Of a stretch of DNA of 64,000 nt, positions 1 through 64,000 are shown piece by piece. The DNA is from Sediminibacterium sp. Gen4 (GTDB taxonomy: Bacteria; Bacteroidota; Bacteroidia; Chitinophagales; Chitinophagaceae): NCBI GenBank assembly GCA_013391385.1, contig JACBFI010000003.1, positions 62,001 through 126,000 on the forward strand, written 5' to 3'. The notes under the pieces were generated by a model. That model was not told where the DNA came from. It ran no database searches and worked only from the letters and a program-made list of their open reading frames with translations. A program made the translations under genes and the position numbers. Numbering within the stretch: the stretch's first letter is position 1; every line of letters begins with the position of its first letter.

Positions 1-154
1 TTATCAGCCCAATGACCTGTACCAATTACCAACGGAGCAATTCAGGCTGTATTATACATCAACTTCTGCCGTATCGCAATCTTTTGATGTTTGGATTTCG
101 GACAGCTTCGGGAATGAGAAGCAGGTAACTTTTCAGTTCAATAGCAGCGATTAA
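1..154 (+). CDS. Conjugative transposon protein TraQ-like (DUF3872), C-terminal end only
   Basis: Only the last 50 codons are inside the window; the frame is open from base 2 and stops with TAA at 152-154. The tail reads FRLYYTSTSAVSQSFDVWIS followed by a short segment ending in FNSSD. I recognise this ending from TraQ/DUF3872 proteins of Bacteroidota conjugative transposons of the CTnDOT type. TraQ is encoded in the tra operon for the mating apparatus, and its exact role is poorly defined. A strong terminator follows at once, so this gene probably ends the transfer operon, which lies to the left of the window. The family assignment rests on memory of a short tail. Confidence 0.7.
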   Translation, partial: YQPNDLYQLPTEQFRLYYTSTSAVSQSFDVWISDSFGNEKQVTFQFNSSD

Positions 155-173
155 AAGCAGTATTTCAATTTGT

Positions 174-207
174 AAAAAACGGCTTATCTGATGGGTAAGC
201 CGTTTTT
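174..207 (+). terminator. Intrinsic terminator after the TraQ-like gene
   Basis: The stem CGGCTTA (180-186) pairs with TAAGCCG (196-202). It is preceded by six A and followed by five T. It closes the presumed transfer operon and could work in both directions. Confidence 0.8.
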
Positions 208-284
208 GCATTTAGGACACCTCATTTACAGGCTGAAACAAATATTTTTCGTAAATTTAAAGATGGATTTAAAGTGTTTTTGTT

Positions 285-560
285 ATGGTCGCATCATTAG
301 TTATAGGTATCATATTTTTGGTTGCAGGCTTGGGACTTCGTTACTGGATTAACAGAAGAAAATTTTACAGGCGCAGCCCTATGGGAGCAGAGGGATTTTC
401 CTCTTATGAAAGTTCGGTCTTCATTAAATTGATTGAAAGGGTTGGTAAATGGGTAGCTTATGCACTGATTATTTTCGGGCTGTTATCGCTATGGGTCTAT
501 TCCCGTGAGAAAAAGGATAAGCCAACGGTAAATACCGAACAACCTGCCCAACGCAGATAA
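285..560 (+). CDS. Small membrane protein of the conjugative element
   Basis: This 91-residue protein has two predicted membrane segments (about residues 3-20 and 54-70) separated by a basic, hydrophilic stretch containing RRKFYRRSP, and a charged tail. Small proteins of this kind lie at the end of tra regions in Bacteroidota ICEs and are sometimes labelled as transporter permeases in databases; nothing here supports a transport role. The gene stands alone between two terminators. The ATG at 285 is preceded by the AT-rich stretch TTAAAGTGTTTTTG (269-282), and the same 14 bases recur at 1396-1409 ahead of another ICE gene. Function unknown. Confidence 0.7.
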   Translation: MVASLVIGIIFLVAGLGLRYWINRRKFYRRSPMGAEGFSSYESSVFIKLIERVGKWVAYALIIFGLLSLWVYSREKKDKPTVNTEQPAQRR

Positions 561-580
561 TTATTATACAGATTTAAAGC

Positions 581-615
581 AAATCGGATAACCTTTTGGG
601 CTATCCGATTTTTTT
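581..615 (+). terminator. Intrinsic terminator after the small membrane protein
   Basis: AAATCGGATA (581-590) pairs perfectly with TATCCGATTT (602-611) around an 11-base loop, and more T follows. Confidence 0.8.
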
Positions 616-732
616 GTTTTATAGGGATAGTAACCCGCCAAACACTGCCTCTCAAAGCCAAACCCTGCAACATTCTCCACCCCTGCATTAAGCCTTTATA
701 AATTCGACTTCCACAGCAAAATTGAGCAGAAT

Positions 733-1044
733 ATGGAAGTTATCGCAATACAAAAATCCGCTTTGGACGGAATGAAAAATGAACTAAAAGCACTTTTGGA
801 ACTGACCGAAAATGCTACGCAGAAATACACTCCCATTTTTAAAGAAGAGCAATGGCTCGATAACCAGGAAGTGTGCCTGATGATGAACATTACTAAGCGC
901 ACTTTGCAGACGTATAAGGATAAAGGGTTATTGCCTTATTCCAAATTGAACCGAAAGAACTATTATAAACGCTCGGATGTACAGGCTTTGCTCGAAGCCG
1001 GACAGCCGTACAATACTGCTGAAAATGGATTTATTCACGAATGA
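733..1044 (+). CDS. Helix-turn-helix DNA-binding protein of the ICE (first of two)
   Basis: The protein has 103 residues. A coiled N-terminal part (about 1-40) is followed by a MerR/excisionase-like winged helix (about 42-93): LDNQEVCLMMNITKRTLQTY, then KDKGLLPYSKLNRKNYYKRSDV. This is the layout of helix_turn_helix_17-type proteins found in pairs on Bacteroidota conjugative transposons, where relatives act in excision or as local regulators. Its end overlaps the start of the next gene by 20 bases, so the two are probably translated together. Target sites are unknown. It could be an excision factor or a repressor. Confidence 0.8.
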   Translation: MEVIAIQKSALDGMKNELKALLELTENATQKYTPIFKEEQWLDNQEVCLMMNITKRTLQTYKDKGLLPYSKLNRKNYYKRSDVQALLEAGQPYNTAENGFIHE

Positions 1045-1318
1045 TAATGAGGAAATCATCGCCCATAAGGAAATGATTATGCAGCTAAGGAACCGTATTG
1101 AAAGCATATTGAAAAACTACCGTCCGGTAATGAACGGAGAAATATACTTGTCTGGCGAAGATGTGTGCAAGCTGCTCCATATCAGCAAGCGGACTTTACA
1201 GCAGTACCGTGACGATAATATCCTGCCGTATATACAAATAGGCGGTAAGATTATTTATAAGGAAACGGATATTCTGACCATACTGGAGCAAAATTACATT
1301 TCCAATAAAACAGATTGA
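1025..1318 (+). CDS. Helix-turn-helix DNA-binding protein of the ICE (second of two)
   Basis: A 97-residue paralogue of the gene just upstream, with the same plan: N-terminal helix, then LSGEDVCKLLHISKRTLQQY and RDDNILPYIQIGGKIIYKET. An upstream start at 977 would add 16 residues that have no counterpart in the neighbour, so I chose the ATG at 1025, which lies inside the end of the previous gene. The pair may bind as heterodimers or at adjacent operators. The T-rich stretch and TAnnTTTG promoter just downstream would be natural targets, but that is inference. Confidence 0.8.
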   Translation: MDLFTNDNEEIIAHKEMIMQLRNRIESILKNYRPVMNGEIYLSGEDVCKLLHISKRTLQQYRDDNILPYIQIGGKIIYKETDILTILEQNYISNKTD

Positions 1319-1365
1319 CTGTAACCTTTTTTGTCATATATGCTATCAAAAAGGAATGAGTTTAG

Positions 1366-1373
1366 TATCTTTG
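1366..1373 (+). promoter_or_regulatory. Bacteroidota -7 promoter box (TATCTTTG) before a structured leader
   Basis: TATCTTTG matches the TAnnTTTG consensus exactly. No TTG -33 box is found at the usual 19-21 base spacing, so the promoter may need an activator. Transcription would start near 1380 and give a leader of about 215 bases before the ATG at 1596. Confidence 0.5.
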
Positions 1374-1417
1374 CTACTGAAAATATAGAAAATACTTAAA
1401 GTGTTTTTGCTTTAAGT

Positions 1418-1532
1418 CCCACATTGAAAACTGGTAATTTTTAGACAACGGGACAGATAAGTAAGAACGCTCACGTCAAAGGCGTGGGCGCTCGCTTATT
1501 CGTTGTCGGGCATACCAGTGCCTCAATGTGCG
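1418..1532 (+). ncRNA. Long structured leader or small RNA with five stacked helices
   Basis: Five nested helices can be drawn by eye: 1420-1427 with 1523-1530 (CACATTGA/TCAATGTG), 1430-1436 with 1513-1519 (ACTGGTA/TACCAGT), 1444-1450 with 1501-1507 (GACAACG/CGTTGTC), 1457-1461 with 1495-1499, and 1468-1475 with 1483-1490 (one G-U pair). A second weaker hairpin, GCCTGCGC...GTGCAAGGC with a run of seven T in its loop (about 1544-1570), follows just before the gene at 1596. The region contains no reading frame. I do not recognise a named RNA family. Confidence 0.65.
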
Positions 1533-1595
1533 GTAAGTGTAGTTGCCTGCGCTCTTTTTTTGTGCAAGGCTTCCACAACCTAAAACATTAAGGCT

Positions 1596-1868
1596 ATGGA
1601 TAACGAGCATATTTTTTACCCCAACTTCGACCATTCTGCATCACAGCTATCAGCATTCTCTCTCTGCATAGATGTCTTTATCATATCTCTTAAAAATGGG
1701 GAAATTGTACGTTTTAGACCTAATGAAATATCACATTTTAAAGAATGGCTTACCCGTTTTAATGTCCGGGATATTGCGGTTAATGATGGCATATCTCACA
1801 CTCATAGAACGGCTAATTTATCTGAACCTGCAAACGGATTTTTTAACCTTATTAAAAAGAGGAAATGA
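1596..1868 (+). CDS. Small ICE protein of unknown function, coupled to a response regulator
   Basis: A 90-residue soluble protein with no motif I recognise. Residues 35-55 (NGEIVRFRPNEISHFKEWL) recall a small ligand-binding fold of mixed strands and helix. It begins after a long structured leader, and its TGA overlaps the next ATG by four bases (ATGA), so it is almost certainly translated together with the response regulator downstream. A role in modulating that regulator is possible but unsupported. Confidence 0.65.
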   Translation: MDNEHIFYPNFDHSASQLSAFSLCIDVFIISLKNGEIVRFRPNEISHFKEWLTRFNVRDIAVNDGISHTHRTANLSEPANGFFNLIKKRK

Positions 1869-2314
1869 GTAAAGAGCAAATAATTAAAATAGCATTTATA
1901 GATGACCACGATTTACTAAGAAAGGGCATCTGTGATTTTATACGGGATGACGATAATTTTGAGATTGTATTTGATGCTGAAAACGGCAAATCGGCATTGC
2001 AAAAAATGGAACAAACCGACGTTGTTCCCGATGTAATGATAGTTGATATAAATATGCCTGTGATGAATGGCTTTGACACAGCTAAGGCATTGCTTAAAAA
2101 ATATCCGCAGACAACTATTCTTGCCTTTAGCGTAAATGATGAGGTTAAGGATGTAGTGAAGATGCTCCATTGTGGAGCAAAAGGGTATATGCTGAAAGGT
2201 GCAGACCCCGAAGAACTCAAAAATGCCATTAAGGTAATGTCGGGCGGTGGGCGGTATTTCAGCGCAGGTGTAAGTGAAATCGCAATGGAGTATTATAAGC
2301 AGTTTCCGCAATAA
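1865..2314 (+). CDS. Stand-alone response regulator receiver (NarL-type receiver, no output domain)
   Basis: The 149 residues form one receiver domain. The acidic pocket is FIDDHD (about residues 11-16), the phospho-acceptor aspartate lies in VMIVDINMPVMNG (about 57-69), a conserved serine lies in ILAFSVND, and the lysine in KGYMLKGADPEEL (about 105-117). These match NarL/LuxR-type receivers, which normally carry a C-terminal helix-turn-helix. Here the protein ends about 20 residues after the receiver, so it must act by protein contact or as a phosphate sink. No sensor kinase is in the window; a host or ICE kinase elsewhere is implied. It is coupled by ATGA to the preceding gene. Confidence 0.85.
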   Translation: MSKEQIIKIAFIDDHDLLRKGICDFIRDDDNFEIVFDAENGKSALQKMEQTDVVPDVMIVDINMPVMNGFDTAKALLKKYPQTTILAFSVNDEVKDVVKMLHCGAKGYMLKGADPEELKNAIKVMSGGGRYFSAGVSEIAMEYYKQFPQ

Positions 2315-2483
2315 CTGGTTTCTTTGTTACTTTCTTTTCCGCTGAACTCACGAAAGAAAGTAATTCCTCAATTATAATTATGGGATAGTGAATATCCCAC
2401 GCAACAAAGTCGCAACCTATTTGATAAAATGAAAGATAGGAATGTGAGGGGCATTTTAGCAAATGGGATTGTACCTATCTAAA

Positions 2484-2546
2484 GCAAAAAGACAGTCCCG
2501 ACCATCGGAAGGATCTGTCTTTTTGCCGCCCGACTTTTCAGGCGGC
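2484..2546. terminator. Back-to-back terminators between converging ICE operons
   Basis: GCAAAAAGACAG (2484-2495) pairs with CTGTCTTTTTGC (2515-2526). A second hairpin GCCGCC/GGCGGC (2525-2530 and 2541-2546) is followed by TTTT. Together they separate the plus-strand regulator from the minus-strand operon. The upstream gap (2315-2483) has a small TGGGAT/ATCCCA hairpin near 2380-2400 and no gene. Confidence 0.75.
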
Positions 2547-2555
2547 TTTTATTTG

Positions 2556-2888
2556 TCAGTTAATGGTTTTTAAATACTCGTTGTAACGTTCCGTTATATC
2601 TTTGCCTTTCCTGAAGGTGTCTTTTGTATAGCTGTAATGCTCTTCAAAAAACTTTACTTCTTTGGTGGTAAGGTCTATTATATAACGGTAGTCTGCGTTT
2701 ATCCGTCTTTCGTCCATTGTGCAATGCTCTTTAAGCATTTCGAGTTCCTGCTCGCTGTTATCAAGGGATAACAAAGGCAAAAATAGCCTTTCAACGATAT
2801 AGCCCTGTTCGGGTGCGCTGCTACTGTCTGCAACGCATATCAAGGATTTGCCGTTGCTCAATTTGATATGAAGATTTGAACGTGTCAT
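2556..2888 (-). CDS. Conserved ICE accessory protein, unknown function
   Basis: A 110-residue soluble, charged protein. It is strand-rich at the start (LHIKLSNGKSLICVAD) with a helical, acidic and lysine-rich end. No catalytic motif is visible. It is the last gene of a minus-strand cassette running 5389 to 2556 with short gaps (28 bases to the next gene). Such cassettes near the ICE integrase often carry antirestriction or host-adaptation genes, but nothing in this sequence shows that role. Confidence 0.65.
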   Translation of the reverse strand: MTRSNLHIKLSNGKSLICVADSSSAPEQGYIVERLFLPLLSLDNSEQELEMLKEHCTMDERRINADYRYIIDLTTKEVKFFEEHYSYTKDTFRKGKDITERYNEYLKTIN

Positions 2889-2916
2889 ATTTAGAATTTT
2901 AAATTGGGTTTTCTGA

Positions 2917-3354
2917 TTAAGCGATTAACTGGGTTAGTAAAAATTCTTCTGTCCAAAATTCCTCGCTCGTGTGCTTGCCGTATGCTGTATAGTAGCCTGT
3001 ACCGTTTGCCCGCAATACAAGCCTGTAACAGTCCAGTCGGTTTTCAGGTACGGTAAAGGTTTCCTGCTCTTGCTCGCCAAGCTCTACAAATACCCATTCT
3101 TTGCCGTTAAGCAGTCCTTTAACGTTCGGGTTATCATCTTCGCCTGTCCTGTAAAAATCTACTGCCGTATCATAGTAGTTCATCGAACAGAAATAATGAT
3201 TGCCCTCTAATGGCTTAACCAGTGCAAGCCGTTTTGCCTGTTCTTTTTTCCATTCTTCGGATAGGTGAATAATTGCAAACTCGCAATTATCCCACTCGCT
3301 GTTGGTGTTGGCTTTAACCAAAATATGTGCTGTTGTTTTATCTGATAGTTTCAT
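2917..3354 (-). CDS. Conserved ICE accessory protein, unknown function
   Basis: A 145-residue soluble protein. It has DNCEFAIIHLSEEWKKEQAK near residues 22-41 and a tyrosine- and acid-rich middle (NHYFCSMNYYDTAVDFYRTG). The composition recalls other ICE accessory proteins whose hosts carry many paralogues. It lies 4 bases downstream of the YubB-like gene, so it is in the same transcript. No function can be assigned. Confidence 0.65.
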   Translation of the reverse strand: MKLSDKTTAHILVKANTNSEWDNCEFAIIHLSEEWKKEQAKRLALVKPLEGNHYFCSMNYYDTAVDFYRTGEDDNPNVKGLLNGKEWVFVELGEQEQETFTVPENRLDCYRLVLRANGTGYYTAYGKHTSEEFWTEEFLLTQLIA

Positions 3355-3358
3355 TGTC

Positions 3359-3853
3359 TTAAATTTTAATGCTGTTTAATTGATTTTCGATTTTACGCTC
3401 TAACAAGGTTTCGAGTATTTCCCATTCGCTGTCATACTCCTTACCCTCAAAATGGTAGGTGTCGGTTTCCTCGTCTAATTCATAGCTTTCAAAATCCTGA
3501 CTATCTAAGCAGGTTTCCGTTAGTGTACCGTTCTCAAATGTTGCCTTGCCATATACTAAGCACCCCAATTCCTCATACTCGTGTGTGAAGGCAACTTGAA
3601 AATGTTCTGCTATCTGCTTAACGACTTCCGTATTAGGCGACCATTTTGTTTCATACTGGAATACGCCCGTACTTTCATTGTCCTGGCTGATGCTGAAGAA
3701 ATAATCTCCGTGCGTGTCCTGTACGAAATCGGGCAGTTGCCCGCAATCTTCTTTCTGCTCTTTTTCAGCCATAGATTTGAATAGCTGTGTTATCTGTTCG
3801 ATTGCTTCGTTTGTTCCCTCGAAAACAACCGTATTGTTGCACCAATTAGCCAT
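3359..3853 (-). CDS. YubB ferredoxin-like / DUF1281-type protein
   Basis: The 164-residue protein begins MANWCNNTVVFEGTNEAIEQ, the hallmark N-terminus of YubB/Api92-like (DUF1281) proteins, which occur on plasmids, phages and ICEs. These have a ferredoxin-like fold followed by an acidic region; here the last 60 residues are rich in E and D (ESYELDEETDTYHFEGKEYD). The biochemical role of the family is not established. The gap to the upstream gene is two bases and to the downstream gene five, so it is a middle gene of a tight operon. Confidence 0.75.
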   Translation of the reverse strand: MANWCNNTVVFEGTNEAIEQITQLFKSMAEKEQKEDCGQLPDFVQDTHGDYFFSISQDNESTGVFQYETKWSPNTEVVKQIAEHFQVAFTHEYEELGCLVYGKATFENGTLTETCLDSQDFESYELDEETDTYHFEGKEYDSEWEILETLLERKIENQLNSIKI

Positions 3854-3855
3854 AA

Positions 3856-4263
3856 TTATTTATCGTTTAAGGTTATTTGTAAAAATTTGTCGCTCCCGAA
3901 TAGCAGGTGTATAGCCTGTTTTAGTTGTGGGTTGCATTGTTCTTCGTCTGCGTACTCAACAAGGCAATGGATAGCGAATATTGAGTGATGTCCGTCGAAA
4001 AAATGGTCTGTAAACCAGTTCGGACGTTTCCAAAGCTGTTCATTTTTGTTTATTCCGTTTTGTGCATTCTGCACAAGCCTGTACCAAAATTCAGCGGTAA
4101 AAAATCCTTTTTGATACCACCCCTCACGGAATGCAGTTTCATTTTTAAGGAAGTACCCGCATTGTTTTTCTATTGCGTTTTGCAGGTTCTCCAGTTCTTC
4201 GGGAAACAGTTTGCACAGTAACCCCGCTTTGTCCAGATTATCCATTTTATGTAATGCTTTCAT
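3856..4263 (-). CDS. Conserved ICE accessory protein, unknown function
   Basis: A 135-residue helical protein, aromatic-rich in the middle (FREGWYQKGFFTAEFWYRLV, about 48-67), containing FDGHHSIFAIHCLVEYADEE. The frame is open to 4371, but that start would overlap the DUF932 gene and begins with unrelated low-quality sequence; I chose the ATG at 4263 (MKALHKMDNLDKAG). Nothing in it matches an enzyme family I know. Confidence 0.65.
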   Translation of the reverse strand: MKALHKMDNLDKAGLLCKLFPEELENLQNAIEKQCGYFLKNETAFREGWYQKGFFTAEFWYRLVQNAQNGINKNEQLWKRPNWFTDHFFDGHHSIFAIHCLVEYADEEQCNPQLKQAIHLLFGSDKFLQITLNDK

Positions 4264-4315
4264 ATCTTTTGTTTTTAGTAGGCGACCACCTTTGCAGGCA
4301 GTCGCCTTTGATGAT

Positions 4316-5389
4316 TTAATTGAAGTTGAAAATCTCTGCTCCTGAATAGGCAAAGTCGGTACACAGTTCAAAGGCTTTTTGTGTCTTTAGCTGTGCTGTA
4401 CCGCCCATTACAATAGATTGTAGTTTTGCTTCGCCATCCCTGTAATTGCGTACATTCTGAAAATAACCCGTAACAGCATTGTAAGCCCCGAACAATGTGC
4501 CTTTGGTGGTTTCCATTTGTTGGGTGTCGCTTATCATAGCGTATTCAAAGGCATCATCTACGGTGTTTTTGAACACAGTAGAAACTTCGTCTTCCGCACC
4601 TTTTTTGAGCAGGTTAAGCGTTTCTTTGTTCGGGCATAGTGCCAACTGGATTAGCTTTCTTACTTCTCGGTCTGTTACTCTTACTTTAGCCCAATCGTTA
4701 AAAATGTTCTCTAACTGTGTGCTTAGGGTATTAGCAAGCCCCATAACCTTGTGAGCGTTTTCAAGGCGTTGTTTTGCTCCTGACGTGTGTTTGATACGCA
4801 CTACGTTGGTCATACTCCGCAAAGAAGCGTTAAGAGTGTTTTGGCATACGATACGGATAGGGGTAAACGCTGCGGTAATACTTCCGCTACCGTCGTGGCT
4901 TGTGGTTAAGAAGATGTACTTTTCTGTAACGTCGTCGCCGTTGCCTACACGGATATAGTCAGGCAGCTTGGCAGTAATGAAGATGCGTTCCCCGTTGCCC
5001 AATGCCCCTGCGGTTTCGTACAATATTCCCTCGCCTCCGCCTACAATAGCATCAAAGAAATTGAACGCCTCACGGTTCTGTACGATATGGTAGTCTTTGC
5101 CTACTACGCCCAACGGTGTGTTGGTGTCGGTGCGGAGTGTGGCGAAACTGTTAGGCACTAAAATGTCGTTAGCTTCAATCAGTTCTCCGCCGTCGCCTAT
5201 GCTCATTGTTCTGCCCTGTGTAAACAATGGGGATTTGATAACCTCGTAGTCTAAACCTGCGTGTACTATTGCTTCCTCGCTTGTTGGGTACTGCTCTACG
5301 ATTTGCCCCAAACCATGCCACGCTTTTTGTTGAACGCTGAAGAATGAATGACGTCCTGTTTGCTCGTTGAAATTGATGTTGTGTGCCAT
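4316..5389 (-). CDS. DUF932 / TIGR03299-type plasmid- and ICE-borne protein
   Basis: A 357-residue protein starting MAHNINFNEQTGRHSFFSVQ, then QKAWHGLGQIVEQYPTSEEA, a signature of the DUF932 (phage/plasmid-like TIGR03299) family. The frame continues upstream to 5554, but those 55 residues are basic, unlike the family, and overlap a likely promoter region, so the ATG at 5389 is preferred. The family is very common on Bacteroidota ICEs and plasmids and its function is not established. It is the first gene of the minus-strand accessory cassette. Confidence 0.85.
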   Translation of the reverse strand: MAHNINFNEQTGRHSFFSVQQKAWHGLGQIVEQYPTSEEAIVHAGLDYEVIKSPLFTQGRTMSIGDGGELIEANDILVPNSFATLRTDTNTPLGVVGKDYHIVQNREAFNFFDAIVGGGEGILYETAGALGNGERIFITAKLPDYIRVGNGDDVTEKYIFLTTSHDGSGSITAAFTPIRIVCQNTLNASLRSMTNVVRIKHTSGAKQRLENAHKVMGLANTLSTQLENIFNDWAKVRVTDREVRKLIQLALCPNKETLNLLKKGAEDEVSTVFKNTVDDAFEYAMISDTQQMETTKGTLFGAYNAVTGYFQNVRNYRDGEAKLQSIVMGGTAQLKTQKAFELCTDFAYSGAEIFNFN

Positions 5390-5761
5390 AATGCTAAAAT
5401 TTTGATGTTTGAAAAAAATGTTTAAATACTCACTCGCTTTTCTCGTTTCCCGCTTCCGTTGTGGTCTGCTCCGCTTCGCTTCGCATAATTTTTTCCAAAA
5501 GAAAAACCGGAAAAAAGAAAGCAGATAATCCAAGCGGGCAACAGCGAAAACCAAGAAAAAAATGATTTAATGGGGGTTCCTTTAGGGGGAAACCGTTCAT
5601 TCACTTTTTTTATTGGTGGGCGTGTGGGGTGGCTGCCCGCTATAACTTAGCTGCCTTTTTACCGGTTGATTGTGGAAATATTCTGTTCTAATTTTTATGG
5701 CATTATTGGGCAGGCTACGATAGCCTGTGACAGAAAGTGGAGTAAAGGAAAAGTAAGGGCA
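5390..5761. other. Non-coding gap between integrase terminator and DUF932 operon
   Basis: No gene with a believable start or family was found here. A 60-codon minus-strand frame (5422-5604) exists but looks accidental. The stretch must contain the promoter of the accessory operon. A perfect small hairpin CAGGCTA/TAGCCTG lies at 5711-5727. An origin of transfer could lie in such a gap but none is recognisable. Confidence 0.4.
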
Positions 5762-5790
5762 TAAAAAAAGCAGAACCGTTAAGTTCTGCT
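5762..5790 (-). terminator. Terminator of the integrase gene
   Basis: AGCAGAAC (5769-5776) pairs with GTTCTGCT (5783-5790). On the minus strand the stem is followed by a run of seven T. It lies 23 bases past the integrase stop. Confidence 0.85.
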
Positions 5791-5813
5791 CATTGTGATT
5801 AAATGAAAGCTAA

Positions 5814-7064
5814 TTATATAGCCGCCAAAAATGCTTCTTCCATTGCCCTGAATTTTGGCGTAACCAAATCCATATCCTTACTGATTTTTTGGCTTGTGAT
5901 TTTAGCATAAATCTGTGTGGTCGAGATATTTTTATGCCCCATCATTTTGCTAAGGCTTTCAAGCGGTACGCCCTCGGTCAAAAACATAGTTCCGAAAGTG
6001 TGCCTTGCCGTATGGAAAGTAACTTTTTGTTCGGTAATAATTTCGGCTTTTTCAATCAATTTGCCTACGTGCGTATTGCAGGTTGAATTGGTCGGAATAG
6101 GAAATATAAATTCATTCCTTGTAGTACCCTGATATTTCTCAATGATACGTTTGGGGATTTCCAATAACCGAACGTTGGAAGCAATATCTGATTTCTTCCT
6201 CCTGCTGATAATCCATTGATGACCGTCAAAGAAAGATTGAATATTGTTCCTTGTCAGTTTTTTAATATCAGCGTAAGCAAGTCCAGTAAAGCAACTGAAA
6301 ATAAAAAGGTCTTTTACCAATTCATACCGTGGGTGTGTTGGTACGCACATCATCAGCTTTTCAACATCTTCTTTTAGTATATAACCCCGGTCGGTTTCTT
6401 CCATACTGATTTTATAATCCTGAAACGGATTGTCACGTATCAAGCCTTTTTTTATAGCCAGTTCTGCCAGACTTAATACAGGCATCGTGTAAACCCAAAC
6501 CGTGTTATGCGAAGACTGCAAATCATACCGGAGGTAAAAATCAAACTCCCGGATAAAATCGCCAGTCAATTCTCGGAAAGCCATATCATCCCGATGATAG
6601 CGTTCTTTGATAAAAGTGGTAAGATGATTGTAAACCGTGATATACTTGTTATAGGTACTTTGCGCTCGTTCTTCCGTTTCGACCAATTTTTTAAAATCCT
6701 CATTTTGGTCATTGAAAACTTTTAGGATAGCATCATCCATTACGCCGACACCCAAAAATGATAGCTTTACTTTTTGGGCAGTCGCAAAGCCCTCGTGCTT
6801 CAGCATATCCTCATAAATCTTGTCGATGCGCCCACGTATATTATCCAGTTTTTTATTGATGCTTAATGCCTGCGCACTTTTGCCCTGAACACGACCGTGT
6901 TTTAAATCCCAATTATTCGGGTCGATTTCTAACTTTGTACCGAAAGTTTTCGGGGTTCCGTCAATGGTAATACGTGCCATAATCGGGGCATTACCATTCT
7001 TTTTCAGTTCGTTTTTTTTCAAATAGAAAAGCAGTTTGAACGTCGATTTTTTTGTCTGCTCCAT
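5814..7064 (-). CDS. int: Tyrosine recombinase / ICE integrase (IntDOT-like)
   Basis: This 416-residue protein inserts and excises the element. Order: arm-binding N-terminus (about 8-90), SAM-like core-binding domain (about 115-215), catalytic domain (about 225-400). Visible catalytic residues are a lysine in the SRRKKSD hairpin (about 288-293), H351 and R354 in TFHTARHTFGT, H377 in MMGHKN and the nucleophile Y386 in TTQIYAKI. At the first arginine position the motif reads CFTGLAYADIKKL, with alanine (about 263) in place of arginine. IntDOT-type enzymes of Bacteroides elements are also known to lack this arginine, so the enzyme is probably active. It marks the right end of the element. Confidence 0.92.
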   Translation of the reverse strand: MEQTKKSTFKLLFYLKKNELKKNGNAPIMARITIDGTPKTFGTKLEIDPNNWDLKHGRVQGKSAQALSINKKLDNIRGRIDKIYEDMLKHEGFATAQKVKLSFLGVGVMDDAILKVFNDQNEDFKKLVETEERAQSTYNKYITVYNHLTTFIKERYHRDDMAFRELTGDFIREFDFYLRYDLQSSHNTVWVYTMPVLSLAELAIKKGLIRDNPFQDYKISMEETDRGYILKEDVEKLMMCVPTHPRYELVKDLFIFSCFTGLAYADIKKLTRNNIQSFFDGHQWIISRRKKSDIASNVRLLEIPKRIIEKYQGTTRNEFIFPIPTNSTCNTHVGKLIEKAEIITEQKVTFHTARHTFGTMFLTEGVPLESLSKMMGHKNISTTQIYAKITSQKISKDMDLVTPKFRAMEEAFLAAI

Positions 7065-7088
7065 AACTCAAATGTTTAACGTTTAAAA

Positions 7089-7167
7089 TTAAATTACATT
7101 GAGTTACAAGGAAACGTAGAAAAGGGTGCAAAAGACTGAAATATAATCAGTTAAATTACATAGTTAC
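7089..7167. repeat. Direct repeats upstream of the integrase, possible arm-type binding sites
   Basis: TTAAATTACAT occurs at 7089-7099 and at 7151-7161, each followed within two bases by AGTTAC. Nearby GGTAAC and GTAACC words (about 7179-7196) continue the theme. Repeats just outside an integrase gene are where arm-type sites would be expected. This is inference. Confidence 0.4.
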
Positions 7168-7336
7168 CTTTGTCAATCGGTAACGAATTAGTAACCTAAC
7201 CTTGTCAATTTAAGCCCAAAACCTACCAGACACCGACTTCCAAACTAAGACTACTCTTTTTATAAAGCCTTGTATAGCAAAGGTTTTAACCGTTTTGCTT
7301 ATTTTTGCTTTTTACTAATCTTTTTTTTAAAAAATA

Positions 7337-7384
7337 CATAAATACCAGTCAACTGCGTTTTTTCGCAGTTGACTGGTATTTATG
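7337..7384. repeat. Perfect inverted repeat with 21-base arms and a T6 loop at the ICE/chromosome boundary
   Basis: The arms 7337-7357 and 7364-7384 are exact reverse complements, spaced by TTTTTT. The hairpin contains ATACCAGTCAACTGCG. It is not followed by a T run on the plus strand, so it is not a standard terminator. The surrounding gap 7065-7434 has no gene. It may be an att-region structure, a cruciform, or a regulatory element of the lipoprotein gene. Confidence 0.7.
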
Positions 7385-7434
7385 CACGATTCATATTGCA
7401 TTATGAAACTTTATTTTATAAAAAATCAAAACTT

Positions 7435-8910
7435 ATGAAAAAAGTGATTAACAACTGTGCCGGAATGGCAATCCTTATCTTAATGCTAACTGCATGTAAG
7501 AAAGATTTTATCAAATCAGAAGCCCAGCAAATAGGGTATCAACAGCCGAAAATCTTAAATGAGAAAGAAAAAAAAGTTGTTGCAAAGTTTGAACATGCGT
7601 ATCTAGTACTTCAGGGACTATTTTCGCAAAAACCTGAGATTAGAAAAGAATTTAATGCGTTTATTGCTGCTAAACTTGCAAAATCTGGCACAGACGAGGA
7701 ATTAACATTCAATGAAATTTTTAAGGCTAATAGGCTAAATCTTCCCGGTGTAAGTCCTAGTTTCTTACAACGTTTTCGTGATGAGTTCGTTAAAGTGTTT
7801 ATTAGTGGAAATTACCCAAATAGCAATAAATTTGCTAGTCACTCGTTTAAATCTATGGAAGATGTTGCAGCTTATTATGACATCAAATCAACAATTATCA
7901 GAACTGCAACCAGTACCGGTGGAGAGAACACCGGTTATAATGAAGAGCCGATTACATATGAAATCTATTTTCCTTACTCTGAAAATTGGAATCCTAATGA
8001 TGTTATTAACTATACCCTTACCTATCATCCTTTAACAAATGTTGAATGGAATTATGGTATGTTTTACGATGCCGCAGGTAACCCACTTTATGAAGTAACA
8101 GTAGATGATGAATATGCGTACAGCACACCTACATACATCATTACTTATGATGACGGTCTAAAGGTTTCGGATTTTGATAATGGTAATATGCCAATTGAAG
8201 CAACTACTTACGTTATTGGATTAACAGATGATGAATACAACCCCATAAAGATTCAGAATTCAGAAGTATTACCCAACCCTTCTCCTTGCAATACGGAATT
8301 AAAAGTAAAAGATGGAAGATGGACATTATTACGAAATGGTTACGGCATATTTGAAGGTAAAATTGAATTTGCAGTAGCTATCACAAAAAATGTATCAGAA
8401 GTAAGTATCCCTAATCAAAACCCACAATCAAATCCTATTATTCAATCTAACAGGTCAGCTCATGGCTGGGGTTATTTAAAAATAAAAAGAAGTAAAGTAA
8501 AAAAGATGCAGAGAGATATAAATGAATATGTTTCATTTGGTCTAAATATTAGTCCTTGGTGTTCAGGTCAGCCTGATAAGATGATGTTTTTATACGAGTA
8601 TGACAAACCGAATATATTTAGCTCAAATTCATTACAATGGTCTAATTTACTTACTGCAGGTGTAGGATTAGTTAGCGACTCTGCAACTCGTTCTACATTA
8701 TCTTCGCTTGTAAGCAGCGGCATAGCACCTCTGGTGAAAAATTTGCTTGAGGGAACTGCCAATTCCAAGATTGAACATTATAGCATAATCGGCAGCAATG
8801 CTGTTTCAGCAAATCAAAGACAACCAAGTAATGCGACTACGCCATCATTATTAAATGGTTACAGACCTTATGGAATGAATTCTGTAATGGTTACATTGGT
8901 AATTGAATAG
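7435..8910 (+). CDS. Lipoprotein of unknown function
   Basis: A 491-residue secreted lipoprotein. Residues 1-20 form a lipoprotein signal (basic MKKVINN, hydrophobic core, then LMLTAC with the lipidated cysteine followed by KKDF). The mature part has a helical stretch (about 35-130) and then a long strand-rich region with many Y, N and D. No protease or glycosidase motif is evident. The frame is open to 7369, but that start lies inside the big palindrome, so the ATG at 7435 is preferred. The next gene, an outer-membrane-type protein, follows after about 50 bases. It could be ICE cargo or the first chromosomal gene. Confidence 0.75.
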   Translation: MKKVINNCAGMAILILMLTACKKDFIKSEAQQIGYQQPKILNEKEKKVVAKFEHAYLVLQGLFSQKPEIRKEFNAFIAAKLAKSGTDEELTFNEIFKANRLNLPGVSPSFLQRFRDEFVKVFISGNYPNSNKFASHSFKSMEDVAAYYDIKSTIIRTATSTGGENTGYNEEPITYEIYFPYSENWNPNDVINYTLTYHPLTNVEWNYGMFYDAAGNPLYEVTVDDEYAYSTPTYIITYDDGLKVSDFDNGNMPIEATTYVIGLTDDEYNPIKIQNSEVLPNPSPCNTELKVKDGRWTLLRNGYGIFEGKIEFAVAITKNVSEVSIPNQNPQSNPIIQSNRSAHGWGYLKIKRSKVKKMQRDINEYVSFGLNISPWCSGQPDKMMFLYEYDKPNIFSSNSLQWSNLLTAGVGLVSDSATRSTLSSLVSSGIAPLVKNLLEGTANSKIEHYSIIGSNAVSANQRQPSNATTPSLLNGYRPYGMNSVMVTLVIE

Positions 8911-8961
8911 CAACTTAAATAATGGAAGGCGCATATGCGTCTTCCATTAAAATTGTTTATT

Positions 8962-9684
8962 ATGAGAACTGTTATTGTAAGTATTTATCTATTAATATCA
9001 CAAGTAATTTTTGCCCAAAAAAGCAATACTAGACAACAACCAATCCCTTCCAAATGGGAAGCATCAGTAGGCAGTGGTGTGTACCTAGATTTGTTATACG
9101 CCAATATTCTTACATCTGATGATGGTATTCCTCCACCCGGTTATCCCAATAAAAAAGGTAATCGTGCCAACTTTGGTAAAATGGATAGGATTGAAATTAA
9201 ATATTTGTTGAATCAAAAATCCGCCATTTCATTGTATTTTCAGGAGGCACGGTATAGAGACTTGTATGGTTCAAGTGCTGACCCTCTCGGTGCCTGGATT
9301 GATGTAAAGAGAAATAATCGGCGCATGCACTTCACCCTCAATTATTACCGTATGTTTTCAAGTGGTAAAAAAGGTACCTGGTCCTTTTCTTCCGGGTTTC
9401 AGGTACAAATTGAAAAATTAAGTTTCCCTTTTTATAGGGTAAATGATCCTGTAAACCCTACAATTATTACAGAAATTAATGCAAGACCAGACTGGACTTA
9501 TTTTGAAGACTGGGCCATCCCACTCACCATTGCTCATCACTGGACAGTCAATAAAAATTTAAAACTGGGGCTCATGCTGAATACAGCCTATACCATGGGA
9601 ACAGGCATAGATGGTCTGGCTTTTTTGGGGAATATTGCCATTCCTTTTGGCAAAACAATAAAACCATATAAGAGTAAAAAATAA
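8962..9684 (+). CDS. Small outer-membrane beta-barrel-type protein, unknown function
   Basis: A 240-residue protein with a signal peptide (MRTVIVSIYLLISQVIFAQ, cleavage after AQ likely). The mature part has alternating strand-like segments with aromatic residues (ISLYFQEARYRDLYG; MHFTLNYYRMFSSGKKGTWS; LKLGLMLNTAYTMGTG), as in 8-12-stranded outer-membrane proteins. I chose the ATG at 8962 because nine residues from the earlier ATG at 8935 would bury the signal. It probably shares a transcript with the lipoprotein upstream. Confidence 0.65.
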   Translation: MRTVIVSIYLLISQVIFAQKSNTRQQPIPSKWEASVGSGVYLDLLYANILTSDDGIPPPGYPNKKGNRANFGKMDRIEIKYLLNQKSAISLYFQEARYRDLYGSSADPLGAWIDVKRNNRRMHFTLNYYRMFSSGKKGTWSFSSGFQVQIEKLSFPFYRVNDPVNPTIITEINARPDWTYFEDWAIPLTIAHHWTVNKNLKLGLMLNTAYTMGTGIDGLAFLGNIAIPFGKTIKPYKSKK

Positions 9685-9717
9685 GATCGCTTCATTTTTA
9701 CATTGAGGCGATCTTAT
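9681..9717. terminator. Bidirectional terminator between converging genes
   Basis: ATAAGATCGC (9681-9690) pairs with GCGATCTTAT (9708-9717), with A on the left and T on the right. It serves the outer-membrane protein gene (+) and the tricorn gene (-). Confidence 0.8.
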
Positions 9718-9735
9718 TTATCAACTTTAAAACAA

Positions 9736-12700
9736 TTATTTCAACTTCTTCAAAATCTCTTCAATAGCACGATCCAATTGTGGATCACGACCATTGATGC
9801 GATCTTCAAAATTCATAGGAATCTTGATATCTGGTTCTACACCTGTAATCTCTAAATCCTTTCCATCCAAACTATAACAACCCCAGCTTGGTAAACGAAC
9901 AAAAGACCCATCCACCAATCCGGTGCCGCTGGTAAAGATGATCCAACGATAGGTTGGCATTCCAATAATGGTTCCCAACTTCAATGCTTTAAAACCTTGT
10001 GCGGTCATTTCTGCATCACTCAATGATTGTTCATTGATCAATAATACTATGGGTTTATCAGCCGGTGCAAAATTCGATTGTGGTGTCAGCTTCCCTTCGC
10101 GGTATTTCCACTGTAAATAAGTACGCTGACTTAAGAATTTCAATACTTCATCATGCACATTACCTCCGGTATTATAACGCAAATCCAGGATCAATGCATC
10201 TTTCTGATAAAAATCCTGTGTCATATCAATCAGGAATTTTTCCAGTTCTCCACCTCCCATATCTTTCATATTGTGATAAGCAATGCGCTTCTTACTTTTT
10301 TCATCGACCCTTCTCTGATTAATATCACTCCACTCTTCCGATAAATTTGAAAATAAGGATGCTTGTGGATGTACTTTCGTTGTTACCGTTTGACCATTCC
10401 TATTGAATGTCAAACTGATCTCTCCATCTAATGATGGCTTACTGAAATAGTAGCTCCTATCCATAGCAGGATCAACTGTTTCATCATTCACTTTCACCAA
10501 TACATCTCCGGGTAATACATCTACCGTTGCTTTATCAGCATTACTTCTTGCTGCGACGTATTTTACTTTATAAGGATTATTGTTTTCAAAGATGATCCCC
10601 GTTTCCATTGTTCGGTTAGATAGTTGAACATTTTCTTCATCACCAAAAGAGTTAAATCCTAGGTGAGATGAATTCAGTTCTCCCAACATATCTGCCAATA
10701 AAGTCCGCAAGTCACCTCTTGTATTTACATGTGAAACAAAACTTTCATAGCGCTTACGTGTAGCCAGCCAGTCTATTCCATGAAATTTTTCATCATAAAA
10801 ATTCTCCTGTAAATGAGCCCAGGCTTCCTTGAACATTTGTGTAAACTCACCAGAGAGGTTTCGTCTAAACGTGTGTACAATATTAACAGGATCCACTTTA
10901 TTGCCATCCAGGTTCAATTTATAAATCGTTCCATTGATCAATACCATAGTTTTATCACCTCCCTCAGCATAATCAACACTGAATGCTTCAGCCCCATTTA
11001 TTTTTTCAGTCTTAGGTGCTTCAAAAGGCTCTAACACCGTTTTCCAGAGAGCTGCTCTTCCTTCATCGTGATTGCTCACATAAAGAATAGTGGTCTTCTC
11101 TCCTTTTTGCAACACATTCAACAGAAACTGTGATCCGAAATTGGGACCCACCTGTTCCAGTCTTTCCATGATACCGGTCATGTCTATCTTAATAGGTTCC
11201 GGTTCTTTTTTGGAAGTATCTTTCTTTTCAGTTTTGAATAAGGCTTCATATTTATCACTGCGATATGGCGCATCGATTTTTTCCAGTGGCATACGATAAA
11301 TGCGAGGATTTTGCATTCCGAATGGATAAGATGGTTTTGTTCTGGCAGAAATAAAATAAATATGCTTCCCATCCGGACCCCATACCGGCCCTGCTTCTGT
11401 TACGCCGGTATTGGTAAGATTGATGGTCTTGTTTTCTTTGATGTTATGAACAAATACATCCTGTTCAAAATTCCTGATCGCCGTAAATAAAACATATTCA
11501 TCATTGGGTGAAAATCCGGGATCTGAATTTTGGAAAGCCCAGATTTCGTCCTTCACGATGGTTTTATTTTCCCATGTCTTCAAATCCAGTAATCGTACTT
11601 CATCACGACCACTGAGGTATACCATTTTCGTTCTGGCTTTATTTAAAACACCTGAACGATTGTTTCTCGTTTCATTCGTAATTGCCTTTACAGCTGCACT
11701 ACCATCTGCAGCTACCGTAAACCAATTCAACCAACCGTCTACTGTTTGATTGAAGAGCAGTGTTTTATTATCACTCATCCATTTTACTTCTCTTGCTCTT
11801 TCTGTATTTCCTTTATTGATCTGTTGAACAAATTTTCCATCTATATCACTTACAAAAATTTCTCCACGAGAAGTGAATGCGATCTTTTTACCATCAGGTG
11901 ATACATCCAAATTGGTAATATTACCCCGAACATTGTAATCTTTTTCAGCAGGTAATACATAATTGCGAACCAGGCTGATGTTCAGTTTCTCAGCTTTTTT
12001 AGCAGTAACATCATAGATCCATAACTGATAGTCTTTTTCAAATACAATCTTGTTACCATTGGCATTTACAAGTGGGGTTTTAATGGAAGTATTGAACCTT
12101 GTTAATGCTGTCTTCTTTCCATTCTCTATACTATATAAATTATATTCTCCATTTGCTTCATCAGAAACAAAATATATTTTTCCTGAACGATCGATGGTAG
12201 TACCAAAATCCTTTCCTTCCCAATCAGTATGTTTCTTATACTGCTTCGTTGCTGGATTGTATGACTGAATATCCGGATTGAAAGGACCTTTATAGCGCTT
12301 ACGTGTTAATTGATTAGAACTTTCCCAGGTATCATTGAAATAAATATCACCCGATGGATGTTCTGCAATACCATGATCCAATAAATAAAAATGGTCCCCA
12401 AACAAACGTTGTGCTGTTCCTCCTGTTAAAGCTACTGTAAAAGCAGATTGTTGTCCCATACGGTTGGAAGTGAAATAAATCTTCTTACTATCCCAACTCC
12501 AATTGTTTACTTCATCAGTAGCACTGTGATACGTCAATCTTTTGATTTCTCCACCTGATAATGGCATTACATACACATCTGCATTACCCAACTGTCGGCT
12601 GCTGAATGCTACCCATTTACCATCCGGAGAAATACGTGGACTGGTTTCATACCCTTGCATGGCCGTTAAACGTGTGGCTTGTCCGTCTTTAACTGAAGCT

Positions 12701-12843
12701 TTCCACAGATCGCCTTCAAAGGCAAATACCACGGTCTCTCCATCCGGACTCAATGCCGGGTTCGATAAAAAATATGCTTGTCCACCCTGAGCTATTACAG
12801 TAAGCGACAAACAGGTCATGAAAAATGAAAGAATGAATTTCAT
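9736..12843 (-). CDS. Secreted tricorn-type S41 protease with beta-propeller and PDZ domain
   Basis: A 1035-residue enzyme that degrades peptides outside the cytoplasm. Order: signal peptide (1-20, MKFILSFFMTCLSLTVIAQ), a WD40-like/PD40 beta-propeller (about 25-330, repeats such as NPALSPDGETVVFAFEGDLW and SPRISPDGKWVAFSS), a second propeller-like part (about 330-640), a helical segment (LQENFYDEKFHGIDW), a PDZ domain (about 755-830) and an S41 peptidase core. The core ends with LLINEQSLSDAEMTAQGFKA, where the serine before DAE is the probable nucleophile. The frame extends 17 codons upstream, but only the ATG at 12843 puts the signal peptide first. Tricorn homologues of this length are common in Bacteroidota. 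Confidence 0.92.
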   Translation of the reverse strand: MKFILSFFMTCLSLTVIAQGGQAYFLSNPALSPDGETVVFAFEGDLWKASVKDGQATRLTAMQGYETSPRISPDGKWVAFSSRQLGNADVYVMPLSGGEIKRLTYHSATDEVNNWSWDSKKIYFTSNRMGQQSAFTVALTGGTAQRLFGDHFYLLDHGIAEHPSGDIYFNDTWESSNQLTRKRYKGPFNPDIQSYNPATKQYKKHTDWEGKDFGTTIDRSGKIYFVSDEANGEYNLYSIENGKKTALTRFNTSIKTPLVNANGNKIVFEKDYQLWIYDVTAKKAEKLNISLVRNYVLPAEKDYNVRGNITNLDVSPDGKKIAFTSRGEIFVSDIDGKFVQQINKGNTERAREVKWMSDNKTLLFNQTVDGWLNWFTVAADGSAAVKAITNETRNNRSGVLNKARTKMVYLSGRDEVRLLDLKTWENKTIVKDEIWAFQNSDPGFSPNDEYVLFTAIRNFEQDVFVHNIKENKTINLTNTGVTEAGPVWGPDGKHIYFISARTKPSYPFGMQNPRIYRMPLEKIDAPYRSDKYEALFKTEKKDTSKKEPEPIKIDMTGIMERLEQVGPNFGSQFLLNVLQKGEKTTILYVSNHDEGRAALWKTVLEPFEAPKTEKINGAEAFSVDYAEGGDKTMVLINGTIYKLNLDGNKVDPVNIVHTFRRNLSGEFTQMFKEAWAHLQENFYDEKFHGIDWLATRKRYESFVSHVNTRGDLRTLLADMLGELNSSHLGFNSFGDEENVQLSNRTMETGIIFENNNPYKVKYVAARSNADKATVDVLPGDVLVKVNDETVDPAMDRSYYFSKPSLDGEISLTFNRNGQTVTTKVHPQASLFSNLSEEWSDINQRRVDEKSKKRIAYHNMKDMGGGELEKFLIDMTQDFYQKDALILDLRYNTGGNVHDEVLKFLSQRTYLQWKYREGKLTPQSNFAPADKPIVLLINEQSLSDAEMTAQGFKALKLGTIIGMPTYRWIIFTSGTGLVDGSFVRLPSWGCYSLDGKDLEITGVEPDIKIPMNFEDRINGRDPQLDRAIEEILKKLK

Positions 12844-12974
12844 TGGAAGATAATTTTGGAGGAGTAAGATAAACATAAGAGTCACTAATTCCACAAGGGT
12901 TGGGAAGAGTGGCAGAAAAAAAGGGTAAACTCAGCTAATTAGGGTATAAAAACAACTGTGCGTATCTTCTAGGG

Positions 12975-13895
12975 TCAATACTTCTCATACCAATCGAACT
13001 GCTCATGCACGATCTTTGACTTCTCTTTTTTAATATATTTTAATAGTTCTGCGGCTACAGGTGCATGTTTTTTCCCTTTTAGCCAGATCAAACTCCAGGT
13101 GGTTTTAATGGGTAAACCGGGTATTGGAATGATCTGTAATTCCTGATTACGCAATTCATTTCGAATACCAATCAAAGGCATGATCGAGAACCCTAAACCT
13201 GCCAACACCGCCTGCTTTACCGCTTCATTGGAAGTTAATTCCATTTTCTTGGCTACTTTAATTCTTTTCCGTTGAATAAAACCCTCCATGGTTTGTCGGG
13301 TACCCGAGCCCTGTTCCCTGAAAATTAGAGGCAATTGATTGAAGATATCTTTTGCCTGTACATTTTTAATTTTTTGTCCGGCCTTACCAATCAAGAAAAG
13401 CTTGTTTTGTAAGAGATCGATTTTTTCTACCGCCATTTTTTCAGGAAGGATAGAGACCAATGCAAAGTCTACTTCATTGTTCTGTAAACTTTGTACCACT
13501 GTACTTTTATTCGTTACATCCATTTCCAGTGTCACTCCCTGATTTTCACGCATAAAAGAAGAAAGAAAATAAGGCATCACATATTTACCGGTGGATACTA
13601 CTGATATTTTTAGTCGACCCGTGAGTTGACCTTGATAGGCATGCATCTTATGTTGAATACCTATCACTTGATCCATGATCTCCTGAGCAGAAGTAGCAAT
13701 TTCTTTACCAAAATCTGTGATATACAAAGTTCTACCGATCATTTCTGTCAATGGCAGATCAAATTGCTGTTGAAAATTTTTCAATTGAATTGATACCGCA
13801 GGTTGTGTTAGAAATAATTCTTCGGCAGCCTTTGAAACGCTTTTGTTTTTGACCACCGATAGGAATATTTCCAATTGATTCAAAGTATAGTTCAT
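12975..13895 (-). CDS. LysR-type transcriptional regulator
   Basis: A 306-residue regulator. The winged helix is at residues 1-60 (LNQLEIFLSVVKNKSVSKAA, then FLTQPAVSIQLKNFQQQF), and the LysR effector-binding domain spans about 88-295. It is transcribed away from the bicarbonate-permease genes with only 82 bases between start codons, the usual arrangement for a LysR protein controlling its divergent neighbour. The overall look is closest to the CbbR/YeiE branch; in cyanobacteria and autotrophs LysR regulators of this kind control inorganic carbon uptake. That functional link is inference from context. Confidence 0.85.
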   Translation of the reverse strand: MNYTLNQLEIFLSVVKNKSVSKAAEELFLTQPAVSIQLKNFQQQFDLPLTEMIGRTLYITDFGKEIATSAQEIMDQVIGIQHKMHAYQGQLTGRLKISVVSTGKYVMPYFLSSFMRENQGVTLEMDVTNKSTVVQSLQNNEVDFALVSILPEKMAVEKIDLLQNKLFLIGKAGQKIKNVQAKDIFNQLPLIFREQGSGTRQTMEGFIQRKRIKVAKKMELTSNEAVKQAVLAGLGFSIMPLIGIRNELRNQELQIIPIPGLPIKTTWSLIWLKGKKHAPVAAELLKYIKKEKSKIVHEQFDWYEKY

Positions 13896-13977
13896 AAAAT
13901 TTATTTATGATTTACATAATAAAGATAAATAAATACTTATGATTTCTTTCTTACAACTTTGCGGTCAAATTAAATGT

Positions 13978-14307
13978 ATGGAAACGAATACTCTAACAAC
14001 AACACAAAATTCCAGATCACAACATCCTATTCGTAGTATTAACCTGATTGATGGCATTTTCACAACAGAAGAAGCCAAAGAGATACTGACCAACTTGTAC
14101 AATAGCAAGATCAACTTCCATAACATGAAAAACTTTAGCCATCAGGAGCGTTATGGTAGTCCACATAGTGCTTCTTTGGCACGTATTCAATCGCTGCGTA
14201 TCAGTTTACAAAAAGTATTAGACGCTATCAGAGAAGCTGAAAAGAGTAATCAGATGATCAAGATCAGCTCTGCAGTGGAGATGGGTTTTATAGGTGAGCT
14301 ACAATAA
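13978..14307 (+). CDS. Small protein of unknown function upstream of an SbtA-type permease
   Basis: A 109-residue soluble protein. Residues 17-60 (IRSINLIDGIFTTEEAKEIL, then LYNSKINFHNMKNFSHQERY) and the following helix (about 70-95) give a mixed fold with no catalytic signature. It is not a PII-type (SbtB) protein as far as I can see. It begins 82 bases from the divergent LysR gene and ends 52 bases before the permease. I preferred the ATG at 13978 over one at 13939, which lies in the divergent promoter region. It may modulate the permease, but this is only positional. Confidence 0.65.
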   Translation: METNTLTTTQNSRSQHPIRSINLIDGIFTTEEAKEILTNLYNSKINFHNMKNFSHQERYGSPHSASLARIQSLRISLQKVLDAIREAEKSNQMIKISSAVEMGFIGELQ

Positions 14308-14359
14308 GTGATCACAGTTACCTGTATCTCTTTTTATTCATCTACCCCTTACCATATTC

Positions 14360-15316
14360 ATGAACTTTAATCTTTTACTGGAAAACCTCACGAACCCCGC
14401 TCTTTTATTTTTTGTACTTGGCATTGTAGCAGTACTACTGAAAAGTGATCTGGAAATTCCACCGAATTCCTCAAAATTCATTTCACTGTACTTGCTCTTT
14501 GCCATCGGGTTCAGGGGTGGACAAGAACTCTCACATGAAGTGCTCACCCAAGAGATTCTTTGGTTGATGTTATCGGGGATAATCATTTCACTCATCATTC
14601 CATTGTATACCTTCTTTATCCTAAAAAAGAAGTTCAATGTATTGGACGCCGGTGCTATTGCGGCTGCTTATGGTTCAGTAAGTGCGGTAACTTTTGTAAC
14701 AGCTACTTCTTATCTGGAACAACAACAGTTGCATTTGCACGGATACATGGTTGCCGTTATGGCTTTAATGGAATCACCGGCGATTATCGTCGGACTTTTA
14801 CTGATTTCATTTTTTTCTACCAGCGAATCAAACGAGTTCTCTAAAAGATCCGTTGCCAAACATGCTATTACCAATGGCAGTGTGTTACTGATTTTAGGAA
14901 GTCTGGTCATCGGTTATCTCGCCAACAATAAACAGGCAGAAGACATCAAACCCTTTACCAATGATTTGTTCAAAGGATTTCTTGCCATCTTTTTATTGGA
15001 CATGGGTATTACCAGTGGAAGAAAATTAAAATCGTTATTTGGATTTGGCTGGTTTCCTTTTGCTTTTGCGATCTGTGTTCCTTTATTCAATGGAATTGCA
15101 GTGGCATGGTTGAGTCAGTTTGTGACGGCGGATGTATCGAACCGCTTTGTATTGGCCATTCTTGCAGCCAGTGCTTCTTATATCGCCGTGCCGGCTGCCA
15201 TGAAGATAGCAGTACCACAAGCCAATCCCGGACTCTTCCTGCCCATGACGCTAGCCGTTACTTTCCCGATCAATATTACGGTGGGTATGCCTTTATATTA
15301 CTGTGTGATTGTATAA
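14360..15316 (+). CDS. Sodium-dependent bicarbonate permease, SbtA/DUF897 family
   Basis: A 318-residue inner-membrane protein with about ten membrane segments in two inverted halves. The first half contains PALLFFVLGIVAVLLKSDLE and the loop RGGQELSH; the second has FLAIFLLDMGITSGRKLKSL and ASYIAVPAAMKIAVPQANPG. These are signatures of the SbtA family, which imports bicarbonate with sodium in cyanobacteria. In heterotrophs the substrate is less certain, but supplying bicarbonate to carboxylases is plausible. It forms a unit with the small upstream gene and is probably under the divergent LysR regulator. Confidence 0.88.
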   Translation: MNFNLLLENLTNPALLFFVLGIVAVLLKSDLEIPPNSSKFISLYLLFAIGFRGGQELSHEVLTQEILWLMLSGIIISLIIPLYTFFILKKKFNVLDAGAIAAAYGSVSAVTFVTATSYLEQQQLHLHGYMVAVMALMESPAIIVGLLLISFFSTSESNEFSKRSVAKHAITNGSVLLILGSLVIGYLANNKQAEDIKPFTNDLFKGFLAIFLLDMGITSGRKLKSLFGFGWFPFAFAICVPLFNGIAVAWLSQFVTADVSNRFVLAILAASASYIAVPAAMKIAVPQANPGLFLPMTLAVTFPINITVGMPLYYCVIV

Positions 15317-15320
15317 AAAA

Positions 15321-15386
15321 TTCTGTGTCTTTCTGTGCTCTCAGTGGCATTATTTATTGCCACTGAAGACACAGAAGAGCACAGAA
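15321..15386. repeat. Word-permuted inverted repeat between the permease and leuS
   Basis: The left side reads TTCTGTGTCT then TTCTGTGCTC, then TCAGTGGCA. The right side, read backwards on the other strand, is TTCTGTGCTC then TTCTGTGTCT, then TCAGTGGCA. The inner helix is exact and the two outer words are swapped. It lies between converging genes and may end transcription on both strands. Confidence 0.75.
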
Positions 15387-15387
15387 A

Positions 15388-18324
15388 TTATATAACTACA
15401 TTGATCATTTTACCTTTTACGAAGATGAGTTTCTTCAAAGGTTTTCCTTCCATCCATTTTTGTACCAGCTCATTGGCAAGAACGATCTCTTTTACCTGCT
15501 CCTCAGTAGCATCCAATGCAATGGAAATATTGGTACGTGTTTTTCCATTGATACTGATGGGATATTCTTTATTGGTTTCTGTTACATAAGATGCATTGAA
15601 CACAGGGAATGAAGCATCCAATACCGAACCTTCATTACCCAATTGCTTCCAAAGCTCCGCTGCAATATGTGGAGCATAAGGCGTTAAGAGGATCAATACA
15701 TCCTGAAGGATTTGTTTTTTATGACATTTCAAATCACTCAATTCATTCACACAAATCATAAAGCTGCTCACAGCAGTATTGAAACTATAACGCTCCGTAT
15801 CATCATCGATTTTTTTGATGGTGCGATGTAATACTTTTAACTCTTCAGCAGTCGGTTGCTCATCGTTCCAAATCTTTCCTTTGGTTTCATCAAAAAACAA
15901 ACGCCACAGTTTTTTCAAGAAACGATGCACCCCTTCAATCCCCTTGGTATCCCAGGGTTTACTTTGGTCTACCGGACCTAAGAACATTTCATACATGCGG
16001 AAAGTATCAGCACCAAATTTTTCCACCAATATATCAGGATTCACGGTGTTGAATTTTGATTTGGACATTTTTTCGATTTCTGTTCCGCATATATATTCAC
16101 CTTCTTCATTAAGAACGAATAATGCATCTGAATATCCAGATCTCCAACTCTTAAAAGCATCAATATCTAGAACAACACCGTCAACTCTATTAACATCAAC
16201 AGCTATTCGATCAACATTTAAGCTATGTATTTGGGTTATTCCTAATTCGGAAAGTAGAGATTTAATTTTAGTCTTGATATAGTTTTCAATATTTATATCA
16301 GAAACTTTGTCAATTAAATCTTTAGAGATAAAAATAAATGGCAAAGGTTTTCCCATCCTGGCGCTAGCAGCAAACTTCATATCCCATCTATACACAAACC
16401 TACTACTCCCCTGTATCATCCCCTGATTCAACAATTTCCTAAACGGTTCATCAAAACCAATATATCCTAAGTCATACAAAGCTTTGGTCCACATACGGCT
16501 GTACAATAAATGTCCCACCGCATGTTCTGTTCCACCGATATACAGATCCACCTGATTCCAATAATCACTTACTTTCTTCTCACAAAATGTCTCTTCATTA
16601 TTGGGATCCATATAGCGCAGGAAATACCAACTACTACCTGCATAACCGGGCATGGTATTGGTTTCGCGCACTGCAGGTTTGCCTTTGTAGGTTGTGTTCT
16701 TCCAATCATTCAAATTGGCCAGTGGGCCCTCTCCATCCGGGCCCGGACCATAACTTTCTACATCAGGTAACAAGAGTGGCAATTCTTTTTCATCTAAAGG
16801 ATAGGCAATACCCTCCTGCCAAACAATCGGGAAAGGCTCACCCCAATAACGTTGGCGACTAAAGGCAGCATCACGCATTTTGTAATTCACTTTGCGTTTG
16901 CCGATACCCATTTCTTCCAGTTTGGTGATGACCACTTCAATGGCATCACGCATTTTCATACCATTCAAAAATCCACTATTAGCCAGTACGGCATCTTTGG
17001 TAGGATTGGCATCTACTCCATCAAAAGCCTCACCAATGATATTCGTGATCGGAATATTGAAATGCTTCGCAAATTTGAAATCTCTTTCATCACCACAAGG
17101 AACCGCCATAATGGCTCCGGTTCCATATCCGGCAAGTACATACTCAGATATCCATACCGGAATTTCTCTTCCATCAAAAGGATTGATGGCATAAGCTCCC
17201 GTAAAACATCCCGTAATTTTTTTCTCCGCCTGACGCTCTCGATCACTCCTGCTTTTTACATAAGTGATATAAGCATCCACTGCTTCTTTCTGCTCAGCTG
17301 TCGTAATTTTTTCAATCAACTCATGCTCCGGCGCCACCACCATAAAGTCTACGCCGAAAATGGTATCAGGGCGGGTAGTGTAGACGAGGAGCTCCAAGCT
17401 GCTAGCTTCAGGCTGCAAGCTTGATTGTTCTGGCTTGTGGCTTGCAGCCTGCAGCTTGAAGCTGATCTCCGCTCCCGATGACTTACCAATCCAATTCGTT
17501 TGCATTTCTTTCATGGCTTCGCTGAACTCGATGGTGTCGAGTCCGCTGAGCAAACGATCTGCATATTCTGTGATACGCAAATACCATTGACGCAATTTCT
17601 TTTTAACAACAGGATGTCCGCCACGCTCACTCACTCCATTCACTACTTCATCATTGGCCAGTACTGTTCCCAAAGCTTCACACCAGTTTACTTCACCATA
17701 CCCACAAAAAGCAAGACGATAATCCATCAGAATATCTTGCTGTTCTTTTTCAGAAAAAGCTTTCCATGCTGCTGCTGTGAATTGAAGGGTGGGATTACCC
17801 GGACAAATATGATGGGTATTTCCTTCCTGTTCAAAAGAGGTAATCAGTTCCTGAATCGATACTGCTTTTTGCTGGTGACGATCATAGAAGCTATTAAACA
17901 GTTGAAGGAAAATCCATTGAGTCCATTTATAATAATCAGCATCACAGGTACGTACCTCTCGATCCCAGTCATAGCTGAATCCGATATTGTCGAGTTGTTT
18001 TCTGAAATTATCAATGTTCTGAGCAGTACTTTTTGCCGGGTGTACCCCATGCTCCAATGCATATTGCTCAGCCGGTAATCCAAACGCATCATAACCCATG
18101 GGATGCAGTACATTGAATCCTTTCAATCTTTTGAAACGACTTACAATATCAGAAGCGATATAACCCAAAGGGTGACCGACATGCAATCCGGCCCCACTCG
18201 GATAAGGAAACATATCCAGCACATAATATTTGGGCTTGGCACTGTTATTATTTACCTGGTAGGCTTTGGTATCCGTCCATTCTTTCTGCCATTTCTTTTC
18301 AATGTCCCTGAAATTGTATTCCAT
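15388..18324 (-). CDS. leuS: Leucyl-tRNA synthetase, with a repeat-derived in-frame insertion
   Basis: The 978-residue class I enzyme charges tRNA-Leu and edits mischarged products. The HIGH motif is HVGH (about 48-51, in PSGAGLHVGHPLGY), the KMSKS loop is at about 752-756 (EKMSKSKFNTVNPD), and the CP1 editing domain has TTRPDTIFG and GTGAIMAVPCGDERDFKFA. Two oddities were seen. Residues about 287-312 (QAASHKPEQSSLQPEASS and neighbours) are encoded by a copy of an intergenic repeat, just before the threonine-rich editing motif. Residues about 655-735, before KMSKS, form an AT-rich insertion longer than I expect from Bacteroides enzymes. The open frame and intact motifs indicate a working enzyme. 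Confidence 0.96.
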   Translation of the reverse strand: MEYNFRDIEKKWQKEWTDTKAYQVNNNSAKPKYYVLDMFPYPSGAGLHVGHPLGYIASDIVSRFKRLKGFNVLHPMGYDAFGLPAEQYALEHGVHPAKSTAQNIDNFRKQLDNIGFSYDWDREVRTCDADYYKWTQWIFLQLFNSFYDRHQQKAVSIQELITSFEQEGNTHHICPGNPTLQFTAAAWKAFSEKEQQDILMDYRLAFCGYGEVNWCEALGTVLANDEVVNGVSERGGHPVVKKKLRQWYLRITEYADRLLSGLDTIEFSEAMKEMQTNWIGKSSGAEISFKLQAASHKPEQSSLQPEASSLELLVYTTRPDTIFGVDFMVVAPEHELIEKITTAEQKEAVDAYITYVKSRSDRERQAEKKITGCFTGAYAINPFDGREIPVWISEYVLAGYGTGAIMAVPCGDERDFKFAKHFNIPITNIIGEAFDGVDANPTKDAVLANSGFLNGMKMRDAIEVVITKLEEMGIGKRKVNYKMRDAAFSRQRYWGEPFPIVWQEGIAYPLDEKELPLLLPDVESYGPGPDGEGPLANLNDWKNTTYKGKPAVRETNTMPGYAGSSWYFLRYMDPNNEETFCEKKVSDYWNQVDLYIGGTEHAVGHLLYSRMWTKALYDLGYIGFDEPFRKLLNQGMIQGSSRFVYRWDMKFAASARMGKPLPFIFISKDLIDKVSDINIENYIKTKIKSLLSELGITQIHSLNVDRIAVDVNRVDGVVLDIDAFKSWRSGYSDALFVLNEEGEYICGTEIEKMSKSKFNTVNPDILVEKFGADTFRMYEMFLGPVDQSKPWDTKGIEGVHRFLKKLWRLFFDETKGKIWNDEQPTAEELKVLHRTIKKIDDDTERYSFNTAVSSFMICVNELSDLKCHKKQILQDVLILLTPYAPHIAAELWKQLGNEGSVLDASFPVFNASYVTETNKEYPISINGKTRTNISIALDATEEQVKEIVLANELVQKWMEGKPLKKLIFVKGKMINVVI
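17388..17465. repeat. Intergenic-type repeat inserted in frame within leuS
   Basis: The segment has two inverted arms built from the words AAGCTGCAGGCTGCAAGCC and AGCTTGCAGCCTGAAGCT, the same vocabulary as the repeats at 36829-36855, 37250-37280 and 60208-60240. It encodes about 26 residues rich in A, S, E and Q in the CP1 domain. Confidence 0.75.
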
Positions 18325-18369
18325 AAGTTATGCGTGTACTTATAATTTTTATGCTGTTTGATCGTTATT

Positions 18370-18440
18370 GAAGGGTCAGCAAAGCATGCGTAGGTCCGGA
18401 GATTCGGCCACATGCAGCGGCTGCCGGCAATCCTAACATA
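18370..18440 (-). promoter_or_regulatory. Candidate structured 5' leader of leuS
   Basis: A GC-rich island in an AT-rich gap. On the minus strand it includes TTGCCGGCAGCCGCTGCATG and CCGAATCTCCGGACC. GCATG can pair with CATGC around a GG/CC inner stem. It lies between a TACATTTG promoter box and the leuS start, so it would be inside a leader of about 185 bases. I match it to no known riboswitch. Confidence 0.4.
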
Positions 18441-18508
18441 TATTTAACCCAAATACGTTGAGATTGCTCTATTTTCAATGGCAAATTGATCGTTAGAATG
18501 GTTGCAAA

Positions 18509-18541
18509 TGTAAGTCTTTAGGCGTCAAAACCCTACATTTG
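18509..18541 (+). promoter_or_regulatory. Promoter of ftsX, overlapping the divergent leuS promoter
   Basis: The -33 TTG is at 18512-18514 and the -7 TACATTTG at 18534-18541, spacing 19, an exact Bacteroidota match. The minus strand carries another TACATTTG at 18515-18522, directed at leuS, so the two promoters are interlocked. Confidence 0.6.
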
Positions 18542-18596
18542 TGACCGCTTCCCCTGCCCTTCTCCTGTGAGGAGAAGGGGATAAAAAATGTAAAGT

Positions 18597-19472
18597 ATGG
18601 TAGATAGTGCAAAATCTTCTTTAAAGCGTAGTAAACCGAATTATATCTACACCATTGTGGGTGTGGCTTTGGTCTTGTTGATCATGGGTATCATGGGCTG
18701 GTTTTTCCTCAATATTAATTCGGTAGGCAGTGCTTTTAAGGAAGACATTCGTATCAGCGCCTATTTACGGACTTTGAATAAGGATACCATTGGACAGATT
18801 CAGCAGCATATTGCTTCTCGCCCCTATACCAAAACGGTGACTTATGTAGATAAGAAAAAAGCACAGGAGATCTGGAATCGTGAGAACAATGAGGATTGGG
18901 CGAAGATTTTGGATGTGAACCCATTACCCGAGAGCATCGATTTTTATGCAAAAGCAGACTACGTAAATAGGGATAGCCTGAATAAAATATCCACAGAGTT
19001 ATTGGCTAAGTACGGAGATCAGATCACCGATATCCAGTACCCCCAAACATTGGTAGGTAATTTGAATGAGCGTGCTGCAAAGATTGGTTTGATATTTTTA
19101 GTGATTGCCATCATCCTCTGTATCATCGTGATCATTAGTATTGATAATACCATCCGTTTAGCAATGTTCAGTAACCGATTCCTGATCAAGACCATGCAGA
19201 TGGTTGGTGCTACTAGGGGTTTCATTGCTCGTCCTTTGAATATCAGGGCGGTGGTGAACGGACTGATCAGTTCCGGTATTGCCATTATTTTATTATTTAG
19301 CATCATCAGTTGGGCAGAGAGTCAGTTCCCACAGTTGAAAGCTATCCGTGATTGGAAATTGACTTTTATACTCTTTGGAGGCTTGATTATATTAGGCGTT
19401 GGAATTTCAGTCTATTCAACCCACCGAAGCGTATTGAAATATTTAAAAATGAAATTGGATGATCTTTATTAG
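18597..19472 (+). CDS. ftsX: Cell division protein FtsX-like permease
   Basis: A 291-residue membrane protein of the FtsX family. FtsX with the ATPase FtsE transmits cytoplasmic signals to cell-wall hydrolases during division. Membrane segments lie near 22-42, 165-190, 215-240 and 260-280, with a periplasmic domain (about 45-160) between the first two, the FtsX layout. The motif TMQMVGATRGFIARPLNIRA (about 200-219) is the conserved cytoplasmic loop. No ftsE lies next to it, which is usual in Bacteroidota. It is first in a plus-strand group with DUF3098 and uppP, all envelope proteins. Confidence 0.92.
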   Translation: MVDSAKSSLKRSKPNYIYTIVGVALVLLIMGIMGWFFLNINSVGSAFKEDIRISAYLRTLNKDTIGQIQQHIASRPYTKTVTYVDKKKAQEIWNRENNEDWAKILDVNPLPESIDFYAKADYVNRDSLNKISTELLAKYGDQITDIQYPQTLVGNLNERAAKIGLIFLVIAIILCIIVIISIDNTIRLAMFSNRFLIKTMQMVGATRGFIARPLNIRAVVNGLISSGIAIILLFSIISWAESQFPQLKAIRDWKLTFILFGGLIILGVGISVYSTHRSVLKYLKMKLDDLY

Positions 19473-19533
19473 TGAATAGTGAGTAGTCAGTAGTGAGTAA
19501 AAAATCAGATACTCACTACTCACCACTCACTTT
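19471..19533. repeat. Inverted repeat of AGTGAGTAG words after ftsX
   Basis: The arms 19471-19500 and 19510-19532 consist of AGTGAATAG, GTGAGTAG and AGTAGTGAGTA in one direction and their complements in the other. The repeat overlaps the ftsX stop codon. Confidence 0.75.
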
Positions 19534-19547
19534 AAAAAACCTCTCCC

Positions 19548-19784
19548 ATGACCGAAACAAAAAATACCATGAGTCCGCTTTTTACGAAAGAGAATTATAA
19601 GTGGATGATTATTGGCGCTGTTATTATTGCACTTGGCTTCTTTTTAATGAGTGGCGGCAAAAGTAGTGATCCGAATGTATTTGATTATAAAGAAGTGTAT
19701 GGCACTACCCGCATCACCATTGCACCCATCCTTATCGTGATCGGTTTGGCGATTGAGATCTTTGCGATTTTTAAGAAGAAGTAG
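19548..19784 (+). CDS. DUF3098 small membrane protein
   Basis: A 78-residue protein with two membrane segments (about 20-38 and 57-74) and a short loop (GGKSSDPNVFDYKEVYGTTR). This matches DUF3098, a family found almost only in Bacteroidota and usually between ftsX and uppP, as here. The role is unknown; the fixed position suggests an envelope or division function. Confidence 0.85.
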   Translation: MTETKNTMSPLFTKENYKWMIIGAVIIALGFFLMSGGKSSDPNVFDYKEVYGTTRITIAPILIVIGLAIEIFAIFKKK

Positions 19785-19792
19785 CGAGAGCA

Positions 19793-19865
19793 TATAGCTT
19801 ATGGTTCATAGCCTATAGTATTATATTGCCTACTATAAACCATAAGCTATGAACTATTAGCCATT
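19793..19865. repeat. Inverted repeat of CATAGC/TATGG words before uppP
   Basis: The left arm (19795-19820) reads AGCTTATGGTTCATAGC then CTATAGTA. The right arm (19831-19863), read on the other strand, has TAGTTCATAGCTTATGG then TTTATAGTA. The words are shared but reordered. Confidence 0.75.
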
Positions 19866-19908
19866 ACCCTATCACTGTTTGCTAACTAATGCTAACCCAA
19901 ACCCACCC

Positions 19909-20706
19909 ATGAGTATTTTCGACGCGATCATCATTGCCATTGTGGAAGGACTGACTGAATTTTTGCCGGTGTCTTCTACCGGGCATATGATTATTGCCAG
20001 TTCTTTTTTGGGTATTGCCAAAGACGATTTCACCAAGTTATTTGAAGTCGCCATTCAGTTAGGCGCTATACTCTCTGTGGTGGTATTGTATCATAAAAAA
20101 TTCTTCCCACTGAATCGCTGGAATTTTTATCTCAAGTTATTGGTTGCAGTGATCCCGGCACTGGGATTGGGCGCTATTTTTTCTGATAAAATTGATGCAT
20201 TACTGGAAAGTCCTCTTACGGTAGCCATCACCATGTTGGCAGGTGGAATTATTCTTTTGTTTATCGACAAATTGTTTCAGCAGCCTATTATTGAAAAAGA
20301 AGAAGAGGTAAGTTTTTTTCGCGCACTACTGATTGGCTTCTGGCAATGTGTAGCGATGATTCCGGGTGTAAGCAGAAGTGCTGCTAGTATTATTGGCGGT
20401 ATGCAACAAAAGCTGACCAGAAATCTGGCTGCAGAATTTTCTTTCTTCCTTGCGGTACCAACGATGGCTGCTGCAACCGGTTACAAACTACTCAAAGCAT
20501 GGAAAGAAACCCCCGAAATGCTTACCAATACCGATAATTTGATTGCCCTAGCTGTAGGCAATGTCGTAGCATTTATAGTAGCCATGTTAGCCATCAAATT
20601 TTTTATCGGCTTTCTGCAAAAACATGGCTTCCGTTTATTTGGCTGGTACCGAGTTATTGGAGGAACGATTTTGTTGGTACTGGTGCTGACTGGATACTTG
20701 AAGTAA
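19909..20706 (+). CDS. uppP: Undecaprenyl-diphosphate phosphatase
   Basis: A 265-residue inner-membrane enzyme that recycles undecaprenyl diphosphate to the monophosphate carrier used for peptidoglycan and other envelope polymers. It has the family motifs [17 protein letters not shown] (about 13-29) and PGVSRSAAS (about 154-162), whose glutamates, serine and arginine form the active site, and about eight membrane segments. The ATG at 19909 gives the usual start [14 protein letters not shown]; an earlier ATG at 19879 adds ten polar residues. The family can confer bacitracin tolerance. Confidence 0.96.
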
Positions 20707-20707
20707 T

Positions 20708-20812
20708 TTCGGATGTCTGATATCGGATTTCGGATTTGATTTTAAATCTGTGATCAAAAGTCGAAAATCCAATATTTTACATCAGAAATCAGACATCCGA
20801 CATCAGACATCT
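20708..20812. repeat. Inverted repeat of TGTCTGATATCGG words between uppP and ruvC
   Basis: The left arm has GGATGTCTGATATCGGATTT and CGGATTTG. The right arm has ATCAGAAATCAGACATCC and GACATCAGACATC. It fills the whole gap and reaches into the ruvC stop codon at 20811. Confidence 0.75.
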
Positions 20813-21377
20813 AAAATTTTCTCTTCACTCTCTCCGGATTTTTATTCAAAAAATCTTCCCAACCTTTTAAAGGCTTTCCTGATTTGATAAGGGGTGATGA
20901 TGATTGATAGTGGTGACAAAGTGCTACGGCTAGAGCATCTGTTGCATCGAAATATTGCGGTTTTTCTTCGATCTGTAAAATCCGTTGTAACATTTTCCAT
21001 ACCTGATCTTTATCAGCGTTACCATTACCGGTGATGGATTGTTTTACTTTTTTAGGTGAATATTCAGTTACCGTTAATCCCGCCTGCATAGCGGCAGCAA
21101 TGGCAACACCCTGAGCCCTTCCCAGTTTGAGCATACTTTGCACATTCTTCCCAAAAAAGGGAGCTTCGATGGCAAAAGTGGAAGGTTTGTATAGCTTCAC
21201 CAGTTCACATACCCGAGCATGTATCATTTCAAGACGGGCATAGATGTCTTTTTCTTTGGTGAGTTTAAGCACATCCATCAACAGCACCTGGGGTTGCCCT
21301 TTATGGATACGCAATAAAGCATACCCCATTAGTTGGGTACCCGGATCAATACCGAGGATGATCTCATCTTTGGCCAT
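20811..21377 (-). CDS. ruvC: Holliday junction resolvase RuvC
   Basis: A 188-residue nuclease that cuts Holliday junctions with RuvAB. The N-terminal aspartate lies in ILGIDPGTQLMGYALL (about 6-21), a glutamate in FAIEAPFFGKN (about 67-77), and the C-terminal acidic pair in YFDATDALAVALCHH (about 142-156). These are the four RuvC catalytic carboxylates. An earlier ATG at 21428 would add 17 residues encoded partly by a repeat, so the ATG at 21377 is used. The stop codon lies within the neighbouring repeat. Confidence 0.93.
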   Translation of the reverse strand: MAKDEIILGIDPGTQLMGYALLRIHKGQPQVLLMDVLKLTKEKDIYARLEMIHARVCELVKLYKPSTFAIEAPFFGKNVQSMLKLGRAQGVAIAAAMQAGLTVTEYSPKKVKQSITGNGNADKDQVWKMLQRILQIEEKPQYFDATDALAVALCHHYQSSSPLIKSGKPLKGWEDFLNKNPERVKRKF

Positions 21378-21387
21378 GGGATGAAAA

Positions 21388-21520
21388 TAGTGAAAAGTGT
21401 CCATAGGACTCCTGTGGAGAAAGGACAAAGGTCAAAGTCAGGAACAAATATAGTGGGTGAATCATTTTTTACTGTTTTATGTACCGCTTTTCACCTTTCA
21501 CTTTTCACCTTTCACTTCTT
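21388..21520. repeat. Composite repeat between ruvC and a flippase-like gene
   Basis: It contains one copy of the 22-base motif GTCCnnAGGACTCCnnnGGAGA (21399-21420). Words of the AAGTG/AAAGGTCAAAG type lie around it, and an opposing run of CTTTTCACCTTTCAC lies at 21488-21520. The second arm falls inside the longest open frame of the next gene. Confidence 0.7.
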
Positions 21521-22557
21521 TCCCTTTCTTTGTAAAGAGCAAACAATCAGCACTGAACAAGCAACTAAAGATATTTCTCAATTATTTCCTTGGACCGATA
21601 CTCTTTATCTGGTTGAGCTTTTCTATTTATCAGCAAATTAGTAATCAAAAAAACCTGGAAGAGTCATGGATGATGATTCGATCTTCTTTTTCAGGTCCAC
21701 GCTCGCTAAAACTTTTGACAGTTTTTATCCTGGTATTCATCAACTATGCCCTTGAAGCAGGGAAATGGAGAATGATACAAGCATCCATACAAAAAGTATC
21801 ATTTTGGAAAGCTTTCAAAGCGGTATTATCAGGTCACGCTGTTGCCTTTAATTCTATTAACCGGATAGGTGATACCGCAGGACGTGTATTATTTCTTGAT
21901 GAAGGAAATCGATTAAAAGGTATCGCACTTTCTTTTGTCGGAAGTATGAGCCTGATTATAGTTCATTTAGTTTTTGGTTTATTGGGTATGATATACATGC
22001 GTTTCAATATTCTGGATGCAACACATCATGTAGAAGGATTGTCGTTATTCTGGATGAACGGATTGATGAGTATGCTGACAGTAGGATTATCCATATTTGT
22101 TTTGTTATTCTTTCGGTTATCATGGCTCATTCGATTACTCGAGAAAATACCTTTTGTTGCGAAATACCGTTTTGTTGTTGAGAATATGGAGTCGTTACGA
22201 TGGCAATTCTTAACAAAAGTTTTATTCTTTTCTGCCGTTAGATACGTTTTAATTGTGTTGCAATATGTCTTGTTATTTGAAGTATTTGATGTGAAACTAA
22301 ATTTTTTCGACTCTGCCGCCTTGGTAATGGTCATGTTTCTGGTATTGACGATCATTCCAAGTATTACGCTGGCTGAACTGGGGCTAAGGGGAAATATCAG
22401 CATTCAATTATTCGGTATGCTAAGTAATAATACATTAGGCATCGTTGCAACGGCAGCAGGTATCTGGATAATGAATCTGATCATTCCAGCTATTATTGGA
22501 GGTTTTTTCCTACTGGGTGTAAGATTTTTTAATCGTACAATTAAAGAGCAGATATGA
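21457..22557 (+). CDS. Lysylphosphatidylglycerol synthase-like flippase (UPF0104 membrane family)
   Basis: An integral membrane protein of up to 366 residues with about eight membrane segments and no aminoacyl-transferase domain, so it resembles only the flippase half of MprF. The family may move lipids across the inner membrane. The GTG start at 21457 makes residues 8-24 (VPLFTFHFSPFTSFPFF) entirely repeat-encoded. The true start could be downstream at a non-ATG codon; the next ATG (MMIRSSF, about residue 72) would lose the first membrane segment. The stop overlaps the next start (ATGA), so the two genes are co-translated. Confidence 0.7.
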   Translation: MNHFLLFYVPLFTFHFSPFTSFPFFVKSKQSALNKQLKIFLNYFLGPILFIWLSFSIYQQISNQKNLEESWMMIRSSFSGPRSLKLLTVFILVFINYALEAGKWRMIQASIQKVSFWKAFKAVLSGHAVAFNSINRIGDTAGRVLFLDEGNRLKGIALSFVGSMSLIIVHLVFGLLGMIYMRFNILDATHHVEGLSLFWMNGLMSMLTVGLSIFVLLFFRLSWLIRLLEKIPFVAKYRFVVENMESLRWQFLTKVLFFSAVRYVLIVLQYVLLFEVFDVKLNFFDSAALVMVMFLVLTIIPSITLAELGLRGNISIQLFGMLSNNTLGIVATAAGIWIMNLIIPAIIGGFFLLGVRFFNRTIKEQI

Positions 22558-23348
22558 AGAAGTTTTTATTGATGGGTGGCTGGTTATTGGCATTTCAGCC
22601 AATTTCTGCTGGTGATGAATTTTGCGGCATCAGAAACAGGGCATTTGAAGAAGGAGAAAGCATTTCATACAATGTATTTTATTCAGTGATTGGATTATAT
22701 GTAAATGCAGGAACCGCTAACTTTTCAGTTTCCTTGGATAGAATGAATAACCGAACAGCCTATCATATCGTAGGCAAAGGAAGTTCTAATCCGAGTTATG
22801 ATTGGATATTTAAAGTTAGAGATCGATATGAAAGCTATATTGATACTGCGAATCTGCAACCTTTGAAATTCATCCGTAATATCGAAGAGGGCGATTTTAA
22901 AAAATTTGAGAACATCACTTTTAACCAGGAGAATAACACAGCAGTAACCACTGAGGGTGTTTTCAAAGTTCCGGGTTGTATACAGGATGTATTGAGTTCT
23001 ATCTATTACGCCAGAAATATTGATTTCAGTAAATACAAGCCGGAAGAGAAAATACCTTTCTCCATGTTTCTGGATAACGAAGTGTATAATCTATACATCA
23101 AATACCTGGGTAAGGAAACCATCAAAACCAAATACGGAAAATTCAGAGCTATCAAATTCAAGCCGCTATTGGTAAAAGGAACATTGTTTGAAGGAGGAGA
23201 AAAAATGACAGTATGGGTAAGTGATGACCCCAATCACATTCCTTTAAGAATTGAAAGTCCGATTGTAGTAGGAAGTGTAAAAGTAGATATGATGCAATAC
23301 AGAAATCTACGATATCCTTTGAGCTCAATGATTAGCTTCAACCGTTAA
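22554..23348 (+). CDS. DUF3108 periplasmic protein
   Basis: A 264-residue secreted protein with a signal peptide (1-19, MKKFLLMGGWLLAFQPISAG) and a strand-rich body. The family pattern GESISYNVFYSVIGLYVNAG (about 32-51) and KMTVWVSDDPNHIPLRIESP (about 220-239) identifies DUF3108. Its fold resembles lipoprotein-carrier-type barrels; its role is unknown. It is translationally coupled to the flippase-like gene, which suggests a joint lipid-related function. Its 3' end overlaps the converging next gene by 11 bases. Confidence 0.85.
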   Translation: MKKFLLMGGWLLAFQPISAGDEFCGIRNRAFEEGESISYNVFYSVIGLYVNAGTANFSVSLDRMNNRTAYHIVGKGSSNPSYDWIFKVRDRYESYIDTANLQPLKFIRNIEEGDFKKFENITFNQENNTAVTTEGVFKVPGCIQDVLSSIYYARNIDFSKYKPEEKIPFSMFLDNEVYNLYIKYLGKETIKTKYGKFRAIKFKPLLVKGTLFEGGEKMTVWVSDDPNHIPLRIESPIVVGSVKVDMMQYRNLRYPLSSMISFNR

Positions 23349-23718
23349 TTGCAATAGAGTTTTCAGTAGCACGATAGTGCATCGGACGCGTATTTACATT
23401 TTGATGTAGCTGGGATCTTTTGTAAAGTATACGACAGATAACGACCACAAATAAAGTTGCTAATCCGATACCGGCTGCCAATCCCCATCCAAAAGAATTG
23501 TAATTCTGTTTGCCGATGTAGGCACCAAAAACAATAGTGGCTGCAGAGATAACTCCAGAAACAGCTGCGATAACTGCATTGCCATCACGATTGGAAATCT
23601 CGACTCTGGCATGGCAGGTATCGCAGTTGATAGCGGAAAAATTGTTGAGCAAAATAAATTGCCTAAAAGATATCCGACTTCCGCAGCTCGGACATCCTAC
23701 TACCTGGTTTTTGGACAT
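23338..23718 (-). CDS. Zinc-ribbon membrane protein, unknown function
   Basis: A 126-residue protein with an N-terminal zinc ribbon (CPSCGS at about 9-14 and CDTCHA at about 32-37), then two membrane segments (about 48-66 and 75-95) and a polar tail. It looks like a small membrane-anchored metal-binding protein. No partner is obvious. It overlaps the end of the DUF3108 gene on the other strand. Confidence 0.7.
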   Translation of the reverse strand: MSKNQVVGCPSCGSRISFRQFILLNNFSAINCDTCHARVEISNRDGNAVIAAVSGVISAATIVFGAYIGKQNYNSFGWGLAAGIGLATLFVVVICRILYKRSQLHQNVNTRPMHYRATENSIAING

Positions 23719-23870
23719 TGGATTTTAAAATTGCTTGTTAAAGCTAGGATTCGATTGTAAACTTAATATGAAAGAATTGGAATAAGTGTCTGGAAAACAC
23801 CGATTTTATGCCGTTTTTTCACGGATTTTTTGTCAAAAAAAATCAGGCGTTTTACTACAAACCATAAAAG

Positions 23871-24740
23871 TTACAGGGTATTGAGGGCAAAGGTTTCAGC
23901 TACACGAACCCCTTTTTCCGTAAGCTGTAATGTGCAGCATTCATTTTGATAATCATGTTCGAAGTATAATATGTAGTGATTATCCACCGCTTCTTGTAGG
24001 AAATTCTTTTTCTCATGTAGTGTTGTCAAGGGGAACATGTCATATGCCATCACATAGGGAATGGGTAAATGAGCTACTGAAGGCAAAAGATCGGCCATGT
24101 ACACAAGGGTATGCCCTTTGTATTGGATCTGCGGTAACATCATTTTTTCCGTATGCCCATTGACAAATCGAACCGAAAAATGATCAAAAAGTTCCACAGT
24201 ATGCAGGCGACCATCTTCTCGAAAACCGGAAGCCGGACTTTCCACAAAGCGTAATTGTCCGCTTTCCTGTATAGGTAAAATATTCTCTTTGAGAAAAGAA
24301 GCTTTTTCGCGGTCATTGGGTTTTACCGCCCAGTTCCAATGACGTTCATTACTCCAATAAATGGCATTTTTAAATGCCGGAACCAGTTGATCTCCCTCTC
24401 GAATGATACTACCACCGCAATGATCGAAGTGAAGATGGGTAAGAAAAACATCAGTGATATCATCTCTATGAAAACCATAATGTGCTAGTGACTTGTCCAA
24501 TGTATCATCCCCATGCAGGTAATAATGACCAAAAAATTTGGCATCTTGTTTATCACCCATTCCATTGTCGATCAATATCAGTTTATTACCATCTTCAACT
24601 AATAAACAACGCATGGCCCATGAACACATATTATTTTCATCGGCAGGATTTAACTTATTCCACATGCTTTTAGGCACAACACCAAACATCGCACCACCAT
24701 CCAATTTAAAATTGCCGCTATTGATCGAATACAATTTCAT
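23871..24740 (-). CDS. Metallo-beta-lactamase fold hydrolase, N-acyl-homoserine-lactonase-like
   Basis: A 289-residue soluble enzyme. The metal site is LTHLHFDHCGG (HxHxDH, about 99-109), a second histidine lies in FVNGHTEKMM (about 192-201), an aspartate in VYMADLLPS (about 212-220), and a late histidine in YFEHDYQNE. The layout matches the AttM/AiiA branch of lactonases, but the family also has other ester and lactone substrates, so quorum quenching is only a possibility. It lies 3 bases downstream of the MFS exporter gene and shares its transcript. Confidence 0.82.
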   Translation of the reverse strand: MKLYSINSGNFKLDGGAMFGVVPKSMWNKLNPADENNMCSWAMRCLLVEDGNKLILIDNGMGDKQDAKFFGHYYLHGDDTLDKSLAHYGFHRDDITDVFLTHLHFDHCGGSIIREGDQLVPAFKNAIYWSNERHWNWAVKPNDREKASFLKENILPIQESGQLRFVESPASGFREDGRLHTVELFDHFSVRFVNGHTEKMMLPQIQYKGHTLVYMADLLPSVAHLPIPYVMAYDMFPLTTLHEKKNFLQEAVDNHYILYFEHDYQNECCTLQLTEKGVRVAETFALNTL

Positions 24741-24743
24741 AGA

Positions 24744-26063
24744 TCAGTTTACTTTTCCTTGTTTATGTTTTGTAGCTGAGGCAAAGGTGAGCAATATCAA
24801 TCCAATTACAAAGAAAACAACCAATGCCAATACTGAATTACGCTGCGAGCCGGTATATTCATTGATATACCCAAAACTAAACATACCAATTACAATAGCG
24901 ATTTTTTCTGTTACATCATAAAAACTAAAGAATGAAGTCGTGTCTTTTGTCTCAGGCATCAGTTTTGCATACGTACTTCTGCTGAGTGATTGAATACCAC
25001 CCATTACAAACCCTACTAATACTGCTAACGCATAGAATTCATTGATGCCATCACGAGGTAATAAATATCCGATGATACAAAGTATGATCCACAAAGAAAC
25101 CGTTACCATGAGTGCACGGAAATTGCCTAACATATCTGAAAGTTTGGCGATGGTGTAAGCACCCGGAATCGCTACTAACTGAATAATTAGTATCGCAATG
25201 ATGAGATTCTGCGTAGGGATATTCAATTCACTTTTACCATACAAAGTTGCTGCAAGCATCACTGTCTGAACACCCATATTATAAAAGAAAAAAGCAGCGA
25301 GGTATCTTTTTAAAACTGGCATGTGCTTCAGCTGCTTCCATACTTTATTGAGTTCCTTATACCCATGTGTAAACACACTTCCTTTTGCAGAGGGTTGTCC
25401 GGCAGGCGTACTTTTTGGGAGACGGCTCAATGCCAATTGCCCAAATCCCCACCACCATATACCTACCAGCAAAAAAGAAATCTGTGAAGCTTTACCGGTA
25501 GTGATACCAAACTTATCAGGCATTAAAACAAATACAAAACAGATGATCTGTAAAATCACACTACCCATATAACCCATTGCAAAACCTTTGGCACTTACTT
25601 TATCCTGATCTGCCGGAGCTGCGATTTCGGGAAGAAATGAGTTATAAAAAACCAGGCTACTCCAGTAACCAACACAGGCAATGATCATACACATCAAGCC
25701 ATAAGCAAGATTGCTGCTGTCATAAAAAAACAATGCACTACAAGCTATACTTCCCAGTGTACAGAAAAAGAATAAGAATTTTTTCTTGTTCCCTTTGAAG
25801 TCTGCAATCGAAGACAACATCGGAGACATTAATGCTACAATGATAAAAGCAACCCCTAATGCATAATTGTATAAGGAGGTATTGACAAACTCTCTTCCAA
25901 ACAAGCGAACGGTATCATTAGAAGTAGCGTCATTACCATCGCCGGTAACGGCTTCAAAATAGGCAGGAAAAATAGTTGAAGTAATCACCAGATTATATAC
26001 ACTATTTGCCCAGTCATACATGGCCCAGCCATTAATGACTCTTTTGGATGCAGTTGTTTGCAT
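24744..26063 (-). CDS. MFS transporter, UMF1/Atg22-like family
   Basis: A 439-residue inner-membrane transporter with about twelve segments. The N-terminus NGWAMYDWANSVYNLVITST is the hallmark of the UMF1 family; the loop LSDMLGNFRALMV and QSLSRSTYAKLMPE support it. Substrates are unknown for bacterial members. The frame is open to 26225, but that 54-residue extension is encoded by the intergenic repeat, so the ATG at 26063 (MQTTASKRVING) is used. It is upstream of the lactonase-like gene. Confidence 0.9.
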   Translation of the reverse strand: MQTTASKRVINGWAMYDWANSVYNLVITSTIFPAYFEAVTGDGNDATSNDTVRLFGREFVNTSLYNYALGVAFIIVALMSPMLSSIADFKGNKKKFLFFFCTLGSIACSALFFYDSSNLAYGLMCMIIACVGYWSSLVFYNSFLPEIAAPADQDKVSAKGFAMGYMGSVILQIICFVFVLMPDKFGITTGKASQISFLLVGIWWWGFGQLALSRLPKSTPAGQPSAKGSVFTHGYKELNKVWKQLKHMPVLKRYLAAFFFYNMGVQTVMLAATLYGKSELNIPTQNLIIAILIIQLVAIPGAYTIAKLSDMLGNFRALMVTVSLWIILCIIGYLLPRDGINEFYALAVLVGFVMGGIQSLSRSTYAKLMPETKDTTSFFSFYDVTEKIAIVIGMFSFGYINEYTGSQRNSVLALVVFFVIGLILLTFASATKHKQGKVN

Positions 26064-26116
26064 GTGGAGGGTTTTGGTTCTTAAAGATAAGGGGAAAGTG
26101 ATAGAGAAAGTTCTCT

Positions 26117-26235
26117 GCCATAGACTATGGACTATCGACCATGGACCATAGCTAATAGTCCATAGTCGATGGTAGGAAATATGCTTTTCACCTTTGACCT
26201 TTCTCCAAAGGAGTCCTATGGACACTTTTCACTTG
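26117..26235. repeat. Composite repeat: CCATAG/CTATGG palindrome plus the 22-base motif
   Basis: The first part (26117-26173) is built from TAGACTATGG, ACTATCGACCATGG and AATAGTCCATAGTC. The second part (26183-26235) has CTTTTCACCTTTGACC and an inverted copy of GTCCnnAGGACTCCnnnGGAGA (26202-26223). Confidence 0.75.
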
Positions 26236-26238
26236 TTT

Positions 26239-26628
26239 TCACAAAGCAGCAAGTATCTTCTCCTGCACCTGTTTCAGCTGTTCGGGTGATAGCTTTAGTT
26301 TTTCGCGGGTAAAATTGAGATCGTCGGAGCTGTTGATAGGAATGAGATGTACATGTGCATGTGGCACTTCCAGACCTATCACGCTCATGCCACAACGATT
26401 ACATGGGAATGCTTTTTCAATAGCTTTTGCAATGGGTTTTGCAAAGAGTAATATTTCAGATAAATATTGTTCATCTAAATCAAAAAATCGATCGGTCTCT
26501 TGTTTAGGAACAACGAGTACATGACCTTCTACTAATGGGAAAATATCCAGAAAGGCAAAAAAATATTCGTTTTCTGCGATTTTGTATGAAGGGATCTCTC
26601 CTGCAATGATCTTCGAGAAAATAGTCAT
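26239..26628 (-). CDS. HIT family nucleotide hydrolase
   Basis: A 129-residue protein of the Hint/HIT group, which hydrolyses nucleoside phosphoramidates or related nucleotides. It begins TIFSKIIAGEIPSYKIAENE (typical) and ends with the histidine triad in VPHAHVHLIPIN (about 88-99). The substrate is unknown. It lies 70 bases downstream of greA, separated by a terminator hairpin, a pairing often seen in Bacteroidota. Confidence 0.93.
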   Translation of the reverse strand: MTIFSKIIAGEIPSYKIAENEYFFAFLDIFPLVEGHVLVVPKQETDRFFDLDEQYLSEILLFAKPIAKAIEKAFPCNRCGMSVIGLEVPHAHVHLIPINSSDDLNFTREKLKLSPEQLKQVQEKILAAL

Positions 26629-26644
26629 AGAAAAGAGGTTGATT

Positions 26645-26689
26645 GAAAAAGCATGTTGAAATGAAAAAGAAGTGTCATTTCAACATGCT
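26645..26689 (-). terminator. Terminator of greA
   Basis: A perfect 13-base stem pairs 26651-26663 (GCATGTTGAAATG) with 26676-26688, and TTTTT follows on the minus strand. Confidence 0.85.
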
Positions 26690-26698
26690 GCCAAATGA

Positions 26699-27175
26699 TT
26701 AGACAGTTATGTCTTCAATTTTGAATTTGATGATCCCGGTGGGTGCTTGTACTTCTGCCACTTCACCCTTTGCTTTACCCATCAAACCTTTACCAATGGG
26801 TGAACCTGCAGAAATCTTACCTGCTTTCAGATCCGCTTCCTTTTCACCAACAATTTGATAGGTCACTGTTTTTTTAGTGGCCATATTTGTGATGGTTACT
26901 TTGGTAAGTATGGTTACTTTACTGGTATCTATATCACTGGTATCAATAATCTTAGCATTAGCAATCGCACCTTCCAGCTGTTTGATTTTAGCTTCCAGCA
27001 TACCTTGTGCTTCCTTAGCAGCATCATATTCTGCATTCTCTTTTAAATCACCTTTCTCGCGTGCTTCCGCAATGGCTCTCGAGGCAGCAGGACGATCCAC
27101 TGATTTCATCTTCTGCAACTCTTCACGCATTTTGTCAAATGTCTCCTTGGTAACATACATAGTACTCTCGCTCAT
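26699..27175 (-). CDS. greA: Transcription elongation factor GreA
   Basis: A 158-residue protein that rescues stalled RNA polymerase by stimulating transcript cleavage. The N-terminal coiled coil includes REKGDLKENAEYDAAKEAQG (acidic tip DLKENAEY, about 43-50). The C-terminal globular domain has GEKEADLKAGKISAGSPIGK and GLMGKAKGEVAEVQAPTG. The length is standard. The frame is open upstream to 27235 through the terminator hairpin, so the ATG at 27175 is used. Confidence 0.95.
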   Translation of the reverse strand: MSESTMYVTKETFDKMREELQKMKSVDRPAASRAIAEAREKGDLKENAEYDAAKEAQGMLEAKIKQLEGAIANAKIIDTSDIDTSKVTILTKVTITNMATKKTVTYQIVGEKEADLKAGKISAGSPIGKGLMGKAKGEVAEVQAPTGIIKFKIEDITV

Positions 27176-27199
27176 ACACTTTCGTTTAAAAAGGGTAAA

Positions 27200-27235
27200 A
27201 AAAATACAACGCCACATTTGATTGCAGCGTTGCAC
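27200..27235 (-). terminator. Terminator of the rsmA-dehydrogenase transcript
   Basis: CAACGC (27207-27212) pairs with GCGTTG (27227-27232). On the minus strand TATTTTTTTT follows. The stretch 27236-27392 upstream of it shows nothing else. Confidence 0.7.
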
Positions 27236-27392
27236 AGATATTCAAAAATAAAAAAATCTTCAGAATGAACGATTCTTTTATGTGTTTTTATTATAAGTCG
27301 AAAAAGAAGACCATACCTTACAATATTTATCTAACTAATTGTATATCAAATTGATACATGACTTTCAGAACCATAAAAGCTTGAGGGATGAT

Positions 27393-28328
27393 TTAATTAT
27401 CTATACCTAGCTTATCCAATACCACTTTTGCCATCAGATAAAACGCTTCATGGCTATATCCGGCAATATGGGGGGTAACAATCACATTAGCTTGTGAGAG
27501 CAGCCAGTCCAAATCAGCTTTTTCTGCCGCTGTATACGTTTCAAGCTTTTCATTTTCCAGCACATCAAGTCCTGCAGCTTTGATCTGATTACTTTGTATT
27601 GCCTTGATGACTGCTTTTGTATCAGTCACTTTTCCTCTGCAGGTAGTTAAAAAGTAGGGCTGTTTTTGAAATGCGTTAAAGAATGATTCATTTGCATAGT
27701 GAAAAGTTTCCGCTGTCAATGGCAAATGAAGACTCACCACATCGGCATAACGTTGAATCTGTTCCAAAGAAGCTTCTTTGATATAATTGACACCGAAACC
27801 AGATTTATATGTATCCAAAGCCAATACTGTAACATTGAATGCTGCCAACAATTTGGCAAAAGCCTGTCCTGTATTCCCAAATCCAATAATACCAACCGTT
27901 TTACCCGTCAATTCATCTGCTCTGTTGTCATCGCGTATCCATTTACCTTCACGAATTTCCTGGCTACTGCTATTGATCTTATTCATGAGATTCAACAACA
28001 TACCCAATGCATGTTCTGCAACTGCATTCCGGTTACCTTCCGGACTACTTTCACAACGAATACCTTTTTCAGCGGCATAAGAAACATCTATCAATTCCAT
28101 TCCACTTCCTAGTCTGCCAATCCATTGAAGAGAAGTGGCTGCATCAATGATATGCTTGTCTATTTTCAAACGCGTTGTAACGATCAATCCCACCGCATCA
28201 GTAATCGTTTCTTTGAGTTCATCATAACCGATCAAGGGTTCATATACACAGTGATAGCCAGCCTTTTCTAGTCTTTCTAAAAGGTAAGGATGTGCTTTTG
28301 CTGTAATAATAACTTTTGAACCCGACAT
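27393..28328 (-). CDS. D-isomer 2-hydroxyacid dehydrogenase (NAD-binding)
   Basis: A 311-residue enzyme of the SerA/LdhA superfamily. The NAD site is [20 protein letters not shown] (about 142-161) with the acidic residue in VLALDTY. The catalytic arginine lies in [10 protein letters not shown] (about 229-238), the glutamate in [11 protein letters not shown] and the histidine in [11 protein letters not shown] (about 286-296). Substrate specificity cannot be read from sequence; phosphoglycerate, glyoxylate or hydroxypyruvate are possible. It is 19 bases downstream of rsmA. Confidence 0.9.
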
Positions 28329-28347
28329 GTATTTATTCTATTTATGG

Positions 28348-29106
28348 CTATGACTTCATTTTATAAGTAAGTGCTGCAAAATCTGCCACAGACAACTGTT
28401 CTGCTCGTTTTGTGAAAATTTCTTCCTGTAGGGTTTCCGTATCGAACATCCCTTTTAATGGGTTTCTCAACATTTTTCTTCGTTGATTGAATGCCGCTTT
28501 GACCAACACAAAAAAACTACGCTCAGATTTCATCGGTTCATAAGCAGCTCTTCTTTTCAGCTTAATCACCCCACTCATGACTTTGGGTGGTGGATTGAAA
28601 GATTCAGGAGGCACGTCAAACAAATATTCTACCTCATAAAAGGCTTGTATCAGTACACTCAAAATACCATAGTCTTTAGTTCCTGAACCTGAAACTACTC
28701 TCTCTGCCACTTCTTTCTGAAACATGCCAATCATTACCGGAACCTGTTCTTTCCATTCCAGTATACGAAACAATATCTGCGAGGAAATGTTGTAAGGAAA
28801 ATTACCCACTACCGTAAACTGATCGGTAAAAGGCACTGATATGTCCAAAATACTTTTGTGAATGATTTTTCCTTGAATAGAAGGGAATGTTTTTTCGAGG
28901 TACACTACTTTTTCATCATCTAACTCTACCGCTTTAAAATCAATATCCGGAATCTTTAATAAGTACTTCGTAAGCGCCCCGCCGCCCGGACCCACTTCTA
29001 CCAACTGCGAAAATGTATCCTGTTGCAAGGAAACAACAATACGCTCACACACAGACTCATCTTTTAGAAAATGCTGCCCAAGTGATTTTTTGAGGGTGTA
29101 TTCCAT
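28348..29106 (-). CDS. rsmA: 16S rRNA (adenine1518-N6/adenine1519-N6)-dimethyltransferase
   Basis: A 252-residue ribosome-maturation enzyme that dimethylates two adenines in helix 45 of 16S rRNA. Motifs: KKSLGQHFLKDE (about 6-17), the SAM site VEVGPGGGALTKYLL (about 37-51) and the catalytic NFPYNISSQILFRIL (about 103-117). A TACCTTTG promoter box lies 5 bases before the ATG, so the mRNA may have almost no leader. The family is also called KsgA. Confidence 0.96.
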   Translation of the reverse strand: MEYTLKKSLGQHFLKDESVCERIVVSLQQDTFSQLVEVGPGGGALTKYLLKIPDIDFKAVELDDEKVVYLEKTFPSIQGKIIHKSILDISVPFTDQFTVVGNFPYNISSQILFRILEWKEQVPVMIGMFQKEVAERVVSGSGTKDYGILSVLIQAFYEVEYLFDVPPESFNPPPKVMSGVIKLKRRAAYEPMKSERSFFVLVKAAFNQRRKMLRNPLKGMFDTETLQEEIFTKRAEQLSVADFAALTYKMKS

Positions 29107-29110
29107 TGGG

Positions 29111-29118
29111 CAAAGGTA
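29111..29118 (-). promoter_or_regulatory. -7 promoter box of rsmA (TACCTTTG)
   Basis: It matches TAnnTTTG and ends 5 bases before the rsmA start codon. No clear -33 TTG. If used, the transcript would be nearly leaderless. Confidence 0.45.
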
Positions 29119-29130
29119 GGCAGTATCTTG

Positions 29131-29202
29131 GCTGATAGTCCATAGCCCATGGCATATAGTTGATCATCTATACACTATGATCCATGGACTATGGACTAAA
29201 GT
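29131..29202. repeat. CCATAG/CATGG palindrome between rsmA and pdxA
   Basis: It has GATAGTCCATAGCCCATGG on the left and TGATCCATGGACTATGGAC on the right. It lies in the divergent promoter gap and could be read as the N-terminus of pdxA (MIHGLWTKVV), which I regard as false. Confidence 0.75.
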
Positions 29203-29230
29203 CGTATTTTTATCCTCAAAAGCAATACTG

Positions 29231-30322
29231 ATGAGTACTGAAATGCAAAAGCCGGTGATTGGTTTCTCTTGTGGTGATTTGAATGGGATTGGAATTGAAT
29301 TGATACTGAAAACACTGGGAGACCATCGTTTATTAGATTTCTGCACCCCCGTTGTGTTTGCCAGTAATAAAAGCATCAACTTCTATAGAAAAAGCTTACC
29401 GGAAATTAATTTCAACTATGCCAGCGGAAGAGATTTTAGCAGATTGAATCCTAAACAAGTCAATATTTATAATTGCTGGGAAGAGGAAGTAGCTATTACA
29501 CCTGGTCAGTTAAACGATACTGGTGGAAAATATGGTCTTCTTTCTTTGAAAGAAGCAGCACAGGCATTGAAAGACGGACATATCCACGGACTGGTGACCG
29601 CCCCTATCCATAAAAAAAATATTCAATCGGCCGATTTTCATCATACTGGTCATACGCCTTTTCTGAAAGAATTATTTGGTGTGAATGATGTACTGATGTT
29701 TATGGTAGCTGATAATATGCGTATCGGTTTATTGACAGAACATGTTACGGTATCTGATGTGGCTAAACACATTACCAAGGAGAATATTATCAGTAAATTG
29801 AAAATCATGCATGCCAGTCTGCAAAAAGATTTTGGCATCGATAAACCGAAGATCGCTGTGTTAGGATTGAATCCTCATGCAGGCGATGAAGGATTGATTG
29901 GTAGTGAAGAAGAAAATATCATTAAGCCCGCTATCAAAGAAGCCAAACACCAGATAATGGTTTTTGGTCCTTACAGTGCTGATGCTTTCTTTGCCCGAGG
30001 CCAGCATGAAAGATTTGATGCGGTTCTTGCCATGTACCATGACCAAGGATTGATTCCATTTAAATCACTGGCCATTGGCGAAGGCGTTAATTATACTGCC
30101 GGATTGAATGCCGTTAGAACCAGTCCTGATCATGGAACCGCATTTGATATCGCTGGAAAAGGAAAAGCTGATCATAGTTCGTTTTTGGCTGCAACATTTA
30201 CTTGTATTGAGATCATTCGCATGAGACTGGGTTTTGCAGAAATGAGACAAAATCCACTTCGAAAAATGAGTGCAAGAATGATTGCCAATGCAGTAGATGA
30301 GCGTATCGAAGAAACTGAATAA
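29231..30322 (+). CDS. pdxA: 4-hydroxythreonine-4-phosphate dehydrogenase
   Basis: A 363-residue metal- and NAD-dependent enzyme of vitamin B6 synthesis. Family motifs: GFSCGDLNGIGIELILKTL (about 10-28), metal ligands in HHTGHTPFLKELFG (about 137-150), AMYHDQGLIPFK and TSPDHGTAFDIAGKGKADHS. The ATG at 29231 gives the usual start; an earlier ATG at 29177 adds 18 residues from an intergenic repeat. It lies 3 bases before an epimerase gene, so they share a transcript. The length is slightly above the family average. Confidence 0.94.
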   Translation: MSTEMQKPVIGFSCGDLNGIGIELILKTLGDHRLLDFCTPVVFASNKSINFYRKSLPEINFNYASGRDFSRLNPKQVNIYNCWEEEVAITPGQLNDTGGKYGLLSLKEAAQALKDGHIHGLVTAPIHKKNIQSADFHHTGHTPFLKELFGVNDVLMFMVADNMRIGLLTEHVTVSDVAKHITKENIISKLKIMHASLQKDFGIDKPKIAVLGLNPHAGDEGLIGSEEENIIKPAIKEAKHQIMVFGPYSADAFFARGQHERFDAVLAMYHDQGLIPFKSLAIGEGVNYTAGLNAVRTSPDHGTAFDIAGKGKADHSSFLAATFTCIEIIRMRLGFAEMRQNPLRKMSARMIANAVDERIEETE

Positions 30323-30325
30323 TAC

Positions 30326-31195
30326 ATGTGCGAGTTATCCAATGACCATGTAAGTATTGTGATCAGTTCCAAAGGAGCAGAATTACAAAGCATTTATAGA
30401 AAAGATACCGGTATTGAATACCTATGGTCTGGTAACCCTGCATTTTGGGGGAAGAAAAGTCCGGTATTATTTCCCATTGTCGGCGGACTAAAAAATAATC
30501 GTTACACATTTAAGGGAAAAGAATATGCTATGGGTAGACATGGTTTCGCCAGAGACCGAGCCTTTACCATCAGCAAACAAACGGATGATGATGTAACTTT
30601 TTCATTGAAATCAGATGATGAGACAAAAGCTATCTATCCTTTTGATTTTATTTTCTCGATCAACTATCAATTGATCGCCAATCAAGTGAAAGTAAGTTAT
30701 CAGATAGAAAATATTGGAGAGGAAGACCTGTATTGCTCTGTGGGTGCTCATCCTGCATTTGCTGTTCCATTGATTGCTGATACCTCTTTTGAAGATTACT
30801 ACCTACAATTTGAACAAAAAGAGACTGCTCCTATTTGGCCATTGTCTGACGAAGGTCTATTACTAAGCACCCCTACCGATTTTTTTCGACAAGAAGATAC
30901 CATTGCTTTGCGCAAGTCTTTATTTTATGGTGATGCATTGGTTTTTAAATCACTACAATCCAATAGCATTTCAATCCTTTCGGATAAACACCCGCACGGA
31001 ATCAAAGTTTCTTATGAAAATTTTCCATTCATGGGTATCTGGAGTGCTAAAGATGCAGACTTTGTTTGTATTGAACCTTGGTGTGGTATTGCAGATACCG
31101 TAACAACCAATGGAGATCTTACCAATAAAGAAGGTATTCATCCAATCGCTCCTAAAACAATGATGAATAGAAGCTGGGCGATTGAGGTATTTTAG
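30326..31195 (+). CDS. Aldose 1-epimerase family protein (LacX-like)
   Basis: A 289-residue galactose-mutarotase-fold protein. It shows EYLWSGNPAFWGKKSPVLFP (about 32-51) and MGRHGFARDRAF (about 69-80, catalytic histidine), then SVGAHPAFAVPL (second histidine) and a late VCIEPWCGIADT (acidic base). These match the LacX-like branch, which interconverts sugar anomers. The substrate is unknown. It is transcribed with pdxA and ends one base before the converging LolA-like gene. Confidence 0.88.
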   Translation: MCELSNDHVSIVISSKGAELQSIYRKDTGIEYLWSGNPAFWGKKSPVLFPIVGGLKNNRYTFKGKEYAMGRHGFARDRAFTISKQTDDDVTFSLKSDDETKAIYPFDFIFSINYQLIANQVKVSYQIENIGEEDLYCSVGAHPAFAVPLIADTSFEDYYLQFEQKETAPIWPLSDEGLLLSTPTDFFRQEDTIALRKSLFYGDALVFKSLQSNSISILSDKHPHGIKVSYENFPFMGIWSAKDADFVCIEPWCGIADTVTTNGDLTNKEGIHPIAPKTMMNRSWAIEVF

Positions 31196-31891
31196 TTATT
31201 TAAAAACAATATCCGCAATTCCTTTATTGATAATATAGTTGGTATATACGATTTCAACTCTTCCTTTTTTATTTTTTAATTTTTGTTCCTCTGTGAGCGG
31301 CTTTTCATTGTCATCGAATTCCAATGTGAGTCCTTTAGGCAATTTATAATTCTTGGTATTGAAGCTAAAAGTCACTTTATCCGGCAAACCAAAATTTGAA
31401 AATTTACCATAGGTCATTTCAATCTCATAAGTACCATTTTCTTTGGTTGTAGTGACAGCTTTTCTAACCAAGAGATTGGCTTCATCTATATACATGGTGG
31501 TTAATACAACATCACTGTTTTCATTAACAGGAAGCATTTTTACTACTTTGGTCTTGACCCCAGCCACGGTTGCTTCTCCCGCTGCCAACGCTACAAATTC
31601 ATCAGTAGTAACAATTGAGTTCATATTTACAGACACACCACCTTTAGGAAGCAGTGAGATACCTCCATCTTTTCGCAAACGAAACTTATTGGGTTTTTTA
31701 AAATAAATTTTCACTTTCCCTACCGGTGCTTTGATAAAAGCTACATCTGTTTTCATTCTGCCATCCGCTTCGTAATCATTTACCTGATCTAGCTTTGCTT
31801 TTACTTTCATTACAAGTGGGGTCATATCCTGAGCGGAGGAAGTGAAAAGTGAAAAGTGAAAAGTGAAAAGCAGTATGATAATAGTTCGCAT
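31196..31891 (-). CDS. LolA-like outer-membrane lipoprotein-sorting protein with repeat-encoded signal peptide
   Basis: A 231-residue periplasmic protein. Residues 1-21 are a signal peptide (MRTIIILLFTFHFSLFTSSAQ) whose core is translated from four tandem AAGTGAAA-type units. The mature part has the strand-rich pattern of the LolA/LolB-like group (VKIYFKKPNKFRLRKDGGIS, about 55-74; VLTTMYIDEANLLVRKAVTT). It lies 9 bases after an ABC-2 permease gene and could carry lipids or lipoproteins for that exporter, which is inference. Confidence 0.78.
   Translation of the reverse strand: MRTIIILLFTFHFSLFTSSAQDMTPLVMKVKAKLDQVNDYEADGRMKTDVAFIKAPVGKVKIYFKKPNKFRLRKDGGISLLPKGGVSVNMNSIVTTDEFVALAAGEATVAGVKTKVVKMLPVNENSDVVLTTMYIDEANLLVRKAVTTTKENGTYEIEMTYGKFSNFGLPDKVTFSFNTKNYKLPKGLTLEFDDNEKPLTEEQKLKNKKGRVEIVYTNYIINKGIADIVFK
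31843..31872. repeat. Four tandem AAGTGAAA units forming the signal-peptide core
   Basis: On the plus strand the units read AGTGAAA repeated four times. On the coding strand they read TTTTCACTTTTCAC and encode LLFTFHFSLFT. Confidence 0.85.
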
Positions 31892-31900
31892 AGACTTTTT

Positions 31901-32776
31901 TTAACTTAAAACATCTTTTTTTCTGAATACAACAATAGCTGCTACCACAAACAAAATAATATGAATCAATAGCACAATTGAAGAGTTAATGATTCTTTCC
32001 GGATATTGGATACTGCCTACGATGGCTTCATTGGTATCTGTTACCTGAATATCAAAAAATTCTTTCCAGCCAATCATATGTGTAGTGAACAGATATGGTT
32101 TTACCAGATTAAAGACCGGGATATTCATGGTGCTCAGTATAGTAAAAAAGATGATCACACTCATGGTGGCTACAATAGGTCCGATTGAATTTTCAGCAAA
32201 TACAGATAAGAAAAAACCCAATGCAGCTACTGTTGTCATGGCCAATGCCGCAAATCCGAATGCACCGATATAACGCCAGAATACATCGTTCTCTTTTAAT
32301 AATACCACATAACTACTTTTCATCAGGAACATATCATCGGTTCCAAAGATCCACATGCTTACAAATAAAGCCAGGAATGCCAGCCATACCAATAAAAGAA
32401 GTGTGTAAATGGTAGATGCAATAAATTTTGCCAGCATGAATTGTGTTCTGCTATATGGTTTGGATAACAATACCCTTAAGGTTCCCATATTGGCTTCACC
32501 CGATATCATATCTGCAGCGATCAATGCAATTAATAATGGCACATGTACTAAGAGCAATTGCAGCATCACATAACAGACCAGATAACCATTCATGATATTA
32601 CCGTCAATTTCTAATGTAGATCCCAGATCGTTGAGCATGAAGTCTACATAAGTCTTTCCATCCACTTTTAATCCAAACTGAATCATTACAATCAATGCAG
32701 TAATAGCTGCAAATGCAATGTATGTGCGTGGTCTTTTGAAAATTTTATAGAGCTCGATATTAATGAGTGTTCGCAT
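31901..32776 (-). CDS. ABC-2 type transporter permease
   Basis: A 291-residue membrane subunit with six membrane segments in the ABC-2 layout (about 17-37, 68-92, 113-137, 160-190, 198-218, 265-286). It contains ANMGTLRVLLSKPYSRTQFM (about 99-118), the cytoplasmic coupling loop. It is overlapped by 17 bases by the ATP-binding gene upstream. Substrate unknown; the linked LolA-like protein suggests an envelope lipid. Confidence 0.9.
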   Translation of the reverse strand: MRTLINIELYKIFKRPRTYIAFAAITALIVMIQFGLKVDGKTYVDFMLNDLGSTLEIDGNIMNGYLVCYVMLQLLLVHVPLLIALIAADMISGEANMGTLRVLLSKPYSRTQFMLAKFIASTIYTLLLLVWLAFLALFVSMWIFGTDDMFLMKSSYVVLLKENDVFWRYIGAFGFAALAMTTVAALGFFLSVFAENSIGPIVATMSVIIFFTILSTMNIPVFNLVKPYLFTTHMIGWKEFFDIQVTDTNEAIVGSIQYPERIINSSIVLLIHIILFVVAAIVVFRKKDVLS

Positions 32777-33692
32777 ATTGACCTGAGGTTACCTGTAAGA
32801 AAAAGTCTTCTAGTGAATGTTTGGGCTGTAAGGATAAAACGGAGATATCCAAAGCTACCAACTCGCGATGTAAATTCGGAATATGGTCGCGATGAAGTTT
32901 AATCAATATCGTATTGGATCTTCTTGGCTGAAGTGCAGGTGACCATTTGCTTTGTAACAGTTTATGGTATGCAGATTCATTGTCTAATGTCTCCAATTCA
33001 ATCAAGGTTTGAGCGGGATCAAATAATTCTGCCGCTGAACCTTCTACCAGTTTTTTTCCTTTATCGATGATCAATACCCTTGTAGCAATTTGTTCGATCT
33101 CATTCAATAAATGTGAGGAGACAAGAATGGTTTTATTCAAATCTTTACTCAGGTGTCTGATCAGATTTCTGATATCTGCAATTCCTTGCGGATCCAGTCC
33201 GTTTGTAGGTTCATCGAGAATGATCAATTTGGGATTATGCACCAATGCAACTGCGATTCCCAATCTTTGTTTCATCCCCTGTGAGAATGTCTTCACGATG
33301 TCTTTTGCACGGGGTGCCAGACCCACCATCTCAAGTTGTTGCATCAGCTGTTGTTGTGTAGGTTTCAATCCACTTAATCGGGCAAACAGTTGAAGATTAT
33401 CAATAGCACTGAGGTATTTGTAAACATCCGGCTTTTCAATTACAGCCCCAATTTGTCGAAGAATTTCGGTTCGGTGTGAACGTAGAGAGAGACCAAATAA
33501 ATCAATGGATCCGGCTGTTGGTTCAATTAGTGTTAGCAACATTCGGATGGTTGTACTTTTCCCGGCTCCATTTTGACCCAAAAATCCATAAACATCCCCT
33601 TCCCGAACTGAAAAGGAAAGATTATCGACTGCTGTAAGGTTCTTGAAAGACTTGGTAAGACCTTTTACCTGTATAATTTCCTGCATTTCCAT
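32760..33692 (-). CDS. ABC transporter ATP-binding protein
   Basis: An ATPase subunit of about 310 residues. Walker A is GQNGAGKSTT (about 39-48), the Q-loop is near IGAVIEKPDVY, the signature is TFSQGMKQRLG (about 132-142), Walker B is LIILDEPTNGLDPQG (about 155-169) and the H-loop is SSHLL. The C-terminal 90 residues are a substrate-regulatory extension seen in CcmA/NatA-like proteins. The start could be the ATG at 33701 or 33692; the latter begins MEMQEIIQVKGLTKS. It works with the permease. Confidence 0.93.
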   Translation of the reverse strand: MEMQEIIQVKGLTKSFKNLTAVDNLSFSVREGDVYGFLGQNGAGKSTTIRMLLTLIEPTAGSIDLFGLSLRSHRTEILRQIGAVIEKPDVYKYLSAIDNLQLFARLSGLKPTQQQLMQQLEMVGLAPRAKDIVKTFSQGMKQRLGIAVALVHNPKLIILDEPTNGLDPQGIADIRNLIRHLSKDLNKTILVSSHLLNEIEQIATRVLIIDKGKKLVEGSAAELFDPAQTLIELETLDNESAYHKLLQSKWSPALQPRRSNTILIKLHRDHIPNLHRELVALDISVLSLQPKHSLEDFFLQVTSGQYANTH

Positions 33693-33726
33693 GTATAACA
33701 TCGAAGGTACGGAGTAAGTTCATAGA

Positions 33727-33780
33727 AGGTGAAAAGTGTCCTTAGGACTCCGTTGGAGAAATGTGAAAAATGAGAGAAAA
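33727..33780. repeat. AAGTG repeat with a copy of the 22-base motif
   Basis: GAAGGTGAAAAGT leads into GTCCnnAGGACTCCnnnGGAGA (33738-33759), then ATGTGAAAAATGAGAG. Confidence 0.75.
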
Positions 33781-33783
33781 GCG

Positions 33784-34077
33784 CTATTCTTTCCCCACTT
33801 GAAGGTATTGCTGTAGCGCCTGAACATAAGCTTCAAAAGCTTCTATGCCTTTAGGCGTAATTTTACAGGTGGTTTGAGGGTAATTGTCTTTGAATTGTTT
33901 GGTCACCTCTATATAACCTGCTTCTTTGAGCTTTTGCACCTGTACGCTCAGATTTCCGGCAGTCGCATTGGTCTTCTCACGGATAAAAGTAAATTCAGCT
34001 TCTTTCACGCCAATGAGCAAACTCACGACTGCCAGTCGCAATTGAGAATGTAATATGGGATCGAGCTCTTTAAACAT
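33784..34077 (-). CDS. Winged-helix transcriptional regulator
   Basis: A 97-residue single-domain regulator. Helix-turn-helix: FTFIREKTNATAGNLSVQVQ (about 29-48), then KLKEAGYIEVTKQFKDNYPQ with the wing CKITPKGIEAFEAY. It resembles the small MarR/PadR-type transcriptional regulators common in Bacteroidota. It overlaps the upstream membrane protein gene by 8 bases and probably controls that operon, and perhaps the ABC genes beyond the 92-base gap. Confidence 0.85.
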   Translation of the reverse strand: MFKELDPILHSQLRLAVVSLLIGVKEAEFTFIREKTNATAGNLSVQVQKLKEAGYIEVTKQFKDNYPQTTCKITPKGIEAFEAYVQALQQYLQVGKE

Positions 34078-34756
34078 TCGCTTGCTGTTGGGCTAGATAT
34101 TTTCTTCTTAAAATTACTCCCGGAATAAACCAGCAAATCAATGCTGCTGCTCCTCCCAATAAAAAGTCATATTCAGTAATGGTAAAACAAGACCAAATGA
34201 ATAAACCATATGTAATCAATGCCCCATACAACATAGGTTTGAATTTTTTTACCATGCCGGTTACCAATGTTGGAAGTGCATAAATGAGTATGAATAAAGA
34301 GTAGATACTGGGTGTAAATGTATGGATTGGCTCATCGGGCTTTGTATTATCCAGATAATGTTTGGTCAGTTGCCATCCTTCTAGTTGAATGAATTTATCT
34401 GTAACATCAGGAACTATCATCTGGTAGGCATTCAAACCAAAAATTGTGATGCCGAATACTAGCCAAATAGCGTTCAAAGCATCGTCCTCATACTTTTTTA
34501 CTTTATTCGATTTCTTTTCCTGAATGGAAATAATGATTTGAGGAATAATGGCTCCTAATACCAGTAACCAAATATCAAAACCAATGTAGAAATCATAGGT
34601 ACGCTGAAAATACGTCACTACTGATGCAATGGTAACGACTGTTCCCCACAACAGAGAACCAATACCGGTTTCATGATAGCTGCCTTTGGCCTTTTGGATC
34701 ATATTCCTGATCAGGTCAAGACTCTCCTGTTCGGTCATTTTTTTTTCGTCTGCCAT
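34070..34756 (-). CDS. Membrane protein of unknown function (paralogue of the upstream gene)
   Basis: A 228-residue protein. The N-terminal motif KKMTEQESLDLIRNMIQKAK (about 5-24) closely resembles FSPEESLQLIQTMIRKTKDS of the next gene, so the two are paralogues. Five or six membrane segments follow. It may be a small membrane sensor under the winged-helix regulator, a common pairing in Bacteroidota, but the role is unknown. Confidence 0.7.
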   Translation of the reverse strand: MADEKKMTEQESLDLIRNMIQKAKGSYHETGIGSLLWGTVVTIASVVTYFQRTYDFYIGFDIWLLVLGAIIPQIIISIQEKKSNKVKKYEDDALNAIWLVFGITIFGLNAYQMIVPDVTDKFIQLEGWQLTKHYLDNTKPDEPIHTFTPSIYSLFILIYALPTLVTGMVKKFKPMLYGALITYGLFIWSCFTITEYDFLLGGAAALICWFIPGVILRRKYLAQQQANV

Positions 34757-34759
34757 GGA

Positions 34760-35371
34760 TTAATTCTTTTTAGTGTTGTATCGTATGCGTAATAAATGTC
34801 CGGGTATGATATAACTGATCAAAATAGCCAACGCACCCATGAGTAACTGACCCGCGAAATTAAACTTTATAGAAACAGCAGCGATGATAAAATTTAATAG
34901 ACCCCCTATAATCAGTGGTTTGAACCGAATTAAACTACCGCTCACAAAAGTTCCTATTGCATACATTAAGATGTAATAGGTAAAAGCTGTTCTCCAAGCT
35001 TCTGATACCACATTTACAACTACCATCACAAAAAAGGATATTCCAATCGCAATCCATAAATAACTTAGTGCCTCTTCGATATATGTGGTTGATTTTTGTC
35101 TGCGTGCCTGTCTGGAACTATAGATAGCAGTAATAATACCTCCAATTGGCATCGCGCCCCACACAAAACTATGATGAGGATATCTGTAGTATACCATGAG
35201 TACATACTCAACCAAGCAACAAACAAATACCAACCATCCCCAGAACAAAAGATAAAAACTATCTACCGCAACCGAATCTTTTGTTTTTCGAATCATGGTT
35301 TGGATAAGTTGCAGGCTCTCTTCAGGAGAGAACGACTTATCCTGATCGTTTTGGTAATCAATGTTTGACAT
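34760..35371 (-). CDS. Membrane protein of unknown function (paralogue of the downstream gene)
   Basis: A 203-residue protein with the shared motif SPEESLQLIQTMIRKTKDSV (about 15-34) and about six membrane segments (SFYLLFWGWLVFVCCLVEYV and later helices). It lies 3 bases before its paralogue and overlaps the preceding gene by 14 bases. The function is unknown. Confidence 0.7.
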   Translation of the reverse strand: MSNIDYQNDQDKSFSPEESLQLIQTMIRKTKDSVAVDSFYLLFWGWLVFVCCLVEYVLMVYYRYPHHSFVWGAMPIGGIITAIYSSRQARRQKSTTYIEEALSYLWIAIGISFFVMVVVNVVSEAWRTAFTYYILMYAIGTFVSGSLIRFKPLIIGGLLNFIIAAVSIKFNFAGQLLMGALAILISYIIPGHLLRIRYNTKKN

Positions 35372-36035
35372 AAGTATTGTTTTTGGGTCTTGTATATTTT
35401 CTTAGAAATATCGTAATAAAGATACTACCGATAACAGAAGGGAGTAGCCATAATATCCACTGCATATCAATTTGTACATTCACTACTAGAAAAGCAGTAT
35501 AAGATGCGATCATGGCACCCATCATTCTTACAATATGATTATACATCCAAGATTGTTTAACTGTGCTGTTACCCGTCAAAAGTCTGATATCCAAAAGAAC
35601 ATAACTCATACAAATCAATCCAAATACACCTGGAACAATGCTGAATGTATTTCCGTGCAAAAGACCTTTGACCGACTGAATCAATAAAAAAACAGCAAAT
35701 AAAAATCCAAATAGAGTGACCGAATAATCTATGGTTGAAAAACCTTGTTCTTGTTGCTTGGATTTTCGTTTCACTAATACAATTCGATAGCCACTTACAA
35801 TCATATACAGTGTAAAACCACCTACTGCAAAAAGGAAAAGGCTTTCATGTCCGGGAACCCAGCTCAAAATCAATGCACTGAATGATGCGATGAACATTCC
35901 CCAGAAAAATATTTTGCCTGATAATAAATGAGGTTTAGAACCCTTTTTTACTAATGCGGCAATAGTGCCGGTAATTAATCCGGCACTACCTCCCAAAATA
36001 TGGAGTATCAATAAAGGTGTGAATAGTTGCTCCAT
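35358..36035 (-). CDS. Polytopic membrane protein, unknown function
   Basis: A 225-residue protein with seven predicted membrane segments; the first (LLILHILGGSAGLITGTIAA) contains a histidine. The arrangement, including LSGKIFFWGMFIASFSALIL, recalls DUF2306-type small membrane proteins. It is the first gene of the operon that ends with the winged-helix regulator. Confidence 0.65.
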   Translation of the reverse strand: MEQLFTPLLILHILGGSAGLITGTIAALVKKGSKPHLLSGKIFFWGMFIASFSALILSWVPGHESLFLFAVGGFTLYMIVSGYRIVLVKRKSKQQEQGFSTIDYSVTLFGFLFAVFLLIQSVKGLLHGNTFSIVPGVFGLICMSYVLLDIRLLTGNSTVKQSWMYNHIVRMMGAMIASYTAFLVVNVQIDMQWILWLLPSVIGSIFITIFLRKYTRPKNNTYVKH

Positions 36036-36086
36036 CTTTTAAAGTTATTGGATCACCATTTTGTTTTGTGTGTATTCGTCAGAAAA

Positions 36087-36713
36087 TTACTGACATGCAG
36101 CTAACAATTTAGCTGCCTGATCCTTTCCCCAATTCGGATGCATGGCAGATTGAGGCTTATAGGTTTCAAATAATTGAATAGATTTCTCAAATAATTTTTT
36201 AGCCACTGCTTTACCACCACCAAATGCCTCCGGTGTATACATTAAAGTTTGTCCGTCCAATAAATAGATACGTGGATTGTTCGCATCTATTTTTTTGGCT
36301 TCTGCTAAAGCATTGGATGCCTCTGTACCATACGTCTGCCAACGCGCCATAGGATCAACATTCATTTGTTGAATGGCAATCATTTGACGCATGCAATAGG
36401 TATCTGCATTTCTTTCCAATGCTTCTGCTTTACTTAACAGGTCTTTACTTTTTTCTGCTACTTTATCTTTATCAGCTTTGGGATTCATCCAACCTGTTAG
36501 ATGATTGGCATAAGCCGCATAATAATAAGGCAGCCATTTGTCTTTTTCTGCATCAGCAATGCGTTCAAAAAATGCAGAAGCTGCAGCCATATCTTCTGCT
36601 GTCTTAGCAGCTCCGAATTGTTCTAATCCTTTTTGCATTCCAGCTTCATATCTGGTTTGTGCAGTCAGTTGTCCTGCAATAAACATGGACAAAATGATGA
36701 TGATTTGTTTCAT
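36087..36713 (-). CDS. Secreted helical-repeat protein
   Basis: A 208-residue protein with a signal peptide (1-19, MKQIIIILSMFIAGQLTAQT) and a mature part of helical pairs resembling tetratricopeptide repeats (MQKGLEQFGAAKTAEDMAAA; ANHLTGWMNPKADKDKVAEK; EASNALAEAKKIDANNPRIY). It is probably a periplasmic scaffold. It is close to, but not clearly co-transcribed with, the 2TM-domain gene downstream, since a repeat separates them. Confidence 0.75.
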   Translation of the reverse strand: MKQIIIILSMFIAGQLTAQTRYEAGMQKGLEQFGAAKTAEDMAAASAFFERIADAEKDKWLPYYYAAYANHLTGWMNPKADKDKVAEKSKDLLSKAEALERNADTYCMRQMIAIQQMNVDPMARWQTYGTEASNALAEAKKIDANNPRIYLLDGQTLMYTPEAFGGGKAVAKKLFEKSIQLFETYKPQSAMHPNWGKDQAAKLLAACQ

Positions 36714-36738
36714 GGTTTAAAGTTTGATTTTTAGATCC

Positions 36739-36855
36739 CTGTCTGCCGACAGGCAGGTGTGATTTCTTGTCCGAAGGACTCCTTCGGAGATTTTATTTTT
36801 TGACTTTCGACTTTTGACTTTTCACTTGAAGCCAGCAGCCTGCAGCCTGTAGCTC
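36739..36855. repeat. Composite repeat cluster: several families in one gap
   Basis: It contains CTGTCTGCCGACAGGCAGG (36739-36757, an internal palindrome), a copy of GTCCnnAGGACTCCnnnGGAGA (36769-36790), TGACTTTCGACTTTTGAC and then AGCAGCCTGCAGCCTGTAGC (about 36835-36853), the vocabulary also found inside leuS. Confidence 0.75.
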
Positions 36856-37123
36856 ATTTTTCTTTCTCCTTCAACTTCTCATACTCCTCCGCAGCAGATA
36901 AAAATTTCGTGCCGTGATAGGCGTGGAAGTATTGAAAAGCCAATCCAACACCCCATCCTAACATCACCCAGATGGGCCAGAAGTAGGAGTCGATTCCGGA
37001 TGTAAAAAACCAGACCCCTATTAAAAAAGCATTTACAATTAGGTAGCTGAAAAGGCTCCATTTAAATCCTACTCTGGCTTTTGCCATCTGCCAAAGTTGT
37101 TCATCGCGTTGTTCGTTGTTCAT
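36854..37123 (-). CDS. 2TM-domain protein
   Basis: An 89-residue protein with two membrane segments (about 21-40 and 45-62) and a helical tail ending AEEYEKLKEKEK. It fits the small 2TM family, which in Bacteroidota often neighbours LytTR or ABC genes. FKWSLFSYLIVNAFLIGVWF and WPIWVMLGWGVGLAFQYFHA are typical. Role unknown. Confidence 0.85.
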   Translation of the reverse strand: MNNEQRDEQLWQMAKARVGFKWSLFSYLIVNAFLIGVWFFTSGIDSYFWPIWVMLGWGVGLAFQYFHAYHGTKFLSAAEEYEKLKEKEK

Positions 37124-37129
37124 TTTGTT

Positions 37130-37280
37130 AAGTTTGATTTTTAGATCTGCGATTTCTTGATCTTTGATTTTTTGATTTATGATTACTTGTCCGAAGGACT
37201 CCTTCGGAGATCTTTTTTTGACTTTTCACTTTTGACTTTTCACTTTTTCTTGTGGCTTGTAGCCTGAAACTTGTAGCCTA
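37130..37280. repeat. Composite repeat cluster reaching the TonB receptor stop codon
   Basis: GATTTTTAGATCTGCGATTT and related words (37137-37182), a copy of the 22-base motif (37189-37210), TGACTTTTCACTTTTGAC, and CTTGTGGCTTGTAGCCTG (37250-37268). The receptor gene stop (37278-37280) lies in the same run. Confidence 0.75.
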
Positions 37281-39485
37281 TAAATTATTATTTATTGCAT
37301 CCTGCCTTCTATCCACTCCCCAACTCAGGAATACCCCTAAGAAAAAGAATTGCGGTGCCGGTGGAGTGATGGCTTCTTTTCTTTGTCCATTATTCGAGTA
37401 ATTGTATCCGAATATTTGTTTACTATTTAAGACATTGGTAACTGAACCTACAAATACCGCATATGCTTTTCCCATTGAAGTGAGGTAATTGAAACTAAAA
37501 CCCAGATTATGATAATCGATCGTTTTTCCTTGATCTGCAATGGTGAATTGAGAACCATTTTGAACCAAGTTATAATATGGACGACCAGTTGCATAGGAAT
37601 AGGTAAAGTTGAAGCCCGTGTTGATCTTGCTGATAAAACGTTTCATTACAAAAGAGGCAGTATGATTGGCTGCGAATGTGGGTTGTAGTTGTTTGGAATA
37701 ATTGAGGAAATCACGTTTGGTATCGAGATAAGAATAACTGATCCAGTAATCCAATCCTTTGATTGTTTTTTTATCTCTCCAAAATAACTCAACCCCCTTG
37801 GCATCACCGGCCCCTGCATTATTTAAAACCGGATGTGTTTTTACCAATCCATCATATTTTTTATAGAATGCCTCTACACGAAAGGTTTGTAAAGCTGTAT
37901 TCTTGATGTAGTTGGCAATAAAATGGGTAGCTTTTGAGTAACCAAAATTCGTAGTAGTATAGAGATAATTATTTTCGGGCTTTTGATAGAACTCACCATA
38001 AGCAATACTCATTTGTGCTCCTTTTCCTGTTTTATAGGCGAGCGATAAACGAGGAGCGATATTGGCTTTGTTGATCAGAGATGAGTGTTCAAAACGAACC
38101 CCTACCTTGGCAGCTAAATCATTGGTGATATACAGATCCGCTTCTGTAAACAATGCTTTGAAATGATCGGGCAATGTTGCTTTTTGATTGTTGAATGTAC
38201 TGCTGTTATAGAAATACATGTATTCACCACCTGTTCTCAATACACTGATTCCACTCAATCGTTTATCAAACACCGCTTTGATTTGTGAAAGATCTGAGCG
38301 CGTTTTAATGGTAAAATTATTGTTATCAATCCATGGCTGTCCGGTTGTGATTTTTTGGTTTTGCTGATTCTGAATCTGCTGATCAATATCATTATAATCG
38401 GTGCTATAACCCAACCCTAGATTCATTTTCCAGCCATTTCCCAAATTCTCTCTCCAACTTAAATTGTTGTATACATTGATATTATTGAGACCGAAGGCAT
38501 TCTTCAAGTTAGGGTCATCAATGTTTGCTCTGCGTAAACCTAAATCGCTTGCTCCAAAAGTTCCATAGTATTTGAGCATACCACCGTTTTTGGTTTTCAT
38601 ACGGAAGTTGAGATCAGCGGTATGAAATTCCGGCATACGGAAATAGTCAGGTTTTTGTTTGACGATGCTGAAGTAAGGAAGCAAGTTGGTATAACCATAG
38701 TTACCACCCCAGGAAGATTTTTTATTTTTTGCTACTTTCTGTAAACCTGCACCCAAAAAAACCGATGAGATAGAGGCAGATACTTCTGATCGATCAGGAA
38801 TATCAATACTTTCCATGATCAATGCCGAAGACAATGCTTGTCCATACAATGCAGAATAACCCCCTGTGCTGAATACAGTGCCTTTGAACAAAGCAGGGGC
38901 AAAACGTCCGCGCGATGCAATATCAGGTACACTGGCAAAAAATGGATTGTTTACCAAAGTCCCATCAATAAATTGTTTGGCTTCATAACCGGCGCCGCCT
39001 CGTACAAATAATCCTTCCTGTTCTCCTACTTGCTGTGCACCAGGTAATGTTTTTACCACAGCAGAAATATCTGCGTTCGCCCCACCAGTGGTATATACAT
39101 CTAAAGAACTTAAAACTGTTGCTGCTCTTTTCTTATCACCTGCTTCAAAACTTCCTGCGGTAACAGTTACAGCTTTCAATTCGCTGATTTCTTCTTTCAA
39201 AATAAAATCAATATGAATAGGAAGAGAATCGATGTTTACTTCTTGCTCTACTGTTTTATTGCCGATGCTACTGGCAACAATGAATTGTTTGCCCTTCTCG
39301 TAGGTTTTGAAAGAAAAGCTACCGGTAGAATCTGAAACCGTTCCATCATAAGAACCTTTGACAACAATATTGGCTCCCGCCAGAATACGACCCTTTTGAT
39401 CTTTCACAGAACCTGTCACCTTGATCTGTGCCTGAACCCCGCTGATTAACAGTGTTACGATCAAACTTATCATCCATTTTTTCAT
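37278..39485 (-). CDS. TonB-dependent outer-membrane receptor with carboxypeptidase-like domain
   Basis: A 735-residue receptor. Signal peptide 1-19 (MKKWMISLIVTLLISGVQAQ), carboxypeptidase-regulatory-like domain about 22-100 (GSVKDQKGRILAGANIVVKG), plug about 120-230 (LPGAQQVGEQEGLFVRGGAG) and then a 22-stranded barrel to the aromatic C-terminus. It imports an unknown siderophore, sugar or other ligand. No SusD-like gene lies next to it, so a sugar-uptake pair is unlikely. It is transcribed alone. Confidence 0.92.
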   Translation of the reverse strand: MKKWMISLIVTLLISGVQAQIKVTGSVKDQKGRILAGANIVVKGSYDGTVSDSTGSFSFKTYEKGKQFIVASSIGNKTVEQEVNIDSLPIHIDFILKEEISELKAVTVTAGSFEAGDKKRAATVLSSLDVYTTGGANADISAVVKTLPGAQQVGEQEGLFVRGGAGYEAKQFIDGTLVNNPFFASVPDIASRGRFAPALFKGTVFSTGGYSALYGQALSSALIMESIDIPDRSEVSASISSVFLGAGLQKVAKNKKSSWGGNYGYTNLLPYFSIVKQKPDYFRMPEFHTADLNFRMKTKNGGMLKYYGTFGASDLGLRRANIDDPNLKNAFGLNNINVYNNLSWRENLGNGWKMNLGLGYSTDYNDIDQQIQNQQNQKITTGQPWIDNNNFTIKTRSDLSQIKAVFDKRLSGISVLRTGGEYMYFYNSSTFNNQKATLPDHFKALFTEADLYITNDLAAKVGVRFEHSSLINKANIAPRLSLAYKTGKGAQMSIAYGEFYQKPENNYLYTTTNFGYSKATHFIANYIKNTALQTFRVEAFYKKYDGLVKTHPVLNNAGAGDAKGVELFWRDKKTIKGLDYWISYSYLDTKRDFLNYSKQLQPTFAANHTASFVMKRFISKINTGFNFTYSYATGRPYYNLVQNGSQFTIADQGKTIDYHNLGFSFNYLTSMGKAYAVFVGSVTNVLNSKQIFGYNYSNNGQRKEAITPPAPQFFFLGVFLSWGVDRRQDAINNNL

Positions 39486-39594
39486 TACTCAGTTATTTTG
39501 ACAGGACAAACATAGAATAGTTTATTTTATAAACCAAATTATATTTAAAACTTTTTTATGATTAGCGTATTATTTCCTAAGTCATTGTATTTCA

Positions 39595-39626
39595 ACAAAA
39601 AAGGAATTACAAGATTGTAATTCCTT
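39595..39626 (-). terminator. Terminator of the Crp-YciI-DoxX unit
   Basis: AAGGAATTACAA (39601-39612) pairs with TTGTAATTCCTT (39615-39626), and a T run (the AAAAAA on the plus strand) follows on the minus strand. Confidence 0.75.
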
Positions 39627-39653
39627 CCGCAACATTTCCAGTATTTTAAATAA

Positions 39654-40022
39654 TCAAGCAATAAATCGATCCTTTGCAAATGCCTTTGCATACATCAACA
39701 AAGCGCCAATGACCATGATATTCCTAAAAATATTCAACATATCATTACTGCTTTCTGCAGCCCTGGGAATATGAATCAGAAAGATCATCAGTAATACATA
39801 CAGAGCCATTAGTAAAGAAGCCAACTGGTCGTATTTACCGATCAAACAACTCAATATAAAAGCAGTAATCAGCACGCCGGTTGCATAATTTAAAAAAAGT
39901 CTTCCCGGAAAAAAAGAGGGTATCATATCAGCACCCACTTGTGGTAATCCGAAATGAAGTCCGGTATATAACAGGAAGGACAGAACAAACAGCCATTTAC
40001 CTGTTGCCAATACTTTTTGCAT
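39654..40022 (-). CDS. DoxX-like four-helix membrane protein
   Basis: A 122-residue protein with four membrane segments (about 7-26, 43-63, 70-88, 98-115), a DoxX-type layout: GKWLFVLSFLLYTGLHFGLP and then FRNIMVIGALLMYAKAFAKD. These proteins are linked to thiol or redox stress in other bacteria. It is last in a unit with YciI-like and Crp-like genes. Confidence 0.7.
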   Translation of the reverse strand: MQKVLATGKWLFVLSFLLYTGLHFGLPQVGADMIPSFFPGRLFLNYATGVLITAFILSCLIGKYDQLASLLMALYVLLMIFLIHIPRAAESSNDMLNIFRNIMVIGALLMYAKAFAKDRFIA

Positions 40023-40041
40023 ATGATGTGTATTTAGAGGT

Positions 40042-40389
40042 TTATATTTCGAATGGCATGATTGGGCGAATTTCTACTGATCCTTTTTCATATTTCAGAA
40101 TCGGACAGCTTTTTGACCAGTCTGTTACTTCCGCTATACTTTCTGCCTTACAGATCAGATAGCCCGTTAATAAAATCTGTTGCTGAATAAAAGGGCCATT
40201 TTGTACCCCTTTCTGATCAACAATGGTTCCATCGAATTCAATCGGCTTACTCGATACCAGTTTTCCCTGCATCGCAATATTGCCGATCCATTGCTGCCAC
40301 TTGGGCATGTCTTCGAGCATATCTTCCGGTGAATTGATATACTGTCCGTTTCCGGATTGATTGTAGAACAATAACAGATACTCTTTCAT
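40042..40389 (-). CDS. YciI-like (YCII-related) domain protein
   Basis: A 115-residue dimeric alpha-beta barrel-type protein: MKEYLLLFYNQSGNG (about 1-15), then MPKWQQWIGNIAMQGKLVSS and the conserved IRPIMPFEI end. The YCII family lacks a general function, and related anti-sigma-linked proteins are common in soil bacteria. It lies 19 bases upstream of the DoxX-like gene. Confidence 0.85.
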   Translation of the reverse strand: MKEYLLLFYNQSGNGQYINSPEDMLEDMPKWQQWIGNIAMQGKLVSSKPIEFDGTIVDQKGVQNGPFIQQQILLTGYLICKAESIAEVTDWSKSCPILKYEKGSVEIRPIMPFEI

Positions 40390-40471
40390 AATAATGATGA
40401 TTTAGGTTTAAAAATGATCATCACAAAAATGAAAAAGCTAACATGGATGGCTCTTGATAAATGTCAAGATT

Positions 40472-41041
40472 TTACAACTTCCCTTTTAATCGGGTATACG
40501 TTTCAGGAGAGATGCCAAGATAAGACGCGATCATTTTACTGGATAAGCGAGTGAAAAGTTTAGGCTGATGATCCATCATCCAACGCAACCGTTCCAATGC
40601 ATCCATCGATACAAAACTATTGATACGATATACTGAGTTAGCATAAGAAAGCTCGAGTATTTGTCTATACATTTTTTCAAATTGAGGAAACCTTGCAGAT
40701 AAATCCATAAAATGCTCTCGACTGATATGTAACACCTGCGAAGGTTCGGCTGCACGAAAAAATTCCTTGGAGGGTATTTGTTGCAAAAAACTATTGATCT
40801 CCATCAACCAGTGTTCTTCTAGAATAAAATCTCTTGTTGTTTCATTACCAACCGCATCGATGGTGAATACTTGAATAACTCCATTTACAATAAAGTAACA
40901 AGACCTACATAGTTCTCCTTCTCTTAACAAGTAATCATTTCTTTTCAACTCCAATGGCTGGAAATAAGAGATCACTTCTTCCAATCCCGCTGTATCGGTA
41001 CCAAGTTTCGCTCTGATATGTTGTTCTAATACCTGATGCAT
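40472..41041 (-). CDS. Crp/Fnr family transcriptional regulator
   Basis: A 189-residue regulator. Cyclic-nucleotide-binding fold about 20-115 (LLREGELCRSCYFIVNGVIQ, FTIDAVGNETTRDFILEEHW) and a helix-turn-helix near the C-terminus (about 160-189, MIASYLGISPETYTRLKGKL). There is no FeS cysteine pattern or typical cAMP-binding arginine/serine pair, so the ligand is unknown. It is first in a unit with YciI- and DoxX-like genes and probably controls them. Confidence 0.88.
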   Translation of the reverse strand: MHQVLEQHIRAKLGTDTAGLEEVISYFQPLELKRNDYLLREGELCRSCYFIVNGVIQVFTIDAVGNETTRDFILEEHWLMEINSFLQQIPSKEFFRAAEPSQVLHISREHFMDLSARFPQFEKMYRQILELSYANSVYRINSFVSMDALERLRWMMDHQPKLFTRLSSKMIASYLGISPETYTRLKGKL

Positions 41042-41110
41042 ATGTTTATTGATTGAAAGATGCGTAATGAAAGTTACCTAATAATACAGGATGCTGTCAA
41101 TCCAATGAAC

Positions 41111-41140
41111 AAAAAAGCCCCGAAATAGTTTCGGGGCTTT
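41111..41140 (-). terminator. Terminator after atpA
   Basis: AAGCCCCGAAA (41115-41125) pairs with TTTCGGGGCTT (41129-41139); six A on the plus strand give the T run for the minus strand. It ends the ATP synthase transcript without atpG. Confidence 0.88.
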
Positions 41141-41160
41141 GTATAACAGTTTAGGACTGA

Positions 41161-42738
41161 TTATTTGTATTGAGGCATCAAACTCTTCGCCAGTTCAACC
41201 ATTTTGTTGATACCGTCTTCAGGCAGGTTGCCTTTTTTGAATTCAGCTAAAATATCAGGCAATTTGTTTTCCATTTCCATCAGGAAGTGCGCTTCAAACT
41301 CTTTTACTTTCTTGACTGCCACTTCACGCAACAAACCTTGTGTACCGAGGTAGATAATAGCTACCTGCTTTTCTACTGAGAAAGGAGAGTATTGAGCCTG
41401 CTTCAGGATCTCCACGTTACGAGCACCTTTATCCAATACCAGTTTGGTAGCAGCATCCAAATCACCACCGAACTTAGAGAAGGCTTCCATCTCACGATAA
41501 AGCGCCTGATCCAGTTTCAGTGTACCTGCTACTTTCTTCATGGATTTGATCTGTGCGTTACCACCCACACGGCTTACAGAGATACCTACGTTGATCGCCG
41601 GACGGATACCTGCGTTGAACAAGTTACCTTCCAAGAAGATCTGTCCGTCAGTGATAGAAATTACGTTGGTAGGAATATATGCAGAAACGTCACCTGCTTG
41701 TGTTTCGATGATCGGCAAAGCAGTCAAAGAACCACCACCTTTTACAAGGTGCTTGATAGACTCAGGAAGATCGTTCATGTTTTTAGCAACATCATCGTTA
41801 GCGATCACTTTTGCAGCACGCTCTAACAAACGGCTATGCAAGTAGAACACGTCACCAGGATACGCTTCACGTCCCGGAGGTCTTCTCAACAACAATGATA
41901 CTTCACGATAAGCCACCGCTTGCTTAGACAGATCATCATAAATGATCAAAGCAGGACGACCGGTATCACGGAAGAATTCTCCAATAGCTGCACCAGCGAA
42001 TGGAGCATAGAACTGCTGAGGAGCAGGATCAGATGCAGATGCAGATACGATAGTGGTATAAGCCATCGCACCATTATCAGCCAAAGTCTTCATTACACCG
42101 GCAACGGTAGAAGCTTTTTGTCCGATCGCAACATATATACAATATACAGGCTTACCTGCATCGTAAAATTCTTTTTGATTGATGATGGTATCAATACAGA
42201 TAGCGGTTTTACCTGTCTGACGGTCACCGATCACCAACTCACGCTGACCACGACCAACTGGGATCATCGCATCGATCGCTTTGATACCGGTTTGTAATGG
42301 TTCTTTTACCGGCTCACGATAAATTACACCCGGTGCTTTACGCTCCAGAGGCATTTCGTATAATTCACCAGTGATTGGACCTTTACCGTCGATAGGTTCA
42401 CCAAGGGTATTGATCACACGACCAACCACACCTTCACCTACTTTAATAGAGGCGATCTTACCGGTTCTTTTTACTTTGGCGCCTTCTTTGATTTCACCAC
42501 TCTCTCCCATCAATACCACACCCACGTTGTCTTCTTCAAGGTTTAGGGCGATGGCTTTGGTGCCATTCTCAAATTCAACCAGTTCACCACTGCGTACGCC
42601 ATTCAGGCCATACACACGGGCGATACCGTCACCTACCTGTAACACGGTACCCACTTCTTCTAAATCGGCAGATACATTGAAATTGCTGAGCTGCTGTCTC
42701 AGTATCGCTGATATTTCATCGGGTTTAATGTCCACCAT
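41161..42738 (-). CDS. atpA: F-type ATP synthase subunit alpha
   Basis: A 525-residue catalytic-hexamer subunit of the F1 part. Walker A is [10 protein letters not shown] (about 170-179), the family signature [17 protein letters not shown] is near 370-386, and the start [17 protein letters not shown] is typical. It follows atpH by 33 bases in the order B-E-F-H-A. The gene that normally follows, atpG, is absent here; a strong terminator is found instead. Confidence 0.97.
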
Positions 42739-42771
42739 ACTGTATTCTTTTAATGATGATTGTGTTTATTA

Positions 42772-43335
42772 TTATCGTAACTGCTGAACGTATAAATTCT
42801 GCAGGAACTGTTTTTTAATGTCTTTCAGATCGCGCAAGATGCTTGCATCTACCAAGTTGTTATTGAATTCAAGAACAAATCCGCCGATCAGGCTTTCATC
42901 TGTTTTGGTTTCCAATTCTATATTGGCAAAGCTTTTCTCGCCTTTTACTTTTTGCTCGATCGATTTTTTTAATTCTTCGCTTACTGGCACAGCAGTAGTC
43001 AATACTACTTTATGAATGCCTTTGATTTCATTGTATTGATCAATGAATGCATTAGCGATCTCATACAAATCTCCCTCACGTCCTTTTTTTACCAATAGGT
43101 TATTAAAGGCTGCTGTCATTTCACTGATCTTTCCGGAAGTAACGGCTGTGATGATGCTATTCTTTTGATCTGCTTTTATTACCGGGCTCTTCAAGAGGTT
43201 TACAAAATCTCTGCTGCTTTTACAAACAGCCTGCAGGTACTTCATATCCGCATACACTGTTTCTAACTGACCTTTTTCTGTAGCGAGGTCAACCAGACTC
43301 TTAGCGTATCTTCCTGCCAAACGTGGATTCTGCAT
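42772..43335 (-). CDS. atpH: F-type ATP synthase subunit delta
   Basis: A 187-residue peripheral-stalk subunit joining F1 to the b subunits. It starts PRLAGRYAKSLVDLATEKGQ and ends with the conserved SLIGGFVLEFNNNLVDASIL and RDLKDIKKQFL. The length is normal. It is separated from atpF by a 122-base gap filled with repeats. Confidence 0.93.
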   Translation of the reverse strand: MQNPRLAGRYAKSLVDLATEKGQLETVYADMKYLQAVCKSSRDFVNLLKSPVIKADQKNSIITAVTSGKISEMTAAFNNLLVKKGREGDLYEIANAFIDQYNEIKGIHKVVLTTAVPVSEELKKSIEQKVKGEKSFANIELETKTDESLIGGFVLEFNNNLVDASILRDLKDIKKQFLQNLYVQQLR

Positions 43336-43342
43336 GTATTTT

Positions 43343-43455
43343 AATTTGAAAATTTAAGAATTTGAAAATTTGAAAATGGCACTTTGGAGATTTGAAATTA
43401 AAATGAAGTCTTTCCCTCATTTTCAAATTTTCAAATTACCACATTTTCAAATTGG
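43343..43455. repeat. TTTGAAAA inverted repeat inside the atp operon
   Basis: Left arm words are AATTTGAAAATTTAAG and TTTGAAAATTTGAAAATGG. The right arm has CATTTTCAAATTTTCAAATT and ACATTTTCAAATTGG. It fills the atpF-atpH gap and would form a hairpin in the operon mRNA. Confidence 0.8.
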
Positions 43456-43457
43456 CT

Positions 43458-43967
43458 TTAATTCAGTTTCACTCCCTCCGCCAACTGCTTGATATAGTTT
43501 TCCTGATCAGCTTTGTTAGCAAGTTCTTTACGTAATACTTTTTCTGCTACTTCAACCACTAAAGAACCCACTTGATTCTTAACATCCGTTAAGGCAGCAT
43601 TCTTTTGTTGATTGATAGCCACTTGAGCATCAGCAACAATTCTGTCGTATTCGTTCTTCGCTTTCTCCTTAGCATCAGCAACCATTTTATCGGCAGTTTC
43701 TTTTGCTTCTTTGATCATTTGTGCTCTTTCTTCACGGGCTTTTGCCAGCAATGCTTCATTTTCACTTTGCATAGCAGCGATATCAGCCTTCATTTTATCG
43801 GCTTTGCTCAAAGCATCTTCAATTCCTTGTTCGCGATCATGAATGGCTTTCAGCATAGGCTTCCATGCTTTAGCACGCAATACAAAGAATAAAACGATGA
43901 ATGCAATGGTATTCCAGAATACTAATCCGATATCAGGTAATACTAGCGGGTTGATCTCTAATAACAT
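43458..43967 (-). CDS. atpF: F-type ATP synthase subunit b
   Basis: A 169-residue stalk subunit. One membrane segment at about 10-30 (PDIGLVFWNTIAFIVLFFVL) is followed by a long charged coiled coil to the end. The length is standard. Downstream of it (toward atpH) lies a repeat; upstream lies the hairpin that follows atpE. Confidence 0.94.
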   Translation of the reverse strand: MLLEINPLVLPDIGLVFWNTIAFIVLFFVLRAKAWKPMLKAIHDREQGIEDALSKADKMKADIAAMQSENEALLAKAREERAQMIKEAKETADKMVADAKEKAKNEYDRIVADAQVAINQQKNAALTDVKNQVGSLVVEVAEKVLRKELANKADQENYIKQLAEGVKLN

Positions 43968-44009
43968 AAACTATGTTTATACAGCGTTTGAAATTTCTTT
44001 CTTTGAAAG

Positions 44010-44049
44010 TTATACAGACCCTTCCGCCCTTTGCATGGGGTCTGTATAA
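44010..44049 (-). other. Strong hairpin between atpE and atpF
   Basis: TTATACAGACCC (44010-44021) pairs with GGGTCTGTATAA (44038-44049), a perfect 12-base stem. On the minus strand no T run follows, so it is more likely an mRNA processing or stability structure. Such structures help raise AtpE over the other subunits in some bacteria; that role here is inference. Confidence 0.65.
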
Positions 44050-44062
44050 AAAGTTGAACGGA

Positions 44063-45402
<1,340 letters not shown>

Positions 45403-45422
45403 ACCTGTCTCGAAATTTGCGG

Positions 45423-45430
45423 CAAAGATA
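45423..45430 (-). promoter_or_regulatory. -7 promoter box of the atp operon (TATCTTTG)
   Basis: An exact TAnnTTTG match on the minus strand, ending 20 bases before the atpB start. No convincing -33 TTG. Confidence 0.5.
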
Positions 45431-45483
45431 GGGGTAAAGGGGGTGAAAAGTGTAAATGATTTAGGAGAAAAAAAAGGAAAAGA

Positions 45484-45975
45484 TCAGTTCTTTGGCGGAT
45501 CTGTTTTTTCTTTCAGTTTTTTTATTTCTTCCAGGTGTAAAACATCCATCTGATCTTTGGGTCGATTTACAGCTTTCTTATTGGATATCAAGTGGTTAAT
45601 ATGCAAAAAAGGGACTTTCTCCCCATCCAATTCTACGATTGATGCATTTTCATAACAGGTAGCAAAGCTTTCGCCTTCAAGCCCCTTCATAGACGTCATA
45701 ATATCCAATTCGACCCCGGCAGCATAGAAGGTTGTCCAGCCGGGAACAAACTCCATTGTTTCTAATGAAGGCAAATCACCATGCCCTAGCGCTTTAAATG
45801 CCTGCCTCAACTTTTGTCTGTTTTCTAAAGTGTCATCAATCCACATATCAACGTCCTGAGTAACCCTATTGTATCCGTGAAAAAAAGTGGCCAACCCTCC
45901 CACCATGATATACCTTACTTTGTATGCATTTAAGGTTCTCCAAAACGCTATGAATTCCTCATCCAATATATCCAT
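45484..45975 (-). CDS. Nucleotidyltransferase-like protein (DUF6036/AbiEii-like)
   Basis: A 163-residue protein. RYIMVGGLATFFHGYNRVTQDVDMWID (about 16-42) gives the nucleotidyltransferase core with the two acids DVD (about 36-38), as in the DUF6036/MNT group. A third acid may lie in GVELDIM (about 90-96). Such enzymes occur in toxin-antitoxin or defence systems and in housekeeping RNA chemistry. It follows a small gene by 10 bases. Confidence 0.75.
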   Translation of the reverse strand: MDILDEEFIAFWRTLNAYKVRYIMVGGLATFFHGYNRVTQDVDMWIDDTLENRQKLRQAFKALGHGDLPSLETMEFVPGWTTFYAAGVELDIMTSMKGLEGESFATCYENASIVELDGEKVPFLHINHLISNKKAVNRPKDQMDVLHLEEIKKLKEKTDPPKN

Positions 45976-45985
45976 GATTGATTAC

Positions 45986-46207
45986 TTAAAGAGTTGAATC
46001 TTTTTGAGACGGGAGAACGATTGCCTTTTTGAGTGTGGCATTACGTTTTAACATTCGGGTAAAAGCATGAAGCTTTTCCATATCTGATCGATTAACTAAG
46101 TCTAGTATTTTTTCTTCCGGGGACTTTGTAACAAAACCATATACAGGCTGTGATTCTTTCACAACATTTTTTGAGGTATCAGGTGTATTATTTTTATTGG
46201 TAGACAT
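45986..46207 (-). CDS. Small protein paired with a nucleotidyltransferase
   Basis: A 73-residue basic protein whose start codon overlaps the stop of the ABC exporter gene by one base (TAATG). The disordered N-terminus is followed by a helical SPEEKILDLVNRSDMEKLHA, then KRNATLKKAIVLPSQ. No family recognised. The tight link to the nucleotidyltransferase gene suggests a two-gene module. Confidence 0.6.
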   Translation of the reverse strand: MSTNKNNTPDTSKNVVKESQPVYGFVTKSPEEKILDLVNRSDMEKLHAFTRMLKRNATLKKAIVLPSQKDSTL

Positions 46208-48027
46208 TATCCTACAAATGCAGTCTTCTTTTTTTCAAACTGCATCTCATGCAATTTAGCATAAAATCCGCCCATGAGCAAGAGTTCATCATGACTACCG
46301 ATCTCTTTGATCTCACCCTTATCCAGCACGATAATTTTATCTGCTTTACGTATGGTAGAAAGTCTGTGAGCAATCACAATTGACGTTCTGTCTGAGATGA
46401 GTTTATCGATGGCTTTTTCAATCAGCATTTCGCTTTCCGTATCAATGGAAGATGTGGCTTCATCCAATATCAAAATGGATGGATTGTACAACAAAGCTCG
46501 GATAAAGGAAAGCAATTGTCTTTGTCCCAAACTCAGTGTACTACCTCTTTCCATCACATTGTAATCATATCCACCAGGCAATTGCATGATGAAATCATGC
46601 ACCCCTATCAGCTTTGCTGCTTCTATCACTTGTTCTTTACGAATAGATGGATCGCGAAGGGTAATATTATCCATGACAGAACCGGAAAAAAGAAATACAT
46701 CCTGTAATACCACTCCCATACTTTTTCTTAAGCGATCAATATCATAATCATTGATATTCACCCCATCAATTTTGATCACTCCTTTTTGGATATGATATAA
46801 TCTATTCAGTAAACTGATAATTGATGTTTTACCACTACCGGTATGTCCAACCAACGCTACCGTTTCACCGGCTTTCACTTGGAAGCTGATATTTTTCAAC
46901 ACAAAGTTTTCATCTACATAAGCAAATGAAACCTGTTCAAAATCAATATCGCCTTTGATATGAGTTGGCTGAAAATTACCATGATCTTTTGCACTCAACT
47001 CATCGCTATTGTCCAATACTTTGAACACCCTTTCTGCTGCTACCATTCCCATTTGCAAGACATTGAACTTATCTGCAATCACACGCAATGGACGAAATAT
47101 CTGATTCAGGTATAAAATGAATGCCATTAACAATCCTGCATCCAATGATTTGCCGGCAATCCACCATACTAATAATCCGGTGCTTAGGGCAAGTACCACT
47201 TCTACAATTGGGAAGAATACGGAATAAGCAAAAATGGCTTTGATATTGGCATTTCGATGTTCTGCATTGATCTTTTTAAACTTATTCATCTCCCGCTCTT
47301 CGGCAGCAAAAGCCTGTACCACTTGCATTCCGGTGATATGCTCTTGTACAAAAGCATTCAAACTGGCCACTGCATTTCTAACCTTGATAAAACTTTTGTT
47401 CACACTTTCTTTGAAATAATAGGTAGCAATGAGCATGATTGGAAAGGGTGCCAAACTAATCAGCGTCAAACGCCAATCCATCCAGAACATCGTTGCCAGT
47501 GTGATGATAATGGTGAGTAAATCTGCTATGATCGGAATCAGCCCATCCGAAAAAATATCATTGATGCGTTCGATATCATCAATGGTTCTTGTGGTAAGGG
47601 TGCCGATGGGTGTTTTGTCGAACTGACGAAGATTCAATCCCAGTATCTTTTGATACACTGCAATACGCATATCCTTTACCACATGCTGACCCATGGATGC
47701 AGTAATAAAACTGAAAATGAAACGGATCGATGTTTCCACTACCAGAAATACGATCTGAAAAAGCGTTACCGAAATAATAAATCGACTCGCGTCAGATAGA
47801 TCGGTATTGAAAAGAACCGTTTTAAGCCATCCGGGAGCCTGAACAGACTTACCGGTTGCGGTATCCACCGTTAACTGAATCAGATAGGGTCTGATCGGTG
47901 CAAATAAAGCCATTACCACAGCCAAAATCAAACTGAGATAGAACATCCCTCTATAAGGCCTCACAAAATGGAATACCCTGCCTAGTAAGGAAAAATCAAA
48001 TACCTTTTTTTTACTCGTTTCAGTCAT
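46207..48027 (-). CDS. ABC exporter (fused membrane and ATPase domains, MsbA-like)
   Basis: A 606-residue half-transporter that works as a dimer. The membrane domain has six segments (about 25-340). The ATPase has Walker A GHTGSGKTSI (about 394-403), signature LSLGQRQLLSF (about 499-509), Walker B ILILDEATSSID (about 519-530) and H-loop IAHRLS. It resembles MsbA/MdlB-type lipid or drug exporters. The frame starts at 48051, but MTETSKKKVFDFSLLGRVFH at 48027 is the better start. Confidence 0.9.
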   Translation of the reverse strand: MTETSKKKVFDFSLLGRVFHFVRPYRGMFYLSLILAVVMALFAPIRPYLIQLTVDTATGKSVQAPGWLKTVLFNTDLSDASRFIISVTLFQIVFLVVETSIRFIFSFITASMGQHVVKDMRIAVYQKILGLNLRQFDKTPIGTLTTRTIDDIERINDIFSDGLIPIIADLLTIIITLATMFWMDWRLTLISLAPFPIMLIATYYFKESVNKSFIKVRNAVASLNAFVQEHITGMQVVQAFAAEEREMNKFKKINAEHRNANIKAIFAYSVFFPIVEVVLALSTGLLVWWIAGKSLDAGLLMAFILYLNQIFRPLRVIADKFNVLQMGMVAAERVFKVLDNSDELSAKDHGNFQPTHIKGDIDFEQVSFAYVDENFVLKNISFQVKAGETVALVGHTGSGKTSIISLLNRLYHIQKGVIKIDGVNINDYDIDRLRKSMGVVLQDVFLFSGSVMDNITLRDPSIRKEQVIEAAKLIGVHDFIMQLPGGYDYNVMERGSTLSLGQRQLLSFIRALLYNPSILILDEATSSIDTESEMLIEKAIDKLISDRTSIVIAHRLSTIRKADKIIVLDKGEIKEIGSHDELLLMGGFYAKLHEMQFEKKKTAFVG

Positions 48028-48095
48028 GACAGTTGCCAAAGGTAACAACAAAGGCTTGGCAGTGTTTACCGATGCTGTAATTTTTGGAGAGCCCG

Positions 48096-48292
48096 GTCTA
48101 TGGTCGATGGTCCATAGTCCATGGCGTATGGTTCATAGCGTATAGTCCATAGTCCATGTCCTGTAATAAATACTTTGTTCTTTACTTATACGAATACAAG
48201 CGACGCTTGTACATACCCATTTTCCTACCATATGCTATGGACCATGGACTATACGCTATTGACCATCGACCATGGACCATAAGCCACAGACT
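48096..48292. repeat. Two CCATAG/CTATGG arms flanking a 70-base spacer
   Basis: Left arm 48096-48158: words TCTATGGTCGATGG, TCCATAGTCCATGGCG and GTATAGTCCATAGTCCATG. Right arm 48228-48292: ATGCTATGGACCATGG, ACTATACGC and GACCATCGACCATGGACC. The spacer has no gene. It lies between the divergent ABC exporter and rel genes. Confidence 0.8.
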
Positions 48293-48314
48293 ATCCGTAT
48301 ATTCGTAGTCAGAT

Positions 48315-50573
48315 ATGGAGCAAGCGAAAGATACGACTGCGGAGGTGGTGTTACCTCGTTATAACCTGAACCCTGATCAGGAAAAAAATGAAATATTAAG
48401 GCATTATCGCGCCCTTTTGAGAAGCTTGAAATCAAAACTTAAGAAAGGCGATAAGGAATTGGTACGTCATGCATTTCAAATGGCTGCCGATGCGCATAAA
48501 ACCATGCGTAGAAAGAGTGGTGAGCCTTATATCCTTCATCCCATAGCCGTAGCCATGATTTGTGTGGAAGAAATCGGACTCGGGGTAAGAAGTACCATTT
48601 GTGCATTATTACATGATACCGTTGAAGACACAGATATTTCACTAGAAGATATTGAAAGGGAGTTCGGAACAGAGATCGCAAGAATTGTGGATGGTCTGAC
48701 CAAGATCTCCACCGTAATGGACACCAATACTTCTCAACAGGCAGAGAATTTTAAAAAAATCCTTTTAACACTTACAGATGATCCACGTGTGATCCTGATC
48801 AAACTGGCAGACCGCTTACACAATATGCGTACGCTGGATCACATGAAAAGTGAAAAACAGTTGAAGATCGCCTCTGAAACGGTTTGGGTGTATGCTCCAT
48901 TGGCACACCGGATGGGATTGTACAATATCAAGACCGAGTTGGAAGACCTGTCCATGAAATATATGGAGCCGGAAGCGTATCGGGATATTGCTAAAAAACT
49001 CGCAGAAACCAAACGCGAAAGAACCCGTTACATCAATGAATTTATTCGACCCATAAAAGAAAAAATGCAGGCAGCCAATTTCAATTTCGAAATTTATGGT
49101 CGCCCAAAAAGTATTCATTCCATTTGGAACAAGATCAAAAAAAAGGGTGTCGCATTTGAAGAAGTATATGATCTCTTCGCTATTCGTGTGATACTGGATT
49201 CGCCTACAGAAAAAGAAAAAGAGGATTGCTGGAAAGTATACTCAATGATCACTGATGAGTATATGCCTTCGCCTGAACGTTTACGTGATTGGTTGAGTAA
49301 TCCTAAAAGTAATGGATATGAAGCTCTTCATACAACTGTGATGGGACCTCAAGGTAAATGGGTAGAAGTACAGATTCGTACCAAACGCATGAATGAGATT
49401 GCAGAAAAAGGTTTGGCGGCCCATTACAAATACAAAGAAGGTAATAGCGATGAAGATAGATTTGATAAATGGTTTGGTCAGATTAGGGAAGTATTGAGTA
49501 CACAGGATACGGAAGGGGTTGACTTCTTACAGGATTTCAAAACATCTTTTCTAGCCGAAGAAATTTATGTGTATACTCCAAAAGGTGAAGTGAAAATGTT
49601 GCCAATGGGAAGTACGGCGTTGGATTTCGCTTTCTCCATTCACTCAGCCATCGGTAGTAAATGTATTGGCGCCAAAGTGCATCATAAATTGGTGCCTATC
49701 AGCCATAAATTAAGAAGTGGAGACCAGATCGAGATCATTACCAGTAATAAACAAAAACCATCCGAAGACTGGCTGGGCTTTGTAGTAACGGCGAAGGCAA
49801 GAAATAAAATCAAAGACGCTTTAAGAGAAGAAAAAAGAAAAGTAGCGGAAGATGGTAAATACCTGCTCCAAAGAAAACTGGAAAGCATGGGCGCAGCGTA
49901 TAGCCAATACAATATCGAAGAACTGGTACAATTTTATAAACTTCCTTCATCACTGGATCTGCATTATAGAATTGCTACCAAAGTTCTTGATCTGAAAGAG
50001 CTGAAAGATTTCCAGGTATTGGGTGATAAAATAGAGATTCCCAAACCCAAACCTGTAATCCAGGAAATCATCACGGATCCTGTACAAAAAACATATAGTA
50101 AAAAAGAGTCTGAGCTGATCATTTTCGGGGAAAGCAGTGACAAGATCATGTACACCCTCGCCAAATGCTGTAATCCTATACCGGGAGATGACGTATTTGG
50201 TTTTGTGAGTACCGGTAAAGGGCTGATAATTCACCGAACCGGTTGTCCAAATGCAGCACAACTACTCGCGAATTATGGCCATAGGGTAGTAAAAACCAAG
50301 TGGGCAAAGAACAAAGAAATTTCATTCCTCACCGGACTGAAGATCATTGGGTTGGATGATGTGGGCGTAGTCAATAAAATCACCAATGTAATCAGTGGAG
50401 ATCTCAGAATTAATATTGCCGGTTTAACCATTGAATCCAGCGAGGGCTTATTCGAAGGAACGATCAAAATATTTGTACACGATAAAGAGGAATTGGAAGA
50501 ATTGGTTGAAAGACTCAAATCACTCAACGGTATTCAACGGGTGGATCGATTTGATACGGAAAATGAGAAGTGA
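48315..50573 (+). CDS. (p)ppGpp synthetase/hydrolase (SpoT/RelA type)
   Basis: A 752-residue enzyme making and hydrolysing the stringent-response alarmone. Order: HD hydrolase (about 40-200; HD in ALLHDTVEDTD and KLADRLHNMRTLD), synthetase (about 240-360; RPKSIHSIWNKIK, NGYEALHTTV), TGS (about 400-460; IYVYTPKGEVKMLPMGSTAL), a middle domain with CCNPIPGDDV, and a C-terminal ACT domain. The intact HD site suggests a bifunctional Rel. A repeat lies just after the stop codon. Confidence 0.96.
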   Translation: MEQAKDTTAEVVLPRYNLNPDQEKNEILRHYRALLRSLKSKLKKGDKELVRHAFQMAADAHKTMRRKSGEPYILHPIAVAMICVEEIGLGVRSTICALLHDTVEDTDISLEDIEREFGTEIARIVDGLTKISTVMDTNTSQQAENFKKILLTLTDDPRVILIKLADRLHNMRTLDHMKSEKQLKIASETVWVYAPLAHRMGLYNIKTELEDLSMKYMEPEAYRDIAKKLAETKRERTRYINEFIRPIKEKMQAANFNFEIYGRPKSIHSIWNKIKKKGVAFEEVYDLFAIRVILDSPTEKEKEDCWKVYSMITDEYMPSPERLRDWLSNPKSNGYEALHTTVMGPQGKWVEVQIRTKRMNEIAEKGLAAHYKYKEGNSDEDRFDKWFGQIREVLSTQDTEGVDFLQDFKTSFLAEEIYVYTPKGEVKMLPMGSTALDFAFSIHSAIGSKCIGAKVHHKLVPISHKLRSGDQIEIITSNKQKPSEDWLGFVVTAKARNKIKDALREEKRKVAEDGKYLLQRKLESMGAAYSQYNIEELVQFYKLPSSLDLHYRIATKVLDLKELKDFQVLGDKIEIPKPKPVIQEIITDPVQKTYSKKESELIIFGESSDKIMYTLAKCCNPIPGDDVFGFVSTGKGLIIHRTGCPNAAQLLANYGHRVVKTKWAKNKEISFLTGLKIIGLDDVGVVNKITNVISGDLRINIAGLTIESSEGLFEGTIKIFVHDKEELEELVERLKSLNGIQRVDRFDTENEK

Positions 50574-50652
50574 CAAAAGTGAGAAAGGTGAAAGGTGAAA
50601 AGTGAAAGGAAATGTGCAAAACCTTTTCACTTTTCACCTTTCACCTTTCACC
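50565..50652. repeat. AAGTGAAAGG/CTTTTCACC inverted repeat between rel and purA
   Basis: Arms 50577-50610 (AAGTGAGAAAGGTGAAAGG, TGAAAAGTGAAAGG) and 50622-50651 (CTTTTCACTTTTCACC, TTTCACCTTTCACCC). It reaches the rel stop codon. Confidence 0.8.
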
Positions 50653-50687
50653 CAAAAATATTCTTCCCAAAACCCCCAACTATCTCC

Positions 50688-50695
50688 TATTTTTG
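50688..50695 (+). promoter_or_regulatory. -7 promoter box of purA (TATTTTTG)
   Basis: A TAnnTTTG match 20 bases before the chosen purA ATG. It argues against a longer N-terminus starting at 50602. Confidence 0.5.
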
Positions 50696-50715
50696 CCGCG
50701 ATTCAAAGCAAACTT

Positions 50716-51978
50716 ATGGTGGACGTTTTACTGGGTTTACAATGGGGTGATGAGGGTAAAGGAAAGATCGTTGATTACTTCGCCCCTAAATATGATATTA
50801 TTGCCCGTTTTCAGGGCGGTCCGAATGCAGGACATACCTTATATGTGAATGGACAAAAAATGGTGTTGCATCAGATACCTTCCGGTATTTTTCATCAACA
50901 CATCGTCAATGTAATTGGTAATGGTGTGGTGCTTGATCCTGTAACCTTGAAGCGTGAGTGTGATGCAGTAGCTGCATATGGTATTGACGTACGTAAGAAC
51001 TTATTTATCTCACAAAGAACCAATCTGATTGTTCCTACACACCGTGCTTTGGATAAAGCATCTGAATTACAAAAAGGTGATGCCAAGATTGGATCAACTT
51101 TAAAAGGCATCGGACCTGCTTATATGGATAAGACAGGAAGAAATGCCCTGAGAGTAGGCGATATTTTGAGCCCATCTTTTGATGCACAATACAAAGAGCT
51201 GCGTGCTAAGCACCAGACTTTATTAAATAACTTCAATTTTAGTGAAGATATTTCTGCATCAGAGCAGGAGTTCTTTGAAGCGATCGATTTTTTGAGAACA
51301 TTGAATATTATCAACTGCGAATACTTTATCAATAAAAGTTTAGCAGAAGGTAAAAAAGTACTGGCAGAAGGCGCACAAGGAAGTATGTTGGATATTGACT
51401 TCGGAACATTCCCATTTGTTACTTCATCGAATACCATTTCTGCGGGTGTGTGTACCGGATTGGGGGTTTCTCCAAAACAAATCAATGAAGTATTGGGTGT
51501 TACCAAAGCTTATTGTACCCGTGTTGGTGGCGGTCCCTTCCCAACAGAGCTGAATGATGCAACCGGAGAAGAGTTAAGAAGGATTGGTAGCGAATTTGGT
51601 GCTACTACCGGACGTCCACGTCGTTGCGGCTGGATTGATCTGGTTGCCTTGAAGTTTGCTTGCATGATCAATGGTGTAACACAGCTCATCATGACAAAAG
51701 CGGATGTATTAGATAGTTTTGATACGCTGAAGGTTTGTACCGCTTATAAAATCAATGGTCAGGAGCATACTGAAGTTCCTTTTCAGATGTCGGGAGTGGA
51801 TATTGACCCAGTTTGGAAAAGTTTTTCCGGATGGAAAATAGACAGTACCAGCATTAAAGATGCCGGTTCCTTGCCTGAAACCATGACAACTTATATCGAT
51901 TTCATCAACAAATATGTTGGTGCGCCTGTTAAATACGTTTCAAACGGACCGGGCAGAGAACAGATTGTAGCCATTTAG
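50716..51978 (+). CDS. purA: Adenylosuccinate synthetase
   Basis: A 420-residue enzyme making adenylosuccinate from IMP, aspartate and GTP in AMP synthesis. It starts VDVLLGLQWGDEGKGKIVDY (P-loop-like GDEGKGK at about 11-17), then ARFQGGPNAGHTLY (catalytic histidine) and VGGGPFPTELND. The length equals other bacterial PurA. An upstream ATG at 50602 would add 38 residues read from the intergenic repeat and from the promoter, so it is rejected. Confidence 0.96.
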   Translation: MVDVLLGLQWGDEGKGKIVDYFAPKYDIIARFQGGPNAGHTLYVNGQKMVLHQIPSGIFHQHIVNVIGNGVVLDPVTLKRECDAVAAYGIDVRKNLFISQRTNLIVPTHRALDKASELQKGDAKIGSTLKGIGPAYMDKTGRNALRVGDILSPSFDAQYKELRAKHQTLLNNFNFSEDISASEQEFFEAIDFLRTLNIINCEYFINKSLAEGKKVLAEGAQGSMLDIDFGTFPFVTSSNTISAGVCTGLGVSPKQINEVLGVTKAYCTRVGGGPFPTELNDATGEELRRIGSEFGATTGRPRRCGWIDLVALKFACMINGVTQLIMTKADVLDSFDTLKVCTAYKINGQEHTEVPFQMSGVDIDPVWKSFSGWKIDSTSIKDAGSLPETMTTYIDFINKYVGAPVKYVSNGPGREQIVAI

Positions 51979-52065
51979 TTTGTGGCACCGCATTTGTAAC
52001 AGAAAAATTTTTTTGGTTAATCAGAATTTGCGTTGAAATTTTACGCAGTTAATCTTATTGGAAAT

Positions 52066-52527
52066 ATGGCAGCAAGATCTGATAAGGATAAAAAATCCTC
52101 CACCCCTAAGAAAGCAGCACCTAAAAATGCTGATGAGAAACCGTCTCCAAAAAGCAAAAAGCAAATGGAAGACGATGATGATGATTTGGAAGATGATGAT
52201 GATGAGATGGATCTCAAAGCTTCTTCCAAAAAAAGTGCATCTAAATCTTCGTCTAAAAAATCAAAATCTGATGATGATGATGATGACGACGACGAATTAG
52301 ATGAAGATTCAGATGATTGGGAAAAAACAGAAGACGAAGAAGACGACTGGGATCCCGATTTCGATGAGTTTGATATTCCTAAAAGCAAAGGAAAGAAAAG
52401 TACCGGTGGCGCCAAGAAAAAAGGCGATGATGACGATGATTTTAATCTCGATGAAGACTTCAAAGAATTCGATCTCTTCGACGATAAAGCAGGCGGCTTT
52501 GATGATGATGACGATGATGATTTTTAA
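52066..52527 (+). CDS. Highly acidic low-complexity protein
   Basis: A 153-residue protein made of aspartate/glutamate runs alternating with lysine/serine clusters (MAARSDKDKKSSTPKKAAPK, then DDDDLEDDDD-type runs and KKSTGGAKKKGDD). It has no fold visible and no signal peptide. Similar proteins occur in Bacteroidota and are of unknown function; they may act as DNA- or cation-binding, histone-mimic-like proteins. It overlaps pabB by one base (TAATG), so the two are co-translated. The ATG at 52066 is preferred over 52033. Confidence 0.65.
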   Translation: MAARSDKDKKSSTPKKAAPKNADEKPSPKSKKQMEDDDDDLEDDDDEMDLKASSKKSASKSSSKKSKSDDDDDDDDELDEDSDDWEKTEDEEDDWDPDFDEFDIPKSKGKKSTGGAKKKGDDDDDFNLDEDFKEFDLFDDKAGGFDDDDDDDF

Positions 52528-53831
52528 TGGGCTTAAATAAGCAACTTATTACCTATTCTTTCTCAATAACAGATAGCATAGAAACCAAACAACAAATGTT
52601 GAACTGGGCAAATCAGTTCAACATTTGTTGTTTTCTGGACAACCATCAATACCAGAGTTCCGCATCAGTAGTAGAATGCATGGTTGCCTGTGGTGTAACG
52701 GCCGCATTGCCTTCTAATGCATCATTGAGCACCTTGGATACTTTTATCAATACCCATAAAAACAAATGGATCTTTGGTCACCTGGGATACGATATCAAAA
52801 ATCAAATTGAAAACCTTCATTCTACACACCCGGATAGCATTCAATTCCCTGATCTTTTCTTTTTTGTTCCAGCATGCATTTTATCGCTGAAAGAACAAAC
52901 ACTTTTCATAGAAGTATATGATGGTTCTGATCCATCAAGCATTTATGATTCAATAAAAGCCTCGCCTGCTTTTGCAAGTATTCCTCAACCTAGCGTATCT
53001 GTTCAGCCTAAAATGACCAGACAAAAATATATCGCAACTATTGAGCAACTTAGAAAGCACATACAAAGAGGCGATTGTTATGAGATCAATTATTGCCAGG
53101 AGTTTTATGCTACGGATACAGTGATTGAGCCTTTATCATTGTACCAACAACTCACAAAAGTTTCACCAAATCCTTTCGCGTGTTATTACCGACTGGAAGA
53201 TAAATACCTGCTTTGCGCCAGTCCGGAAAGATTTTTACAAAAAAAAGGTGATCACTTATTATCGCAACCTATCAAAGGCACCATTCCACGGAATCAATTC
53301 GATCCAGAAGCTGATCAAAAATTAATCGAGCAATTACAGAACAGTGAGAAAGATAAAAGTGAAAATGTAATGGTCGTAGACCTAGTTAGAAATGATCTTA
53401 GTAAAGTATGTCAACAAGGCTCAGTGAAAGTCACTGAATTATTCGGTATTTATAGTTTTCCGCAAGTACATCAAATGATTTCCACCGTAGAAGGAACGCT
53501 TGATGATTCACATCAGTTTACAGATATCATCAAAGCCTGTTTCCCCATGGGCAGTATGACAGGCGCTCCTAAAAAAAGAGTAATGGAACTGATAGAACAA
53601 TACGAACAAAGCAAACGCGGTTTATATTCCGGTGCTGTTGGCTATATCAGTCCTACGGGTGATTTCGATTTTAATGTAGTGATCAGAAGTATTCTTTATA
53701 ACAGCAGTAACCAATACCTGGGTTATCAGGTAGGTGGTGGTATTACTTTTTACAGTGATCCGGAAAAAGAGTATGAAGAATGTCTAATAAAAGCTGCTGC
53801 AATTAAAAAGGTACTCGAAGGTGGTATATGA
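52527..53831 (+). CDS. pabB: Aminodeoxychorismate synthase component I
   Basis: A 434-residue chorismate-binding enzyme of folate synthesis. The active-site lysine motif is QPIKGTIPRNQF (about 248-259); PIKGT marks PabB rather than anthranilate synthase, which has PIAGT. Other conserved parts are ENVMVVDLVRNDLSKVC (about 277-293), FPMGSMTGAPKKRVMELIEQ (about 349-368) and YQVGGGITFYSDPEKEYEE. It makes 4-amino-4-deoxychorismate with PabA and is followed by PabC elsewhere. Confidence 0.9.
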   Translation: MGLNKQLITYSFSITDSIETKQQMLNWANQFNICCFLDNHQYQSSASVVECMVACGVTAALPSNASLSTLDTFINTHKNKWIFGHLGYDIKNQIENLHSTHPDSIQFPDLFFFVPACILSLKEQTLFIEVYDGSDPSSIYDSIKASPAFASIPQPSVSVQPKMTRQKYIATIEQLRKHIQRGDCYEINYCQEFYATDTVIEPLSLYQQLTKVSPNPFACYYRLEDKYLLCASPERFLQKKGDHLLSQPIKGTIPRNQFDPEADQKLIEQLQNSEKDKSENVMVVDLVRNDLSKVCQQGSVKVTELFGIYSFPQVHQMISTVEGTLDDSHQFTDIIKACFPMGSMTGAPKKRVMELIEQYEQSKRGLYSGAVGYISPTGDFDFNVVIRSILYNSSNQYLGYQVGGGITFYSDPEKEYEECLIKAAAIKKVLEGGI

Positions 53832-53837
53832 ACCAGT

Positions 53838-54902
53838 TTATCTGGAAGCAGAAGCGCTTTCTAGTAATGATTTCACAGACTCCATCAGCAATTGTTGCTT
53901 TTTAGCCTGAAACACCTGTTCCTTGTCTTTCAGTATTCGCATGGAATACTTTTTGCCTTCCGCTAAAGTCTTATCAAAATTCGGATTCCAACGATTGAAC
54001 TGATTCAGGTTCATTAATAGTGCATTGGAAACAATCAGGGAATTGTATCTACCCGCTATTTCCACTACAGTGGAATTATTCAGTTCATCTGTGGTCAGCT
54101 GAACCGTTTCTGCACTTTGTAAAATCGCTTTCTTTTGTTCTGTCTCAGCAGCCGTCATGGTAGTCCAACCCCCACTTCCCTCAAATGCGTAATGCGTACC
54201 GATGAATTTTTTGACATGATTTCTGGTTTCTTCAGGCAAATGGTATTGCAAATCCCAGAACTCTCTACTTCCTGATTTTCTGATCGCTTGTTTTACACGT
54301 CCTGCCCCTGCATTGTAGGCAGCAACCACCAATAACCAGTCATTGAATTCAGCATATAATTCGCGCATCAGTTTTGCAGCTGCATGTGTGCTTTTATAAT
54401 AGTCTAATCGCTCATCCACTGCACCTACGCGTAGACCAAAACGTTTGGCTTCATAGGGCATTAACTGCCAGGGACCTGCTGCACCTGCCCATGATACCAC
54501 ATTCGATCCGAGATGACTCTCAATAACACTGAGGTATTTCATTTCTTTAGGCAATCCATAAACAGTGAGCACATTATCATACAAATCGAAATAAGGCTTA
54601 CCCCAGCTTTTCATTTTCTCCAGGTGCTCGCCATTTTTCCGAACATATTCTTGTACAAATGCAACCGCTCTCGGATTCAATTGTGCCTCATAGGGTTTTG
54701 ATGCATCAAAACGCTGACCGGTAAACAGACTTTTAAATCCGCTTTTATCATTCAGAGTAGAATCACTATCTGTTGAGGTTGAACCAAGGTTGGCGGCTTT
54801 AAAAGACATCATCCCCAGTGAACCTGCCACAAAAGCAAAGCAGACCAACAATGCTTTGCTGGTGCTGATATGACTTTGTATGCTGATACCAAACCACTTC
54901 AT
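53838..54902 (-). CDS. Membrane-anchored lytic transglycosylase
   Basis: A 354-residue cell-wall enzyme with an N-terminal membrane segment (about 15-35) and an SLT catalytic domain: the glutamate is in SVIESHLGSNVVSWAGAAGPWQLMP (about 128-152), then AAYNAGAGRV (about 196-205) and PEETRNHVKKFI. The C-terminal part (about 265-340) resembles the post-catalytic region of MltD without clear LysM repeats. It cuts peptidoglycan glycan strands. The ATG at 54902 (MKWFGISIQSHIS) is chosen over a TTG 24 bases upstream. Confidence 0.88.
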   Translation of the reverse strand: MKWFGISIQSHISTSKALLVCFAFVAGSLGMMSFKAANLGSTSTDSDSTLNDKSGFKSLFTGQRFDASKPYEAQLNPRAVAFVQEYVRKNGEHLEKMKSWGKPYFDLYDNVLTVYGLPKEMKYLSVIESHLGSNVVSWAGAAGPWQLMPYEAKRFGLRVGAVDERLDYYKSTHAAAKLMRELYAEFNDWLLVVAAYNAGAGRVKQAIRKSGSREFWDLQYHLPEETRNHVKKFIGTHYAFEGSGGWTTMTAAETEQKKAILQSAETVQLTTDELNNSTVVEIAGRYNSLIVSNALLMNLNQFNRWNPNFDKTLAEGKKYSMRILKDKEQVFQAKKQQLLMESVKSLLESASASR

Positions 54903-54980
54903 GTGATCAAATCCTTTAATTATCAATTAGTTCAGTAATGGGTTGCAGTAAGTTGGGTGATGTTCAAAACAGAGCGTCTG

Positions 54981-56420
54981 TTACTCAGACAGTTCTAAAA
55001 ACTGTTTTGAAAGGCGGAGCAAAGATACCTCATCATTCTGAGAAGTCATAATCTGCAGACCAAAGGGCATGCCATTGGGGTGTTGGAACAGTGGGATGGA
55101 AATAGCGGGTATTCCTACCAGATTGGCGAAGACTGTATAGATATCGCCTAGAAACATGGCTAGCTGGTCATTTTGTAATTCACCAATCCGGTAGGCGGGT
55201 GCCGGAACGGTTGGAGAAATAATGGCGTCATAGGAGGAAAAAACAGTAGTGGTTAGCACCTGTAATTTTCTTCTAACTTGTTGAGCCTTAGTAAAATAAG
55301 CATCGTAATAGCCGGCACTCAATACAAAACTGCCCAGCATGATTCTTCTCTTCACTTCTTTACCAAACCCTTCACTTCTGGAAAGCTTATAAAAGTCTGT
55401 CAAATCATGTGTTGGCTGAGCTGATCTATGTCCAAAACGAACCCCATCATAGCGGGAAAGATTACTGGAAGCTTCGGCGGTCGTTAAAACGTAGTAAGTA
55501 GGCACTACATATTCAAGTAACTCAAAATCAACAGGTTCGACGATATAACCTTGGGCTGTTAATTTTTTAATAAAGCCTTCTGTAGCGGCTTTAATAGCGG
55601 GGTCTAAACCGGGGTGATCCAATGCTTCCTTAAAATAAGCAATTCTTTTGGGTGGGGCATCCATATGGTCCAATGCAGTGGTATAATCCGGAACAGGCAA
55701 CTGAGAAACCGTACTATCAAACGCATCAGCACCGGAAATAATCTGAAGGGTTAATGCTACATCCTCAATATTTTTTCCAAAAATGCCAATCTGATCAAAA
55801 GATGAAGCATAAGCGATGAGACCGTAACGCGATATTCTTCCATAGCCGGGTTTGAGTCCGATAATACCACAGAAATCAGCCGGCTGTCGTACTGATCCGC
55901 CGGTATCACTCCCCAAACTGATCATACAATGATCTGCCTGAACTGCTACAGCCGAACCTCCGGAGGATCCACCCGGTACGCGTGTTTCGTCCAACGCATT
56001 TTTTACCGGTCCGTAAGCAGAATGTTCATTACTGCTTCCCATGGCAAATTCATCGCAGTTTTGTCTGCCAATGATGATGGCTCCGGCATCCAATAATTTT
56101 TGTGTAGCGGTAGCGTTGTATACAGATACAAATCCATCTAGCATCCGGGAAGATGCCGATACACGATGGTCTTTATAACAAATCACATCTTTGAGTCCTA
56201 TCACTACTCCATGTAAAGGCAAGAGTGATTGATTGGACGATCTTTCTTTATCCATACTTGCTGCTGCAGCAAGGGCTTCTTCTGCATACACTTCAAGCCA
56301 GGCATTCAGGTGTTGATCTGCTTGTATCCTATCGATATAAAAACGAACGGCCTCCACACAGGTGGTTTGGCCGTTCTGTAATGCTGTATGATAGTCTTTG
56401 ATTGTGCTAAAGCGAAACAA
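54981..56420 (-). CDS. gatA: Glutamyl-tRNA(Gln)/aspartyl-tRNA(Asn) amidotransferase subunit A
   Basis: A 479-residue amidase subunit that supplies ammonia for transamidation of Glu-tRNA(Gln) and possibly Asp-tRNA(Asn). The amidase triad is K in VVIGLKDVICYKDHR (about 72-86), S in SLGSDTGGSVRQPADFCG (about 167-184) and S in VPGGSSGGSAVAV (about 148-160). Subunits B and C are not next to it, so they lie elsewhere. tatA is just upstream with 28 bases between. Confidence 0.95.
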   Translation of the reverse strand: MFRFSTIKDYHTALQNGQTTCVEAVRFYIDRIQADQHLNAWLEVYAEEALAAAASMDKERSSNQSLLPLHGVVIGLKDVICYKDHRVSASSRMLDGFVSVYNATATQKLLDAGAIIIGRQNCDEFAMGSSNEHSAYGPVKNALDETRVPGGSSGGSAVAVQADHCMISLGSDTGGSVRQPADFCGIIGLKPGYGRISRYGLIAYASSFDQIGIFGKNIEDVALTLQIISGADAFDSTVSQLPVPDYTTALDHMDAPPKRIAYFKEALDHPGLDPAIKAATEGFIKKLTAQGYIVEPVDFELLEYVVPTYYVLTTAEASSNLSRYDGVRFGHRSAQPTHDLTDFYKLSRSEGFGKEVKRRIMLGSFVLSAGYYDAYFTKAQQVRRKLQVLTTTVFSSYDAIISPTVPAPAYRIGELQNDQLAMFLGDIYTVFANLVGIPAISIPLFQHPNGMPFGLQIMTSQNDEVSLLRLSKQFLELSE

Positions 56421-56448
56421 AGGCTAAAAGGCTTTTTGAAGTGAAATA

Positions 56449-56637
56449 CTATTGTGCAGCCTGATCCTTTTCTTTGATCCCTTCTTCCAGTTCTTTCTTC
56501 ACATTGTTCTTTGCATCGTTGAATTCACGGATACCTTTACCCAGTCCACGCATGAATTCGGGGATCTTTCTACCACCAAACAATACCAGTACCACCACTG
56601 CAATCAATAAAATTTCCTGAAATCCTAAATTACCCAT
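56449..56637 (-). CDS. tatA: Twin-arginine translocase subunit TatA/E
   Basis: A 62-residue protein with one membrane helix ([14 protein letters not shown]-like, about 7-22) followed by an amphipathic helix ([20 protein letters not shown]) and a charged tail. It is the pore-forming part of the Tat pathway for folded proteins. The frame opens upstream at 56736, but [20 protein letters not shown] at 56637 is the family start. TatC is not in view. Confidence 0.92.
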
Positions 56638-56736
56638 AAAATAAGTTTTGAGAAGATCAAAGGTAAGGTAAAACCATACTGAATGAACCAATTTAACAGC
56701 AAAGTTTATGGATAAATATTTGACCGATATATCCAT

Positions 56737-56774
56737 AAAAAAAGCGGAAACCGATGAAGTCAGTTTCCGCTTTT
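56737..56774 (-). terminator. Terminator of rplS (bidirectional stem)
   Basis: AAGCGGAAAC (56742-56751) pairs with GTTTCCGCTT (56763-56772), with T runs on both sides. Confidence 0.85.
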
Positions 56775-56792
56775 ACTATACATCTAATAAAA

Positions 56793-57143
56793 TTAGAATC
56801 TTTTTTCCTTAATACGTGCACTCTTACCACTACGCTCACGCAAATAGTACAATTTAGCGCGACGAACTTTACCGGTCTTATTCAGAACGATAGAATCAAT
56901 GTTTGGCGAAAGAATCGGGAACAAACGCTCTACACCTACTCCGTCAGAGATTTTACGTACAGTAAAAGAAGCGGTTGCTCCATTACCCTGTAACTTAATC
57001 ACATCACCACGGAAGCTCTGGATACGCTCCTTACCACCTTCAATAATCTTATAGTTAACAGTGATATTATCACCTGCTTTAAACTTAGGATATTCTTTCT
57101 TTACCGTTAACTGCTCGTGTACAAACTGAACTGCTGCGTTCAT
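56793..57143 (-). CDS. rplS: 50S ribosomal protein L19
   Basis: A 116-residue protein near the subunit interface. Typical L19 parts are FKAGDNITVNYKIIEGGKER (about 20-39), IQSFRGDVIKLQGNG and GVGVERLFPILSPNIDSI, ending YYLRERSGKSARIKEKRF. A clear promoter (TTTTG, 20 bases, TACCTTTG) precedes it, so it is expressed alone. Confidence 0.96.
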   Translation of the reverse strand: MNAAVQFVHEQLTVKKEYPKFKAGDNITVNYKIIEGGKERIQSFRGDVIKLQGNGATASFTVRKISDGVGVERLFPILSPNIDSIVLNKTGKVRRAKLYYLRERSGKSARIKEKRF

Positions 57144-57165
57144 AACATTTAATTTTTGCGGACGG

Positions 57166-57198
57166 CAAAGGTAAGGATGGGGGCGGGATTCTCCAAAA
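57166..57198 (-). promoter_or_regulatory. Promoter of rplS
   Basis: Minus strand: -33 TTTTG (57194-57198), 20-base spacing, -7 TACCTTTG (57166-57173). This is the best match to the Bacteroidota consensus in the window. Confidence 0.75.
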
Positions 57199-57206
57199 GT
57201 TTTTGG

Positions 57207-57238
57207 GCTGTGAGCTGTGAGCTACGAGCTATGAGCTT
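57207..57238. repeat. GAGCTGTGAGCTACGAGC repeat after the four-helix-bundle gene
   Basis: GCTGTGAGCTGTGAGC, TACGAGC and TATGAGCTT run to the stop codon of the next gene. A matching inverted run lies at 57715-57750 on the other side of that gene. Confidence 0.75.
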
Positions 57239-57591
57239 TACTTGTTTAACTTATCTATAAAGCTAATAAGCATTTTTTGTTCTTCATCAATTTTATAAAG
57301 TATTGATTTTCTGATGTTTATTAAGCCGAATCCAAGCAATTCTGATAAGAGAATATGCGTTTCAAGTTCAAAACAAGACCCTAAAGAAATTTGCAAAAAA
57401 TGAGCATATTCTCGATCACTTTTTCGACTGCTACCCTCTGCAATATTCGCCGGAATTGAGCTTGCAGACCTTGTTATTTGACTGACTAAACCATATTTTT
57501 CTTCTTTTGGAAACTCTCGAATCAGTTCATAACATAATTGGGCAATTTCCATTCCTTGCTGCCATACCTTGAGACGTTTAAAGTCTTTCAT
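57238..57591 (-). CDS. Four-helix-bundle protein (23S rRNA intervening-sequence family)
   Basis: A 117-residue helical protein: DFKRLKVWQQGMEIAQLCYE (about 3-22), GLVSQITRSASSIPANIAEG (about 34-53, the family signature), SDREYAHFLQISLGSCFELE. Homologues are encoded in intervening sequences of 23S rRNA genes and as Avd in diversity-generating retroelements, but here no rRNA or reverse transcriptase is near. The gene is bracketed by inverted copies of an intergenic repeat and interrupts the rplS-rny interval. Function unknown. Confidence 0.85.
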   Translation of the reverse strand: MKDFKRLKVWQQGMEIAQLCYELIREFPKEEKYGLVSQITRSASSIPANIAEGSSRKSDREYAHFLQISLGSCFELETHILLSELLGFGLINIRKSILYKIDEEQKMLISFIDKLNK

Positions 57592-57669
57592 CGCAAATAT
57601 ATTTGACCTGCAAAATAACCCATACCTATACGGTAGATACGAAGTGCACTAGTCAATAACAAACAATAA

Positions 57670-57698
57670 AAAACCACCCTATATTAAAAGGTGGTTTT
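57670..57698 (-). terminator. Terminator of rny
   Basis: AAAACCACC (57670-57678) pairs with GGTGGTTTT (57690-57698); T run on the minus strand. Confidence 0.8.
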
Positions 57699-57714
57699 AT
57701 AGTAAAGATATATC

Positions 57715-57750
57715 AAGCTCATAGCTCGAGGCTCGCAGCTCATAGCTTAT
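57715..57750. repeat. GAGC-type repeat overlapping the rny stop codon
   Basis: CAAGCTCATAGCTCGAGGC and AGCTCATAGC run into the rny TAA (57747-57749). It is the inverse of the run at 57207-57238. Confidence 0.75.
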
Positions 57751-59312
57751 CTAGCTACATTCACCGCTCTCTTCTCCCTAATCACAGTCACCTTAATCTG
57801 ACCCGGGTACGTCATTTCTGTTTGGATTTTTTGGGCGATTTCAAAGCTGAGTTTATCGCTTTCGCCGTCGGTTACTTTTTCAGCTTCTACGATGACGCGT
57901 AATTCTCTTCCGGCTTGAATAGCATAAGCTTTTTCTACGCCCTGATAGGCTAGAGCCAGATTTTCCAGGTCTTTAATTCTTTGTAAATATTGCTGCATAA
58001 TCTCTCTACGCGCACCCGGACGCGCACCACTGATGGCATCACAGGCTTGTACGATCGGAGAAATCACATATAACATTTCCATTTCATCATGGTGAGCACC
58101 AATCGCATTCACCACCGCCGGATTTTCACCATACTTCTCTGCTAATTTAGCCCCGAGTAATGCGTGGCTCAATTCGGTTTCTTCATCAGGAACTTTTCCG
58201 ATATCATGCAATAATCCGGCACGCTTGGCCAACTTAGGGTTCATGCCTAATTCAGCTGCCATGATACCACAAAGATTAGCTGTTTCACGGCTATGCATCA
58301 ACAGGTTTTGTCCGTATGAAGAACGGAACCTCATTTTACCAACAATACGGATCAATTCTTTGTGCAATCCATGAATACCCATTTCGATCACCGTACGCTC
58401 TCCGATCTCCATTACCTGCTCCTCTAACTGGCGTCGGGTTTTTTCTACCACTTCTTCAATACGTGCAGGGTGTATACGTCCATCTGCAACCAGTCTCTGT
58501 AAACTCAGTCTGGCAATCTCTCTTCTCAATGGGTCGAATGAAGAAAGGATAATCGCTTCCGGAGTGTCATCCACAATCAAATCAACACCGGTAGCAGCTT
58601 CAATGGCACGGATATTTCTACCTTCTCTACCAATGATTTGACCTTTGATCTCATCTGTTTCCAGGTTGAATACGGTAACCGTATTTTCAATGGTTTGCTC
58701 TGCAGCAGTACGCTGAATAGTTTGGATAACAATCTTACGCGCTTCCTTATTCGCCTTCTGCTTCGCATCTTCAATGATCTCTTGTTGTAAAGTAAGCGCT
58801 CGGGTTTGTGCTTCCTGACGCAGACTCTCCACCAATTGTGCCCTTGCTTCTTCTGCACTGAGACCGGCAATTTTTTCGAGTCTACGGATATGTTCTTCCT
58901 GATGCTTCTCTAACTCTGTTCGCTTCAGATTCACCACTTCGATTTGACGATTGAGGTTGTCCTTGATCGCTTCATTTTCCTTGATCTGCTTGTCTAAAGC
59001 AGCTTCTTTTTGATTGATCGAGATTTCTTTCTGCTTCGCACGATTTTCTGATTCGCTGATTTTACGATTGCGATCGTTCACTTCACGCTCATGCTCAGCT
59101 TTTAACTGCACAAAGCGCTCTTTTGCTTCCAGCTGTTTTTCTTTTTTAATGGTTTCAGCTCTTAGCTCCGCTTCTTTCAGGATATTTTGTGCCTGTAGAT
59201 TGGCTTCGTCAATTTGTTTTTGGGTGTTTTTGGCAAAGATGAATTTACCTGCTATCAACCCCACAATGAGTGCCACAGGTGCGGCTATGATCAAGACAAG
59301 CGTCTGGTCCAT
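57747..59312 (-). CDS. rny: Ribonuclease Y
   Basis: A 521-residue membrane-anchored endoribonuclease that starts mRNA decay. Order: membrane segment (about 4-24), long coiled coil (about 28-190), KH domain ([20 protein letters not shown], about 225-245) and HD domain with [20 protein letters not shown] (about 365-384). The length is normal. It lies next to zapA as in many Bacteroidota. Confidence 0.96.
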
Positions 59313-59440
59313 TTTCTAATTCGTTTTTTAAATAGTTCACAATCATTGATTCACAATAACACATCACAATTTACAATAATGAGTAAACGGATAAAAGCGA
59401 AGATAATTAAATACGTAGAAGAAAAGTGAAATCTGTTTAG

Positions 59441-59557
59441 AATAGTCCATGGCTGATGGTCCATAGCTTATGGTCAATAGTCCATGGCAAGAACAATTCT
59501 TTTGCTTTATTCCTCCTACTATGGATTATCGACCATGGACTATGGACCATGGACTAT
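59441..59557. repeat. CCATAG/CTATGG repeat between rny and zapA
   Basis: Left part 59441-59488: AATAGTCCATGGCTGATGG and TCAATAGTCCATGGC. Right part 59519-59557: CTATGGATTATCGACCATGG and ACTATGGACCATGGAC. The end overlaps the zapA stop codon. Confidence 0.8.
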
Positions 59558-59847
59558 AATTCCTCCAAGGCTTTATCGAGCTGGCGCTCGAGGGTGGCTA
59601 GCTTTTGGGAAGCTTCTTCCCATTTCACCAGTTCTATTCCGCTTTGGTTCTGTTCCGTGGCAAACCATAGTAACACCATCGAAACATAGTCTTGCATGTC
59701 TTTTCCCGCCAGATTCGTCTTGAACTCAGTGATTTTATCATTGATCAATCCTGCAGTCTTACGTACCATTTCTTCGTCTTTGGGCTCAATACGAAGACGG
59801 TAATTACGATCTGCGATGACAATATTGACAGGAATTAACTCAGACAT
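59554..59847 (-). CDS. zapA: Cell division protein ZapA
   Basis: A 97-residue FtsZ-bundling protein. The globular N-terminus (VNIVIADRNYRLRIEPKDEE, about 7-26) is followed by a C-terminal coiled coil (WEEASQKLATLERQLDKALE). It lies 4 bases after a coiled-coil gene that may be its partner. The stop codon is inside an intergenic repeat. Confidence 0.9.
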   Translation of the reverse strand: MSELIPVNIVIADRNYRLRIEPKDEEMVRKTAGLINDKITEFKTNLAGKDMQDYVSMVLLWFATEQNQSGIELVKWEEASQKLATLERQLDKALEEL

Positions 59848-59851
59848 GTGA

Positions 59852-60139
59852 TCAGGTATTTAATAACGCCAAACATTTATCGATTTCTTTGAGATAACCA
59901 TTGATCCGCTTTTCCAATAAAGCTTTTTCTTCCGGAGATTGAGCGGTAGCACTGAGTTTCAGCGCATCCAACTGTTGATGAAGCATCGCAATTGAAGCTT
60001 CTTTTTCTTCTAAGGATTGCTTGCTTTTTTCCAACTCTTTCAATAACCGCTGGTTCTCTTTCACCAACACTTGCTGATTCCGCAACAATTGCTGAAGCTT
60101 TTCTTGAATATTTTTTATATGCCGATCAAGATCTAACAT
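59852..60139 (-). CDS. Small coiled-coil protein, probable ZapA partner
   Basis: A 95-residue, almost fully coiled-coil protein (QEKLQQLLRNQQVLVKENQR, LLKELEKSKQSLEEKEASIA) resembling ZapB in size and shape. It lies 4 bases before zapA and shares its transcript, so a role at the division ring is plausible. No direct sequence match to ZapB is claimed. Confidence 0.75.
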   Translation of the reverse strand: MLDLDRHIKNIQEKLQQLLRNQQVLVKENQRLLKELEKSKQSLEEKEASIAMLHQQLDALKLSATAQSPEEKALLEKRINGYLKEIDKCLALLNT

Positions 60140-60200
60140 CTCTCTAAGATAGTTTCAATTTTAGGGGTTACAACATTTTTAGTGCACTTGTTTTGCACTT

Positions 60201-60318
60201 TATAGTCTGTGGCTTGCAGCTTGTAGCTTGTAGCTTATAGCTGATAGGTCATCGCTAATAGTAGGAATGATGTTTTGCTATTTGCCATGAACTATACGCT
60301 ATAAGCCATTAGCTAAAG
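60201..60318. repeat. Repeat cluster between pheT and the division genes
   Basis: AGTCTGTGGCTTGCAGC, TTGTAGCTTGTAGC and CTTATAGCTGATAGG, then opposing CCATGAACTATACGC and CATTAGCTAAAGCC. It lies just past the pheT stop codon (60323). Confidence 0.75.
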
Positions 60319-60322
60319 CCTA

Positions 60323-62743
60323 CTATTTCCTAATCTCCGCCCCCACTTCCTTCTCCAGCGCCTGAATCAGCTTCGTCACCATGCTATCGGCTTCTTTATC
60401 AGTTAGGGTTTTTTCTTCGTCGGTAAAGGTGAAACTGATGGCCATGGATTTTTTTCCAGCGCCCAGTTTATCACTTTCGAATACATCGAATAAACGCATG
60501 TCTGTTAAACGAGGAATCTTTAATTGTTGTACCACCGCTTCTATTGCCCCATAAGTCGTATTCCGATTCACCACCAATGCCAGATCGCGCTGCATGGTTG
60601 GGAACTTATTCACTTCTTTGTAAGTGATTTTTTGTTTGGATACCAATTGGGTCAATGTCAGATAGTTGATGTCTACAAACACTACTGCCTGTTTGATATC
60701 AAACGCTGATGTTTTCTTTTTATCTACTTCCGTAACGATCCCAATTTGTTGTTTTCCGATATATAACTCCAAAATAGATGCGTCATTGGCAGATGGAGCA
60801 AAATGTAGCCCTTTCAACCCCGTTAATTGAATGATGGCTTGCACAATTCCTTTTCCATGATAAATGTCAAAAACACCCGGCTTACCTCTCCATCCCGCTT
60901 CAGTAGATTGTCCGGTCAGGTATATACATAAACGTTCTTCTTCACGATATTGACCAATACCGTCTGTTGCATAGATTTTCCCAAATTCAAACAACTGCAA
61001 ATGCAGATTTCTACGGTTCAGGTTATAAGCAACGGTTTCAAGTCCGGTTTCCAGCATGGTCGGACGCAAAACATCTAACTCCACACTGAGGTTGTTCAAC
61101 ATCTTAACAGAACCTGCCAACACTTCTTCTGAAAAATATTTGCTATTGGTAATGGAGTTGGTAAGTATTTCAACAAAACCAAGTCCAACCAAATAACCGG
61201 CAATCTTATCTTTCAAGGCTTCTTTCACACCTGATGCTGCTATGGCCGGACTAATTGTGATAGATGTAGGAATATCAATATTATCCAACCCATCTATGCG
61301 AATGATTTCTTCTACGATATCTGCCGGAATACTGATATCAGGTTTGTTGTATGGAACTGCGACTGTAAGTTCATCAATATCTTCTCTCACCACTTCAAAA
61401 CCCAATGCCGTCAGTATCTTTTTAACTTTATCAGGATGATAGTTCTTACCGCTTAACTTTTTGATATAATGATACTTCACCGCCACTTCTGTTTTGGCTT
61501 TGGGTGAAGGATATACATCTGTAACATCACTTGCAATCTCACCACCCGCTACTTCTTTAATCAGCAAAGCAGCACGTTGCAACACCTGTACGCAACCGGA
61601 TATATCTACTCCCTTTTCAAAACGGGTAGCTGCTTCTGTTCTCAATCCATGACGTAATGATGTTTTACGAACAGAAATGGGATGAAACCATGCACTTTCT
61701 AAAAATATATTCGTTGTTGCTGATGTAACACCACTTTTACTTCCACCAAAAACACCAGCAATACACATGCCCTCACCCGACCCATTGCAGATCATCAGGT
61801 CTTCTGCAGATAGTTTTCTTTCCTTTTCATCCAATGTAATAAAACTGCTTCCTTCGGCTAGATTTTTGACCACTACTTCTCCGCCTTTGATCGCATCTGC
61901 ATCAAAAGCATGCAGTGGTTGACCGGTTTCATGCAGAATATAATTCGTAATGTCAACGATATTGTTGATGGGTCTTTGTCCAATCGCCAGTAATCGATTT
62001 TGTAACCAAGCCGGCGATTCTTTTACGGTAACACCTGTAATACTTACACCCGCATATCTTGGACAATCTTCCTGATTTTCTACGGTAACTTTTATTGGCA
62101 GTTTTTTTGAATCAACTTTGAATGTATTACTGAATGGTGAAACAGGCTTGGCTTCTTGTTCATGGTGAGTGAGATAGGCGCAAACATCTTTTGCTACACC
62201 CAAATGACTCATAGCATCCATACGATTGGGTGTGAGTCCGATCTCATAGATCCAATCATTGTACGGTGTAAATAACGTAGCGGCAGCTGTACCGGGAACT
62301 GAATCAGCGGGCAATACCATGATTCCATCATGACTTGTGCCCACTCCAATTTCGTCTTCGGCACAAATCATACCCTGACTTTCCACCCCACGGATCTTGG
62401 CAACCCGCATGGTTAAAGGCTCTCCGCTAATAGGATAAATCGTAGTGCCAACCGTTGCAACAATCACTTTTTGTCCGGCAGCTACATTGGCAGCCCCACA
62501 AACAATCTGCAGAGGCGTTTCTCCGCCAATATTTACAGTCGTAATCTTTAATTTATCAGCATTGGGATGTTGCTCACAAGTAAGTACTTCACCTATTACC
62601 AAACCTTTCAATCCACCTTTAATACTCTCATAAGCTTCCAGACTCTCTACTTCCAATCCAATAGAAGTAAGGATTTTAGACAATGCTTCAGGTTCAAGGG
62701 TTGTAGGGAGGTATTCACTCAGCCAGTTATAACTAATGGTCAT
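60323..62743 (-). CDS. pheT: Phenylalanyl-tRNA synthetase beta subunit
   Basis: An 806-residue subunit of the tetrameric enzyme charging tRNA-Phe. Order: EMAP-type tRNA-binding fold (about 40-150; VIGEVLTCEQHPNADKLKIT), B3/B4 editing domain (about 210-380; CPRYAGVSITGVTVKESPAW), B5 (about 400-470), a catalytic-like core (about 480-690) and the anticodon-binding FDX-ACB domain (about 710-806; FPTMQRDLALVVN). The length is standard. pheS is not adjacent. Confidence 0.96.
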   Translation of the reverse strand: MTISYNWLSEYLPTTLEPEALSKILTSIGLEVESLEAYESIKGGLKGLVIGEVLTCEQHPNADKLKITTVNIGGETPLQIVCGAANVAAGQKVIVATVGTTIYPISGEPLTMRVAKIRGVESQGMICAEDEIGVGTSHDGIMVLPADSVPGTAAATLFTPYNDWIYEIGLTPNRMDAMSHLGVAKDVCAYLTHHEQEAKPVSPFSNTFKVDSKKLPIKVTVENQEDCPRYAGVSITGVTVKESPAWLQNRLLAIGQRPINNIVDITNYILHETGQPLHAFDADAIKGGEVVVKNLAEGSSFITLDEKERKLSAEDLMICNGSGEGMCIAGVFGGSKSGVTSATTNIFLESAWFHPISVRKTSLRHGLRTEAATRFEKGVDISGCVQVLQRAALLIKEVAGGEIASDVTDVYPSPKAKTEVAVKYHYIKKLSGKNYHPDKVKKILTALGFEVVREDIDELTVAVPYNKPDISIPADIVEEIIRIDGLDNIDIPTSITISPAIAASGVKEALKDKIAGYLVGLGFVEILTNSITNSKYFSEEVLAGSVKMLNNLSVELDVLRPTMLETGLETVAYNLNRRNLHLQLFEFGKIYATDGIGQYREEERLCIYLTGQSTEAGWRGKPGVFDIYHGKGIVQAIIQLTGLKGLHFAPSANDASILELYIGKQQIGIVTEVDKKKTSAFDIKQAVVFVDINYLTLTQLVSKQKITYKEVNKFPTMQRDLALVVNRNTTYGAIEAVVQQLKIPRLTDMRLFDVFESDKLGAGKKSMAISFTFTDEEKTLTDKEADSMVTKLIQALEKEVGAEIRK

Positions 62744-62781
62744 ATTCGATTGCTCTTTTCGGGGTGTAAAAGTAAGGATAA

Positions 62782-62819
62782 TAAGCTATGAGCTGTAAGC
62801 TACGAGCTGCGAGCTTCTA
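62782..62819. repeat. GAGCTGTAAGCTACGAGC repeat between pheT and an IS
   Basis: AAGCTATGAGCTGTAAGC, TACGAGC and TGCGAGCTTC, same vocabulary as 57207-57238 and 57715-57750. Confidence 0.75.
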
Positions 62820-62855
62820 GCCATTGCTGTCCGGTAAAATTGAATTTAAAAAAAG

Positions 62856-62882
62856 AAAGGAGGCTTTAATCGCCTCCTTTTT
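62856..62882. terminator. Terminator-like hairpin upstream of the transposase
   Basis: AAAGGAGGC (62856-62864) pairs with GCCTCCTTT (62872-62880), with T after. It would block outside transcription from entering the transposase gene, a known trait of insertion sequences. Confidence 0.7.
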
Positions 62883-62916
62883 GGTTATTTTCAGTTTACC
62901 ACAACCTAAAATAGCC

Positions 62917-64000
62917 ATGAGTAAAGGTAGTTTTTTCACCGGACAGCCGATCTTTAATCAGATACTTTCTTTTATTCCCAGATCCCTAGTTAGCCGGATA
63001 GCCAGAGAGAGTGGTTCAGACAGGTACTGTAAATCATTAAAGAGCTATGACCATCTTGTTACGATGTTATATGCCACATTTAACCGTTGTACCTCACTTC
63101 GAGAAGTAACTACTGGCATGCTTGCGTGGGAACACCGGATTGCACATTTAGGCATGAAAAGTCATCCAAGACGCAGTACACTCTCTGATGCCAATTGCAG
63201 GCGCAGTGAGCAGGTTTTTGAGCAAATCTATCTGGGATTGCTTAATCAGTACCGATCAGTTTTACCGGACAGCCGCAAGCGTAGCAAGAAAAATAATCTC
63301 TACATTTTCGATTCGACCAGTATTGCATTATTCCAAGAGATACTCAAAGGATCAGGGTTACGCCGATCAGATGGGAAGAATAAGGGAGGCATTAAAGTTC
63401 ACACATTGCTTAGTAGCGGTCAGGATGTTCCGGTTATGATTCGTTACAGTCCGGCAGCAGATAATGATGTACGTTTTTTAAAAGAAGTAAAACTCAATGC
63501 TGGTTCTGTAATTGTCTTTGACAGAGGTTATTGCGATTACCGTACCTACAATCGTTTTACATCTGATAGGGTGACTTTTGTAACTAGAAAATTAAATAGG
63601 TCTGTCTATCAGATAGATGAACAAAGGACTGTGTCCGAGGAACAGCTAAAACAAGGTGTATTGAGCGATTGTAATATCACATTAGGTTATACTTACTTAA
63701 AAAAGGCGGTACAGGTGAGGGCTCGATTAGTGAGATTCAAAGATCCTGTTACACAAAAGGAATTTGAGTTTATCACCAACAACAGGAGACTCAGAGCAAT
63801 AACAGTAGCCAATTACTATCGCCAGAGATGGCAGATTGAAACCTTTTTTAAACGCATCAAACAAAACTATGAACTTCAATATTTTTTGGGTGATAATGCC
63901 AATGCCATTAAAATACAGATTTGGTGTGCATTGATTGCTGATCTGATTTTAAAAGTAATTAGAAAGGGTAGTAAATCTAAAATGGCTTTTTCCAACCTTA
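62917..64000 (+). CDS. IS4-family transposase (5' part)
   Basis: 361 codons are open to the window edge, starting MSKGSFFTGQPIFNQILSFI. N-terminal DUF4372-like domain (about 1-90), then the DDE core: first acid in YIFDSTSIALF (about 126-136), second in VIVFDRGYCDYR (about 204-215), glutamate in YYRQRWQIETFFKRIKQNYE (about 304-323), which is the IS4 Y-R-E-K signature. The catalytic set is complete, so the element may be active. The stop codon lies beyond the window. Confidence 0.92.
   Translation, partial: MSKGSFFTGQPIFNQILSFIPRSLVSRIARESGSDRYCKSLKSYDHLVTMLYATFNRCTSLREVTTGMLAWEHRIAHLGMKSHPRRSTLSDANCRRSEQVFEQIYLGLLNQYRSVLPDSRKRSKKNNLYIFDSTSIALFQEILKGSGLRRSDGKNKGGIKVHTLLSSGQDVPVMIRYSPAADNDVRFLKEVKLNAGSVIVFDRGYCDYRTYNRFTSDRVTFVTRKLNRSVYQIDEQRTVSEEQLKQGVLSDCNITLGYTYLKKAVQVRARLVRFKDPVTQKEFEFITNNRRLRAITVANYYRQRWQIETFFKRIKQNYELQYFLGDNANAIKIQIWCALIADLILKVIRKGSKSKMAFSNL

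Follow-up and report, generated by a model that had tools for sequence, protein, structure and literature searches.

The leucyl-tRNA synthetase (LeuRS) gene leuS lies on the minus strand of the window, by which we mean the whole 64-kb stretch of DNA that was analyzed (source genome G000, 3.52 Mb). An array of 7-nt units sits inside its reading frame, and further arrays of this kind occur elsewhere in the window. The features concerned are listed below, with the strand where one was assigned.

15388..18324, minus: leuS, leucyl-tRNA synthetase, 978 aa; open frame, matches to solved LeuRS (best E 7.9e-188)
17353..17379, minus: editing-domain motif TTRPDTIFG, just downstream of the array; read from the translation
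17390..17467, minus: in-frame hairpin-forming array of degenerate 7-nt units, LeuRS residues about 286-311; lag-7 segment, fold, genome matches
17391..17422: AGCTTGN-type units forming the 3' arm of the hairpin, as read on the coding strand; repeat family D6, best inverted partner 21/24
17436..17466: CAAGCTN-type units forming the 5' arm of the hairpin, as read on the coding strand; repeat family D5
19459..19511: array of GTGAGTA units, located at the ORF 18597-19472 stop codon; near-identical letters at the end of locus L031
20702..20822: TCGGATT-type intergenic hairpin; lag-7 segment, inverted partner
31829..31881, minus: TTTTCAC units encoding the start of ORF 31196-31891; lag-7 segment in the ORF, hydrophobic and signal-peptide-like by eye
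48088..48293: inverted arrays between genes, built of ATRGTCC units; lag-7 segments, inverted partners
50564..50661: GTGAAAR-unit intergenic hairpin; inverted partner 24/24

The leuS array and its closest relatives

A sequence-only reading of this DNA had placed a repeat of intergenic type at 17388-17465, in frame in an essential gene. The repeat is real: the lag-7 segment at 17390-17467 lies at most 2 nt from that position, and the frame, with zero internal stops across its 978 residues, runs straight into TTRPDTIFG. Residues T316-T321, F323, and G324 of this motif are invariant, and I322 nearly so, in 25 aligned LeuRS. On the coding strand the first arm of the array reads AGCTTCA AGCTGCA GGCTGCA AGCCACA AGCC..., a short loop follows, and the second arm reads AGCTTGC AGCCTGA AGCTAGC AGCTTGG AGCT; the two arms are inverted copies of each other. 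The proposed kinship with intergenic repeats was borne out as well, since intergenic copies in other parts of the window match the arms at 66-87% and GCTTGCAGCCTGCAGCTT, with two or fewer mismatches, has 58 matches in its own genome (reversed control, 0). Folded as single-stranded DNA, the plus strand of 17370-17480 gave -26.7 kcal/mol (z = -2.88), a value equaled in 2 of 200 shuffles. For the LeuRS loops of G000, its sister G061, and G062, the hairpins reached -44.8, -47.1, and -34.7 kcal/mol, respectively, calculated without shuffles. A separate hairpin, CCCCTGCCCTTCTCC...GGAGAAGGGG, stands at about 18548-18583 between leuS and the next gene, and it resembles a non-heptad hairpin in the LeuRS loop of L086.

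The proposed insertion of about 26 residues stood only in part. That figure is right for the span of the array but not for the net gain: before TTRPD, the GAE..VY stretch counts 32 residues in G000 and 18 in the short form seen most often, a difference of 14. The length of this loop varies among LeuRS generally, and a solved structure (7nua) has a segment longer than 18 residues at the same site. The insertion is also not private to the source species: the stretch has 31 residues in the sister LeuRS (L031, genome G061), and the G000-G061 grouping received an SH-aLRT of 100 in a LeuRS tree from which the loop was left out. The array therefore entered before the G000/G061 split, or entered twice. 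Most relatives examined have no period-7 array (69 of the 84 LeuRS loops scored), but the sister has the insert. In named records, the nearest LeuRS relatives of the source genome are from Chitinophagaceae and Sediminibacterium. One record titled Comamonas (L050) contains a Chitinophagaceae-like LeuRS at 72% identity and is probably a mislabeled bin.

CP1 is the editing domain of LeuRS. Exposure of the loop is no more than suggested by two AlphaFold models, of the whole LeuRS and of the domain alone. In each model the insert lies between two strands and the pLDDT in the middle of the insert is below 50; confidence is low in both (mean pLDDT 58.6 and 56.1, respectively). The site is presumably a permissive surface loop.

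Heptad hairpins in the source genome

To count such arrays in G000 we used a 464-kb sample, consisting of the window and 400 kb in 20 stretches. At lag 7 there were 92 segments compared to 3 in a second-order Markov control; the other lags tabulated gave 2 to 16, and the multiples 14 and 21 gave 49 and 26. The 92 segments merge into 80 elements, 12 of them inside ORFs, although gene calls were greedy longest ORFs rather than annotation and several of the 12 lie in short ORFs of doubtful status or in what are likely 5' extensions. The words are many (AGCTTGN, ATRGTCC, GTGAAAR, GTGAGTA, TAGGTAC, TCGGATT, and others). An inverted partner with at least 18/24 matches within 150 nt was found for 54/92 segments, compared to 5/92 at random, hence mostly coding, positions of the same sequences. 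An arm-register test of these partners was set aside because picking the best register biases the outcome. No common sequence beyond the 7-nt period was seen among the elements, and Rfam at gathering scores gave 0 matches in the window. The class is defined by period and palindrome, not by sequence.

The elements favor the ends of genes. Per kb of intergenic DNA there are 1.05 between convergent genes, 1.44 between codirectional genes, and 0.50 between divergent genes, and 50/92 segments start 30 nt or less from a gene 3' end, compared to 19% of random intergenic points. Intrinsic terminators are likewise 3' stem-loops at gene ends, and at one site a sister species has a terminator-like stem-loop in place of a heptad hairpin. 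The heptad hairpins differ from terminators in their repeated units, their long loops, and, by eye, the frequent lack of a T tract. Judging from their position, the hairpins at gene 3' ends probably act as terminators or mRNA 3' stem-loops.

Two simpler rules for the units were tried and dropped. A universal unit N-A-G-XXXX was suggested by AG in 76/92 consensus units of G000 (58 expected from letter shuffling), but five other genomes had no clear AG excess and there was no fixed variable position. Nor does period 7 appear to provide backup stops in all frames, since at the 50 gene-end segments a stop occurred in 27 sense and 22 antisense units. Words free of stops occur in 11/15 of the period-7 LeuRS loops described below, versus 43/92 and 53/92 of the G000 sample units, one figure for each strand; if coding loops filter for such words at all, the filter is weak.

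Several other arrangements were seen in the window. The first ~20 residues of ORF 31196-31891 (minus strand) are largely spelled by TTTTCAC heptads. Another repeat family, AGGACTCC/GGAGTCC, occurs at 21384-21436, 26186-26238, and 33729-33773, and also at 36760-36799 and 37180-37219; several copies are bordered by GTGAAAR or TTTTCAC-type units. Inverted GAGCTNN arms at 57196-57246 and 57715-57751 are ~470 nt apart, which is wider than usual.

Two other protein-coding genes carry heptads in a loop. An AAA_28 protein (Pfam) of G000, which we take to be NadR-like, has ATGGTCC units in a loop that is nearly equal in length in G047, G063, G075, and G010, where no comparable array is present; the gene had no match in the sister G061. 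A rhodanese-domain protein, presumably SelU/MnmH, has an insert common to G000 and G061, and in G062 an independent AGTC-type hairpin occupies the same loop.

The LeuRS loop in other species

The sequence-only reading could not see that many further species have different heptad arrays in this loop. From 110 LeuRS loci we obtained 101 distinct sequences and scored 84; the remaining 17 have no loop state because both anchor motifs and a length of at least 840 aa were required. With a loop counted as positive at 17 or more of 28 matches at lag 7, period 7 was present in 15/84 loops, that of the source species included. Each of nine other lags (4-6 and 8-13) gave 0 or 1 of 84. When codons were resampled synonymously, keeping the peptide, 2.0 of 84 loops were positive at lag 7 on average, and never more than 8. 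The 15 positive loops require at least 12 changes on the LeuRS tree. Stricter thresholds left 12 and 8 positive loops, needing 10 and 7 changes, and a looser one gave 20, needing 16.

Across the 101 distinct leuS genes, 19 lag-7 segments were found. They are confined to two places, the TTRPD loop in 12 genes and, in 6 genes, a region that lies 114-165 residues ahead of TTRPD. The second region (residues about 145-209; L058, L065, L068, L085, L089, and L098) is presumably a permissive surface loop too. Lag 9 gave 25 segments across the same genes, none of them in the 84 scored loops.

The words in the loop are diverse. GAGCTNC occurs in L031 and, distant on the tree, in L089; GTGAGTC occurs in L033 and L114; and AATCGTG, CAATCTT, AAAATTC, AAATTTG, and GGGAGCC occur in L108, L079, L049, L063, and L104, respectively. 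Several loop arrays are one-armed by eye, and those of L049 and L063, like the G000 NadR-like gene, show zero net gain in length over the comparison loops.

To compare loop words with their hosts we counted seven of them across 20 genomes; the words of L058, L063, and L068 (3 of the 15 loops) were not among the seven. Five of the seven peak in a genome whose own loop bears them. CAATCTT has 40 matches in G031, the genome of its loop, and 0 in the 19 others. GCTTGN has 267 in G000, 55 in G061, and 6 or fewer elsewhere, while GAGCTN has 192 in G061, 97 in G000, 31 in G047, 24 in G062 (another genome with this loop word), and 9 or fewer elsewhere. The top three genomes for GTGAGTN are G047 (569), G063 (400), and G075 (156), and all three loops carry the word; its reversed control was high in several genomes (172 versus 569 in G047, for example) because the reversal is itself another heptad of similar wording. 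AAAATTC has 43 matches in G065 and 15 in the next genome.

Other words did not fit their genomes. The CTCAC units in the loops of L057 and L059 come close to GTGAGTN, but the genomes concerned, G069 and G074, have only 6 and 10 matches to it and rank eleventh and tenth. For AATCGTN, G064 is only fifth once matches in its own loop are removed. GGAGCCN (L104) has 4 matches in G068, 3 of them clustered at the presumed loop, and gives no support because those 3 are probably the loop itself.

In rank permutations of 12 genome-word pairs, the observed fit was reached in 0 of 100,000 draws, and in 30 of 100,000 when only the worst-placed genome per word was used; the first 10 pairs (L057 and L059 left out) gave 0 and 2 of 100,000. 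The genome-word pairs behind all four values are not independent because some of the genomes are close kin and the words were picked from the loops. Most of the loop words tested, though not every one, tend to follow the host genome.

Species also differ in heptad density. Lag-7 segments per 100 kb ranged from 18.5 in G000 down to 0 in G011, G017, and G037; three apparent segments in G037 were runs of N and were discarded. Nine genomes with a loop array exceeded nine without (one-sided Mann-Whitney p = 0.005), with overlapping ranges, samples of 40-400 kb, genomes mostly picked knowing the loop state, and kinship ignored. G034 and G048, whose loop state was unset, were left out of this comparison; the G048 loop was later seen to be of the short kind.

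Comparison of close relatives shows how arrays change. Between the G000 and G061 LeuRS arrays, with the register set by eye, the same unit position differs in 4/4 left units and the complementary position differs in 3/4 right units. Each of the two loops holds whichever of the two words is locally commoner (267 v 97 in G000; 192 v 55 in G061). Rewriting is not uniform, however, because the element at 19459-19511 beside leuS, at the end of what we take to be ftsX, has kept nearly the same word in both sisters.

G047 and G063 were compared over about 134 kb of aligned DNA (89-90% identity). One intergenic hairpin has TTTGTGG units in one species and TTTGGGG units in the other, in both arms. Among 20 rows, 4 had the array in both species, 7 in G047 only, 1 in G063 only, and 8 had no orthologous site. 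The sole G063-only row is coding sequence and was discounted as an element. Two of the seven G047-only rows are one locus, and at least four have a shorter or decayed version in G063, below threshold. At one site where G047 has a heptad hairpin, G063 instead has an ordinary stem-loop followed by T. Orthologous sites are thus mostly altered versions and rarely cleanly empty, and no shared ends were seen.

Origin and significance of the arrays

We favor, with moderate confidence, copying within the genome as the source of the leuS array. The segment would be a captured member of the genome-wide class of heptad-phased hairpins: short, degenerate 7-nt arrays, often with an inverted partner array nearby, mostly intergenic, with the copies at gene 3' ends probably acting as stem-loops. 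The likeliest route of copying would be template switching, or ectopic gene conversion, between arrays that are short and alike; array wording would therefore tend to follow the host repertoire and could change array-wide. A copy landing in frame in a tolerant surface loop, such as that of LeuRS before TTRPD, would survive, presumably neutral for the enzyme, and would later decay or be rewritten. No copying enzyme was found. We counted against copying the words that misfit their genomes (GGAGCCN, AATCGTN, and those of L057 and L059), and it could explain the loops of L049, L063, and the G000 NadR-like gene, which lack net gain, only as replacement. Shared words could also reflect a mutational bias, or a binding protein, that the arrays have in common.

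A bolder reading, which we hold only tentatively, is that heptads are written without regard to the word. The 7-nt step and the palindrome would be enforced and arrays would be rewritten in both arms to the genome's current word. This would reach even the coding loops of essential genes, with a species-specific 7-nt dialect legible in LeuRS.

Another possibility is a local origin, in which replication slippage in 7-nt steps and snap-back copying build the array from resident codons with no donor. The loop arrays of L049 and L063 without net length gain, the NadR-like heptads of G000 where four other genomes have a loop of near-equal length with no comparable array, and GGAGCCN, which has no other array of the same word in its genome, are consistent with it. 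However, this is unlikely, as it would not predict words common to dozens of arrays in one genome and missing elsewhere (CAATCTT, 40 v 0 in 19), nor the outcome of the rank permutations. Because words match host genomes, copying from a genomic pool is favored over purely local slippage.

It could be speculated that selection keeps a genome-specific word, in the gene too, through a trans-acting protein or an RNA-level role such as a leuS mRNA hairpin. The stable hairpins of the G000, G061, and G062 loops, the gene-end bias, and the site where an ordinary stem-loop stands in for a sister's heptad hairpin would fit such a role; we consider it improbable given that many different words coexist in one genome, 69/84 LeuRS loops have no array, and several loop arrays have a single arm.

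We also considered a mobile element with a palindromic structure, like those of Rickettsia or like REPs or MITEs. REP elements, beside which the label BIME is used, are high-copy palindromes outside genes and are associated with RAYT (Y1) transposases. Such an element would account for many interspersed palindromic copies, some in frame in genes. Y1 transposases were present in 11/16 genomes and absent from G017, G037, and G011 (0 sampled period-7 segments) and G034 (1). On the other hand, G067 has heptads and no Y1 match, Rfam gave no match in the window, and the 15 of 22 Y1 places examined (2.7-3.2 kb each) held only 3 scattered heptad arrays, none of them flanking a Y1 gene as in REP/RAYT systems. 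On this flanking sequence RAYT was set aside as the mover of heptads. A classical mobile element is distinctly improbable, because no sequence beyond the period was seen to be shared by the elements and heptads do not flank the Y1 transposases at the places examined. By eye, several Y1 genes (among L238-L252) adjoin other palindromes (CGGGCTTTAGCCCG-like), seemingly a separate repeat system.

The parallel drawn earlier with Rickettsia holds in part. Rickettsia palindromic elements are palindromic, occur in many copies, and lie in frame inside unrelated genes (PMC10969869). The G000 leuS array shares the palindrome and the open frame. Their families, however, encode a conserved peptide, whereas the 15 period-7 LeuRS loops carry many words and peptides, with units that vary between species and form no single family. 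Since only the 7-nt phase and the palindrome persist, while the sequence does not, the leuS array is not of Rickettsia type.

Chance, simple low complexity, or an ancestral conserved loop is very improbable: loop length does vary among LeuRS, lag 9 outnumbers lag 7 across the gene (25 versus 19 segments), and synonymous resampling peaked at 8/84, but in the loop lag 9 gave 0/84 versus 15/84 for lag 7, and words match genomes.

Arrays of heptamer repeats are also known, under the label STRR. Direct TAACTGA repeats occur in Beggiatoaceae, Cyanobacteria, and some Bacteroidetes, mostly intergenic with some inside ORFs, and other heptamer arrays are reported from Bacteroidetes intergenic regions (MacGregor 2015, PMC4679880). 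In BOGUAY there are 169 direct TAACTGA sets and one inverted set, mostly just upstream of start codons, and the main text of that paper contains none of the terms leucyl, synthetase, and palindrom (PMC4679880). The heptad elements are likewise tandem 7-nt units, mostly intergenic; those arrays are direct with a fixed word, whereas here there are many words and 54/92 segments have an inverted partner. Among the titles and abstract openings listed by searches of open PMC, we found no report of heptad hairpins with genome-specific words or in LeuRS.

Bacterial interspersed repeats are usually defined by shared sequence. Here period and fold are shared while sequence is free and genome-specific, and family searches therefore miss these hairpins. 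The LeuRS loop offers a natural series of arrays entering, decaying, and rewording under the constraint of a reading frame, so that the spread of arrays is directly testable. Non-coding repeats can in this way become protein sequence, including the signal-peptide-like segment of ORF 31196-31891. Heptad hairpins, mostly intergenic, thus occur repeatedly in frame in one loop of an essential enzyme, often in the wording of their own genome.
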